Assembly: GCA_020348885.1 (NCBI GenBank)
Contig: CP070755.1
Location: 2,061,600-2,106,088, forward strand
Direction: 5' to 3'
DNA from: Candidatus Coatesiibacteriota bacterium
Lineage (GTDB): Bacteria; RBG-13-66-14; B26-G2; WVWN01; G020348885
DNA length: 44,489 nt
The notes under the pieces were generated by a model that saw nothing but the letters and a program-made list of their open reading frames with translations, made no database searches and was not told the origin of the DNA. This document shows positions 1 to 44,489 of this stretch, one piece after another (the stretch's first letter is position 1; each line of letters starts with the position of its first letter). Made by a program: the position numbers and the translations under genes.

Positions 1-1680
1 ACCGAAAACTGGGGTAAGGCGGCCCGGACGTACGATCGGTTCAACGACGAATATCAAGAGCACGCCATCCCGCGCGTCAAGGCGACATTCCGGCAGGGAC
101 GTGCAGAGGAGAAGCTCAACAACAACGACGACGCAATCGAGGCGTATAAGGAATGTACGGCCCTTTACAAATACGCTACCGATAACTTGGGCCTCGACAT
201 ACCCGATGCGCTTCCGTACGCGGCCGAAGCCACTTTCAAGATGACCGATATCGGCTTCGACGAATACGACCGCATACAACTCACGATGCCGGAAAGCGTG
301 ATGGAAGCCAACCTGCAACGGCGCTTGGATTTGTCCAAAAAACTCGTCGATGGTTACACTTACTGCTCTAACCTGGGCGAGCCAGAGTGGGCCGTCGCGG
401 CCAAGGTCCGCATGGGCGACGTAAACCTTTCGTTCAAAGACGCGCTGATGAACGCCGAAGTTCCTTACGAATACGCCCCGGAACGCTGGGAACACCTGCC
501 GCCCGATGACCCGACGAGGGTTCAACTCGAGGGTTGGTATTACGAGTACGTGGCTCTACTCGACGAACAAGCGCTGCAGCTGGAAGACCAGGCGATGGCT
601 TTTTACTCGGACGCTCTGGACACCGCCGAGATGTATGGCGTCGAAAACGAATGGACTTGGAAAGCGGAAGAGAAGATGCTCAGCCTGCGCCCGTACGAAG
701 TGATAAAGTACGCGGACGTGGGGACAACAGGCGTACGTACGGCCGCCGGAACGGGAGACGTGTTCAACGATTGGCTGGCTTCGAGTCTCGAGGAGCCGGG
801 TTGGACTACGGTCGAATTCGACGATATGTCCTGGTCGCCGGCTACCGTCGGCTACTGGAAGGATAAGGACGAGGAAAAAACGATCGGGAAACCGCCGGGG
901 TCGCCGGCCACGGTATGGGGCGATTCGGAAAGCGACGCCGTGTATCTACGCAAGAAGTTCTCGCTGGCGTATATGCCCGAGTTCGAGCTTCACGTCCAGG
1001 CCCGCGGTTCTTACCAGGTTTACATCAACGGCGAGTACGTGGGTGCTTCGCCTGCGTACAAAGACGCGTGGAAAGAAACCCAGACCTTCGACCCCAAACC
1101 GTACCTCAAGGTGGGCGACAACGTAATCGCGGTTTACGTCGAACGCGCCAAGGGCAACAGTTACGGCTTACGGCTGGCTCTCCGGCCGGCCGCCGGGTTC
1201 CCGGAAGAACAAGCGCCTCCCGAGGAATACGTCGAAATCGATACCGAGGACTTCGACGAATTCGCCACGCCCGAAGAGGAAGGTCTGGAATACGACGAGG
1301 AGGGAGTAACGCCCGAGGATGAGCTCGAGTGGATGGGCGAGATGGACGAGGAAATCGAAGAAACCCCGACCGAGGAGGGGCCGACCGAAACCACGCCCGA
1401 GGAATTCGGCACCGAGACGGAACCGGAGGCAGAAGCGATAGACTTCACCGAGACCGAGGCGGAAACGGAGATGATAGACTTCACCGAAACCGATATGGAA
1501 ACGCTGGACTCCACTGAAACCGGCGACGAAACCGGCACCGAGACGACTACCGAAGATACCAGCGAAATCGATTTCTCCGAGACCGGAACCGAATACGGAC
1601 CGGAAGAAGATAACGGTGAAGAACCGGCCGATGCCGAGTGGTTCGAAGACTACGACGACGTTTTCGAGGAAGGCGAATAA
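1..1680 (+). CDS. TPR-like protein with sugar-binding-like fold and acidic tail (5' end outside window)
   Basis: The frame is open from base 1, so the true start lies upstream and 559 residues are visible. The first two thirds are helical and acidic with TPR-like segments, for example around bases 120-190 and 580-690. Bases 720-1190 encode a beta-rich domain of the kind seen in glycoside-hydrolase sugar-binding or galactose-binding folds, with a W-rich start, YLRKKF, and a repeated VYINGEYVG / NVIAVYVE pattern. The last 155 residues are a low-complexity Glu/Thr/Asp tail. It lies 39 bases upstream of a secreted protein and the ExbB/ExbD genes. It therefore resembles the TPR partners (GltD/GltE type) found beside AglRQS-like motors, but that role is inferred from context only. 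Confidence 0.75.
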   Translation, partial: TENWGKAARTYDRFNDEYQEHAIPRVKATFRQGRAEEKLNNNDDAIEAYKECTALYKYATDNLGLDIPDALPYAAEATFKMTDIGFDEYDRIQLTMPESVMEANLQRRLDLSKKLVDGYTYCSNLGEPEWAVAAKVRMGDVNLSFKDALMNAEVPYEYAPERWEHLPPDDPTRVQLEGWYYEYVALLDEQALQLEDQAMAFYSDALDTAEMYGVENEWTWKAEEKMLSLRPYEVIKYADVGTTGVRTAAGTGDVFNDWLASSLEEPGWTTVEFDDMSWSPATVGYWKDKDEEKTIGKPPGSPATVWGDSESDAVYLRKKFSLAYMPEFELHVQARGSYQVYINGEYVGASPAYKDAWKETQTFDPKPYLKVGDNVIAVYVERAKGNSYGLRLALRPAAGFPEEQAPPEEYVEIDTEDFDEFATPEEEGLEYDEEGVTPEDELEWMGEMDEEIEETPTEEGPTETTPEEFGTETEPEAEAIDFTETEAETEMIDFTETDMETLDSTETGDETGTETTTEDTSEIDFSETGTEYGPEEDNGEEPADAEWFEDYDDVFEEGE

Positions 1681-1719
1681 ACAGTTACAGACCGCGCGAG
1701 CGGCAGGCGGTGATGAACG

Positions 1720-2274
1720 ATGAGAAGATCCTTCAAGAAGCCGGCAAGCATTTTAATCGTATCTTCGCTCGTCTGGATAATGGCGCCGGCCCTCGCGCAG
1801 GAGGGAGCCGGCGAAGGCGGGGGCGCCAGGGAATACGTACCGACCGGAGAGGGTATGGCCGCGGTCGAGGATACCGGCGGCGTAGCCGGATACGAAGGCG
1901 ACGTCCTCCATATGGAAGAGGTAATCATCGAAGGTCGTCTCGAACGGCCCGTCGGGTTGTTCTTAAAGCGTCAGGACCCGGACTTCGCGACGCCCAGGTT
2001 CGCTCGAAGTTTCTGGGACGACATATTACAACCTATAGATAAAGAGGAATTCGAGAAGGCGGTCAAAGAAACGAAGTTCGACTTCGTAAAAAACCCGCTC
2101 CTCTGGGTTTCCACTTCGACGGCCATACTATCGGGCGCCGCTTCCGGATACCAGTATTACAACGGTGAGAAATCGAGTGGAACGCACCTGGCCATCGTCT
2201 GCGGGTCCGCCGCGGCGGCGAGCCTTGTACTGATTATCATCGACAAAGCGCGAGCGCCTGAAGTACTGAGATAA
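1720..2274 (+). CDS. Small secreted/membrane protein with TonB-box-like motif
   Basis: The protein is 184 residues and I do not recognise a family. It starts with a clear signal peptide (basic MRRSFKK, hydrophobic core, ALAQE cleavage-like site). A Gly/Glu-rich stretch follows, then the motif MEEVIIEGRLERP near residues 66-78. That motif looks like the EEVxVxGR segment found at the N-terminus of TonB-dependent receptors and in small proteins next to ExbD genes. Residues about 130-180 contain two hydrophobic segments that may be membrane helices. It sits between the TPR protein and the ExbB-like gene and probably belongs to the same envelope machine. No shadow frame here is better supported. 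Confidence 0.7.
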   Translation: MRRSFKKPASILIVSSLVWIMAPALAQEGAGEGGGAREYVPTGEGMAAVEDTGGVAGYEGDVLHMEEVIIEGRLERPVGLFLKRQDPDFATPRFARSFWDDILQPIDKEEFEKAVKETKFDFVKNPLLWVSTSTAILSGAASGYQYYNGEKSSGTHLAIVCGSAAAASLVLIIIDKARAPEVLR

Positions 2275-2281
2275 CCGCCGT

Positions 2282-2301
2282 CCGGTCGAACGGCCGACCG
2301 G
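2282..2301 (+). other. Intercistronic hairpin
   Basis: CCGGTCG (2282-2288) can pair with CGACCGG (2295-2301) around a six-base loop, in the 100-base gap before the ExbB-like gene. The following sequence is T-rich (ATTCTTTTAA) but has no uninterrupted T run. It could be an attenuator or an RNA-processing site. Confidence 0.4.
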
Positions 2302-2376
2302 GTGTGTAATTCTTTTAACCCGATATCCCAAACTGAAACCGCAAGAGCGGTTAGTCGAACGAAAGGAGCATGTAAG

Positions 2377-3015
2377 ATGGGGATATTTAATTTTTTGGCG
2401 GAGCATTATCGAGCCGGCGGATGGGGGATGCACCTTATCCTTATAGTAATGATTTTCGCCGTAGCGATAGCTCTGGAGCGGATTTGGTTCATCTATATCA
2501 AATCCAACGTAAACGCGGACCGGTTCACCCGCGAGGCCATCAATCTAATTAAGCAGGGTAAGATTGAACAGGCGAAAGCTCTCGCCAATAGGTCCGACGC
2601 GGCTCTGTACCGCATTACCCGCGCGGCCCTCAGCCAAGCCGGCGGAAGTATGTACGACATCCAGGACGCCGTGGACGAAGCGAGTTTGCGGGAGCTCCCG
2701 CGACTCGAGCGGCGCACTCTGTTCCTGGGGATGCTAGCGAACGCGGCCGTGCTTTCGGGTCTTCTCGGTACGATTACCGGTCTAATCAAATCGTTCGGCG
2801 CCCTGGGCGGAGCCAGCGCGGCGGAAAAAACGGAGATGCTCTCCGAGGGTATCGCCGAAGCGATGAACTGTACCGCGTTCGGGCTTATAGTCGCGATACC
2901 GTCGGTCGTCCTCCACGGCGTACTGGTCAGCAAAACCCAGCGGCTTAACTCGGACATCGACTCGAGCCTGGTTCCGATAGTCAACGCGCTGGCCGAACTC
3001 GAGGGGAAAGTATAA
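2377..3015 (+). CDS. MotA/TolQ/ExbB proton-channel family protein (AglR-like)
   Basis: This 212-residue inner-membrane protein has the three-helix layout of TolQ/ExbB/MotA stators: TM1 about residues 18-38, then a cytoplasmic loop, TM2 about 118-140 and TM3 about 165-185. The family signatures are present: LLGTITGLIKSF in TM2 and GIAEAMNCTAFGLIVAIPS in TM3. The start at ATG 2377 is chosen because AGGAG lies eight bases upstream; the frame is open further up but has no ribosome site. It is followed by two ExbD genes and two TonB-type proteins, so it is expected to form a proton-driven motor with them, as AglR does with AglQ and AglS in Myxococcus. ExbB of a TonB system is the alternative reading. 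Confidence 0.9.
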   Translation: MGIFNFLAEHYRAGGWGMHLILIVMIFAVAIALERIWFIYIKSNVNADRFTREAINLIKQGKIEQAKALANRSDAALYRITRAALSQAGGSMYDIQDAVDEASLRELPRLERRTLFLGMLANAAVLSGLLGTITGLIKSFGALGGASAAEKTEMLSEGIAEAMNCTAFGLIVAIPSVVLHGVLVSKTQRLNSDIDSSLVPIVNALAELEGKV

Positions 3016-3041
3016 ACGCGAGCCGGTAAGGAGGTAATAAT

Positions 3042-3524
3042 ATGGCGTTTACACCGAAACGCGGCCACATCAGGAAACAAAAGGTCGACGAAGAGCTCGA
3101 GCTCGTACCGTTCATAGACATGCTTGCGGTTCTCATCGTCTTCCTTCTGATGACGGCGACGGTACTCCAAACGGCGGTCATTGAGATATCCCTGCCGTCG
3201 TCGGGGATAAGCGCCGGCGGAAAAGCACCGTCGAGTCAGTCGGAACTTAATCTGTCGTTGATTATAACCGATCAGGGTTTCCGCATCGGCGGCGCGGGAG
3301 CGATATTGCCGTTAATCCCGAAGAAAAGCGACGGTAGGTACGACCTAGACAGGCTTGAGGAAGACCTAATAGAGGTTAAAAAGACTTATGAGGACCAGAC
3401 GCAGATAATACTAATCAGCGAACCGGAGGTCATCTACGACGACATAATCCACATAATGGACGTATGCCACAAACCTGAGATAGGGCTCACCGATATAGCG
3501 CTGTCGGGTAGTATACAACAGTAA
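3042..3524 (+). CDS. ExbD/TolR-family stator protein, first copy (AglQ/AglS-like)
   Basis: This 160-residue protein has a short cytoplasmic N-terminus, one transmembrane helix (about residues 22-45) and a periplasmic C-terminal domain. The family's proton-carrying aspartate is D26 in LVPFIDMLAVLIVFLL. The C-terminal part (PEVIYDDIIHIMDVCHKPEIGLTDIAL, split here as PEVIYDDIIHIMD and EIGLTDIAL) has the usual ExbD ending. The ATG has an AAGGAGG site. It is 26 bases downstream of the ExbB-like gene and is almost certainly co-translated with it. Confidence 0.92.
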   Translation: MAFTPKRGHIRKQKVDEELELVPFIDMLAVLIVFLLMTATVLQTAVIEISLPSSGISAGGKAPSSQSELNLSLIITDQGFRIGGAGAILPLIPKKSDGRYDLDRLEEDLIEVKKTYEDQTQIILISEPEVIYDDIIHIMDVCHKPEIGLTDIALSGSIQQ

Positions 3525-3567
3525 CTCGCCGAACGACAACGTGAACCCCGTAAAGGGGGGTGAAAGA

Positions 3568-4107
3568 ATGGCAAAAGAACCAACGAAAATATCCAGAAAA
3601 GGGAAAAAAGGCACGTTCATCGAAAAGGCGAAGGAAAGGGCGAAAGCATCCGAACAGGAAGAAGCGAGGGTACTCCTCGTATCCCTCATCGACACGTTCG
3701 TAATCATCGTCGTGTTCCTTTTCCAGAACTTCGCCGCGTCGGGCGAGATTATGACGGTTGCGCCGGACTTGATGCTACCCGAAGCCAGGGTGGATAACCA
3801 GCCGGTGGAGTCGGTCATAGTTGCCGTAACGAACAAGTCTATCGTCATCGAGGGGGTGGAAGTCGCGACCGCGGAAGAAGCCCTCAGCGACCCCGACATG
3901 GTAATCGACGGGCTTTACGAAGAGTTAGTCCGGCTCGCCGACATCAAGAGGAGAATCGCCGAGTATGACCCCGAAAAAGAGTTCAAAGGCGAAGTGGTTA
4001 TACAGGGCGACAGATACATCACCTTCGAGATGGTGAAGAGGGTGATGTATACATGCGGGCGTGCCGAATACGGCGAAATTTCGCTCGCCGTGCTAAAGAA
4101 CGAATAA
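3568..4107 (+). CDS. ExbD/TolR-family stator protein, second copy
   Basis: This 179-residue protein is the second ExbD-like subunit. It has a strongly basic cytoplasmic N-terminus of about 30 residues, a transmembrane helix with the conserved aspartate D42 (LVSLIDTFVIIVVFLF), and a periplasmic domain ending YTCGRAEYGEISLAVL. The start is ATG 3568, preceded by a GGGGGGTGA-type ribosome site; a GTG at 3541 in the same frame has no such site. Two different ExbD proteins with one ExbB is the arrangement of TolQR-like gliding motors (AglR with AglQ and AglS), and less usual for a plain TonB system. Confidence 0.9.
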   Translation: MAKEPTKISRKGKKGTFIEKAKERAKASEQEEARVLLVSLIDTFVIIVVFLFQNFAASGEIMTVAPDLMLPEARVDNQPVESVIVAVTNKSIVIEGVEVATAEEALSDPDMVIDGLYEELVRLADIKRRIAEYDPEKEFKGEVVIQGDRYITFEMVKRVMYTCGRAEYGEISLAVLKNE

Positions 4108-4136
4108 AACTCTACGAGAAAGGGGGTGAAGATTGA

Positions 4137-5483
4137 ATGGCTGAAACACCCCGTAAGGAAAGAGAAGTATTGGGGATACGCTTGCTACGCAGGGGGCGAA
4201 GTATCCGCGAATTCGACCTCGAAGGCGTTTTTACGGTAGGCGGACTTCGCACTAACAGCACCGTCATCCACGGCGAAGACCCGGAAGCGTCGGCGACGCA
4301 CTTCAAGGAAGGGCCGGAAGGAAAAGCCGTCCTTCTGTTCGACGAAAACTCGTCGGGTCAAGTCGTAACCCGCGACGGTGAAACATCCCTGACAATCCTG
4401 CGGTCGTCGGGCGTTCTACAGCGTGAGGACAGCCGCTGGGCCTTTACAATCGAAAAAGGCGTAACCGGGACGATCGAGACGAACGGCCTGACTTTCGAAT
4501 TCGGTTACAGGCCGGCGGGCGTATCCAAACCGGTAACGATCCCGGACACCGGACCTGGATTCGCGGAACAGGCGGCGATATTCGGAGGCGACGAGGACAC
4601 CGTTCGTTTCCGAAAGACGTTCGCGATGTCGATGCTAGTCGGGATAGGGTTCTTCGTCTGGACCCAAGTCGCCAATCCCGTTGAACGCGAGTTCAGGATC
4701 GAAGACATCATAGAACGAGTAACCGAGCTCGAGATTCCCGACGTAGTCGTCGAAGGTGTCGGTGAAGCCGTAACCGACACCGGTACCGGTACCGGTGGCG
4801 GTGGCGGCGGCGGCGGCGGCTCCGGCGGCGGAGGTGACGGAACCGCGATGCCGTCCACCGGCGTAATGAGTATAATTACCAAAGCCGGGTTGGGTGGCGG
4901 AGGTATCGCTGACATCCTCGGCGGTGGCGGCGGAGCCGGCGACCTCGATACTATCGCGTCTGGCATAGGCGGTCTCCGGGGCGCCGGTTCGGGCGACGGC
5001 CTTGGCGGTGGACTCGGATTCGGCGACGGTACGGGTACCGGCCTCGGCGGAACGGGCGAAGGCATGGGCGCCCTGGCCGGCGGGGGCGGCGGTTTAGGTG
5101 ATGGAAGCGGTACCAAACTCCATAAGAAGTCCGTAACCGTAACCGCGTCCGGGCCGAACTCGATAGCCGGCGAAGGAGCCGCAGACGCGAACCGATCGGC
5201 TGCGAGGATAAACAGCGTAATCAGGCAACACCTGGCCGGAATCCAGAACGCGTACAACAGCGAACTTAAAAAGAACCCCAATCTGGGTGGTGGGAAAATA
5301 GTCGTACGGTTCACGATATCGCCCGACGGTTCCGTAACCAGCGCCAGCATCGTAAGCTCGAGCATGGGCGCCCCCGGTCTAGAATCGTCGATTATCTCCC
5401 GTATCTACGGGTGGCGGTTCCCGTCCGGTGCGTCCGGCGAAGTGACGGTCGTGTACCCGTTCGTTTTTATCGCGACCGGATAA
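4137..5483 (+). CDS. GltG/PglI-like protein: FHA-like domain, one TM helix, Gly-rich linker, TonB/AgmX C-terminus
   Basis: The protein is 448 residues. Residues 10-125 form a beta-rich cytoplasmic domain resembling FHA folds (IREFDLEGVFTVGG; VVTRDGETSLTIL). The fit is loose, because the usual GR-S-H FHA signature is not clear. A single TM helix lies at about 161-178. A periplasmic stretch and a long Gly/Thr linker (about 205-330) follow, then a TonB-like C-terminal domain of about 100 residues with IVVRFTISPDGSVTSASIVSS and WRFP...GEVTVVYPFVF. This matches the AgmX/PglI C-terminal family. In Myxococcus, GltG has FHA-TM-TonB architecture and GltJ has Zn ribbon/GYF-TM-TonB. The next gene is its paralogue. 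The ATG has a GGGGGTGA ribosome site. Confidence 0.8.
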   Translation: MAETPRKEREVLGIRLLRRGRSIREFDLEGVFTVGGLRTNSTVIHGEDPEASATHFKEGPEGKAVLLFDENSSGQVVTRDGETSLTILRSSGVLQREDSRWAFTIEKGVTGTIETNGLTFEFGYRPAGVSKPVTIPDTGPGFAEQAAIFGGDEDTVRFRKTFAMSMLVGIGFFVWTQVANPVEREFRIEDIIERVTELEIPDVVVEGVGEAVTDTGTGTGGGGGGGGGSGGGGDGTAMPSTGVMSIITKAGLGGGGIADILGGGGGAGDLDTIASGIGGLRGAGSGDGLGGGLGFGDGTGTGLGGTGEGMGALAGGGGGLGDGSGTKLHKKSVTVTASGPNSIAGEGAADANRSAARINSVIRQHLAGIQNAYNSELKKNPNLGGGKIVVRFTISPDGSVTSASIVSSSMGAPGLESSIISRIYGWRFPSGASGEVTVVYPFVFIATG

Positions 5484-5492
5484 TGAAAAACT

Positions 5493-5520
5493 CCCGGGCG
5501 GTCTTCCTTGACCGCCCGGG
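5493..5520. terminator. Strong GC-rich hairpin between the two TonB-type genes
   Basis: CCCGGGCGGTC (5493-5503) pairs perfectly with GACCGCCCGGG (5510-5520) around TTCCTT. On the plus strand it is followed by CAGAAAAG, not a T run. On the minus strand it is followed by TTTTT. It is therefore not a standard terminator for the upstream gene and may act as an mRNA-stabilising or partial stop signal. Its right arm overlaps the -35 of the promoter at 5508. Confidence 0.5.
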
Positions 5521-5536
5521 CAGAAAAGCGTATACT
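5508..5536 (+). promoter_or_regulatory. Sigma-70-type promoter for the GYF/TonB gene
   Basis: TTGACC (5508-5513) and TATACT (5531-5536) are separated by exactly 17 bases, about 50 bases before the ribosome site of the next gene. The -35 lies inside the right arm of the GC-rich hairpin. Confidence 0.5.
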
Positions 5537-5555
5537 TAACCCGTAATTCGGGTTA
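5537..5555. promoter_or_regulatory. Inverted repeat over the predicted transcription start (possible operator)
   Basis: TAACCCG (5537-5543) and CGGGTTA (5549-5555) form a perfect 7-bp dyad around TAATT, directly after the -10 at 5531. Outer bases GTATA / TATAC extend the symmetry imperfectly. Its position over the start site suits a repressor. Confidence 0.4.
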
Positions 5556-5587
5556 TATACCGGCACTCGCTCGAAAAGAGGTGAGAT

Positions 5588-6982
5588 ATGCCTGGTACAA
5601 TATATATACATAGGGATGGCAAGAACTACGGCCCACTGACGGTCGAAGAAACCGTCAACCTGGCCAAAACCGGCGGGCTCGCCGCCGGCGACCCGGTCTG
5701 GACCGGCGACACCGAAAAATGGGTTCGGGCGGCGGACGTAACGTTCCTGGACGGGGTGTTTGGCGCAATGCCGGCCGAACCACCGCAGGTCCAGTATTAC
5801 GTCCGCGTGGGCGAAGAAACCGCCGGACCGATGGCGTTAGACGAAGTCATCGGTATGGTAAAGGCCGGGCGGTTGAAGTCCGACGATCTGGTATGGCACG
5901 CGGAAGAAAAAAGGTGGAAACGCGGCGCCGAAGTCCTGGAGCTGGCTCCGCATTTCGTTTCGGCTATCTACCGTAAAGCGGGGGAACCGGCGGCCGAACC
6001 GGAAGGTACTGGAGAAGTAGCCGGGGTTATCGAAAGGAAATACGCCGCGGATTTTCAGCGGGACAAGGCGATGCTGAGCACCGTGGACGATGACCGCAAC
6101 TTCCTGAAAACGCTTGTGTTCGTGTCCCTGCTGTACGTTATGGTTATACTGACGGTAAACTTCGTTTATGTCCCGGAAACCGACGAAGAAACGAGCCTGG
6201 AGATTTTTCACCGGGTCGCGAAGTTGGTTGTCGACGAACCTATTGCCATCGAAGCGATAGAAGAAGCGCCCGTTACCGACGTACCCGAAGGCGTGAGTAC
6301 GGGGAACGGCACGGGCAGCGGCGGAGGCAGCGGTCCCGGCACCGGCGGCGAACCCGGCGGCGACGACTTCGCTTCCGCGGGCGTCGTCGGCCTGATTACG
6401 AGCCTGAGCGGTACGGGTAACGTCGTTGATATGATCGGTACCGGCGGCGACCTCGATCTGGCCGTCTCCGGCCTGGGCGGGTTGAAAACCGGCGGTACTC
6501 CCACCATCGGTACCGGCGGCGGGCTTGGCAGCGGCCTCGGCCCAGGCGGAGGCCTCGGCATGGGCGGCGGCGAAGGGTTAGGAATGCTCGCCGACAAGAA
6601 TAAAACTATGGTCGGGATGACCAACCTTAAAAACGCCCGGATAAGCACGACGCCGCCGTCGATAAGCGGCTCAGCGGTGGGCCACAGTAAGCGCTCCAGC
6701 GCCGTAATCGCGGCGGTAGTAAACAGGCACAAGACGGGGATAGAATACATCTACAAGAAATACCTGAAGACCAACCCCGGGATGGAAGGCAAGATCGTCG
6801 TCCGGTTTACGATAGCCGCGTCGGGCGCCGTGACCTACTCGGCCGTCGTGGCGTCCACGATAGGGCACCCGGCCTTCGAAGGCGAAGTCGCGGCCCGAAT
6901 TACCACCTGGAAATTCCCGGAAATAGAAGCGGGCGAAGTAACGGTCGATTACCCGTTCGTCTTCTTCGCGGCCGGCGGGTAA
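5588..6982 (+). CDS. GltJ/AgmX-like protein: two GYF_2 domains, one TM helix, Gly-rich linker, TonB-like C-terminus
   Basis: The protein is 464 residues. Two GYF_2 repeats occupy residues about 3-52 (YIHRDGKNYGPLTVEE ... DPVWTGDTEKWVRA) and 68-115 (YYVRVGEETAGPMALDE ... DLVWHAEEKRWKRG). A single TM helix is at 173-194. The Gly-rich periplasmic linker contains a VVGLITSLSG...LDLAVSGLGGL block shared with the preceding gene. The C-terminal 100 residues are AgmX/TonB-like (KIVVRFTIAASGAVTYSAVV; VTVDYPFVFF). Gliding-motility GltJ (AgmX) also has a GYF domain, TM and TonB region; the zinc ribbon of GltJ is missing here. GAGGTGAG precedes the ATG. It ends in a strong terminator, closing this cluster. 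Confidence 0.85.
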   Translation: MPGTIYIHRDGKNYGPLTVEETVNLAKTGGLAAGDPVWTGDTEKWVRAADVTFLDGVFGAMPAEPPQVQYYVRVGEETAGPMALDEVIGMVKAGRLKSDDLVWHAEEKRWKRGAEVLELAPHFVSAIYRKAGEPAAEPEGTGEVAGVIERKYAADFQRDKAMLSTVDDDRNFLKTLVFVSLLYVMVILTVNFVYVPETDEETSLEIFHRVAKLVVDEPIAIEAIEEAPVTDVPEGVSTGNGTGSGGGSGPGTGGEPGGDDFASAGVVGLITSLSGTGNVVDMIGTGGDLDLAVSGLGGLKTGGTPTIGTGGGLGSGLGPGGGLGMGGGEGLGMLADKNKTMVGMTNLKNARISTTPPSISGSAVGHSKRSSAVIAAVVNRHKTGIEYIYKKYLKTNPGMEGKIVVRFTIAASGAVTYSAVVASTIGHPAFEGEVAARITTWKFPEIEAGEVTVDYPFVFFAAGG

Positions 6983-7002
6983 GACGGTAAAACTAACTAT
7001 AA

Positions 7003-7031
7003 ATACCGCCCGTTACGGGCGGTATTTTTTT
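7003..7031 (+). terminator. Rho-independent terminator of the motor cluster
   Basis: ATACCGCCCG (7003-7012), loop TTA, CGGGCGGTAT (7016-7025), then a run of T to 7031. It lies 20 bases after the GYF/TonB gene. The 210 bases that follow, before hisC, show no convincing promoter or small gene. Confidence 0.93.
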
Positions 7032-7244
7032 GCCGAAAGCGGAACGTTTGATGGTTTTCGAATACTAACATCGTAAGAACCGGCCAACGACCGTAAACGG
7101 GGCTGGTTGAACGCTTAATCGCACCCGGAAGCACCGGATTATATTGACTTGGTACGACCTCTATGTTAGCTTGACCGTCCCGCCGAGGAACACACTACTC
7201 GGACGACCCGATAAGGGTTTCCATAACGACGATAGGGGTATGAG

Positions 7245-8342
7245 ATGTCGCCGGTAAAACCGCGCCCCGTTATCGGGGAGATATTTCCTTACAAACCCGG
7301 TAAGCCGATAGGCGAAGTACAACGCGAGTACGGCCTCGAGGAAGTCATACAGTTGGCGTCCAACGAGAACAGGCTCGGCCCGTCGCCCAAGGCGCTCGAA
7401 GCTATCCGCGAAAACCTGGATGAAATTTGCCTGTATCCCGAAGGTTCCGGTTACTACCTGGTCCAGGCGCTGGCGGAAAAACACGGCCTTTCCTTCGACC
7501 AAATAATACTGGGCAACGGCGCGAACGACGTTATCGAGCTGATAACTAAAACCTTCGTACACCCGGGCGAAAACGTAATCTACGGCTTCCCTTCGTTCAT
7601 AATGTTCGAGATAGCCGTTAAAATGGTCGACGGCGAGTGGCGCCGGGTCCCGCTGAAGGAATACAGGTTCGATCTGCCGGCGATGGCCGACGCGGTGGAC
7701 GAGAAAACGAAAGTCGTCTTCATCGCGAACCCCAACAACCCGACCGGGACGATAGTAACGAAAGACGAGCTTGACGCGTTTCTCGACAAGTGCCACGACG
7801 GCGTACTGGTAGTATTGGACGAAGCCTACTTCGACTTCGTAACGGACCCGGACTACCCAAATGGGGTCGAGTATTTGAAAGCGGATAAACCGGTGATGGT
7901 TATCCGCTCTTTTTCCAAGAACTACGGGCTGGCCGGGCTGCGACTCGGATGGGGCGCCGCTCATCCCGAGACGATAAGCCATATCCAACGAATCCGCCAA
8001 CCCTTCAACTGCAACCGCCTCGCACAAGTCGCCGGCGTAGCGGCCTTGGGAGACGAGGAGCACCTCGTACGGAGCCGGGAGATGGTCGAAGAAGGGCGAG
8101 AATACCTATACGGCGAATTCGAACGGCTGGGGCTAGAGTATGTAACGTCGCACGCCAACTTTATACTTGTAAACTTCGGGACCGACATCGGGCCGCTTTA
8201 CGAGAAACTGTTGGAGCGGGGAATAGTCGTGCGGCCGATGGCTCCGTGGGGTTACCCGGAATCGGCCCGGGTAACGGTAGGCACGATGGAGGAAAACGAG
8301 ACGTTCGTAAAAATATTGGAGGAAGAACTGCACACTCCGTAA
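7245..8342 (+). CDS. hisC: Histidinol-phosphate aminotransferase
   Basis: The protein is 365 residues, normal for HisC, a PLP fold-type I aminotransferase that converts imidazole acetol-phosphate to histidinol-phosphate with glutamate. Diagnostic sites are SNEN (39-42), the GNGAND cofactor loop (90-95), NPNNPTG (162-168), DEAY (192-195) and the Schiff-base lysine K225 in RSFSKNYGLAGLRLGWG. No other his genes adjoin it, although a PHP-type histidinol phosphatase lies at the far end of the window. Related class-II aminotransferases for aromatic amino acids look similar. The SNEN and SFSKNYGLAGLR signatures favour HisC. The next gene follows after 12 bases. Confidence 0.9.
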   Translation: MSPVKPRPVIGEIFPYKPGKPIGEVQREYGLEEVIQLASNENRLGPSPKALEAIRENLDEICLYPEGSGYYLVQALAEKHGLSFDQIILGNGANDVIELITKTFVHPGENVIYGFPSFIMFEIAVKMVDGEWRRVPLKEYRFDLPAMADAVDEKTKVVFIANPNNPTGTIVTKDELDAFLDKCHDGVLVVLDEAYFDFVTDPDYPNGVEYLKADKPVMVIRSFSKNYGLAGLRLGWGAAHPETISHIQRIRQPFNCNRLAQVAGVAALGDEEHLVRSREMVEEGREYLYGEFERLGLEYVTSHANFILVNFGTDIGPLYEKLLERGIVVRPMAPWGYPESARVTVGTMEENETFVKILEEELHTP

Positions 8343-8354
8343 GGAGAATAGGTT

Positions 8355-9956
8355 ATGAAAAGAGCCCTAAAATCATTAACGGCCGCAGCGGTATTCGCGA
8401 GCGCTTTCTCTGCGCAAGCGGCCGAGTTCGACCTGAATAAGATACGCGAAGACCTGGCGACGATGAACCAGGAATGGGCGGAAGAGATATGGAACGCCGA
8501 CGCGTACGGCGAGGAGGTCGACCGGGCTTCCATAATGGCCAAGTATCCCTATCTATCAGATAATAAAGAGCTTGTAGATTTCGTTAAAGCCGAGTACGAA
8601 GCCGAAACCGACCCGGTCGAAAAGCGGCGCCTCCGCCTGCTGTACTGGGACATCTCCGGGACGTACATGTTCGAGAAGATGGTCGGCATCTACGACGAGA
8701 TGGACAACACGAGGGCCGGGGCCGTGTTCTACGGTAAGGAGTTCGATGAACCGGTCGCGTACCGGGACCTCTGGTGGTATTACAATAACCTCGGGAAAGA
8801 CGAACTCGATAAAAGGGCCGAGATATACTTCGTGGACACGAACTTCGTCGTAAACGTCCTGAACCCGATGCACCGCAAACGTATCGACGAAATCCGGGCG
8901 AACTGCGACGAAATCGGGTTCGATAGCTATACGGCGTACGACGAGTACACAACCGGTTTCGACCACGCGGCCCTTACCGAGCAGGCGTATAAATTCCTGG
9001 GCGACACCCAGGAAATATACGAAGACATCGTTACCCAAAAATGTAGGGAAGTATTGGGGAAAGGCCCTTCAGAGACGGTCCCCTGGGAGCGGGGTATTAT
9101 CTGGCACAAAAAAGCTTTCGACGAGTACTTCCCCGCGGACGAGATGCTCCCTTTCACATACGGCTACTTCGCCGGGTTGGGCCTCGACCTTCGGGACAAC
9201 CCGAATATAATGATAGACGACGAGGACCGGGAACGGAAAGAACCCCGGGCCGCCTCCTATTCTATCTCGGTTCCCGACGACATCAGGATAAACCTAAAAC
9301 CGCTGGGCGGGATGTACGATTATGAGGCGGCGCTTCACGAGTCGGGACACGCCTTGCACTACTCGTACACTGACGCGGAGCTGGCGTATGAGTTCCGCCA
9401 CCTGGGCACCAACAGCCTTACCGAGACGTACTCGTTCCTCTTCGAGGGCATGTTCCTCAATCCGGTCTTTTTGGAAGAAGAAGCGGGCATGCCGAAGGAA
9501 AAGGTAAACGAATACATGGACGTCGCCCTCCTTTCGGACCTGGCCGGGGCTCGTTATTACGCGATGAACGTCATCTATGAAGCAAAGCTCCACGGCGGCA
9601 CGTCGGATGACCCGCTCGCTTTTTACGTCGGGCTAAGAGATACATACGGGGTTTTTCCGAGGGAACCCTACCAGAACGAAGCCGCTTACCTCGAGGTGGA
9701 TGAAGAGTTTTACTCGCGGGATTATATGACGGCGTGGTACGCGGAAGCTCAACTCCGGGCGAAGTTGGAAGACGAGTTCGGCGTACGTTGGTACAAGGAC
9801 CCCGCCGCCGGCGAGTTTCTGAAGGATTTATTCCGCCGGGGCGACTCATGGGAAACGGAGGATATGCTCCGGTATATAGGTTACGACGGTCTCGACTCGT
9901 CGTACCTGGCGACGGACTTCGCAGAGATGTACGATACCTTCAAATCGAACCGCTAG
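8355..9956 (+). CDS. Secreted M3-like zinc metallopeptidase
   Basis: The protein is 533 residues and begins with a signal peptide (MKRALKSLTAAAVFASAFSAQA). The zinc site is HESGH at 328-332. A glutamate, E357 in NSLTETYSF, lies 25 residues after the second histidine. This is the HExxH-(25)-E spacing of thimet-type M3 peptidases; M2/ACE-type enzymes have a slightly shorter gap. The mainly helical, acidic sequence fits that gluzincin fold, and the enzyme is expected in the periplasm or outside the cell. The start has an AAGGAG site and follows hisC by 12 bases, so the two may be co-transcribed. I cannot name a substrate. A convergent-gene terminator follows. Confidence 0.8.
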   Translation: MKRALKSLTAAAVFASAFSAQAAEFDLNKIREDLATMNQEWAEEIWNADAYGEEVDRASIMAKYPYLSDNKELVDFVKAEYEAETDPVEKRRLRLLYWDISGTYMFEKMVGIYDEMDNTRAGAVFYGKEFDEPVAYRDLWWYYNNLGKDELDKRAEIYFVDTNFVVNVLNPMHRKRIDEIRANCDEIGFDSYTAYDEYTTGFDHAALTEQAYKFLGDTQEIYEDIVTQKCREVLGKGPSETVPWERGIIWHKKAFDEYFPADEMLPFTYGYFAGLGLDLRDNPNIMIDDEDRERKEPRAASYSISVPDDIRINLKPLGGMYDYEAALHESGHALHYSYTDAELAYEFRHLGTNSLTETYSFLFEGMFLNPVFLEEEAGMPKEKVNEYMDVALLSDLAGARYYAMNVIYEAKLHGGTSDDPLAFYVGLRDTYGVFPREPYQNEAAYLEVDEEFYSRDYMTAWYAEAQLRAKLEDEFGVRWYKDPAAGEFLKDLFRRGDSWETEDMLRYIGYDGLDSSYLATDFAEMYDTFKSNR

Positions 9957-9978
9957 CCGGTGAATCCGTCGATAAAGA

Positions 9979-9998
9979 AAGGGCCCAAACGGGCCCTT
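9979..9998. terminator. Bidirectional terminator between convergent genes
   Basis: AAGGGCCC (9979-9986), loop AAAC, GGGCCCTT (9991-9998), followed by CTATTGTTTT on the plus strand and by TTTCTTTAT on the minus strand. It separates the peptidase gene from the convergent beta-barrel gene. Confidence 0.8.
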
Positions 9999-10026
9999 CT
10001 ATTGTTTTACCGATTCAGACTGGCCG

Positions 10027-10725
10027 TTAGAACAGGCCAAAACCGCCATAAATCGCGAGCATGTTCACGTGTTTCGCGGTCGGCGCTTGATAGCCCGGGA
10101 CGTTCCGTTCCATAAATCGGTCCACGGACGTGGTCCCGATGTTGAAAGCCATCATATAACGTACGCCGAACTTGATGGAGATTATCGGGAACTTGTTCAG
10201 GAGCGCCCCGCCGCCTTCGACATAGAAACCGTAACTGTTGTCGGGTTCGACGGGGAAATCAAATCCCGGGATATAACCCTCCAGAATGCTAAGCGGTACG
10301 CCTACGGCCGAAAGCTCGCGCCGTACGTACATAAAACCGGGCTCGAAGTGTATGCCCAGCATGAAGTGATCGAGGGCCTGAATCCTAACGCCGGCGCCTA
10401 CGGTATAAAGGCTCGACTCGATATCACCGTACTTATCGATCTCGGGCGGGATTCCGCCTGGGAACATCTCGTCCAGATAATCACCCATAGCCTTATCGAA
10501 CTGGGCGTCCTTGCCCAGGGACGCGTACGTACCGTTCGGGACGATGTATAACGGCCCCGGCAGCGGTAGCTTTATCCCGAGGTTAATGAACATACCGCCG
10601 CCGTACCGTTCGCTAAGTTCGCCCATTGTCTTGGTATAACCCAATTTGAAATCGAGAAAAGCGAACGTAGCCGACGCGCAAAGGGCTAACGTTACGAGCA
10701 TATAAAGGAAATGTCGCAGCCGCAT
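10027..10725 (-). CDS. Predicted outer-membrane beta-barrel protein
   Basis: The protein is 232 residues with an N-terminal signal peptide (MRLRHFLYMLVTLALCASATFA). It has alternating hydrophobic/aromatic beta-strand patterns (GMFINLGIKL; LYTVGAGVRI; MLGIHFEPGFMYV; YGFYVEGGGALL; SIKFGVRYMMAF) and ends in phenylalanine (IYGGFGLF). A terminal aromatic residue after a final strand is the usual outer-membrane assembly signal. The size suits an 8-stranded barrel. AAGGAG lies before the ATG and a near-consensus promoter lies upstream at 10774-10802. No specific family is recognised. Confidence 0.75.
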   Translation of the reverse strand: MRLRHFLYMLVTLALCASATFAFLDFKLGYTKTMGELSERYGGGMFINLGIKLPLPGPLYIVPNGTYASLGKDAQFDKAMGDYLDEMFPGGIPPEIDKYGDIESSLYTVGAGVRIQALDHFMLGIHFEPGFMYVRRELSAVGVPLSILEGYIPGFDFPVEPDNSYGFYVEGGGALLNKFPIISIKFGVRYMMAFNIGTTSVDRFMERNVPGYQAPTAKHVNMLAIYGGFGLF

Positions 10726-10773
10726 AATCTATCTCCTTGAGTTTATTGTCGAGGGAATTAAAGGCTTACCGGG

Positions 10774-10802
10774 ATTATATAGGGCGATATGGGTAAAGTC
10801 AA
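10774..10802 (-). promoter_or_regulatory. Sigma-70 promoter of the beta-barrel gene
   Basis: On the minus strand, TTGACT (10802-10797) and TATAAT (10779-10774) are 17 bases apart. The predicted start leaves a leader of about 40 bases ending in AAGGAG. Confidence 0.8.
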
Positions 10803-10881
10803 GCGCGGTTTCTACCGTGAGGGATTCGTAAAACCGTGGGGAATTCGTAGCTAGCATCGGTTAGTGCCCGCCCAATCGCCG

Positions 10882-10910
10882 TTGACTTGAACCGGCGCGT
10901 GTGGTAAGTT
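10882..10910 (+). promoter_or_regulatory. Duplicated tRNA-Leu promoter copy
   Basis: TTGACT (10882-10887), 17 bases, TAAGTT (10905-10910). The same promoter, with near-identical spacer, precedes the intact tRNA-Leu at 33325. Confidence 0.65.
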
Positions 10911-10922
10911 TCGACGCGAACC

Positions 10923-10961
10923 GCGAGAGTGGCGGAACTGGCAGACGCGTTGGATTTAGGA
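10923..10961 (+). pseudogene. Truncated tRNA-Leu(UAG) copy (5' half)
   Basis: The 91 bases 10871-10961 match 33273-33363 (promoter plus the 5' half of tRNA-Leu) with about four substitutions. The match covers the acceptor 5' strand GCGAGAG, the D arm and the anticodon loop TTTAGGA, then stops exactly at the end of that loop. The sequence that follows lacks a variable arm, T arm and CCA-side acceptor; only a CTCGC at 10986 could pair with GCGAG. A short direct repeat GATTTAGG spans the breakpoint. A strong terminator follows at 11013, so the chimera is probably transcribed as a short RNA. It cannot be a working tRNA as written. Confidence 0.75.
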
Positions 10962-11012
10962 ACCGATTTAGGTCGGATACGTAAACTCGCTGATATCAAC
11001 AGGATACGACTT

Positions 11013-11039
11013 AACCGCCTGAAAACGGGCGGTTTTTTT
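11013..11039 (+). terminator. Rho-independent terminator after the tRNA-Leu fragment
   Basis: AACCGCCTG (11013-11021), loop AAAA, CGGGCGGTT (11026-11034), with a T run to 11039. With the promoter at 10882 it defines a transcription unit of about 120 bases. Confidence 0.9.
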
Positions 11040-11211
11040 ATTCGGTAAACTCGGGTAACAGACGGTTATTATTGGCAATTCAGGGGATTTTTGACACAGA
11101 ATTAACACAAGAAGCAGACGCTTACTTCCTACTGTTTCCCTACCTTACGAACGTGAATTGGAGTAATCCCCCGGGTCACACGCGCGGAGATACTAGGTCA
11201 AAAAACGAACG

Positions 11212-11225
11212 ATGCCGTACGGCAT
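11212..11225. promoter_or_regulatory. Perfect 14-bp palindrome upstream of the kinase promoter
   Basis: ATGCCGTACGGCAT is its own reverse complement and ends 22 bases before the predicted -35 of the histidine-kinase operon. The position suits an activator or autoregulatory site. The binding protein is unknown. Confidence 0.4.
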
Positions 11226-11247
11226 ACGCGTTAAGAGGGAGATTCCC

Positions 11248-11276
11248 TTGACTTTTTTTACGTAATCGTATAACTT
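11248..11276 (+). promoter_or_regulatory. Promoter of the two-component operon
   Basis: TTGACT (11248-11253) followed by TAACTT at 17-base spacing (11271-11276); an overlapping TATAAC at 11269 has 15-base spacing. It lies about 55 bases before the kinase start. Confidence 0.5.
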
Positions 11277-11330
11277 AACCGGTGCCAACTACGGAGCCGA
11301 AATACAAGTATTAATAATCCGGTGAATCTA

Positions 11331-13058
11331 ATGACGGGTAATAGTAAAGCTAGTAAACCTTCGAACGGAGGTAAGCCCCGAAAATCGTTCGGGGATTTCT
11401 CCGAGTTATCTCGTAAGATACTACGGTACGCCAACCGCGGCGTAAACAGGCTTGAGTTCCAGCGTGAGATATCGGTTATAATCGCGGATTTTTCGGGATG
11501 CGATAACGTAGAGTTCCGCCTCCAAGACGGCGACCAAAATTATTTGTCCGAGTTAACGCGAACCCCCGAGGAAGGTTTTAAATTCGGTGTCTTTCCTCAC
11601 TTTATAGACGAGAAAGGAAAGGAGATTCCCTGCGTAGCCGGCGATTCGGAAGTCGAAAAGTTATGCGGGAATATCGTATTACGCCGTTTTGATCCGGACG
11701 AACCCCGTCTGACTAAAAACGGTAGTTTTTGGACCGGCGATGCTTATAGTCTTTTTGATAAGGATGCGAACGGTTATAAATCTTTAGCGATTATACCTTT
11801 TATTATCAACGAGGAGAACATCGGTCTACTGCAGTTAAAAAGCCTTGTAAAGGAGTTCTTTTCTAAGGACGATTTAGAGTTTTACGAAGGCATCGCCCAG
11901 AGTATAGGCACCGCTGTCGATGATCGCCGAGCCCAGTTCAAATTACGTGAACGGGTAAAAGAAATGACGTGTCTATACGGTATCGCGAAAATAGCTTCGC
12001 AGGAAACCCTTTCTACGGGGCAAATCCTAAAAAAAATCGTGGACTTATTTCCGCCCGCGATGCAATACCCCGAAATAACCGAGGGACGAATCGTTCTTTA
12101 CGGCGTGCCGTATACTACGGAGGGATTCGAGGAGTCCCCGTACAAATTATCGGCGGACATAACCGTGAACGGCGTGATTTGCGGCGTCGCCGAAGTATTT
12201 TATAGAGAAGAAAAGATGAGTTACGAAGCAGGTTTATTCTTGCAAGAGGAACAGAGCCTTATAGATGGCGTCGCTCGCCAGGTCGGTTTAATTATCGAGA
12301 ACCGCTTAGCGGAGGAGGAAAGGGCGACGCTTCAAGGACAATTACGCCACGCTGACCGCCTCGCGACGATAGGGCAATTGGCGGCGGGCGTGGCTCACGA
12401 GATAAACGAGCCGTTGGGGGCTATACTAGGTTTCGCGCAGTTTATAGGAAAGACCGAAGGCCTCCCCAGACAGGTGGAAGAAGACGCCGGTAAAATCGTG
12501 AACGCTTCTCTCCATGTACGGGAAATAGTGAAAAAGCTACTCATATTCGCAAGCCAGATGCCTACGAAGAAATCCGCAGTAAACTTGAACAAGATAATCG
12601 AAGAGGGGCTTTTGTTCCTTGAATCAAGATGCGCCAAGGAAGACATCGAACTCGTTCGTTCTCTCTCGTCGGATATACCCGATATCGTCGCCGACCCGGG
12701 GCAATTGAACCAAATCCTCGTCAATCTCGTAGTTAATGCCATCCAATCGATGCCGGACGGAGGTACGCTTACGATAAGTACAGGGGTCGAAGACGAATGC
12801 GTTTTCATGGCCGTCGAAGATACGGGTATCGGTATGCCTGACGAGGTCAGGAATCGAATATTCTTACCTTTCTATACTACCAAAGATGTCGGCCACGGTA
12901 CCGGTTTAGGCTTGCCGGTAGTCCACGGGATAGTAACTTCCCACGGCGGTACTATTACTGTAAAAACCGAATTGGGAAAAGGTTCGCGTTTTAAGGTGCG
13001 TCTCCCGATAGAGTGGAACGAAGAACGCGGAGGGAGGGCAGAAAATGGCGCGGGCTGA
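11331..13058 (+). CDS. Soluble sensor histidine kinase with GAF-like domains (NtrB/ZraS-type)
   Basis: The protein is about 575 residues and has no membrane helix. An N-terminal GAF-like sensor (about 25-200) is followed by a second sensor region (about 210-330). The HisKA domain has the phospho-acceptor H356 in AAGVAHEINEPLGAIL, and the ATPase domain has the N-box NLVVNAIQSM, G1 DTGIGMPDE and G2 GTGLGLPVVHG. The HEIN(N/E)PL box is typical of kinases that pair with NtrC-family regulators, and the next gene is one, overlapping by 14 bases. ATG 11331 is preferred because GGTG lies just upstream; GTG 11322 in the same frame is possible. It probably senses a cytoplasmic signal (redox, nitrogen or a metabolite) and controls the downstream redox operon. 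Confidence 0.88.
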   Translation: MTGNSKASKPSNGGKPRKSFGDFSELSRKILRYANRGVNRLEFQREISVIIADFSGCDNVEFRLQDGDQNYLSELTRTPEEGFKFGVFPHFIDEKGKEIPCVAGDSEVEKLCGNIVLRRFDPDEPRLTKNGSFWTGDAYSLFDKDANGYKSLAIIPFIINEENIGLLQLKSLVKEFFSKDDLEFYEGIAQSIGTAVDDRRAQFKLRERVKEMTCLYGIAKIASQETLSTGQILKKIVDLFPPAMQYPEITEGRIVLYGVPYTTEGFEESPYKLSADITVNGVICGVAEVFYREEKMSYEAGLFLQEEQSLIDGVARQVGLIIENRLAEEERATLQGQLRHADRLATIGQLAAGVAHEINEPLGAILGFAQFIGKTEGLPRQVEEDAGKIVNASLHVREIVKKLLIFASQMPTKKSAVNLNKIIEEGLLFLESRCAKEDIELVRSLSSDIPDIVADPGQLNQILVNLVVNAIQSMPDGGTLTISTGVEDECVFMAVEDTGIGMPDEVRNRIFLPFYTTKDVGHGTGLGLPVVHGIVTSHGGTITVKTELGKGSRFKVRLPIEWNEERGGRAENGAG

Positions 13059-14391
13059 AAAGGAACACATCCTTGTAGTAGATGACGCGCAGGATACGCT
13101 CGAGTTAGTCCAGAGGAACCTCACATCGGAAGGTTATGGCGTCTTTACAGCCGGGGATGTCGGAGAGGCGATAAAATTACTCGAGTCGGCGGCCGTTGAC
13201 TTGGTCATAACCGACATGAAAATGCCCGAAGTCAGTGGTTTCGACCTGATTAGGCACGTACGGGAAAATTTCCCCGATACCGAGTTGATGATGATAACCG
13301 GTTATCCGTCCGTACCGGACGCTGTTAAAGCCGTGAAAACGGGCGCCGAAGAATACTTGCCCAAGCCTTTCACCGACGAAGAGCTTTTATCCACCGTTGA
13401 GCGCGTGTTAGAAAAACTCCGTTTGCGGAGGAAAGCACGGGGGGTAGAGTCGGAGGTAAAAAGGACTTACCACGGCCTTATAGGCGAATCGAAAGCCATG
13501 CAGATCATCAACGACGAAATCGAGAAAGCCGCTACGACCGACGCGACGGTACTTATCAGCGGAGAGAGCGGGACAGGAAAGGAGCTCGTAGCTAGGGCTA
13601 TCCATTACGAGAGCCGCCGGGCGTCGGCACCGTTCATCCCGGTAAACTGCGGGGCGATCCCATCGGAACTGTTGGAGAGCGAACTATTCGGTTACGTAAA
13701 AGGGGCCTTTACGGGGGCAAGGGAAACCCGCGCCGGTTTTTTCCAAACCGCCGACGGGGGAACGATTTTCTTGGACGAAATCAGCGAAACCAGCCAACAG
13801 ATGCAAGTAAAACTCCTACGGGTTCTTCAGGACAAGGAATTCTATATGGTCGGGTCGAGGCGATCCCAAAAAGTCGACGTGAGAATAGAGGCGGCGACGA
13901 ACAAAGACCTGTTAAACCTCGTAGAAAAAACGGCGTTTCGCGACGACCTTTATTACCGTTTGGCGGTGATTACGATAGACGTTCCGCCCCTTAGAGAACG
14001 AGGGGACGATATATTATTATTGACTAGCCATTTCCTCGCTAAATACGCTAAAGAGTCGGATAAGATCGTCCCTGAGCTTTCCGATGGAGTTATCGACATT
14101 ATTAAAGGGTATAACTGGCCCGGTAACGTTCGCGAACTTGAAAATTTTATACAACGTTTAGTAGTTATGAGCGAGAGCGATACGATCGACGTACAAGACC
14201 TACCGTCGCTAATGCGGTTCAGGGCACCAAGCAAATCCGGGCTTAACCGGACTTTAGAAGAGGTAGAAGCCGAACATATAGCCAACGTTCTAGCAAGCGT
14301 AGAAGGGAATAAGACCAAAGCGGCGGGGATACTCGGTATAGACAGAAAGACCCTTCGTAAAAAGCTCGAAAAGGTCCGAAACAAGGAATAG
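13045..14391 (+). CDS. NtrC-family sigma-54-dependent response regulator
   Basis: The protein is 448 residues with three domains. The receiver has phospho-acceptor D57 (DLVITDMKMPEVSG) and K107 (LPKPF). The AAA+ domain has Walker A GESGTGKE at 173-180, the sigma-54-contacting GAFTGA loop at 220-225, and Walker B IFLDEI at 241-246. The C-terminus is a Fis-type helix-turn-helix (NKTKAAGILGIDRKTLRKKL). It overlaps the kinase gene by 14 bases, so the two are translationally coupled. It would bind upstream DNA and activate sigma-54 RNA polymerase. A near-consensus sigma-54 promoter lies 190 bases downstream at 14582, making the redox operon its obvious target. It is comparable to ZraR/AtoC/NtrC, but the exact subfamily is not assignable. 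Confidence 0.93.
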   Translation: MARAEKEHILVVDDAQDTLELVQRNLTSEGYGVFTAGDVGEAIKLLESAAVDLVITDMKMPEVSGFDLIRHVRENFPDTELMMITGYPSVPDAVKAVKTGAEEYLPKPFTDEELLSTVERVLEKLRLRRKARGVESEVKRTYHGLIGESKAMQIINDEIEKAATTDATVLISGESGTGKELVARAIHYESRRASAPFIPVNCGAIPSELLESELFGYVKGAFTGARETRAGFFQTADGGTIFLDEISETSQQMQVKLLRVLQDKEFYMVGSRRSQKVDVRIEAATNKDLLNLVEKTAFRDDLYYRLAVITIDVPPLRERGDDILLLTSHFLAKYAKESDKIVPELSDGVIDIIKGYNWPGNVRELENFIQRLVVMSESDTIDVQDLPSLMRFRAPSKSGLNRTLEEVEAEHIANVLASVEGNKTKAAGILGIDRKTLRKKLEKVRNKE

Positions 14392-14406
14392 GGCGTAGTT
14401 TATCAA

Positions 14407-14427
14407 GCCGGGGAATATTTCCCCGGC
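14407..14427 (+). other. Hairpin after the regulator gene
   Basis: GCCGGGGAA (14407-14415), TAT, TTCCCCGGC (14419-14427). There is no T run, and a second partial copy of the right arm (ATTCCCCGG) follows at about 14437. It may be a 3'-end stabiliser ahead of the true terminator. Confidence 0.45.
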
Positions 14428-14466
14428 GGTCATATATTCCCCGGAAAAAACCTAGTGAATTCTTTG

Positions 14467-14490
14467 GTCGCTGCATAAGCGACTTTTTTT
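14467..14490 (+). terminator. Rho-independent terminator of the two-component operon
   Basis: GTCGCT (14467-14472), loop GCATA, AGCGAC (14478-14483), then seven T. It insulates the regulator operon from the sigma-54 operon. Confidence 0.88.
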
Positions 14491-14581
14491 ATTGCCCCAA
14501 GGTAAACCCCTAAGCCTATCATTTTCAAATAGTTAATTCGTTTGCGATTCCACTGGCGGTTTTTCCTAACGCTAGCGCGTT

Positions 14582-14598
14582 TTGGCACGGTTTTAGCA
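14582..14598 (+). promoter_or_regulatory. Sigma-54 (-24/-12) promoter of the redox operon
   Basis: TTGGCACG is followed after four bases (GTTT) by TAGCA. GG at 14584-14585 and GC at 14596-14597 are separated by exactly ten bases, as required for sigma-54 promoters, and TGGCACG is the full -24 consensus. The -12 element has TAGCA where the consensus is TTGCA. The start codon of the first operon gene is 65 bases downstream. An imperfect dyad AACGC-TAGC-GCGTT (14568-14581) abuts the -24. Confidence 0.82.
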
Positions 14599-14662
14599 TA
14601 TATAAACTTCGGAGATTCGTCCGTATGTACTTAAGGACCGACCAATACCTTAAGGAGGAGTT

Positions 14663-15025
14663 ATGTCCGGCGTAACTACGAAATCTAAAGAAAAGTTTAA
14701 GGAAAAGCCGAAAACCGACGTAAGTCGCACAACGGTACTTCGAGGTATATGTATTACCTGCAATTACGCCGCTGATTGCGCGCATCTCAAACGGAACCCT
14801 AACGTCTCGATTTGGCATTGCGAGAATTACGACGACCACGTCGAGCCCGGCGAAACCGTACCCGAAATAAGTATCCCGGTGGTTAATAATGACGTGGTTT
14901 TAGGGGTTGAGACGGAAAAAACCGCCGTCGAAATCAAGGGGCTCTGCATAGATTGCGAGAACCGCGACGGGTGCGCTCACGCGATGAAAACCGGCGGCGT
15001 ATGGCATTGCGAAGAGTATCTATGA
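14663..15025 (+). CDS. Small protein with two Cys4 motifs (CxxC-x5-C...WxCExY)
   Basis: The protein is 120 residues and opens the sigma-54 operon, with AAGGAGGAG before its ATG. It contains the same short domain twice: C30, C33, C39, C53 (GICITCNYAADC ... WHCENY) and C95, C98, C104, C116 (GLCIDCENRDGC ... WHCEEY). The next gene carries a third copy at its N-terminus. Four cysteines in this spacing could bind zinc or an iron-sulfur cluster. I do not recognise a characterised family. Its fixed association with the NuoE-like subunit suggests an accessory or electron-transfer role in the same complex. Confidence 0.8.
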   Translation: MSGVTTKSKEKFKEKPKTDVSRTTVLRGICITCNYAADCAHLKRNPNVSIWHCENYDDHVEPGETVPEISIPVVNNDVVLGVETEKTAVEIKGLCIDCENRDGCAHAMKTGGVWHCEEYL

Positions 15026-15043
15026 AGAAAGCATCCTTTCTTC
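15024..15043 (+). other. Intercistronic hairpin overlapping a stop codon
   Basis: GAAGAAAG (15024-15031), loop CATC, CTTTCTTC (15036-15043) form a perfect 8-bp stem that overlaps the stop codon of the small Cys protein. It may act as an attenuator or processing site that sets the ratio of the small protein to the large subunits. Confidence 0.45.
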
Positions 15044-15095
15044 GCTCTTATTCTATAACGGCCTTGACCTCTCCAATTGAGTCGAAGGGGTAATA

Positions 15096-16118
15096 ATGGG
15101 ACCGATACCGACCGAGGAAGAAAAACCTGCCGGAAGGCAACGCGTGTCTAAACCTGGGAAAGAAGGGGGAGTTGGCGGTATTTGTTCGACGTGCAATCAG
15201 GCCGCGAGCTGTTCGTATAGGTTAAAGAACGAGGGTTTGGTTATATGGGAATGCGACCTTTACGAAAGTTACGAAACGCCCGGCGTCGCTAAAATCGCAG
15301 AAAAATACGAAGGGAAGCCGGGCTCGGTCATATCGATACTCGAGGAAATTCAAGCGACGTACGGATACTTACCGCCCGATATGTTGAAGGAGTTATCCGA
15401 GGCGACCGATTATTCCCTGGTCGATGTATACGGGGCCGCGACCTTCTATAAATCCTTCAGCCTCAAACCGAGAGGTAAATACCTAGTATCGGTTTGCCTG
15501 GGTACCGCGTGCCACGTACGCGGCGGTCCGGCGGTAGCCAAGGAGTTCGAACGGAGACTCGGGATTCGCGCCGGCGAGACCACGGCCGATAAAGAATTTA
15601 CGCTCGAGACGGTCAACTGCTTGGGCGCTTGCGCTCTCGGCCCGGTGGTAGTAGTAGAAGGACACTATTTCCCTCAGGTTAATCCGGAGAAGGTGGAACG
15701 GATTATTGACAGGACCCGCGAAGGGCTAGACAAGATAGAAATCGAAGGGGACGAAAGGATTTTCCCGATAGAGGTCAGCTGCCCCAGGTGTAATCATAGT
15801 CTGATGGACGCCGGACACCTCATCGACGGTTACCCGTCTATTCGGGTGACGCTGTCCTTCGGCCATACCCACGGCTGGCTACGAATGTCAAGTCTATACG
15901 GAAGCTACAACGTCGAATCCGAATACGAGATACCTAAAAGAACGATCGTTAATTTCTTTTGCCCATACTGCCACGCCGAACTTCGGGCCGCGACCGCCTG
16001 CCCGGAATGCCAGGCGCCGATGGTGCCTATGATAGTCCACGGCGGCGGCATCGTCCTGATCTGTTCGCGGCGCGGGTGCAAGGGTCACATGTTGGACTTT
16101 GACGGCGCTAATATTTAA
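15096..16118 (+). CDS. NuoE/HndA-like [2Fe-2S] subunit with N-terminal Cys4 motif and C-terminal zinc-ribbon region
   Basis: The protein is 340 residues in three parts. Residues 28-56 carry the Cys4 motif shared with the preceding gene (C30, C33, C39, C53). Residues 65-210 are a NuoE/thioredoxin-like domain with the four [2Fe-2S] ligands C134, C139, C175 and C179 (CLGTAC ... CLGAC) and the typical GAATFYKSFSLKPRGKY segment. Residues 225-340 add four CxxC or CxxxxC pairs (C229/C232, C289/C292, C302/C305, C323/C328), resembling zinc ribbons, which ordinary NuoE/HndA lacks. It should pair with the NuoF-like subunit encoded next to pass electrons from NAD(P)H. The extra N- and C-terminal modules are unusual. 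Confidence 0.88.
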   Translation: MGPIPTEEEKPAGRQRVSKPGKEGGVGGICSTCNQAASCSYRLKNEGLVIWECDLYESYETPGVAKIAEKYEGKPGSVISILEEIQATYGYLPPDMLKELSEATDYSLVDVYGAATFYKSFSLKPRGKYLVSVCLGTACHVRGGPAVAKEFERRLGIRAGETTADKEFTLETVNCLGACALGPVVVVEGHYFPQVNPEKVERIIDRTREGLDKIEIEGDERIFPIEVSCPRCNHSLMDAGHLIDGYPSIRVTLSFGHTHGWLRMSSLYGSYNVESEYEIPKRTIVNFFCPYCHAELRAATACPECQAPMVPMIVHGGGIVLICSRRGCKGHMLDFDGANI

Positions 16119-16183
16119 GGACCGAGCGGGACTTCGGGCCGTTATTAAAAAGGAGTTGAACGCCGACCTGATACGGCTGAATC

Positions 16184-19100
16184 ATGGATAAATTAAATTC
16201 TATCGAAGATTTATCGGAACTTCGGGCCCGTTTGGAAGCGGATAAAGAACTAAACGAAGAACTTCAAATCCCGACTATCGTTATCCCCGCAGGTACCTGC
16301 GGCCAGGCAAGCGGAGCGAACGATTTAATCCGCGTGACGAAAAGGGAGATTTTAGAGCGGGACCTCGCTGGTAGGATAAACCTATGTATAACTGGTTGCA
16401 ACGGTTACTGTCAAATGGAACCGCTGGTACTCGTTGAACCTTACGGTTATTTTTACCCGAGAGTATCGCTCGAGGAAATGGTCCGAATCGTAGAGGCGAC
16501 AGCGCTCGGCGAAGCCGCTGAAGCACTCCTTATCGAAGACTCGGAAACGGGCGAACCAATACGAAACCGGTCCGAAATCCCGTTCTTTAAGAAGCAGGTA
16601 CGTACCCTGTTAGCCAAAAACGAAAATATAGACCCCATCAGAATATATAACTACATAGAAAACGGAGGATATTCGGCTTTAGCAAAAACGCTGGAGAAAA
16701 GCGATACAAATTGGGTAATCGAAGAAGTAGAACGGTCGGGCATCCGGGGCCGAGGCGGGGCCGGATTCCCTACGGGTTTGAAGTGGCGGCTATTATCGAA
16801 ACAACCTAACGGCGGGGGGAAGTATATAGTCTGCAACGCCGACGAAGGCGACCCCGGGGCGTACATGGACCGCAGTGTACTCGAAGGCAATCCCCACAGT
16901 ATTATTGAAGGTATGCTTATATGCGCTTACGGGACCGGCGCAACCGAGGGAGTAATCTACGTCCGCAACGAGTACCCGCTGGCGATAAAGCACCTTATTA
17001 TCGCACTGAGACAGGCGTACGAGCTGGGGCTTCTCGGCGAAAATATTTTGGGGACCGGGTTCTCGTTCGATATTGAAATAGTTCGCGGCGCCGGTGCCTT
17101 CGTTTGCGGGGAGGAGACCGCACTCATTAAATCGGTAGAGGGGTTTATGGGCGAGCCCAGGCAGCGACCACCGTATCCGATAGAAAAGGGTATCTGGGGA
17201 CGCCCGACCTGTATAAACAACGTCGAAACGCTGGCTAATATACCGATAATAATCAACCGGGGAGGGGCGGAATACGCGAAGATAGGGGTACCCGGTAATA
17301 CGGGGACCAAAATATTTTCGCTCGTAGGCAAGATAAAAAATACCGGGTTGGTCGAGGTACCGTTGGGTATAAAGATCGGTGAAGTCGTCTACGATATAGG
17401 CGGAGGACCCGTCGGAAAGGCCAAAATCAAAGCCGTTCAGACAGGCGGGCCGTCCGGCGGTTGTATACCCGCCTCGATGTTCGACCTGTCTATCGACTAC
17501 GACAGCCTGGCCGAGGTCGGTTCAATTATGGGTTCCGGCGGCATGATAGTAATGGACGACAGTACCTGCATGGTCGACGTCGCCAAGTATTTTATGAACT
17601 TGCTGAAAGACGAATCCTGCGGCAAGTGTTTCACGTGCCGCAAAGGGACCCAACGGATGTATGAAATATTAGATGATATAACTAAGGGGAACGGGACGCT
17701 CGACGATTTGGAAATCCTGGAAGAACTGGCGGAAGTAGTACTGGACACAACGATGTGCGCATTGGGGCAGACCGCGTCGAACCCGGTTCTCAGCACTTTA
17801 AGGTATTTCCGCCACGAATACGAGCGGCACATCGTCGATAAACGCTGCGACGCCGGCGTATGTAAAGACCTGGTCGGCGCGCCGTGCCAGGCCGCCTGCC
17901 CGCTCGGTACCGAGGCCTGGCGTTATATTGCTTTAATCGAGAAGGGCGATTACGAGGAGGCTTACAGGATCATCAGAGAACCGAATCCGTTCCCGTCCGT
18001 ATGTGCCCGTGTCTGTCACCATCCTTGCGAGGATAAGTGCCGGTCGGGCACCACCGGCGACGAGCCCATCTCAATTCGGGCCTTAAAACGGTACGTTACC
18101 GACACGGTTGACCCGGAAGTATACAAACGGCCCTTTGTACCAGCCGACGACGAGGCCGCGAAAGTGGCGGTCATAGGTTCGGGCCCGGCCGGCCTTACGG
18201 CCGCGCATTACCTTTCCCGCGAGGGGTATAAAGTAACGGTTTACGAAGCCGACGAAAAACCCGGCGGGATGCTGGTCAGCGCTATACCCGCCTATCGTTT
18301 ACCCCGTAAGGTTTTGACGAAAGAGATTGATTCGCTTTTGAACGAAAACGTAAATATCGAACTGAATACCGCATTGGGGAGCGATATAACCATAGAGACG
18401 TTATTCAAAGACGGATATTCGGCCGTCTTCGTCGCCACCGGCGCCCATAGAAGCCGCGGATTGGACATCGAAGGAGAGGAAGCCGACGGAGTTTATCCGG
18501 CGATGGCTTTCCTGAAAGCGTTCAACCTTCGCGAAGAGAGTCTGGCCCGCGGGCGCGTCGGCGTAATAGGCGGCGGCAACTCGGCCGTGGACGCGGCGCG
18601 CGTCGCCTTGCGCCAAAAAGACGTGGAGAGCGTGACGATATACTATAGACGTACCCGTGACGAAATGCCGGCGTACCATGAAGAGATCGAGGGCGCGTTG
18701 GAGGAGGGCGTTGGACTGGAAACGTTGGTCTCGCCGGTTAGGGTTGTTAAAAATAAAGGCAAACTCGAACGCGTTAGATTCATAAAGAACGAGTTAGGTG
18801 ACAGGGACAACAGCGGTAGGCGCAGACCCGTGCCGGTGGAAGGTAGCGAGTTCGACGTAACCCTCGATACGCTGATCGTGGCGATCAGCGAAGAACCGGA
18901 CACCGACATGTTGACAGATACGGGGGTCGAAATAAGCAAATGGGGGACCCTCGAGGTGGACGAAAAGACCGTTGCCACGAACGTGCGGGGGGTCTTTGCT
19001 GGCGGCGACGTCGTGAGCGGTCCGAACACGGTAGTCGAAGCGATAGCCGCCGGAAAAAAAGCCGCCGAGGTTATCGGGCGCTATCTACGCGGCGAAGAAC

Positions 19101-19357
19101 TCCGGGTGCCGCCCGAAGTAAGCCTACCGGAAGTGTATATCGAGCCGGCGGCGGTTCCCGACGACGAGCCGGCGGAAGCGTACAGGGTGTCGCCTCCTGT
19201 GGCGCCGGTCGAGTCGAGAAGTAAAGGTTTCGACGAAGTCGAATTGGCGTTGTCCGAAGACAACGCGCGGCATGAAGCGAGAAGGTGCCTACGCTGTGAC
19301 CTGGAGTTTACACAGGTGGAAGAAGTGGAATTAGCCGCTTCGGCGGAGGAAAGTTAA
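16184..19357 (+). CDS. NuoF-like NADH/FMN subunit fused to a GltD-like NADPH/FAD oxidoreductase
   Basis: The protein is 1057 residues. The first 105 residues are a thioredoxin-like domain with C39, C68, C72 and C76. Residues 150-545 are NuoF/HoxF/HndC-like: the NADH-binding GRGGAGFPTGLKW (189-201), FMN-binding NADEGDPGAYMDRSV (218-232), an SLBB region, and the [4Fe-4S] ligands C479, C482, C485 and C525. Residues 550-640 have the eight-cysteine linker of glutamate-synthase small subunits (C555, C560, C568, C572, C607, C611, C615, C619). Residues 660-1040 are the GltD FAD domain (VIGSGPAGLTAAHYL) and NADPH domain (GVIGGGNSAVDAARVAL). One chain could thus exchange electrons with both NADH and NADPH. 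The ribosome site is weak; an in-frame TGA just upstream fixes the start at 16184. The next gene begins two bases after its stop. Confidence 0.92.
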   Translation: MDKLNSIEDLSELRARLEADKELNEELQIPTIVIPAGTCGQASGANDLIRVTKREILERDLAGRINLCITGCNGYCQMEPLVLVEPYGYFYPRVSLEEMVRIVEATALGEAAEALLIEDSETGEPIRNRSEIPFFKKQVRTLLAKNENIDPIRIYNYIENGGYSALAKTLEKSDTNWVIEEVERSGIRGRGGAGFPTGLKWRLLSKQPNGGGKYIVCNADEGDPGAYMDRSVLEGNPHSIIEGMLICAYGTGATEGVIYVRNEYPLAIKHLIIALRQAYELGLLGENILGTGFSFDIEIVRGAGAFVCGEETALIKSVEGFMGEPRQRPPYPIEKGIWGRPTCINNVETLANIPIIINRGGAEYAKIGVPGNTGTKIFSLVGKIKNTGLVEVPLGIKIGEVVYDIGGGPVGKAKIKAVQTGGPSGGCIPASMFDLSIDYDSLAEVGSIMGSGGMIVMDDSTCMVDVAKYFMNLLKDESCGKCFTCRKGTQRMYEILDDITKGNGTLDDLEILEELAEVVLDTTMCALGQTASNPVLSTLRYFRHEYERHIVDKRCDAGVCKDLVGAPCQAACPLGTEAWRYIALIEKGDYEEAYRIIREPNPFPSVCARVCHHPCEDKCRSGTTGDEPISIRALKRYVTDTVDPEVYKRPFVPADDEAAKVAVIGSGPAGLTAAHYLSREGYKVTVYEADEKPGGMLVSAIPAYRLPRKVLTKEIDSLLNENVNIELNTALGSDITIETLFKDGYSAVFVATGAHRSRGLDIEGEEADGVYPAMAFLKAFNLREESLARGRVGVIGGGNSAVDAARVALRQKDVESVTIYYRRTRDEMPAYHEEIEGALEEGVGLETLVSPVRVVKNKGKLERVRFIKNELGDRDNSGRRRPVPVEGSEFDVTLDTLIVAISEEPDTDMLTDTGVEISKWGTLEVDEKTVATNVRGVFAGGDVVSGPNTVVEAIAAGKKAAEVIGRYLRGEELRVPPEVSLPEVYIEPAAVPDDEPAEAYRVSPPVAPVESRSKGFDEVELALSEDNARHEARRCLRCDLEFTQVEEVELAASAEES

Positions 19358-19358
19358 C

Positions 19359-20042
19359 ATGGTTAAATTTACTCTAAACGGTCTCGAAGTGGAAGTCGAA
19401 GAGGGCACGACGATACTCGAAGCCGCCAGGTTTTTCGGGTTTCCCATTCCGACCCTTTGTTATAACGAGGCCCTTTCGCCTTACGGCGCGTGTAGGCTCT
19501 GCGTCGTCGAGATCGGCGAAGGCCCGAAAGCGAAGCTCGTGTCGTCCTGTACTTATCGCGTAGAGGAGGGGCTGAAGGTCCGTACCGCGTCCGAGCGCGT
19601 TATCAAAGCGCGTAAGATGGTTATCGAGCTTCTCCTGGCGTCGTGTCCCCAGTCCAAGATTATACAGGACTTGGCTTCCGCCCACGACGTTCGCCGACAG
19701 CGGTTCAAACAAGAGTACGAGGATTGCATCCTTTGCGGGTTATGCGTGCGGATGTGCGAGGAGCAGATGATGGCCAAGGCCATCGGCTTCAGGGAACGCG
19801 GCGAGAGACGGAGTATCGGCACGCCGTTCGATATCAAGTCCGAGGAATGCCGGTTGTGCGGCGGGTGCATTTATATCTGTCCGGCATGTCAGTTGAGGTG
19901 TACGTATACCGAGCCCGAAGAAGCTATCTGCGGCGGGTGCGCGAATATCAGCGTGCCCTGCGTCGAAAAAGAACAGTTCGACGATATGATGTGCTATATG
20001 GAGCCCTGCGTGGCTTGCGAGATTATAGATAGCGAAAAGTGA
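19359..20042 (+). CDS. HoxU/NuoG-N-terminal-like iron-sulfur subunit
   Basis: The protein is 227 residues. An N-terminal plant-type [2Fe-2S] ferredoxin domain has C34, C45, C48 and C64. The His-Cys3 cluster domain of NuoG is degenerate, with only C96 visible in LLLASCPQSK. Two [4Fe-4S] motifs follow: C123, C126, C129, C133 (CILCGLCVRMC) and C164, C167, C170, C174 (CRLCGGCIYIC). Unlike plain HoxU it ends in another cysteine-rich segment (C177, C181, C191, C194, C201, C212, C217, C220). There is no hydrogenase H-cluster domain. It is expected to wire the NuoE/NuoF/GltD unit to a partner, here probably the FMN protein encoded next. Confidence 0.88.
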   Translation: MVKFTLNGLEVEVEEGTTILEAARFFGFPIPTLCYNEALSPYGACRLCVVEIGEGPKAKLVSSCTYRVEEGLKVRTASERVIKARKMVIELLLASCPQSKIIQDLASAHDVRRQRFKQEYEDCILCGLCVRMCEEQMMAKAIGFRERGERRSIGTPFDIKSEECRLCGGCIYICPACQLRCTYTEPEEAICGGCANISVPCVEKEQFDDMMCYMEPCVACEIIDSEK

Positions 20043-20057
20043 AAGGAGTTTTGAGAT

Positions 20058-21668
20058 ATGTCTCTCTCAAAAATAAACGCGTCGGCGGCGACCCTAACTA
20101 AAAACAGGACCGAAGGTTCGGTAGTACCGGCTTCGGGTATGTGCGTGACCTGCGTTGACGGGTGCATCGGTATGTGCGAAATAGGGAAATCCGCGTACCG
20201 GGGCCACGAGGTTATATATCCGCAGCCGTTCGGGGTCATAACCACGGCGGGCGAGAAAATATACCCCGTCGATTATTCCCACTTCAACATAATGGGTACT
20301 GCCGTCGGGGCATACGGCGTAGAAGCCGACAGCGACAAAGCGGTATTTCCCGCCGTCAATCTCGAGGTATCGTTCGGCCGTGAAAACGGTGTCAAGTTCC
20401 GTTATCCGTGGATAATACCGGGTATCGGTTCGACGAACATCGCCAAGAACAACTGGGAAGGCCTGGCCATAGGTTCGGCCCTCGCCGGCACCGGTTTAAC
20501 GATTGGGGAGAACGTCGCCGGTATGGACCCTGAATCGGTCATCGAAAAAGGCCGCGTAATCGACACGGTGGACTTGAAGAATAGGGTGGAATTGTACAAA
20601 GACCACCAACGCAACGGTTACGGCGCGATAATCGTCCAGGCCAACGTCGAAGACACCGCGCTGGGCGTCCAAGAGTACGCTATAGAAAAACTAGGCGTGG
20701 AATGCGTCGAACTCAAGTGGGGCCAGGGCGCGAAGAACATCGGCGGCGAGGTAAAGATAAGAGACCTTGGCAAAGCCCAGATGTTATACGAGCGCGGCTA
20801 CGTCGTCCTACCGGACCCGACCGACCCGCACGTCATAGAGGCGTTCGAAAAGGGGGCGTTCAAAGAATTCGAGCGGCATTCGCGCGTCGGGATGGTTTCC
20901 GAGGAATCTTTTGCGAAAAGGGTCGAGGAACTGCGGAAAGCCGGCGCTAAATACGTGTTCCTCAAGACCGGAGCCTACAGGCCCGCCGACCTGGCGCGGG
21001 CTGTGAAGTTCGCGTCCAAGTACAAATTAGACCTCCTCACAGTGGACGGCGCCGGAGGCGGTACAGGCATGAGCCCCTGGCGTATGATGAACGAGTGGGG
21101 GGTCCCGCCCGTCGAACTCCATTCGCTTATGTATAATTATGCGAAACTGCTTTCGGACAAGGGAGAGCACGTACCCGCCCTGGTGGCCGCTGGCGGTTTC
21201 ATTTTCGAGGACCAGATATTTAAAGCGTTGGCGTTGGGAGCGCCTTTCGTTAAGCTCGTCGGTATGGCACGCTCCCCGATAGCCGCCGCGATGGTAGGTA
21301 AAACAATCGGGCGCGCGATCGACAACAATCAACTCCCGGTCTACGTCGAGCGGTTCGGCGACTCCATAGACGAAATCTTCGTGACCGCCAACGAGCTACG
21401 CAAAGAGCTCGGGGACGACGAGTTCGAAAAACTCCCGCCCGGCGCGATAGGATTATACACGTACTACGAACGTCTGGCCCAGGGATTGCGCCAATTAATG
21501 GCGGGGAGCCGGAAATTCACCCTGGAGTATGTTTCAAGGGACGATATAGCCGCGCTGACGCCTGAAGCCGCCGACGTCAGCGGAATAACTTACGTGATGG
21601 ACGTCGATAAGGCCGAAGTCGACGAGATACTCGAAGAAGCAGGTCGTGAAGTTACCGTCGGTAATTAA
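20058..21668 (+). CDS. FMN-binding glutamate-synthase-family protein without glutaminase domain
   Basis: The protein is 536 residues with the TIM-barrel FMN domain of glutamate synthase large subunits (KWGQGAKNIGG; VDGAGGGTGMSPWRMMNEWG; VAAGGFIFEDQIFKALALGA). The amidotransferase domain and the C-terminal beta-helix of full GltB are absent. The usual [3Fe-4S] CxxxxC motif after the FMN site is not seen. Instead the N-terminus carries C29, C32, C36 and C40 (CVTCVDGCIGMC). With GltD-like chemistry in the fusion protein upstream, it could reduce 2-oxoglutarate, but without glutaminase it would need free ammonia or another substrate. A different FMN reaction (for example bifurcation or transhydrogenation) is equally open. 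AAAGGAG precedes the ATG. Confidence 0.85.
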   Translation: MSLSKINASAATLTKNRTEGSVVPASGMCVTCVDGCIGMCEIGKSAYRGHEVIYPQPFGVITTAGEKIYPVDYSHFNIMGTAVGAYGVEADSDKAVFPAVNLEVSFGRENGVKFRYPWIIPGIGSTNIAKNNWEGLAIGSALAGTGLTIGENVAGMDPESVIEKGRVIDTVDLKNRVELYKDHQRNGYGAIIVQANVEDTALGVQEYAIEKLGVECVELKWGQGAKNIGGEVKIRDLGKAQMLYERGYVVLPDPTDPHVIEAFEKGAFKEFERHSRVGMVSEESFAKRVEELRKAGAKYVFLKTGAYRPADLARAVKFASKYKLDLLTVDGAGGGTGMSPWRMMNEWGVPPVELHSLMYNYAKLLSDKGEHVPALVAAGGFIFEDQIFKALALGAPFVKLVGMARSPIAAAMVGKTIGRAIDNNQLPVYVERFGDSIDEIFVTANELRKELGDDEFEKLPPGAIGLYTYYERLAQGLRQLMAGSRKFTLEYVSRDDIAALTPEAADVSGITYVMDVDKAEVDEILEEAGREVTVGN

Positions 21669-22079
21669 GTAGGTAAATTAACGCGCTGTTGATATGTGGT
21701 TTTCGAACCGAAATTCCAGGTTACGATGTAGAAAGTTATTTAAGAACTGAGCCGATAAGTATAGACTCTGACGGTTCGGCGGTAAAGTGCAGACTGTTCG
21801 AAAACGGCGGTCCGCAAAAATCCAGAAGGAGTAGTACAAATTTATGCCGCGCTTACGCGCGGCTTTTTACTTGAATCTTTTAACGCTTTATGATATATAT
21901 CCTATCGGTTAACTAGGACTTCCGAACAATGGGATTTTTAGTCGCAATTATAACGCTTCCGTAACTCTGTCCTATTCCGCGGGTTATAAGTCAGACGGTT
22001 AATATTTTAAAGCTAAGATAGAGGAAGGAAACGCGTCGAAGCGGAAAACGGAAAAAGTATGGAAGGAGGTGAAAGAAAG
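21669..22079. other. Intergenic region, mostly unassigned
   Basis: This stretch holds the operon terminator at 21846-21868. A ribosome-site-like AGAAGGAG (21822-21829) lies before an ATG at 21844 that would open only a ten-codon frame through the terminator stem. I see no supported gene here. The part after 21869 is AT-rich and should contain the promoter of the ferritin-like gene, but no box pair is convincing. Confidence 0.5.
21846..21868 (+). terminator. Rho-independent terminator of the redox operon
   Basis: GCCGCGC (21846-21852), loop TTAC, GCGCGGC (21857-21863), then five T. It is 178 bases after the last stop codon, so the operon has an unusually long 3' untranslated region. Confidence 0.85.
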
Positions 22080-22607
22080 GTGAAAAAGCCCTTAAAACGA
22101 AAGCCCGTTTCCACCGTTAAACTACGACCTGAAAAACGAGGGCCCGAATCGGTAATAACCCTTGAAACTTTCGACGAGATTATCGACTTCGCTATAGAAG
22201 AAGAAAAGGAGACGTATCGTTTCTATAAAAAGCTTGCCAGGATGATGAGACATAAGTGGATTAAAGACGTCCTCGAGAATCTCGCCAAAGAGGAGCTTAA
22301 GCATGAAAAATTTCTAGAGAACTACAAACGGACGGCTCATATACCTCGAATAGAGAAGGTACAGGATCTTAAAACGCTTGAATGTATAAAACCGGATATC
22401 CACCCTCATGAAGATATGAACTACGGTGACGTGCTTGTTATCGCGATCGAAGTCGAGGAATCGGCGATCAGGGCGTATGAAAGCTTGGCTGATAAAGCTA
22501 CTGATCCTAAAACGCGCGGAATTTTCCTTGCGTTGGCTTATCGGGAAATGTTGCAAAAGTCGAAGCTACAAGTCGAATACGACGAACACTACCTGACTCA
22601 GGATTGA
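22080..22607 (+). CDS. Ferritin-like/rubrerythrin-family di-iron protein (incomplete metal site)
   Basis: The protein is about 175 residues and forms a four-helix bundle: helix 1 with EEEKETYRFYKKLA, helix 2 with LAKEELKHEKFLE (the ExxH metal motif), helix 3 with EVEESAIRAYESLA, and helix 4 with LAYREMLQKSKLQVEYDE. In rubrerythrins helix 4 also has ExxH; here the histidine position is glutamine (REMLQ). The second iron site may therefore be altered or lost. GTG 22080 is chosen over ATG 22059 because a full AAGGAGGTGA ends seven bases before it. There is no rubredoxin domain. The context is oxygen/peroxide defence beside a flavin oxidoreductase. Confidence 0.8.
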   Translation: MKKPLKRKPVSTVKLRPEKRGPESVITLETFDEIIDFAIEEEKETYRFYKKLARMMRHKWIKDVLENLAKEELKHEKFLENYKRTAHIPRIEKVQDLKTLECIKPDIHPHEDMNYGDVLVIAIEVEESAIRAYESLADKATDPKTRGIFLALAYREMLQKSKLQVEYDEHYLTQD

Positions 22608-22800
22608 GTAACGCTTATTTAACGGCGTATGAATTTTCGTTGAAACAAAGGAAAACCGATCGCTCTGTTTATTAAGGTATATCGGACAACGGGATTTTCC
22701 TGAGTTAGGTATTAACCTTAAAAAAGCATGGCCGCGATAAGAGGGTTAAAGCGTATAAGTTCCAGAATAGGAAAAAGCACCGAGAAAAAGGGAGAGAATG

Positions 22801-24144
22801 ATGGGCAATTACGACATCGTAATTCTGGGGGGTGGGCCGGCGGGCGTGCAATCCGCGCTTTCCGCAAGGAATTCGTGGCCCGGCAAAACGATAGCGTTGA
22901 TACGTAAAGACGAAGTGCCGATGTTCCCATGCGGGATACCGTACGTTTTTCACACGCTTAAGTCCGTAGACGAAAACATACTCCCGGACACGGCTTTAGA
23001 GAAGAGCGGAGTGAAAATTATTGTCGGGGAAGTATCTGGAAGGTCCGGCAAGATCCTTCACTTGGCCGACGACCGGGAAGTCGGGTTCGATAGATTGGTA
23101 CTCGCTTTCGGATCGCTACCTGAAACGCTTCCTATAGAGGGGAGTGAAAACGAGAGTATATATACCGTCGGGAAAAGCTACGAGTATCTTAAAAGGTTCC
23201 GTAAAGCGATCGACGATTCAGACGATATTTTGATAATCGGCGGCGGCTACATCGGCGTAGAAATAGCCGACGAATTATCTAGGGCCCGTAGGTTGGTTAC
23301 TATCGTAGAAATGATGCCGTCTTTACTGCCGAATACGATGGACCCCGAGTTCGGTGATACCGCCGAGGAGGAACTGGAAAAACAAGGGTGTAAAGTAGTC
23401 ACAGGCATAAAAGTAGAGAAAATAACGGGCGACGGGAAGACGATCGGCGCCGAACTCGAAGATGGAAACCGTATAGATGCCGATATCGTTATTATCGCCG
23501 CTGGCTATAGGCCTAACGTCGAGATGGCTAAGAAGATGTGGGTGGCGGCCGACCCGGAGTACGGCGTACTGGTGGATGAGTATCTACGTACGTCGGCCCC
23601 CGATATCTACGCCGCCGGCGATTGTGTCGCCAGCAGGAACTCTTTTACGGGCGAATACACGAAAGCGATGCTCGCGTCGACGGCGATGGCACAGGGCCGT
23701 CTTGCCGGTTCTAACCTGTACGGCATAAACGTCTTCAAGACGTTTAACGGTACGTTGAGTTCTTTTTCGACGAAGGTGGGTGATACTGCGCTGGCGGTCA
23801 CGGGTCTTACCGAAACGCAAGCACGGGAGATGGACATTGGTTACTTCGTCGGCCAAACCGATACCGTCGACCATCACCCGAGTTGTCTACCAGGGGCGCG
23901 GAAAATCCGTACGAAACTTGTATTCGCGCGGAAGACTCACCACTTACTCGGCGCACAAATCAGTGGCGGCGACTCGGTGGGCGAACTCATAAACATGCTC
24001 TCGGTGATGATCCAGAACAAGATGACCGATATGGAGATAGATACTCTCCAGTTCGGGACGCATCCGCTGCTTACGCCGTCACCGCTGGGGTACTCGGTCA
24101 TTAACGCCGCGGTCAACGGGATACTGAAGTGGTACCACAAGTAA
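22801..24144 (+). CDS. FAD-dependent CoA-disulfide-reductase/NADH-oxidase-like flavoprotein
   Basis: The protein is 447 residues of the pyridine-nucleotide disulfide oxidoreductase class that uses a single active cysteine. The FAD motif GGGPAG is at 10-15, and the redox cysteine C44 is in MFPCGIPYVF, the CGIPY signature of Nox/CoADR/NADH peroxidase enzymes. The NAD(P)H motif is IIGGGYIGVEIADEL, with AAGDC for the FAD ribityl. The family reduces O2, peroxide, CoA-disulfide or polysulfide with NAD(P)H, and the sequence does not decide which. ATG 22801 gives a six-base spacing from GGGAG; the overlapping ATG 22798 would leave only three. It lies about 190 bases after the ferritin-like gene and probably belongs to a stress-protection group. 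Confidence 0.88.
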   Translation: MGNYDIVILGGGPAGVQSALSARNSWPGKTIALIRKDEVPMFPCGIPYVFHTLKSVDENILPDTALEKSGVKIIVGEVSGRSGKILHLADDREVGFDRLVLAFGSLPETLPIEGSENESIYTVGKSYEYLKRFRKAIDDSDDILIIGGGYIGVEIADELSRARRLVTIVEMMPSLLPNTMDPEFGDTAEEELEKQGCKVVTGIKVEKITGDGKTIGAELEDGNRIDADIVIIAAGYRPNVEMAKKMWVAADPEYGVLVDEYLRTSAPDIYAAGDCVASRNSFTGEYTKAMLASTAMAQGRLAGSNLYGINVFKTFNGTLSSFSTKVGDTALAVTGLTETQAREMDIGYFVGQTDTVDHHPSCLPGARKIRTKLVFARKTHHLLGAQISGGDSVGELINMLSVMIQNKMTDMEIDTLQFGTHPLLTPSPLGYSVINAAVNGILKWYHK

Positions 24145-24262
24145 CCGGTAATCGAGTTAACGCCGTTTAATAACGTTCGTATCGGTATGCCGGGGAAGTT
24201 CCGAGGCGGGAAACGCGTATTACTATTCGCCGAGTATCCATCGCTTTCTAGCGTGAAAAGCG

Positions 24263-24664
24263 TCAACGGACGTCGGCGATAGTCGTAGACTCTAACGTTT
24301 TGGCCGTGTAATCCCGTACGCCTTTAAAAACGGCGGTGAGTTTCTCCTCCTTCTCGATCGGCGTAGGTTCGTAGAAACGTTCGCTGGCGGATTCGGTCGC
24401 GGCCAAAGCACCGTCGAAGAGCCTGATAATTTCAGCCAGGGTTATATCCTCGGCCGGGCCCGCCAACTTGTAACCGCCTTTTTGGCCCTTGGCGCTTTTT
24501 ACGTAACCCGACCTTTTAAGCAAGAGCATAATCTGCTCCAGGTATTTCCGCGGGACCCCTTGGGCTGCCGAAATCTGTTCAACCGTCGTGTAATCGTCGC
24601 GTTGGTGGCGCGCGAGGTAGAGCAGAGCCAGGAACCCGTATTCGCTTCGGGTAGTAAGTCTCAT
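24263..24664 (-). CDS. Rrf2-family transcriptional regulator lacking Fe-S cysteines
   Basis: The protein is 133 residues with the winged-helix N-terminus typical of Rrf2/IscR/CymR (MRLTTRSEYGFLALLYLA; VPRKYLEQIMLLLKRSGYVKS; GQKGGYKLA). IscR and NsrR bind a cluster through three cysteines after about residue 90. This protein has none there (LAATESASERFYEPTPIEKE), so it probably does not carry an Fe-S cluster. CymR, the cysteine-metabolism regulator, also lacks these cysteines. It is divergently oriented from a TSUP-family (sulfur-compound/anion) transporter, which would fit control of sulfur metabolism. This is inference from context. Confidence 0.88.
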   Translation of the reverse strand: MRLTTRSEYGFLALLYLARHQRDDYTTVEQISAAQGVPRKYLEQIMLLLKRSGYVKSAKGQKGGYKLAGPAEDITLAEIIRLFDGALAATESASERFYEPTPIEKEEKLTAVFKGVRDYTAKTLESTTIADVR

Positions 24665-24685
24665 GGTTTTTTTCTCCTAAAATCT

Positions 24686-24706
24686 GATATATCCGATGGA
24701 AAATAT
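24686..24706. promoter_or_regulatory. Imperfect inverted repeat over the Rrf2 gene start (possible operator)
   Basis: ATATATCC-GAT-GGAAAATAT forms an imperfect dyad that overlaps the -10 and the predicted transcription start of the Rrf2 gene. It is a plausible autorepression site. The symmetry is weak. Confidence 0.3.
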
Positions 24707-24730
24707 AATGTAATCCGACGACGAAATCAA
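24702..24730 (-). promoter_or_regulatory. Sigma-70 promoter of the Rrf2 gene
   Basis: On the minus strand, TTGATT (24730-24725) and TATATT (24707-24702) are 17 bases apart, about 38 bases before the start codon. An AGGAG ribosome site follows. Confidence 0.7.
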
Positions 24731-24807
24731 GTGATAAGAGCCAGGGGCGTTGTATCGGTAACCTTTAATGGATAAGTCGGCGTTTGAAATATCAGGGAGG
24801 TAAGTCC

Positions 24808-25689
24808 ATGAAGGCGGCTTTATCCGTATGGCTGATAGTAGTGGTAGCCGTAATAATATTCGTTGCCTTCAAAGCGGTGACGGGCGAGTTCGAACCGTTG
24901 GAGGACGGCCGTACCCTCGAATTAATCTCGTGGACTTCACTCGTTATCGTCCTCATCGCGTTGGGTTGCGAGTTCGTCGACTCCACGCTCGGAATGGGTT
25001 ACGGCACGACGTTGACGCCCGTACTGATACTTTTCGGCTTCCACCCGCTTCAAGTAATCCCCGTAGTTCTGCTTTCCGAGTTGGTCACCGGTATATCCGC
25101 CGGATTCGCTCACCATGCGGCCGGCAACATCGATATAAGACCCGGTACCCGAGCGTTTAACGTCGCTATCGTCCTGGCGGCTTGCTCCACCGTCGGTACG
25201 GTCGTCGCCGTAATAATAGCCGTGAGTATCCCCAAAATAGTCCTCAATACGTGGATAGGCGCGCTGATATTCGCCATAGGCGTTTTAATATTGATTAACG
25301 TCGTCCGCCGGGCGACGGTTCGATTTTCTTGGCCGAGGGTTTTGGGCATCGGTACGGTGGCTTCTTTCAACAAAGGGATGAGCGGCGGCGGCTACGGACC
25401 GCTCGTCTGCGGCGGTCAGCTTTTATCGGGTATCGAAGGGAAAAACGCCGTCGCGATAACTTCGATCGCCGAGGGTTTGACGTGTATCGTGGGGGTGACG
25501 GTCTATATTATAGCGGGAGAACTTTTAAGCTGGCGTCTGGCTTTGTTAATCGTAATCGGTGCTTTATTGTCGGTACCTTTATCGGCGGTCGCCGTCAGGA
25601 AAACTAAAACGCGTCCGCTCACTATCGCCATCGGCGTAATAACCACGGCTTTGGGTATATTCACCCTTGTAAAAATCTACTTGCTTTAA
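24808..25689 (+). CDS. TSUP (TauE/SafE) family membrane transporter
   Basis: The protein is 293 residues and almost entirely hydrophobic, with about eight transmembrane helices. It has the TSUP repeat features GxGYGTTLTPVLILFG in the first half and SFNKGMSGGGYGPLV in the second. TSUP proteins move small anions such as sulfite, sulfonates or sulfate, usually outward. The start is ATG 24808, with GGGAGG seven bases upstream; TTG 24784 in the same frame lacks a site. It is transcribed divergently from the Rrf2 regulator and is its likely target. The substrate cannot be read from the sequence. Confidence 0.9.
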   Translation: MKAALSVWLIVVVAVIIFVAFKAVTGEFEPLEDGRTLELISWTSLVIVLIALGCEFVDSTLGMGYGTTLTPVLILFGFHPLQVIPVVLLSELVTGISAGFAHHAAGNIDIRPGTRAFNVAIVLAACSTVGTVVAVIIAVSIPKIVLNTWIGALIFAIGVLILINVVRRATVRFSWPRVLGIGTVASFNKGMSGGGYGPLVCGGQLLSGIEGKNAVAITSIAEGLTCIVGVTVYIIAGELLSWRLALLIVIGALLSVPLSAVAVRKTKTRPLTIAIGVITTALGIFTLVKIYLL

Positions 25690-25728
25690 AACGAAAACTG
25701 ATACGGTCTCGCGGGTAACGGTTCCTCC

Positions 25729-26613
25729 CTACAGCCCCAACATCTCCCTGAACGCCGGGTCGCAATCCTCTTTCATAATGCGGTCGGTCTCGGTGAGGGC
25801 GATTATTATAGCGACGTAGTCGCCCGGCGCGACCTTCCGGCCCTTGCGGTCCTTGAGCCACTTACTGAGTACCTGGTAACCGCCGACGTGGAACTCCCAG
25901 ATGTGTTTGGGGACGGGGCCGATACGGTACCGCTCGTCGGGCGGCTTCTTCGCGTCGAAGATTATCTCTTCGTTCTTCTCGTCGTATTCGACCTTGCCGA
26001 CGACCGCTTCCTTCGCGTCGCCGCGTTGTTCTATCCCCTGCCAGCGCCAGCGGTCTTTGTCCTTGAGGAGGTGGAGCTCCGCGAGGCGCCGGCCCGCGGC
26101 CGCGAGGCGGTCGAAGCTCTCGTAGTCCTTCGGGAAGGGAATACGCGGGAAGTCGAGTTTGAGGAACTCGGCGTAGCGCTCGCGGTACGTGGGGCTGTGG
26201 AGGACGCCGTAGATGTAGTAGAAGATGTCCTCCGGGTAGAGTACCTCCCGCGAGCCGCTCCGCTGCCCCACCTCGGGCGAGTTTTCGAGCGCCCCGGCGC
26301 CGACCGCCGCCAGGAAAGATTCTACGAACTCCGGGGATAGGTTAGGGCGCCGGTCCCCCGCCTTGACCTTTTCGGCGGAGGAGTAGACATAGATCGGATA
26401 AAGGTACGGATTAGCGTGAGCGGTTTCTAATATGTGGAAATCAAAAATATATTCCGTAAAGAAGACGTGGTTATACGTAGGCTTTGTTTGGCGATTAATA
26501 ATTAACGCTAAATTCGCCCCGGCAAACATATGGCGCATGATTTCGGGCCGGGGTCTTTCTATAACTTCAGGCTCATAGAATAACCAACGAATATCGAAAG
26601 GCCGATACGAAAC
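25729..26613 (-). pseudogene. Type ISP-like restriction-methyltransferase, C-terminal fragment (target-recognition region)
   Basis: This frame is open from 26613, directly after the TAA that ends the middle fragment, to the stop at 25729. Its first residues read VSYRPFDIRWLFYEP and ERPRPEIMRHM, a continuous match to the conserved stretch that follows the methyltransferase half in type ISP enzymes. It ends with WEFHVGGYQVLSKWLKDRKGR, the usual C-terminal motif. The nearest ATG for re-initiation is 26538. Only one in-frame stop (26614-26616) separates it from the middle fragment, so it is a nonsense-broken part of the same ancestral gene and not an independent gene. Read-through or a sequencing error would restore it. 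Confidence 0.82.
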
Positions 26614-27012
26614 TTACGCGAAAGTGTGTCTGCCCCTTTTGTTAATAACTTCCCTTGCCTCGGATACGTCTAATTTATCCTTCGCCGATAGATACTTATT
26701 CGCTACTTCCGCGTCGGTTTTATTCGCGTCCAAAAAATCGTATATTCTACGTTTTAAATCGTCGAGGGAGTAATCGACGACGAAACGATCCCGGCTCGTT
26801 ACAATACCGACGTTGTTTACGGGAGCGATGTACGGTAGGCTAACGCCCTTCACATACTCCTCGGCGGCGGCCGCGTCCACTTCGGCGAAGAGGTAGAAAG
26901 GCGACATCGGCTCGACTTCGGCCCACTCGGTATTGGTCACGCCGGTCGTCCCGAGGGCCCCGTACTTGTGTTCGCGAAGGCCGTAAACGTCGCCGCGGTA
27001 GATTTCGGGCAC
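26614..27012 (-). pseudogene. Type ISP-like restriction-methyltransferase, middle fragment
   Basis: This 132-residue frame begins GTG CCC GAA ATC just after the NYN gene and reads RGDVYGLREHKYGALG, NTEWAEVEPMSPFYLF, PVNNVGIVTSRDRFVVDY and KDKLDVSEAREVI. From memory of the family, this order is the segment lying between the methylase motifs and the RPFDxRW block in type ISP enzymes. It joins the C-terminal fragment in the same reading frame across a single TAA. It does not look like a free-standing protein, and its GTG start was probably created by the insertion of the NYN gene. Confidence 0.78.
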
Positions 27013-27014
27013 GG

Positions 27015-27623
27015 TTATCTCCTTTTTATCCTCATACCCGAGAAGAATTTCCTCGATAGAAATATATCGAGGTCCGATTCGTTCATCAAGGCCCTGGTTT
27101 TACTGAAACCCACAAAAACGGCGGTCTTCCCGAAATGTTTTACGCCTTTTAATACTGAAGCGAAGTCGCCGTCGTTGGAGACCAACGCGGCGATATCGTA
27201 ATCGTCGTTTTCGGCTTTCAGTATCATATCGACGGCAAGCGTAACGTCCACTTCCTTTTCCTCGTACGTGTTCCCTTGTTCGCTTTTACACTTCGGGCAA
27301 ACGACCTTGGCTTTCTCCCTGCATTCGGGGCAAATAATATCCCGCTTCTCGAGCCGGCCCAGGTGTAATTCCAATTTCTTGGTATGCATTAACGCACTGA
27401 AGAAGCGCTGTTGAGCCTTTGCTATCTCCGGAAAAACCGACCTGTCCACCGGCGCGTTGTAGTAATAGATTCGAACGAGTTCGGTATCCACCGACAGTTC
27501 GGTACGGATGCGCTCCGTCAGCTTCTCTCCGAATTTATAGAAGTCTACGTTTGCGGCGCCCAGGGCCTTTTTCAGGTTATGGTAAAAATTACTTCCGTCT
27601 ATAAAAACGCAAACCCGCTTCAC
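27015..27623 (-). CDS. NYN-domain (LabA-like PIN-fold) nuclease with internal zinc ribbon, inserted in the methyltransferase gene
   Basis: The protein is 202 residues. The NYN/PIN-like acidic residues are D9 (VFIDGSNFYHNL), D126 and D132 (KEVDVTLAVDMI) and D151/D153 (ALVSNDGDFASVL), as in LabA/Vpa0323-type proteins. A four-cysteine ribbon (C98, C101, C109, C112) is inserted between the second strand region and the KEVD motif. NYN proteins are predicted RNases. The GTG start has a GGGGG site and the gene has its own promoter at 27720-27748. It sits precisely between the N-terminal and middle parts of the split methyltransferase, on the same strand, two bases before the middle fragment. It could be a mobile cargo or a functional add-on to the defence gene. 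Confidence 0.88.
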   Translation of the reverse strand: MKRVCVFIDGSNFYHNLKKALGAANVDFYKFGEKLTERIRTELSVDTELVRIYYYNAPVDRSVFPEIAKAQQRFFSALMHTKKLELHLGRLEKRDIICPECREKAKVVCPKCKSEQGNTYEEKEVDVTLAVDMILKAENDDYDIAALVSNDGDFASVLKGVKHFGKTAVFVGFSKTRALMNESDLDIFLSRKFFSGMRIKRR

Positions 27624-27642
27624 GAGAACCCCCTAAAAAAGT

Positions 27643-27709
27643 ACCCGCCATTGGCGCGCAATGACGGGGAGGTTATTACCCGCCATTGGCTTGCAATGAC
27701 GGGGAGGTA
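27643..27709. repeat. Tandem pair of 32-bp repeats (period 35)
   Basis: Copies at 27643-27674 and 27678-27709 share ACCCGCCATTGGC..GCAATGACGGGGAGGT, split here by two variable bases (GC or TT). The unit resembles the widespread dispersed element with a CGTCATTGC..GCCAATGG core. It lies between the NYN promoter and the NYN start, at the upstream edge of the insertion. Two copies only, so not a CRISPR. Confidence 0.7.
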
Positions 27710-27719
27710 ATCTATGTAC

Positions 27720-27748
27720 TGTATAACACGGTACCCCACCCTTGTCAA
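27720..27748 (-). promoter_or_regulatory. Promoter of the inserted NYN gene
   Basis: On the minus strand TTGACA (27748-27743) and TATACA (27725-27720) are 17 bases apart. It begins just 10 bases after the stop codon of the truncated methyltransferase half, so it arrived with, or was formed at, the insertion. Confidence 0.7.
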
Positions 27749-27757
27749 GTACTTCCG

Positions 27758-29695
27758 TCACGATTTCACCCCCAAAAATATCGCGACGCCCTGCATAATA
27801 TCGAAGACGTTCTCGTCCTTGGAACCGTCGGGGCACGTCTCCTTCTTCTTGGCGTTCCCGTGCAAGTCCAGAAGATAAAGCGTGTCGAAGGTCCCCATCA
27901 GATTCTGCCGCATTCCGCGGAACGTAGGGTTATCTAAATACCCGTGGTTTGTAATCATCCCGACGACGCCGCGGCCGGTCCGGTCTATACGCCACTGGGC
28001 CCACCTTAGGAATTTTACATAGTCGTCCTGTAGCCATTTAGGGTTGCGTTCCCGCAGCGGTTCGCCGTCAACCTCGTAGTAGCCCGGGCGCCGGCCGTCG
28101 TCCGGTAGGTCGTAACCTTTTTTTAACAGCCCGTCTATCCACGGCCCCTTGTTCGCGCTGTGCCCGGCGTAGGGCGGATTACCCAAAACCACCATCACCG
28201 GCGCCTCGGCCTTGACCCGGTCCGCGCCCTCCTTCTCCCGCGAAATCGCGCCCATAATCCCGGGGAGCATCTTCTGCTCAACGTGCTGCTCGGCCTCCTC
28301 CAGCGTGTTCGTCAGGTATATGCCGAGGCGTTGGTCCCGGCGGAACTCGTAGCCGGTCTCGCGGAGGAGTTCGGCGAGCTTCAAATGGGCTATCGTGTAC
28401 GGCGCCATCAAGAGCTCGAAGCCGAACAGCCGCTCCAGGAGGGTGGGAACGTATTCGTTCCACTCGGCGGCGCCGCGAGGGCCGAGGCGCTCGTGGATGA
28501 GCCGGACGACCTCGTAGAGGAACGTCCCGGTCCCGCAGGCCGGGTCGAGTATTATCACGCTCTGGTCCGCCAGGCCGTCGGCGAGGTCGAACTCGTTTTT
28601 AAGGAGCTCGTCTATCGAGCGGACGATGTAACGGACTACCGGGAGGGGCGTGTAGTAGACGCCGCGCTTCTTCGCCTTCTCCGGGTCGTAAACGCGGAGG
28701 AAGTGTTCATAAAAATAAATGACCGGGTCGTGCTCGGCCACCTCCTCGCCCTTGCGCCGCCCGGCGCCGAAACGCGCGAGCTCCTCCGATATGGCGCCCA
28801 TGTCCGCCGCGCCTATCAGCGCGGCCAGGTCCTCCACGATTCCCACGACGCGCTTCGGCATGTCCATATCGTTGACGAGGGAACCGAACACGCGCTTTAG
28901 AAACGGGTTGGTGACCGGCAGCAGGCGCTCGGCCGCGAAACGGTCGAAGCCGGGGCCGTCGGTGTCGCGGGCGTGAATGATACGCGCGGTGAAGAGGCCG
29001 TAAGCGATGGTCTGCGCGTACATATCGGCGAACTCGTCGGCCTTCAGGCCGTGTATAAGCTCGTCTTGGAAAGCGTCGTAAAGGCGCTTGAGGAATTCGT
29101 TCCCCTCGTCCAACGCTTTCCGGGTACGCGCGTCCAGAACTTTCGTCAGCCGCGCCATATCGGGGGCGAGGCCCTTCGCCGTAGCGTGGGGTTCGGGCAG
29201 GGCCGCGAGGAACGCGCCGACGACGTTCTCGAACGCCTCGCGCCCCTCCTTCGTAGTGTGGAACTTGCCGTCGGCGCCTATGTGGCCCAAAACGGCGATT
29301 TGCTCCGGCGCCGGGTCGTGCCGACGGTAGAGCCGCCATTCGACGTAGTTCGTATAGAGGAGGTTGTCGTACTCGGCGAGGTATGTCCTGAACTGCTCGG
29401 CGTTGTGGTCTGTTCGGGCGGCCGCGGCGTTCGCCTCTATTTCGCCGAGGTTAACGGGCAGGTCCTTCGCTTCGACGACGCCGATCAGGTTCTCCCTGCG
29501 GTAGACTTGCACGTCGGGTTTCGCGGCGGCGCCACGCTCGACGATGTGCGCGTTAATGCCGTCTCCGCAGCCGTCGATTAAATCCCTGAGGGCGGGGTAA
29601 TAGGTTTGCTCGCTCGGTCTGCCGCCGGTCGCAAGCTCTTTGTTTATAGCTTTAACGTATCGCCTGAGTGCTTTATTTACGTCAGCCGCGGCCAC
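27758..29695 (-). CDS. Type ISP-like restriction-methyltransferase, N-terminal fragment (nuclease plus N6-adenine methylase domains)
   Basis: This 645-residue fragment has a PD-(D/E)xK-like nuclease site near its start (P60-D61, then E75-A76-K77 in GVVEAKDLP). A helical connector follows, then an N6-adenine methyltransferase domain with motif I DPACGTGTF (384-392) and motif IV NPPY (506-509). It stops at DIMQGVAIFLGVKS, a place where type ISP enzymes normally continue into the target-recognition domain. That remainder is found at 27012-25729. It can no longer recognise DNA by itself unless the fragments reassemble. The GTG start has no clear ribosome site, but a TATAAT (minus strand, 29707-29702) lies seven bases upstream, so the transcript may be leaderless. 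Bases look richer in G+C than the neighbours, which hints at transfer. Confidence 0.85.
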   Translation of the reverse strand: MAAADVNKALRRYVKAINKELATGGRPSEQTYYPALRDLIDGCGDGINAHIVERGAAAKPDVQVYRRENLIGVVEAKDLPVNLGEIEANAAAARTDHNAEQFRTYLAEYDNLLYTNYVEWRLYRRHDPAPEQIAVLGHIGADGKFHTTKEGREAFENVVGAFLAALPEPHATAKGLAPDMARLTKVLDARTRKALDEGNEFLKRLYDAFQDELIHGLKADEFADMYAQTIAYGLFTARIIHARDTDGPGFDRFAAERLLPVTNPFLKRVFGSLVNDMDMPKRVVGIVEDLAALIGAADMGAISEELARFGAGRRKGEEVAEHDPVIYFYEHFLRVYDPEKAKKRGVYYTPLPVVRYIVRSIDELLKNEFDLADGLADQSVIILDPACGTGTFLYEVVRLIHERLGPRGAAEWNEYVPTLLERLFGFELLMAPYTIAHLKLAELLRETGYEFRRDQRLGIYLTNTLEEAEQHVEQKMLPGIMGAISREKEGADRVKAEAPVMVVLGNPPYAGHSANKGPWIDGLLKKGYDLPDDGRRPGYYEVDGEPLRERNPKWLQDDYVKFLRWAQWRIDRTGRGVVGMITNHGYLDNPTFRGMRQNLMGTFDTLYLLDLHGNAKKKETCPDGSKDENVFDIMQGVAIFLGVKS

Positions 29696-30135
29696 GTACG
29701 GATTATAATATATGTTGTAGGAATGGCGAAGCTAAAAAACTACGAAACGCCGAAATAAACAACGCGCGATTCGGACTTTGATATTCGATTATATTGAGTA
29801 GCGATTTGGGAGCGGCGGCCGGGCCGGGTAGACGCACGGCGGCGGGGTGCCGGTTAAGGCGTCGAGTAAAACGTCTATTATCGTCGAGTCGACGTCCGGC
29901 AGTACAGGTGAGGTTAACGCGTAGATGGTTCGTAATATTTCCACTTATACGAAAACGACCCCGAAGGAAACGTAGGACAAGAGACACCCATAATCGTCCC
30001 GCTCGGCAACGCCTAGAACCAAGGTCTCACCGGTATTGCCGTAAGCCCCCTAAGGTCCTAACTCCGTTGGAGGCCGAATATTGATGGTAATATACTAAAT
30101 CGGCTATTTCGGCGTTGGGCCAAGTTAGGCCACAT
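29696..30135. other. Intergenic region with no supported gene
   Basis: In these 440 bases I see no credible gene, tRNA or terminator. The first 15 bases hold the TATAAT-like box for the methyltransferase fragment. The GC-rich part (29810-29860) and the remainder look like decayed sequence next to the defence locus. Confidence 0.4.
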
Positions 30136-30897
30136 TTACGGGGCGGGGATCGTTACAATTTCTGCTATTGTTTTCCGTGAGGTTACGCCCGATGCTTCGC
30201 CGGTAGCAAACGCTTCGACCTCGTATTGCTCGCCTGCCGCTACTTCTGTGTACTTAATACTGAACGGGTGTACGACCGTCTCGCCCGCGGTTACGTTATA
30301 AGATGGTGGAGGGGCAAGCGTACCAGCTACATCCTCGCCGCTCGGTAGTATCTTCGCGTGGAAGTTCAACCCGATGTTGGCGTCAACGTCGCTCTTTACG
30401 CTAACTTTACCTTTAAAATAACCTTCGGGGTCCCAGCGCGGCTCTTCACCCGGAACGAAACCGAACGTAAGGAACTCAATGACTGTTATCCCGACGTCGG
30501 TAGAGGTGAGAGCGGGACCGCCACCCGTTGGTATTAAAGATATCGTTAATACGTAATCACCTGGCGGCATATCCTCGGGTACCCCCAAGGAAAAAAGACC
30601 GTCGAAATTCGGCGAATCCGCGCTGACTACTACGATCGCGGGGTCGCAATTCGATAAGCCGCCACTCGAAATGAAATCGCCGGTGGTTTCCAGGTCGGCC
30701 GTTACCGCAGGGCCTGACGTATGGGTTACGCGGTAATAGTAGTCCTTCTCCGTGAAACCTTGCCCTACTTCGAGGGCTTGCGGGTCCGTACCAATATCTA
30801 CGTCGGCACCTGGTTCGCACGCCGCCAAAAATAGCGTTAACAACCCGTATAAAAGCGTTAACGCCCCAAACTTTAAAACCTTAACCGCTTTCATCAT
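30136..30897 (-). CDS. Predicted lipoprotein of unknown function
   Basis: The protein is about 253 residues. A basic start and hydrophobic core lead to the lipobox LFLAAC, so the mature protein begins at that cysteine (CEPGADVDIG). The rest is beta-rich with Ig-like character (GDYVLTISLIPTGG; STDVGITVIEF; KYTEVAAGEQYEVEAFATGE), suggesting two extracellular beta-sandwich domains. I do not recognise a family. ATG 30897 or 30894 is preferred to GTG 30903 by spacing from AAAGGTGG. A promoter is visible at 31072-31100, leaving a long leader of about 165 bases. Confidence 0.7.
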   Translation of the reverse strand: MMKAVKVLKFGALTLLYGLLTLFLAACEPGADVDIGTDPQALEVGQGFTEKDYYYRVTHTSGPAVTADLETTGDFISSGGLSNCDPAIVVVSADSPNFDGLFSLGVPEDMPPGDYVLTISLIPTGGGPALTSTDVGITVIEFLTFGFVPGEEPRWDPEGYFKGKVSVKSDVDANIGLNFHAKILPSGEDVAGTLAPPPSYNVTAGETVVHPFSIKYTEVAAGEQYEVEAFATGEASGVTSRKTIAEIVTIPAP

Positions 30898-31071
30898 TTC
30901 CACCTTTCCCTTCTCGCGTCGGTCCTCTATCCGTTATTAGGCCGTATAGTCTCGTCGCGCGGGATAAAGAACCGAACGTCATAAGTGGATACTATGAATG
31001 TATAGTAAATCAGTCGTATCGATTATATTGCTTATCTAGTTATGTATAGCTTATCATTTATTCCTGATACC

Positions 31072-31100
31072 ATATTAGATTAATAGTCGTACCTTGTCAA
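31072..31100 (-). promoter_or_regulatory. Promoter of the lipoprotein gene
   Basis: On the minus strand TTGACA (31100-31095), 17 bases, TAATAT (31077-31072). The region 30990-31125 is AT-rich. Confidence 0.5.
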
Positions 31101-31139
31101 TAAAATAATAATCGTCGTTGTCCGACTAACGTTTCTGAA

Positions 31140-31245
31140 GGCGTTCCGAGGGTAACGGGCGGGCGGGGGAAGCGCGACGGCAAGCCGGCGGGCGCGAGGG
31201 AAGGCGGGCCGTTAAGTCGCGTTGGTCCGGCGGCCGCCTTTTTAA
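31140..31245. other. GC-rich block in an AT-rich intergenic region (possible structured RNA)
   Basis: A block of about 100 very GC-rich bases with several self-complementary pieces (for example AAGGCGG at 31201 with CCGCCTT at 31234, followed by TTT) is bounded by AT-rich DNA. It encodes no plausible protein. It could be a small structured RNA or a remnant. I cannot match it to SRP RNA, 6S RNA, tmRNA or RNase P RNA. Confidence 0.3.
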
Positions 31246-31311
31246 CCCGTCGGTGATAATGTGCGTGTTTCAGGGTATTATAAAATAAATCCCTTGCGGG
31301 TGATATTTAGC

Positions 31312-31340
31312 TTGATTTGCATATTAGCGTGTGCTATAAT
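31312..31340 (+). promoter_or_regulatory. Extended -10 promoter of the cold-shock gene
   Basis: TTGATT (31312-31317), 17 bases, TATAAT (31335-31340) with an upstream TGC extension. The gap to the start codon gives a leader of about 250 bases, as is common for cold-shock genes. Confidence 0.8.
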
Positions 31341-31350
31341 ACTAACAGTA

Positions 31351-31375
31351 CGCGGTCCGGTACCGCGCTTTTTTT
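31351..31375 (+). terminator. Promoter-proximal terminator/attenuator in the cold-shock leader
   Basis: CGCGGT (31351-31356), loop CCGGT, ACCGCG (31362-31367), C, then seven T (31369-31375). It begins about four bases after the predicted start site, so most transcripts would end after roughly 30 bases unless the hairpin is opened. Confidence 0.7.
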
Positions 31376-31600
31376 GGAGGTGAAAGTAACCACCCGGAAA
31401 ACGTTTTAACCTGTTACTACGTTCCCGATTTCATTCAATCTGGTACCGCGGCCGTAAAAACTAATAGCTTGAGGCGGATTAGCCGACGGCTCAGGGAAGA
31501 GTTAATTGAACAGGTTTATCGTAGAAGCGTTTTAATCGCGCGTATTTACGTGGGCCGGGAGATTCACCCCGGTTCATCGAGCGACGGGGGTTTTAGTTTT

Positions 31601-31813
31601 ATGGTTACAGGAAGAGTCAAGTGGTTTAACGATTCCAAAGGGTTCGGTTTTATTGAGGTAGAAGGCAGCGAGGACGTTTTCGTGCATCACACCTCAATAG
31701 AAGGAGAAGGTTTCAAGACCCTTGCGGAGGATCAACTCGTAGAATTCGACATCGTAAACGGCGATAAAGGTCCACAAGCCGCTAACGTCAGAAAAGCCGA
31801 AGAGACCGAGTAA
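31601..31813 (+). CDS. Cold-shock domain protein (CspA family)
   Basis: The protein is 70 residues with the two RNA-binding motifs of the cold-shock fold: KGFGFI (RNP1) and VFVHHTSI (RNP2), starting [14 protein letters not shown]. It binds single-stranded RNA and DNA and acts as an RNA chaperone or antiterminator. The same frame is open upstream to a TTG at 31469, but the family starts at this ATG, and GGGGG lies about ten bases before it. It is monocistronic, with its own promoter and terminators on both sides. Confidence 0.93.
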
Positions 31814-31830
31814 ACCTTGTTAAACCCGAA

Positions 31831-31858
31831 AGCCCCTCGAGAGAGGGGCTTTTTATTT
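31831..31858 (+). terminator. Terminator of the cold-shock gene
   Basis: AGCCCCTC (31831-31838), loop GAGA, GAGGGGCT (31843-31850), then TTTTATTT. It lies 17 bases after the stop codon. Confidence 0.93.
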
Positions 31859-31898
31859 GCCATTAATAGCCGCAGTATGTAAGAACGCGTTAGACGGG

Positions 31899-32027
31899 TT
31901 AACCGCCGCCCAACCACCCCTTAACGCCCTCGTCGGTCGGTACCTTCCCCTTGTTGACGATTATACCGTCGACGGCGACGCCGGGTGCGAGGGAAGTAGG
32001 GCCGTAGCGGACGAATAAACGGGCTTC
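31899..32027 (-). pseudogene. C-terminal remnant of a thioredoxin-like small redox protein
   Basis: On the minus strand a 43-codon frame reads LFVRYGPTSLAPGVAVDG then IIVNKGKVPTDEGVKGWLGG and a stop. This resembles the end of the thioredoxin_3 / small redox-active disulfide proteins (cis-Pro, xVxVDGxVVxxGxVPsxeeIkkwL). The frame meets TGA at its upstream end and no CxxC half is present beyond it. There a hairpin (32017-32041) and unrelated sequence follow. I read it as a truncated gene remnant. Confidence 0.5.
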
Positions 32028-32041
32028 TCAAAAGCCCGTTT
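32017..32041. other. Perfect 10-bp stem hairpin
   Basis: AAACGGGCTT (32017-32026), loop CTCAA, AAGCCCGTTT (32032-32041). There is no T run after it on either strand. It sits exactly at the broken end of the thioredoxin-like remnant. The rest of 32042-32350 shows no supported gene. Confidence 0.5.
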
Positions 32042-32355
32042 AACGTAAGTCGATATTGTCGGATAAGTCAGCGCGTCGGGCGGGGTAGTGGGTTTCCGGT
32101 TTTACTAGCGTTACGTTTCTTAATCGGCGAACGCGGCTTTTATACAGCCGACGACGACGGTTCGATGTTCATAATAACCGGTTTGAAATATTGGACGCCA
32201 GCGTTGTAAGTATCCCCTACGTAAACTACGCCGCTCGACCATTCCGCGTCGTGGGGATATGTTTCGGTGATTTAAGAGTTTTCTTGGTCCGCGATTATCG
32301 CTATCTCGTTGTCTTCAAATCTGGCGCTTTCGTAGTAATATCCGCTATACTCAAA

Positions 32356-32364
32356 TGCTATAAT
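32356..32364 (+). promoter_or_regulatory. Extended -10 promoter of the DNRLRE-type gene
   Basis: TGCTATAAT with no good -35 at the right distance, about 50 bases before the start codon. The same nine bases occur in the cold-shock promoter (31332) and before ino1 (39387). Confidence 0.5.
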
Positions 32365-32413
32365 ATATCCAAATAGGATAATTAGGGATTTATTTAACGT
32401 GAAGGAGGGTAAG

Positions 32414-33028
32414 ATGACGCGCTTGTTGACTATTACGTCCCTTTTAATTGCGGTATCGATTTGTACCGCCTTAGCAATTACGGTAGAACTTACCCCTACT
32501 GATGACGCATATATAGACGAGGGTGATTCTCAGGAGAATTACGGTGGCGCACCTTACGCTTATATAGGGTTTGTCGGAGGTTATGAATCAAGAACCCTCG
32601 TCCTCTTCGACCTATCACCTTACAGCGGGGCAAAAGTAACAGCCGCCACCTACGCGAGTTTCGTAGATAATTTAGATAATATATGCCACGATAACGTTTT
32701 GTGTTCAGGCGCGCGTTTTTGGGACGAATACACCGTAACCTGGGACAACGACCCGGGCTACACAACCGACATCTCGTTAAACTTCGGCCAACCGGTCGCC
32801 GACGATTGGTTGAGCTTAGACGTTACCGAGTTCGTGGAGAACTGGCTCGACGGCACGTATACCAATTACGGTTTTTACTTTATCGGTTTGAACCCGCCCC
32901 GTTCTAATTTCTCTTTCCGGACGAAAGAGTATACCGATAGCGAATATCACCCCAAACTGACTATCGACTACTATTTCGACTCGGTCGGACCGGCAAGCCT
33001 CGGCGAGATTAAAACAGTTTTTCGGTAA
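32414..33028 (+). CDS. Secreted DNRLRE-type (CBM96-like) beta-sandwich protein
   Basis: The protein is 204 residues with a signal peptide (MTRLLTITSLLIAVSICTALA). The mature part follows the DNRLRE pattern: an early strand with DDAYIDEGDSQENYGGAPY, LVLFDLS, then VTWDNDPG, WLSLDVTEFVENWLDG, YGFYF and a final YHPKLTIDYY. Such modules occur in extracellular proteins of uncultivated bacteria and may bind carbohydrate. After the domain comes a short tail SVGPASLGEIKTVFR that is outside the fold and may be a secretion or sorting tag. ATG 32414 has AAGGAGGG; the GTG at 32399 does not. Confidence 0.75.
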   Translation: MTRLLTITSLLIAVSICTALAITVELTPTDDAYIDEGDSQENYGGAPYAYIGFVGGYESRTLVLFDLSPYSGAKVTAATYASFVDNLDNICHDNVLCSGARFWDEYTVTWDNDPGYTTDISLNFGQPVADDWLSLDVTEFVENWLDGTYTNYGFYFIGLNPPRSNFSFRTKEYTDSEYHPKLTIDYYFDSVGPASLGEIKTVFR

Positions 33029-33167
33029 GTCTGGTATTTTGGCGAGATAGGCCCCCGTTCGAGATATTACCGGTTAGAATTCCGGTCGTTGTGACGTCCA
33101 GGAACGAGCGGGGGGCAAGCGAAGGCCCGACCCCGAGCGGCCGAACGCCCCAGCTTATGCGGTACGG

Positions 33168-33201
33168 CACTGAACCAGGTTGTTCAAGCCTGGTTGCAGT
33201 G
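33168..33201. other. Long imperfect hairpin upstream of tRNA-Leu
   Basis: CACTGAACCAGG (33168-33179) pairs with CCTGGTTGCAGTG (33189-33201) with one bulged G. No T run follows. It lies 140 bases after the DNRLRE-type gene and may end or stabilise that transcript. Nothing else is visible in 33029-33272. Confidence 0.45.
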
Positions 33202-33283
33202 TCTCGATAATGATTATTATGTATCCGCGCAGGTCGCGTTCAGCGGCCGGAGCGGACGGATAAATGCGCTGTCCCAATCGCCC

Positions 33284-33312
33284 TTGACTTGAACCGGCGC
33301 GTGTGGTAAGTT
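33284..33312 (+). promoter_or_regulatory. Promoter of tRNA-Leu
   Basis: TTGACT (33284-33289), 17 bases, TAAGTT (33307-33312). It is duplicated at 10882-10910. Confidence 0.75.
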
Positions 33313-33323
33313 TCGGCGCGAAC

Positions 33324-33406
<83 letters not shown>

Positions 33407-33412
33407 AGATAC

Positions 33413-33437
33413 TCGGGCGGCGCCCGCCCGACCTTTT
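33413..33437 (+). terminator. Hairpin after tRNA-Leu
   Basis: TCGGGCGG (33413-33420), loop CGC, CCGCCCGA (33424-33431), then CCTTTTATC. The T tract is short, so read-through into trigger factor is possible. Confidence 0.6.
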
Positions 33438-33476
33438 ATCATTTCGGGCGGACGCGTTCGTATACCCGGAAGATTC

Positions 33477-34727
33477 GTGGCCGACGTTAAAAGCGAAATT
33501 GAAAAAACGGGCGAGAACACCGTTCGTCTGAAAATAAAGGTCCCGGCTGAAGTCGTGGCGGCGGCGCTCGACGCCGAGTACAGACGCTACGCCCGCGAAG
33601 TCAAGATGCCCGGGTTCCGAAAGGGCAAGGTCCCCCGGCGTGTAATCGAAAGCCGGTACGGCAAAACTATCCTCGACGACGTTGCCGGCGATATTGTCGC
33701 CGAAACCCTGGACAAAACGATTAGGGATAGCGACCTGGACGTTATCGGGACGCCGGCCGTCAAAGTCGAACCGTACGACGGCGTGGGGGAACTCGTATAT
33801 TCGGCGGAAGTCGATGTATATCCTGATTTCGAGCTTCCTGACGTAGAAAAGATGCTTTCGAAAATCAAGATCCGAAAACCGAAGGTAAACGAAAAAGACG
33901 TTGAGGAAGCGTTGGAAAGTTTACGCGCGGCCAACGCTACGCTCGAGCCGGTAACGGACCGTCCGGCGGAAGACGGCGACATGGTCATTCTCAGGTTCCT
34001 TGGGGAGACACCGCCCGGGTTTAACAAGGACGTAATCAGGATATGGGCGAATAAAAGCCCGGAAGACTTCGCCGGGCGGCAGGTACTCGGGCACGCGGCC
34101 AGAGACACCTTCTCGCTCGTCATCCAATATCCTGAAGACTTCGGCGATAAAACCGCGGCGGGGACCGAACGCAACGAACCGGTGGAGGTCGTGGAGGTCA
34201 AGACGCCCGTACCGCCGGACCTGGACGACGATTTCGCGGCGGACCTGGACTTCGATGACCTGGATACCCTACGCGAAGACGTCCGCGAAAGGCTTTTGAA
34301 GCGGGACGCGGCCAACGCGAGAAGGGAAGCTTTAAATGAGCTGGTTTCCAAAATCGCCGCGAGGACCGAAGTCCCGATATCCGGAACGTTCGTCGAGAAA
34401 GCGACGGCGGACGCATACGGCGTCGAATCGTTGGATAAAATCGAAGGCGTCTCGGAAACCGAAGCCCTGAATAGTACCCGCGAGGATTTATCCAGATATA
34501 TTATTACTCATCGTTTGGCGGAGGAAAAAGGCATCAAACCGACGCCGGAGGAAATCGAATCCCTGAGAAGAAACGTACTTGAAACAGAAGGGTTCCGTAT
34601 ATCTTACTCCGCCGCGTTTAACCATATATCGAAGGTAAAACTTACGGAACTGCTGTTCGGCGAGAGCGGCGGACCGGCGGAAAAACGAAGCGAAACTGTC
34701 GCGGCCACAGGCGATAGAAACGAGTAG
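33477..34727 (+). CDS. tig: Trigger factor (ribosome-associated chaperone)
   Basis: The protein is 416 residues. The N-terminal ribosome-binding domain has the signature MPGFRKGKVPRRVIESRYG. A central PPIase/FKBP-like region spans about residues 160-245. The helical C-terminal substrate-binding arms follow (DTLREDVRERLLKRD; EEKGIKPTPEEIESL). Trigger factor binds near the ribosome exit tunnel and folds nascent chains. The frame is open upstream through the tRNA, so the start must lie after 33406. GTG 33477 gives the family N-terminus (MADVKSEIEKTGENTVRL) and follows GGAAG. clpP and clpX, frequent neighbours elsewhere, are not here. Confidence 0.92.
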   Translation: MADVKSEIEKTGENTVRLKIKVPAEVVAAALDAEYRRYAREVKMPGFRKGKVPRRVIESRYGKTILDDVAGDIVAETLDKTIRDSDLDVIGTPAVKVEPYDGVGELVYSAEVDVYPDFELPDVEKMLSKIKIRKPKVNEKDVEEALESLRAANATLEPVTDRPAEDGDMVILRFLGETPPGFNKDVIRIWANKSPEDFAGRQVLGHAARDTFSLVIQYPEDFGDKTAAGTERNEPVEVVEVKTPVPPDLDDDFAADLDFDDLDTLREDVRERLLKRDAANARREALNELVSKIAARTEVPISGTFVEKATADAYGVESLDKIEGVSETEALNSTREDLSRYIITHRLAEEKGIKPTPEEIESLRRNVLETEGFRISYSAAFNHISKVKLTELLFGESGGPAEKRSETVAATGDRNE

Positions 34728-34773
34728 TGAAGTGGCGCGATTTAACTCGCGAACCGAAAACGGTCATCGGGCT

Positions 34774-35916
34774 ATGAAAAGCTATTTTCGAAAATCGGCA
34801 ATAGCATCAGTCCTGCTTATCCTACCCCTTCTTTGCAATACGTGCTTCCCCCGCAAAGAGTATATAGTGGGAATAGTCGGGACCGAAACGGGACCGAACG
34901 CCGAAATCGGCATATCGGTTGTAAGGGGCGCCGGTCTAAGGTGTACGGAGATAAATATCTCGAAGAAGAAACTGAACAAGCGCTTCCTCACATGCGTCCA
35001 CTACGATGACGCTGGCGACCCGGAGCTTACCGAAACTCATACGAGGCGGCTTGTCGAGGTGGACGAGGCCGCGGCCGTTATACTGGCGACGGCTTCGAAA
35101 GATGGCGCAGAACGCGCGTTAAAAGTTTGTACGAACGCTAGAGTACCGATGATTTCCGTCTCCGGCTTCCTCGCCGAGGACAATACGACCGGGAAAGGTT
35201 GCTACGAAATCGGATTGGACGGACCGGCGATGTCGTCCGCGTTGGTCGGTTATTTACAGGAAACTTACGGTTACAATAGGGTCGGATTCTTGGTTATCGG
35301 CGATTATGAGGTGCCGCCCGGCGTCAAGGACGCAGTAGGTATTGACGTAAACCCGAACCGGACTATAGAACTCAACACCTCCATCGGGACCGACGATATC
35401 GACATTATCGCTGTTACCCCCGACGTACGATTCGCCGACCTGGAAGTACTATACGTTTACGGGACGGTTCGGGATACTTTCCGACTCGCCAGGGAACTCG
35501 AAGTCGACGGCGTATATTTGCCTATCGTTAACATAAAACCTTTCGGGGACCCCGAAATATTGGATGAAGAGATAACGACTTCCGAATCGTTGGTATTGAT
35601 TTCACCAGTGCCCCTCGAGTACGGCGAAGCACGGGCAATAAAATTCGAGAGGTACTTCGAAGATATCAAGGGTTACCGACCCAATTTTTACTCGGCGTTG
35701 GGTTATGACGCGATGGACCTCGTCGCCCGCGCGATAAAGGAAACCAAAGGTACCGAACCGGACGAGATAAAAGCGGAATGGGAAAAACTCGGGACCTGGG
35801 AGGGCATAGTCGGGAGGACCGATTTCAAAACGGGGAAAACGGATTTTGACTATTACGTTATCGAGGTAACGATAATCTCCAATAGGCCGAAGGTGGAAAC
35901 GCTAACGATTATATAA
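34774..35916 (+). CDS. LivK-like periplasmic ligand-binding protein (type 1 fold), probable lipoprotein
   Basis: The protein is 380 residues. The N-terminus MKSYFRKSAIASVLLILPLLCNTC is a signal peptide with cysteines that could serve as a lipidation site. The body has the Leu/Ile/Val-binding-protein pattern: IVGIVGTETGPNAEIG at the start, VILATASKDGAERAL, VPMISVSG, and YSALGYDAMDLVARAI ... GRTDF near the end. No permease or ATPase genes follow, so it may be an orphan binding protein or a sensor partner. GTG 34732, four bases after tig, is an alternative start, but the signal peptide favours ATG 34774. Confidence 0.82.
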   Translation: MKSYFRKSAIASVLLILPLLCNTCFPRKEYIVGIVGTETGPNAEIGISVVRGAGLRCTEINISKKKLNKRFLTCVHYDDAGDPELTETHTRRLVEVDEAAAVILATASKDGAERALKVCTNARVPMISVSGFLAEDNTTGKGCYEIGLDGPAMSSALVGYLQETYGYNRVGFLVIGDYEVPPGVKDAVGIDVNPNRTIELNTSIGTDDIDIIAVTPDVRFADLEVLYVYGTVRDTFRLARELEVDGVYLPIVNIKPFGDPEILDEEITTSESLVLISPVPLEYGEARAIKFERYFEDIKGYRPNFYSALGYDAMDLVARAIKETKGTEPDEIKAEWEKLGTWEGIVGRTDFKTGKTDFDYYVIEVTIISNRPKVETLTII

Positions 35917-35941
35917 CGAGGTTTCCGAAATGGCGAGACGG

Positions 35942-35962
35942 ACGCCGGCTACAAGCCGGCGT
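35942..35962. terminator. Hairpin between convergent genes
   Basis: ACGCCGGCT (35942-35950), loop ACA, AGCCGGCGT (35954-35962). It ends at the stop codon of the minus-strand glycosyltransferase. T-rich sequence follows only loosely (TAACTATTTCT). Confidence 0.55.
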
Positions 35963-36831
35963 TAACTATTTCTAGAGCTCAGGAGTATAAGCAGCCACTG
36001 GGTAAGCGCGAAAAATATGAGTAGCGGAGAAACCGCAAGATATATTACGAACCTGAGCGGGTTATGCTTATAGAAGTACCGCCCGAGTGAGACGTAATGG
36101 ACCAATGTCATTCGGTACGGGTGTTTTTTTGTAGAAACCGCCCACCGGTGCGTTACGCGTACGTGCGGTACGATATAAACGTCGTAGCCGGCCAAACTTA
36201 TACGCCGGCAGAAGTCTATATCTTCCAGATACATAAAGAACCCCGGGTCCATCCCGCCGGTCGTTTCTAAAATATGCCGAGGGAAAATTAACGCGGCGCC
36301 GCCGACCGCGTCGACCGGGGTCGGCCCGGTCGAATCTAAATCCAAATCGCCGTAAAACGAACGTCTGCTAATCGGGTTGCCGGGCCAGAGCCGGTACAAA
36401 GGCGACCGGCGCGCGCCGAAAACCGAAAGTATAGTAGGGAACCTACGATAGGATTCTTGCTTTCGGCCGTCGAAGCTTTCGAGCTGCGGCGCCGCGGCCC
36501 CCGCGGCCGGCGTATCCCGCAGAAAATTAATAAGGCTTTCCAAAACGCCCGGCCCGACTTCCACGTCCGGGTTCAGGAACATAATGAACTCGCCGGACGC
36601 CAACCGCGCGCCGGCGTTACATCCGCCGGCATACCCCACGTTGTGTTCGTTTTCGACGAGTGTTATGTCGCCGCGCTTTCGTAACTCCTCAACGCTTCCG
36701 TCTGCGGACGCGTTATCGATGGCGATAACCTCGACGCCGCCGTCGGGCGGGTTTGTTAGTATCGAATCGATACACCGGTGGACGTACTCACCGGTTCTGT
36801 AGTTAACGATTATAGCGGAGAGAATGGGCAT
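35962..36831 (-). CDS. Family 2 glycosyltransferase (rhamnosyltransferase-like)
   Basis: The protein is 289 residues. The GT-A fold is evident from SAIIVNYRTGEYVHRCIDSI at the start, IAIDNASADGS, the NEHNVGYAGGCNAGA donor-binding segment, FLNPDVE (metal site region), GGAALIFPR and GFFMYLEDIDFCRRI. A hydrophobic C-terminal helix (about 262-285) anchors it to the membrane. This is the WbbL/RfbN-like subgroup that adds rhamnose or similar sugars to O-antigen or exopolysaccharide. It is the last gene of a three-gene minus-strand operon with the epimerase and the priming transferase. Confidence 0.9.
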   Translation of the reverse strand: MPILSAIIVNYRTGEYVHRCIDSILTNPPDGGVEVIAIDNASADGSVEELRKRGDITLVENEHNVGYAGGCNAGARLASGEFIMFLNPDVEVGPGVLESLINFLRDTPAAGAAAPQLESFDGRKQESYRRFPTILSVFGARRSPLYRLWPGNPISRRSFYGDLDLDSTGPTPVDAVGGAALIFPRHILETTGGMDPGFFMYLEDIDFCRRISLAGYDVYIVPHVRVTHRWAVSTKKHPYRMTLVHYVSLGRYFYKHNPLRFVIYLAVSPLLIFFALTQWLLILLSSRNS

Positions 36832-36861
36832 CGTTCGGTATTGTGGAAGGGGTATTGGGCG

Positions 36862-37809
36862 CTATATTAATCCCGCGCCTTTTAAATAAGTGGCTTGCTT
36901 TGCTATGCCCTCTAAAACGTCCGTATTCGGGTCGAAACCGATAGCTTCTTCCAAACGCGATATATCGGCGTGGGTCGTACCCACGTCGCCGGGTTGTCCC
37001 GGTAGCCTTTCAACGATGGCTTTTTTCCCGAGAGCGCTCTCCACTACTTTGATAAGTTCGTTAAGGGTCGTAATCTTCCCGCTTGCGACGTTAAATACGG
37101 CGCCTTCTATGCCTTTTTCGGCGATTTTTACGTATGCGTCGACGACGTAATCCACGTACGTATAGTCCCGACCCGACGAACCGTCGCCGTAAACGGTTAT
37201 TGGTTTCCCCGCGGCTACGGCAGTCAGGAACTTATGTACAGCCATATCCGGGCGTTGGCGCGGCCCATAAACGGAAAAAAGCCTTAACGTCGTTACGCGG
37301 GTACCGTATTCGCGCTTGTACAGGTCGAACATGTCTTCGGCCGCGAGTTTTGTAGCGCCGTACGGCGACACCGGGCGTGGCGGCGTTTCCTCCGTAACCG
37401 GTAATACATCCGCGTCGCCGTATACGCTGCTCGACGACGCATAAAGAAAAAAAACGTCCGGCCGGTCTTTTAACGCTTCGAGCAACTTTTGAGTAGCGAG
37501 TACGTTGTTGGACAAGTACTCGTCGAAGTGGAGCCCCCAACTATCTCTGACGCCCGGACGGGCGGCCAGGTGAAAAACCGCCGATATCCCGTCTAGAACC
37601 GGCGTTAATCCTATTTCGTTAAGGTCGGCTTCAATAAAAGAGAAATCCTCGTAATCCAACAACCGTTTCAGGTTCTCTTCTTTTAACCCGCGCTGGTAAT
37701 TATCCAGAAACGAATCGATACCGGTAACTTCGTAACCGTCCTCGCAGAGCCGCTCGGTTAAATGGGAACCGATAAACCCGGCGGCACCCGTTACCAACAC
37801 GCGCTTCAT
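36862..37809 (-). CDS. NAD-dependent sugar epimerase/dehydratase (UDP-glucose 4-epimerase-like)
   Basis: The protein is 315 residues of the extended SDR family: GAAGFIGSHL (NAD motif GxxGxxG), HLAARPGVRDSW, the catalytic SSSSVYG and YGATK (Tyr-xxx-Lys), and RLFSVYGPRQRPDMAV. It probably makes an epimerised or uronic UDP-sugar for the polysaccharide assembled by its operon partners. The exact substrate cannot be read. It overlaps the priming transferase gene by four bases (translational coupling) and precedes the GT2 gene by 30 bases. Confidence 0.92.
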   Translation of the reverse strand: MKRVLVTGAAGFIGSHLTERLCEDGYEVTGIDSFLDNYQRGLKEENLKRLLDYEDFSFIEADLNEIGLTPVLDGISAVFHLAARPGVRDSWGLHFDEYLSNNVLATQKLLEALKDRPDVFFLYASSSSVYGDADVLPVTEETPPRPVSPYGATKLAAEDMFDLYKREYGTRVTTLRLFSVYGPRQRPDMAVHKFLTAVAAGKPITVYGDGSSGRDYTYVDYVVDAYVKIAEKGIEGAVFNVASGKITTLNELIKVVESALGKKAIVERLPGQPGDVGTTHADISRLEEAIGFDPNTDVLEGIAKQATYLKGAGLI

Positions 37810-39182
37810 TTGACGCCCTTACCGGTAAGAATAACCTGGAGAGTCCATATATAAATCCGCAAATCCAGCCCGAGCGTCATATGATCTATATAGTACAGGT
37901 CATACTTCAACTTCTCCCGCACGTCGTCCAACGTCTCGTCGTACTTGTGTTTAACCTGTGCGAGGCCGGTTATACCCGGTTTAACCGCCAACCTGCGCGT
38001 ATAAAGAGGGATAGTCCTGCCGAACTCCTCGACGAATTTACGCCGCTCGGGTCGGGGACCGACAATACTCATATCGCCTTTCAATACGTTTATCAGTTGG
38101 GGTAGTTCGTCAATACGATACCGCCGTATGAAGCGCCCGACGGGCGTAACCCTGGGGTCGTCGGTACCCGCCCATATCGGCCCGCTCTCGCTCTCGGCGT
38201 TCGCGACCATAGACCGGATTTTATACATAACATAGGATTCACTGTCGCGACCGATTCGCTCTTGCTTATAAAAAAACGAACCCCCGGATTGAGACCTGAC
38301 GAAAGGCCATAATACGGAAAAAACGGCCGCAGAGACGGTCAAGCCCACTAAAGCATATACTATATCGAGAGCGCGCTTTACGAAATAATACCAACCGAAA
38401 AGCGGCTGACCGACGACGTCGGCCAGCGGTACCCCGTCGAGGTGTATAATCCGAACGCGCCCGCTTACCATATCTACTACGTCAGGGATCGCGCGTATCG
38501 CGACATCCAGGCCGACGCAGTTATTGGTTACGGCGCGTACGCGGTCCTCCGGGTTAGAGCTATGAGTAATAACCAGCTCAGCAATGTCCTTCTCGAGCAC
38601 GATAGAACGAATGTTACGTATAGGACCCAGTACTTTCGATTCGTCAACGTCGGTAGTATCATCGCCGTCGGATATAAAACCGACGAGGTCATATCCCAGA
38701 TGAGCGCCCTTTAACACTTTTTCCGCGAAGACGCGGGCCGATTCCCCGGTTCCGACCACCGCTAGCCGCCTTAAACCGACACCCCGCCTCGATAGCCACC
38801 TGATAAACGTGCCTAGGACGAACCGCGAAACGAAATATGTAGCGAAAAGGAGAACATACAGATATAAAACGAATAACGGCCGGAACTTAAAACCCGCGAG
38901 GGCGAAGTAAGCAAACGCGAACAAACAACCCAGAGTAACCGTTTTGAATATAAACCCCAGGTCGTCCATCGCGTAAAAGTACCATCTGTCGCGGTAGAGT
39001 CCGAAATAAAGGGCAAGAACTGGGAAGAACAAGGTGATTACCAAGCTATGTAAGCCCAGTTTCGCCCACGACAAGTCGACCCACCCGGCGTGCTTTACAA
39101 CCGCGAAAAAGGCGAAAACAGCCGCGTAAACAAACGCGAGATCAAACGACGCCATTATAAACTGTAATTTCTTATGCGTCAT
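37806..39182 (-). CDS. Polyprenyl-phosphate sugar phosphotransferase (WbaP/WcaJ-like)
   Basis: The protein is 458 residues. The first half has four or five hydrophobic helices, then a Rossmann-like nucleotide-binding domain (RRLAVVGTGESARVFAEK). The C-terminal catalytic domain has the bacterial sugar-transferase signature: KRALDIVYALVGL, YKQERIGRDSESYVMYKIRSM, RRYRIDELPQLINVLKGDMS, IVGPRPERRKF and KPGITGLAQV. It transfers a sugar-1-phosphate to undecaprenyl phosphate and thus primes O-antigen or exopolysaccharide synthesis at the inner membrane. A near-consensus promoter lies at 39209-39236, and it is the first gene of its operon. Confidence 0.93.
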   Translation of the reverse strand: MTHKKLQFIMASFDLAFVYAAVFAFFAVVKHAGWVDLSWAKLGLHSLVITLFFPVLALYFGLYRDRWYFYAMDDLGFIFKTVTLGCLFAFAYFALAGFKFRPLFVLYLYVLLFATYFVSRFVLGTFIRWLSRRGVGLRRLAVVGTGESARVFAEKVLKGAHLGYDLVGFISDGDDTTDVDESKVLGPIRNIRSIVLEKDIAELVITHSSNPEDRVRAVTNNCVGLDVAIRAIPDVVDMVSGRVRIIHLDGVPLADVVGQPLFGWYYFVKRALDIVYALVGLTVSAAVFSVLWPFVRSQSGGSFFYKQERIGRDSESYVMYKIRSMVANAESESGPIWAGTDDPRVTPVGRFIRRYRIDELPQLINVLKGDMSIVGPRPERRKFVEEFGRTIPLYTRRLAVKPGITGLAQVKHKYDETLDDVREKLKYDLYYIDHMTLGLDLRIYIWTLQVILTGKGVK

Positions 39183-39208
39183 ACGGGCGTTCGTCCCAAA
39201 GCGCGGTT

Positions 39209-39236
39209 ATTATATGCTTTTTCAACCGATAGTCAA
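39209..39236 (-). promoter_or_regulatory. Promoter of the polysaccharide operon
   Basis: On the minus strand TTGACT (39236-39231), 16 bases, TATAAT (39214-39209). The start codon follows about 27 bases downstream of the -10. Confidence 0.75.
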
Positions 39237-39377
39237 GAACGGATTCCCGGGCTGTTATTGTGAACGCCGGCGTAAAGTAAACGTCCGGGAAAAGGGATGA
39301 GAGCGCGATAAACCAAAAAGCCCAGTGGATTTAGGGGCGATAGTATGGTATAATACTAAATTCGCGTTTTTACGGCT

Positions 39378-39406
39378 TTGACAAGGTGCTATAATAGTAT
39401 TATATA
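39378..39406 (+). promoter_or_regulatory. Promoter region of ino1
   Basis: TTGACA (39378-39383), 17 bases, TATATA (39401-39406). A second, overlapping start is possible from the extended -10 TGCTATAAT at 39387-39395, and another TATAAT lies at 39359. The rest of the 311-base gap 39183-39493 holds the divergent promoter and no gene. Confidence 0.6.
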
Positions 39407-39493
39407 CGACCAATATCCCTTGAGCTCAACCGATTCCCGTGTTAGTATTACGGCCCTATGGGACTAGATGAAACGACCTCGTAAGGAGGAGCT

Positions 39494-40633
39494 ATGGGCA
39501 AGGTAAGAGTAGGAATAATCGGCGCCGGTAACTGCGCTTGTAGTTTCGTCCAAGGCGTCGAATACTACAAGAGCGCCCGTGACGACGAAGAAGTTCCCGG
39601 GCTGATGCACGTTAACTTGGGCGGCTATCATGTTCGGGACGTTGAGTTTACCGCCGCGTTCGATATCGACAAAAACAAGGTTGGGAAGGATTTGAGCGAG
39701 GCCATATTCACGTACCCCAACAACACGATGAAGTTCAGCGATGTACCGAAGTTGGACGTACCGGTTCACCGGGGAATGACCCATGACGGGCTCGGTAAAT
39801 ACCTGAAAGAGATAATTGAAAAAGCTCCCGGAGAAACGGCCGATATCGTCGGTATATTGCAAGATACTGAAACCGACGTGGTCGTGAATTACCTTCCGGT
39901 CGGTTCGGAAGAAGCAACTAAGTGGTACGTTGAGAAGGTCCTGGACGCCGGGTGTGCCTTTGTCAACTGCATTCCCGTCTTCATCGCCCAGGAGAACTAC
40001 TGGCAGAAAGAATTCGATAAGCGCGGTCTTCCGATGATCGGCGACGACATAAAGAGCCAGGTGGGCGCCACCATAGTTCACCGCGTCCTTACGAACCTGT
40101 ATAAAGATCGGGGCGTTAGGATGGAGCGGACGTACCAACTCAACGTCGGCGGTAATATGGACTTCTATAATATGCTCGAGCGCGAGCGTCTCGAATCTAA
40201 GAAAGTATCCAAGACTCAGGCGGTAACGAGCCAACTCGATTACGACATAGGCAAGGGTAACATCCACATTGGCCCCAGCGATTACGTCGAATGGTTGACC
40301 GACCGCAAGTGGTGTTTCCTGCGCTGCGAGGGCCGTTCGTTCGGCGACGTTCCCCTCAACGTCGAGCTTAAACTCGAGGTCTGGGACAGCCCGAACTCGG
40401 CCGGCGTGGTCATCGACGCGGTGCGGTGCGCCAAGCTGGCCCTCGACCGCGGCATTTCGGGTTCGCTGATCGCGCCGTCCAGCTATTTCATGAAGTCGCC
40501 GCCGCAACAGTTCCCGGATGACGTGTGTCGGCAAATGGTCGAGGAGTATATCGCGGGGAAGGGCCCGGACAATAAACGGGCGGCCAAAGCGAAATCCAAG
40601 AAGAAGGAAAAAGAACCGGTCTCGGTCGGCTAG
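39494..40633 (+). CDS. ino1: Inositol-3-phosphate synthase
   Basis: The protein is 379 residues, the length of the bacterial/archaeal type. The NAD motif is [12 protein letters not shown]. Family blocks include [49 protein letters not shown] and [19 protein letters not shown]. It converts glucose-6-phosphate to inositol-3-phosphate, the first step to phosphatidylinositol and inositol-containing sphingolipids or to compatible solutes. The C-terminal tail is Lys-rich and low-complexity ([15 protein letters not shown]). AAGGAGG precedes the ATG. Its neighbours downstream, two genes on, look like sphingolipid enzymes. Confidence 0.93.
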
Positions 40634-40697
40634 GCGGCGTTGAAGGGCTAATGCCGAACGAACCGGGAACAAGGAAAAACCGCGCTAATTTACCGTT

Positions 40698-41333
40698 GTG
40701 CTCGGCGAACTCATCGTATTCGAGGGGATAGAAGGCTCGGGGAAGTCCACCCAGGCCGAGTTGCTTCTGCAACACCTGCAGGGCGGCGACGTTCCCGTCT
40801 CCTTCGCCCGCGAACCGGGAGGCACGATTCTAGGCGAGCGAGTCCGGGATATTCTCCTCGACGCTAGCGGGCCGCGGATGAGCCCACGGGCCGAACTGTT
40901 CCTGTATCTCGCTGCCCGGGCTCAACTCATCCGGGAGTTTATCGCGCCGAAATTGGAGAACGGCGAACGCGTTATACTCGACCGGTACGTTCACTCGACG
41001 ATCGCGTACCAGGGATATGGTCTCCGAATTAACCTGGTAGGGCTTGACCACGCCGAGAACGTCGAGGCGGTAACCGAATTGTGCCGCCAGGGCGTCGGCG
41101 AGTTCTGGCCCGATACTGTGTTCTTACTGGACCTGCCGGTCGAAGAAGGGTTAAAACGGCTGAAGGGCTCACCCGACCGCATTGAAAGGCGGGACCGCGC
41201 GTTCCACGAACGGGTAAGGGAAGGCTACCTGGCCCTCGCCGAAACCGAAAAGGGGCTGTTTACGGTTATAGACGCTACCCTGCCCATCGAAGAGATAGCT
41301 GAACGGGTTAGAGTCGGATTCGAACTTGCGTAA
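40698..41333 (+). CDS. tmk: Thymidylate kinase
   Basis: The protein is 211 residues. The P-loop is FEGIEGSGKSTQ, with the DR motif ILDRYVHSTIAYQGYG and FAREPGGT (the DRY/TxxxQ and REPGGT signatures of Tmk). The lid region is RIERRDRAFHERVR. It phosphorylates dTMP to dTDP for DNA synthesis. The start is GTG 40698 with only a weak ribosome site; no better codon lies near. It sits 64 bases after ino1 and about 160 bases before the reductase gene, with no visible terminator on either side. Confidence 0.93.
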   Translation: MLGELIVFEGIEGSGKSTQAELLLQHLQGGDVPVSFAREPGGTILGERVRDILLDASGPRMSPRAELFLYLAARAQLIREFIAPKLENGERVILDRYVHSTIAYQGYGLRINLVGLDHAENVEAVTELCRQGVGEFWPDTVFLLDLPVEEGLKRLKGSPDRIERRDRAFHERVREGYLALAETEKGLFTVIDATLPIEEIAERVRVGFELA

Positions 41334-41477
41334 ACCCCCGCTCGAAACTTCGGTATTTTGAGTATTATAGCGATCAGACACGGTGATTGAAGCTTTTTCG
41401 CGAACATACCGGCCGGGGATAAAACCCTTGAAATCGGAAAGCGGTTTTGGTAACTTTGTATAGCGTTTTATAACGCC

Positions 41478-41497
41478 AAGGAGGTTTTCTCTATATT
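41478..41497 (+). promoter_or_regulatory. Ribosome site and probable AUU start codon
   Basis: AAGGAGG (41478-41484) is followed after ten bases by ATT at 41495, in frame with the reductase. Between the upstream in-frame TAA (41471) and this point there is no ATG, GTG or TTG. The first standard start, TTG 41507, is 22 bases from the ribosome site and would cut into the first beta-strand. Confidence 0.55.
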
Positions 41498-42475
41498 CCA
41501 ATCTCGTTGGTCACGGGCGCGAGTGGCTTCTTGGGCGGCCACCTGGTCGAGGCTCTGCTGGCAGATGGGCAGGATGTCCGCTGCATATTGCGCCAGAGCA
41601 GCGATACGCGGTGGCTTGAGGGCCTCCCGGTGGACCGGGTTACCGGCTGCTTGGAGGACACTGAGACGTTGGCGGCAGCAACGTCCGGCGTCGATACAGT
41701 ATATCACCTCGCAGCAGTTACTAAAGCGACGAACCGTGAGACGTACTACCGCGTCAACGCGGAAGGTACGGCGCGGCTCGCGGAGCTCTGCGGACGACGT
41801 ACCACTCCTCCGCGGTTCGTCTACGTCTCGAGTGCGGCGGCCGTGGGACCCGGTAAACCGGGCGAAGCCGTTTGCGAGGAAGACGAATGTAATCCGGTTA
41901 CGGACTACGGTCGCAGTAAACTTAAGGGAGAACGGGAGCTCATTAAACGGGCGGACGTTCTCCCTTTCGTTATTATCCGCCCACCGGCGGTTTACGGTCC
42001 CCGCGACACCGATATGTTCATATTCTTCCAACTCGTTAACCGGGGGATAAAACTGGTCCTGACCGGACCCGAGAGGATATTAAGCGTAATTTTCGTAAAA
42101 GACCTCATAAGGGGGATATTACTAGCGGCCAAGGCCGCAGAAAAAAGCGAAACTTTCCATATCGCTCACGAAAAGCCGGTTACTTGGGAGACGTTTGCCG
42201 ATGCAGTAGCGGTTGCACTGGCGAAAGACCCGGTCAAACTGCCGATACCGCCGGCGGTCCTATGGGGTGCGGCCGCCCTCAACGAAGTTGGACACCGGTT
42301 ACTCGGGAAAGCCACGATATTTAACCGCCAGAAGGTCCGGGAAATGCGCCAGACGTCGTGGGTATGCAATACGAGTAGAAGTATGGAACGGTTGGGGTAT
42401 CAATCAACTTTTTCCTTGGAGAAGAGTATCGAAATAACAGCGGAATGGTATCGCGAACACGGTTGGTTGAAGTAG
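41495..42475 (+). CDS. NAD(P)-dependent extended SDR reductase (candidate ketosphinganine/ceramide reductase)
   Basis: The protein is 326 residues counting from the ATT at 41495. It opens with ISLVTGASGFLGGHLVEAL (GxxGxxG NAD motif) and has YHLAAVTKATNRE, YVSSAAAVGP and the catalytic YGRSK, with later 3-beta-HSD-like blocks (VIIRPPAVYGPRDTDMF). Extended SDRs of this kind reduce keto groups on lipids or sugars. The next gene is serine-palmitoyltransferase-like. In Caulobacter an epimerase-family protein (CerR) beside spt carries out the keto reduction in ceramide synthesis, so the same role is proposed here from context. The start codon is unusual (see the ribosome-site entry). Confidence 0.82.
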   Translation: MPISLVTGASGFLGGHLVEALLADGQDVRCILRQSSDTRWLEGLPVDRVTGCLEDTETLAAATSGVDTVYHLAAVTKATNRETYYRVNAEGTARLAELCGRRTTPPRFVYVSSAAAVGPGKPGEAVCEEDECNPVTDYGRSKLKGERELIKRADVLPFVIIRPPAVYGPRDTDMFIFFQLVNRGIKLVLTGPERILSVIFVKDLIRGILLAAKAAEKSETFHIAHEKPVTWETFADAVAVALAKDPVKLPIPPAVLWGAAALNEVGHRLLGKATIFNRQKVREMRQTSWVCNTSRSMERLGYQSTFSLEKSIEITAEWYREHGWLK

Positions 42476-42504
42476 ATACGCAGTTAGATTCGGCAGGTTA
42501 ATCT

Positions 42505-43716
42505 ATGGATATATTTGAAAGATGTTTCGCATGGGACGAGGACCTCAAAGCGGAAGCGGCCGGGCTTCATCCGTACTTCCACGAAATTTCGTCGGGGCAG
42601 GACCCGGAGGTCATCTGCGAGGGTAAGCGGATGATAATGGTCGGGTCCAATAACTACCTGGGGTTGACGTCTCACCCCCGGTTGAAACGCGCCGCTAAGG
42701 AAGCGACCGACAAGTACGGCGTTGGTTGCGTCGGCTCCCGCTTTCTAAACGGCACATTAGACGTCCACGTCGAGTTGGAACGGCGCCTGGCCGAGTTTAT
42801 GGACCGGGAAGCGGCTCTCTCGTTCACGACCGGGATGCAAACAAATTTGGGTGTCATTTCGGCGCTGGCGGGGAAAAACGACCTGATTTTGACCGATAAA
42901 TACGACCACGCGAGTATCATAGACGGCTGCCGATTATCGTTTGCTAAAATGAAACGGTTCCGCCACAACGATATGGACCAACTCGAACGGCTCCTATCCA
43001 CGAAGGAACCGGGTCAAGGTTGCCTTATCGTTGTTGACGGTGTGTTCAGTATGGAAGGCGACGTAGCGAACGTGCCGGAAATCGTGCGCCTCGCGCGGGA
43101 ATACCGCGCGCGCGTTATGCTCGACGACGCGCACGGCGTGGGCGTGTTGGGCGAAAACGGCCGCGGTACCGCCGAGCACTTCGGTTTGAACGGCGAAGTC
43201 GATATCATTATGGCGTCGTTTAGCAAGTCCTTCGCCAGCATCGGCGGATTCGTCGTAACAAGTGATAGGGTCGTCCAGTACCTGAAACATCGCGCGCGGG
43301 CCCTCATATTCAGCGCGAGCCTTCCGCCGAGTATCGTGGCGTCGGTTTTGGCGGCCCTGGACATTATCGAGAACGAGCCGGAGCGGCGCCATATGTTGAT
43401 GAAAGTGGCCCACAAGATGCACGCCGGGTTAAAGTCCCTCGGTTTCGAAGTAGGTAACGGGCGAACACCGATAATCCCTGTTTACGTGGGAGAGGATATA
43501 CTCGCGTTTATGCTGTGGCGGAAGCTATTTGATAACGGCGTTTTCGCAACGCCTGTGGTCAGCCCGGCCGTCCCACCCGGTAGAGCCCTCATCCGAGTGA
43601 GCTGCATGGCAACCCACACAGACGAACACGTAAACACAGTCGTAAGCGCGTTCGCCGACGCGGCTACCGAAGTAGGTCTTATCCCCTCGGAAATGGATCG
43701 GGCGACGGCGAACTAG
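42505..43716 (+). CDS. spt: Serine palmitoyltransferase-like alpha-oxoamine synthase
   Basis: The protein is 403 residues, a PLP fold-type I enzyme of the AONS/KBL/SPT group. Key sites are H135 (DHASIIDG, stacks on PLP), DDAHG (207-211) and the Schiff-base lysine K241 (MASFSKSFASIGG). Features favouring SPT over BioF or KBL are the N-terminal GLHPYFHEI, the VGSNNYLGL loop, and GSRFLNGTLDVHVELE, all as in bacterial serine palmitoyltransferases. It would condense serine with an acyl thioester to give 3-ketosphinganine. No acyl-carrier protein is adjacent. It lies 29 bases after the SDR gene. A different acyl-CoA:amino-acid synthase remains possible. Confidence 0.85.
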   Translation: MDIFERCFAWDEDLKAEAAGLHPYFHEISSGQDPEVICEGKRMIMVGSNNYLGLTSHPRLKRAAKEATDKYGVGCVGSRFLNGTLDVHVELERRLAEFMDREAALSFTTGMQTNLGVISALAGKNDLILTDKYDHASIIDGCRLSFAKMKRFRHNDMDQLERLLSTKEPGQGCLIVVDGVFSMEGDVANVPEIVRLAREYRARVMLDDAHGVGVLGENGRGTAEHFGLNGEVDIIMASFSKSFASIGGFVVTSDRVVQYLKHRARALIFSASLPPSIVASVLAALDIIENEPERRHMLMKVAHKMHAGLKSLGFEVGNGRTPIIPVYVGEDILAFMLWRKLFDNGVFATPVVSPAVPPGRALIRVSCMATHTDEHVNTVVSAFADAATEVGLIPSEMDRATAN

Positions 43717-43735
43717 CCCGATAATATACGTAGAA

Positions 43736-43763
43736 AAACAAGGCGGCCACGGCCGCCTTGTTT
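43736..43763. terminator. Bidirectional terminator between spt-like and PHP genes
   Basis: AAACAAGGCGGCC (43736-43748), AC, GGCCGCCTTGTTT (43751-43763): a 13-bp perfect stem. T-rich ends occur on both strands (TTGTTT on plus, CTTGTTTTT on minus), as fits convergent genes. Confidence 0.85.
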
Positions 43764-43792
43764 CGCGCGGACAACCGCCTAATCCCGTTTTG

Positions 43793-44489
43793 TTACTCCG
43801 CTTTCCTCCCCCTGAAAACGACGGGCGCCGGGAGGCCAACGGCGGCTACGAGTTCCTCGGCGGCCGAGATGTCGCCGGCCCGGGCCGGCGCGTGGGCGTC
43901 GGATCCCACCGTTATCAACTCGCCGCCGGTATCTCTGTACATTTCGAGTATCCTACGCGCCGGGTACGTCTCTTCTGGGCCCTGCCACGTCCCGGACGCG
44001 TTTACCTCGAGAGCGACGCCCGCGGCTACAGTCATACGGATTACTCTCTCCACCAGCCCGTCGCCGACCTGTTCGATATCGAACGGCCCGTAGAATTCAA
44101 CGCCGAAACGTTTGCATAGGTCCATATGGGCGAGTATGTCGAATAACCCGCTTTCGACGGCTTTCCAAGTCTCCTCGAAAAAACGAGTATAGACCTCCCG
44201 CGCGGTCTGCCCGGCCATGTAATCCCTACACTTCGGTTCAGATATATATATCCCGTCTGACGCGTGAATCCCGCCTATAATATAATCGAAATCCTTCCCC
44301 GCCAGCGCAGCCCGTATATCTTCTTCGCGAGCCGACACGTAGCTTACTTCGACGCCGAATAGCACATCAACTTCGCCGGCGTGCTTCCGACGCAGACGCT
44401 CTATTTCGGCGCGTATCGTCTCGTAATCATAGAAGCCGTAACTTCTGTCGTTCGGGTCGAAGTCCCAGTGCTCGCTGAAGCCGATTACG
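43793..44489 (-). CDS. PHP-family histidinol phosphatase (5' end outside window)
   Basis: The frame is open to the window edge, giving about 231 residues of the C-terminal part; the true start lies beyond. Visible PHP-domain signs are GFSEHWDFDP (metal-binding H), FGVEVSYV, IIGGIHASDG, DILAHMDLCKRFG, ALEVNASG and TVGSDAHAPA. This pattern is typical of HisK/HisJ-type histidinol-phosphate phosphatases. Together with hisC at 7245 it suggests that histidine synthesis genes are scattered in this genome. PHP proteins with other phosphoester substrates look similar. Confidence 0.85.
   Translation of the reverse strand, partial: VIGFSEHWDFDPNDRSYGFYDYETIRAEIERLRRKHAGEVDVLFGVEVSYVSAREEDIRAALAGKDFDYIIGGIHASDGIYISEPKCRDYMAGQTAREVYTRFFEETWKAVESGLFDILAHMDLCKRFGVEFYGPFDIEQVGDGLVERVIRMTVAAGVALEVNASGTWQGPEETYPARRILEMYRDTGGELITVGSDAHAPARAGDISAAEELVAAVGLPAPVVFRGRKAE

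Follow-up and report, generated by a model that had tools for sequence, protein, structure and literature searches.

Is a restriction-modification (RM) gene that is interrupted by a foreign gene, and again by a stop codon, a decayed gene, or can its parts form an enzyme of separate subunits? The locus that raises this question belongs to Candidatus Coatesiibacteriota bacterium (GCA_020348885.1, CP070755.1, 2,061,600–2,106,088). The whole stretch of DNA analysed, called the window here, is 44,489 nt in length, and all coordinates are window positions. A preliminary description of this DNA reported three minus-strand pieces of a type ISP-like enzyme and an insert encoding a NYN nuclease, all of which lie where they were placed.

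Organization of the split locus

The features of the locus are the following:

27758–29695, minus strand: RM gene, 645 aa, PD-(D/E)xK nuclease, helical part and N6-adenine methylase (Pfam, PADLOC)
27624–27757, minus strand: RM-NYN spacer, 134 bp from the RM stop to the NYN start, with a possible promoter (TTGACA-17-TATACA) at 27748–27720
27642–27711, no strand assigned: two tandem 35-bp palindromic units (repeat search)
27015–27623, minus strand: NYN-domain nuclease, the embedded cargo, 202 aa, intact, with a zinc-ribbon-like CxxC pair (Pfam, PADLOC)
25729–27012, minus strand: S gene, type ISP C-terminal specificity domain, GTG start, TAA at 26614–26616 (Type_ISP_C)
26317–26853, minus strand, approximate bounds: recognition core block that differs between two versions of the locus (comparison of versions)

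The RM and S genes together are the counterpart of one enzyme of approximately 1050 aa in relatives. The NYN gene is located exactly at the joint between them, as the preliminary description held, and the GTG of the S gene begins two bases past the NYN stop. At this joint the linker of the enzyme gives way to a stop, the cargo gene and a new start.

The RM and S genes

The RM gene product matches N6_Mtase (Pfam, 4.8e-12) and REase_MTase_IIG (PADLOC, 7.7e-148), and combines a PD-(D/E)xK nuclease with an N6-adenine methylase in one chain, as do type IIG/IIL enzymes. Its methylase motifs are DPACGTGTF and NPPY, and the protein ends in QGVAIFLGVKS before the stop. The PD...ExK residues (P60, D61, E75, K77) and NPPY (506–509) are invariant among the 11 relatives compared. 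The protein aligns along its length with the 1029-aa enzyme of PDB entry 7lo5 (residues 3–604), and its methylase aligns with LlaBIII (4xqk, 8e-55). Both alignments stop at the joint, which in LlaBIII is at residue 1147, with the recognition core of that enzyme starting at 1205. A Pfam scan of the RM piece found no helicase family, so the SF2 helicase/ATPase of strict type ISP enzymes is absent from it, and unsplit relatives measure approximately 1020–1100 aa against 1578 for LlaBIII. Because no helicase was found and the length is near 1050 aa, the window enzyme is, by its predicted domains, a short, helicase-less type IIG/IIL-like relative of type ISP and not a canonical type ISP enzyme like LlaBIII. 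The earlier label "type ISP-like" fits the family and the Type_ISP_C domain, but not the canonical type.

Type_ISP_C, the specificity domain of strict type ISP enzymes, is identified in both parts of the S gene (26614–27012, 1.8e-6; 25729–26538, 9.6e-61). On the 1096-aa PADLOC model PDLC03610 the middle piece corresponds to residues 658–767 and the last piece to 833–1064, collinear with the first piece, which upholds the assignment of all three to one enzyme family. The S piece matches Type_ISP_C only, and is not an HsdS-like subunit with two half-sites as in BcgI-like type IIB systems. A recognition domain fused to the same chain, as in type IIG/IIL, is present in the closest relative (G008), whereas the S gene is separate here. 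The frame stays open across the single TAA, as was reported. A repeat search found no homopolymer, simple repeat or inverted repeat at 26614, with repeats only elsewhere. The TAA is a later lesion of one specificity allele, separate from the split, or a sequence error, and probably disables that allele. The window copy may be non-functional, since its S gene is interrupted. Similar single stops or frameshifts are seen in three relatives (L103, L138, L160).

A second version in the same assembly

The assembly contains a second version of the locus with the same split, the same position of the NYN gene and an S gene that is uninterrupted up to an assembly gap (Type_ISP_C, 1.7e-64); in neither version is the enzyme a single polypeptide as in strict type ISP. 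Between the two, the RM gene differs by 12 synonymous changes and one non-synonymous change, and so reads as maintained; the NYN gene differs by three synonymous and two non-synonymous changes, which are too few to show selection. The RM-NYN spacer has 0 differences in 134 positions and the upstream lipoprotein-like gene is identical. The recognition cores are mostly 18–43% identical at the protein level, and their flanks mostly 83–100%. The second version is a 5063-bp piece with exactly 100 N on each side, and because it sits between these scaffold gaps, it may be either a paralogue or a strain allele.

The embedded NYN gene

The NYN protein matches Pfam NYN (3.5e-19) and PADLOC HEC-09 (7.1e-25, over residues 1–177). 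Its acidic residues D9, D126, D132, D151 and D153 are invariant, and its AlphaFold model (pLDDT 89) has 2qip as the best PDB fold match, in agreement with a NYN (LabA/DUF88-like) fold and a conserved acidic active site. HEC reportedly stands for the Hma-embedded candidates of Payne and colleagues; here the host is not an Hma (helicase-methylase-ATPase) cluster but a split ISP-like RM gene without a helicase. On best reading the protein is a putative RNase-like nuclease of the HEC-09 kind, carried as a passenger of this locus.

The NYN relatives in the same order are solo genes, and among the surveyed split ISP-like loci NYN was seen at the joint in no other lineage, so the link between NYN and RM rests on one genome. 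The comparison with other genomes that the preliminary description had proposed thus gave no further NYN gene at this point among the loci surveyed. The only further copy in the genome is that of the second version, and the 35-bp palindromes are absent outside these two places; a mobile element with copies elsewhere is therefore rejected. A viral scan returned no NYN matches, and phages and plasmids gave only distant ones (<60% identity).

The promoter that the gene was said to possess, TTGACA-17-TATACA, is possible, but the consensus scan did not report it and its sites are no more numerous than in shuffled sequence; the scan demands a final T, and TATACA therefore goes unreported. A 35-bp palindromic unit adjoins the NYN gene and is followed by U6, which resembles a terminator or attenuator. 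The palindromic element is the best terminator-like match of the region (RNA fold z -2.6).

The same joint in other bacteria

The survey of related loci returned 119 intact genes, 13 splits at the joint (about seven lineages, among them bacteria unrelated to one another) and eight other interruptions, and the label "split" needs eight changes on the tree. Interruptions away from the joint had no cargo in those examined. At the joint, G192 and G193 carry two different HicBA pairs (34–37% identical) within RM genes that are 88.6% identical, and G094, G200 and G197 carry a DUF1016/YhcG nuclease. Argonema has HicBA, DUF433-DUF5615 and a HicBA-like pair as cargo, G340 has DUF2283, Melioribacteraceae a Y1 (IS200-type) transposase and Bacteroidetes Bro-N. 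A Planctomycetota bin and an Ignavibacteriaceae bin are split at the joint without cargo. In five loci the start of the cargo gene and the stop of the RM gene share 4 nt, as expected of operons. Within the phylum, the closest relative has an unsplit gene (a frame of 1058 aa, 60.7% identity); several phylum-level searches took in only a few genomes. In a model of an unsplit relative (mean pLDDT 70, moderate quality) the joint is a loop, 606–612, between strands 597–605 and 613–619. Some unsplit relatives have repeat-element-like peptides in the same linker.

Two joint splits flagged by script were rejected, L061 and L174 (different subfamily or frameshift; contig end), as were three plasmid matches annotated as split: H1 has a frameshift and overlapping genes, and H3 and H4 are intact. 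No joint split was found in viral contigs among classifiable ISP-like loci. A literature search, with preprints outside its scope, found no published account of a type ISP/IIG gene that is split at this joint and carries cargo there.

Comparison with known systems

The helicase-less type IIG/IIL enzymes of the TspGWI/TaqII family (PDB 7lo5/7lvv, 1029 aa) are built in the same domain order, from nuclease and helical part to gamma-type N6-adenine methylase and a single recognition domain, but in one gene, whereas here there are two genes with a foreign gene in the linker. Recognition domains of the TaqII family resemble those of type ISP (PMC5587805). The type ISP enzymes LlaBIII and LlaGI share the homologous methylase and the Type_ISP_C specificity domain; unlike them, the window enzyme has no helicase/ATPase and is not a single polypeptide. 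BcgI and BsaXI (type IIB) likewise pair an RM chain with a separate S chain, but theirs is an HsdS-like two-half subunit, whereas the S chain of the window is a type ISP domain that has a single recognition core. Type I operons with PrrC or TgvAB, and HEC, of which the window NYN protein itself matches the PADLOC model HEC-09, similarly have the methylase set apart from the specificity function by an accessory gene for a toxin or a nuclease, and such embedding has been described (PMC11411939, PMC12707154). There the genes on either side of the cargo are always separate, whereas here the cargo lies inside a normally single gene, at one fixed linker.

Origin of the split

The locus likely encodes, in two genes (RM and S), a helicase-less RM enzyme of the type ISP / type IIG-IIL kind, with a NYN cargo in the methylase-specificity linker. 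The best reading is that a single-chain enzyme became RM and S subunits, like hsdM-cargo-hsdS or BcgI, with the joint as a place where embedded defence or toxin genes can land. The two adjacent beta strands that flank the joint would serve to dock the S chain on the RM chain, and the docked chains would restore a site-specific methylase/nuclease with a recognition core open to exchange, like that of type I S genes. The embedded NYN protein would contribute an added defence or toxin function, co-expressed with the RM operon, as PrrC, TgvAB and BrxU do in type I or BREX operons.

The preliminary description had offered decay. On this view an insertion ruined the enzyme and a stop codon arose later. 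The TAA in the S gene agrees with this, but decay does not explain the split, because the same split recurs at the joint in about seven lineages and the S gene of the second version is uninterrupted. The RM gene also has few non-synonymous changes, and the same split as separate long genes in other genomes, which had been named beforehand as an argument against decay, was largely found; decay is improbable. A specificity gene whose TAA is reversible or suppressed, also proposed earlier, is more improbable still: the stop is alone with the frame open after it and the assembly has two specificity versions, but phase variation and read-through are without support because no simple repeat or inversion able to switch the TAA is seen. 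The comparable lesions in three relatives count against it too, and the versions differ by the whole recognition core rather than by the stop. There is about an even chance that the assembly contributes an artefact, with the second version a strain allele misplaced in the scaffold or the TAA a sequencing error. The flanking 100-N gaps and the identical spacer and lipoprotein-like gene point this way, although there is no N within the window and many independent assemblies contain split genes of this design; as allele or paralogue, the second sequence still combines the same split with an S gene that is not interrupted.

Another rival, somewhat less probable than its opposite, is that the joint is a tolerant linker, where DNA that has landed survives as the halves still assemble and NYN is a neutral or selfish passenger without a functional tie. 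Splits with an IS200-type transposase, a lone DUF2283 gene or no cargo suit this idea, as do the repeat-element-like peptides in some unsplit linkers and the solo NYN relatives. Against it, toxin-antitoxin or nuclease genes make up most of the cargo, as in type I operons, near-identical hosts carry exchanged HicBA pairs, and start and stop codons lie close together or overlap. The suggestion of a composite whose RNase acts when the methylase is lost comes nearest among the earlier readings, but NYN is one of many alternative cargoes and nothing shows action upon methylase loss. In a related but rather unlikely scheme, the joint would be a docking point for guarded toxins, with the RM-S complex restraining the cargo (NYN, HicA, YhcG and others) until phage inhibition or loss of S releases it, a PrrC-like guard system of repeated origin in single-chain RM enzymes.

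Multi-gene RM operons are already known to harbour embedded defence and toxin genes, whose presence there could be accidental. In the present case a normally continuous gene has opened at one short linker, on about seven independent occasions, and has taken in genes of the same sorts. The joint is thus a sequence-defined hotspot for finding new embedded effectors, and it offers many paired filled and empty sites for asking whether cargo guards the restriction enzyme or only rides with it. As examples from nature, the split genes also suggest that a type ISP/IIG enzyme can function with its RM and S parts on separate chains, which would be useful for specificity engineering.

The split restriction-modification locus

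The locus is composed of three genes on the minus strand, which are given here in transcription order with the reading frame upstream of them.

Features of the split locus (window coordinates)
27758–29695, minus strand: nuclease-methylase (RM) gene, 645 aa, first
27015–27623, minus strand: predicted nuclease (NYN) gene, 202 aa, second
25729–27012, minus strand: specificity (S) gene, third, with a single in-frame TAA at 26614–26616
30136–30903: lipoprotein-like ORF upstream of the RM gene, without Pfam match

The RM gene matches N6_Mtase (Pfam) and REase_MTase_IIG (PADLOC, 7.7e-148), and its PD...ExK (P60, D61, E75, K77) and NPPY motifs show no variation across 11 relatives. Type_ISP_C matches are found on both sides of the TAA in the S gene (Pfam/PADLOC, 1.8e-6 and 9.6e-61), and the insert between RM and S matches NYN (Pfam, 3.5e-19) and HEC-09 (PADLOC, 7.1e-25), a profile for an embedded defence candidate. 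The ORF coordinates, Pfam and PADLOC thus bear out the preliminary description of three minus-strand pieces with an NYN gene between them; the promoter of its own that was proposed for NYN scores no higher than chance in a consensus scan.

The spacer between RM and NYN contains two palindromic units of 35 bp each (27642–27711), with U6 directly after the NYN-adjacent unit. A genome search for these units identified no further sites beyond the window and a second version of the locus. Speculatively, the units and U6 could act as an attenuator that reduces NYN and S transcription compared with RM. Elsewhere in the window, a 94-nt direct repeat (95%; 10871–10964 and 33273–33366) includes a tRNA-Leu start. 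ARAGORN calls a tRNA only at 33325–33406, so the first copy may be what remains of a tRNA-Leu together with its upstream sequence.

Position of the cut

Within the phylum, the closest relative is G008 (60.7% identity in the M piece), which encodes the enzyme in one 1058-aa reading frame; relatives are mostly unsplit at about 1020–1100 aa. The solved single-chain enzyme 7lo5 (1029 aa) aligns with the RM piece along the length of RM, and LlaBIII (4xqk) aligns with its methylase. Both alignments stop at ...GVAI..VK, the cut point, which corresponds to LlaBIII residue 1147; the LlaBIII recognition core begins at residue 1205 (PMC4872093). In an AlphaFold model of the unsplit relative L126 (mean pLDDT 70, about 80–85 near the joint), the cut lies within a loop (606–612) flanked by neighbouring beta strands (597–605 and 613–619), from which we infer that the first strand of the S chain could dock beside the last strand of the RM chain. 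The linker replaced by the cut has a median of 12 residues in unsplit genes. The joint also accepts in-frame insertions, since the linkers of two unsplit genes hold repeat-element-like peptides (VIPAKAGIQ...DSRLRGSD in L076, PSPLTPLPKGE...LSPRERVGVR in L043).

Split and unsplit relatives

The survey covered one scan of 84,980 species, viral contigs and whole-genome searches, and used the RM piece as query, so that splitting was not selected for. The loci classified from it comprise 119 unsplit genes, 13 splits at the joint (the two of this genome included) and four interruptions each in the S half and N half; a few further loci ran into a contig end. Among the best 80 species-scan loci, which form the least biased set, five have the joint split (L066, L075, L109, L116, L137). 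Each of the inspected interruptions outside the joint (L077, L099, L103, L138, L160) is a single stop or a frameshift and holds no cargo.

Cargo at the joint in split relatives
G192: HicB-HicA
G193: HicB-HicA, different from that of G192
Argonema antarcticum (L066): six small genes, namely HicBA, DUF433-DUF5615 and a third pair, which includes a HicA-family member
G094, G200, G197: DUF1016/YhcG nuclease
G340: DUF2283
Melioribacteraceae bin: IS200-type Y1 transposase
Bacteroidetes bin: Bro-N
L075, L137: no cargo

The HicB-HicA cargoes of G192 and G193 are 34–37% identical and sit in RM genes that are 88.6% identical. The first HicB in the L066 joint is 74% identical to that of G192, which by its RM gene lies outside the cyanobacteria. 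The Melioribacteraceae and Bacteroidetes RM pieces are 89–90% identical to unsplit L126, providing a filled-empty comparison. The S chains of split genes begin a few residues ahead of a VYHADLWG-like strand (MAKIYHADLWG, MPKIYHADLWG, MAKVYHSEIYG, MTKVLHADLWG, MPEIYRGDVYG), and five loci show a 4-nt overlap between the RM stop and the start of the cargo.

The joint window of 35 residues is 3.3% of the gene. With 15 interruptions, of which about seven are joint lineages, the binomial tail is 2e-7; this is a rough guide only, as lineages were counted from the tree by eye and the searches of two phyla came after splits were already known from them. On a quick 132-row tree with some open forks, contig-end and otherwise interrupted rows being set aside, the split label requires 8 changes, so splitting either occurred on several occasions or was gained and later lost.

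A second version and the question of decay

Searching the window's own genome identified a second NYN, 99% identical, within another copy of the locus (L003 5834–10896). This copy is 99.3% identical to window 26854–30916 (RM, NYN and spacer), with 12 synonymous and one non-synonymous change in RM, three synonymous and two non-synonymous in NYN, and none in the 134-bp RM-NYN spacer; the lipoprotein-like ORF is the same at 768/768 bases. Past 26854 the copies diverge across the recognition core (protein identity mostly 18–43%), and likeness returns beyond it (91% DNA identity, 25910–26317), a difference that looks like specificity exchange. The second S gene is open up to an assembly gap (Type_ISP_C, 1.7e-64). 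Because exact 100-N gaps bound each side (L003 5734–5833 and 10897–10996), this version is possibly a paralogue and possibly a misplaced strain allele; such gaps would fit the placing in the scaffold of either a strain allele or a contig broken at a repeat.

Decay was among the readings in the preliminary description. The TAA in the window is probably a separate lesion of that specificity allele, or a sequence error, and similar single lesions are present in relatives. Whether paralogue or allele, the second version keeps the split and NYN behind a changed recognition core, with an uninterrupted S gene, and as judged from sequence it argues against decay.

Proposed role of the split and its cargo

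Defence and toxin genes embedded in RM operons are known, as are separate RM and S chains in type IIB systems. No report was found in the literature (preprints excepted, including the one defining HEC) of such cargo repeatedly opening type ISP/IIG genes at this linker. Most likely, a single operon yields the RM and S proteins, which then reassemble into a working enzyme, for which BcgI RM+S and HsdM+HsdS, separate chains forming one enzyme, serve as the model, while the cargo would contribute a second activity beside it. RNase activity of NYN is plausible because the protein has the family acidic residues (D9, D126, D132, D151, D153) and fold (pLDDT 89, best PDB match 2qip). Two known cargoes illustrate possible roles: PrrC is a tRNase released on inhibition of its type I enzyme (PMC12707154), and TgvAB is an independent defence (PMC11411939). 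By analogy, NYN may act in a PrrC-like or TgvAB-like manner, or may be a passenger.
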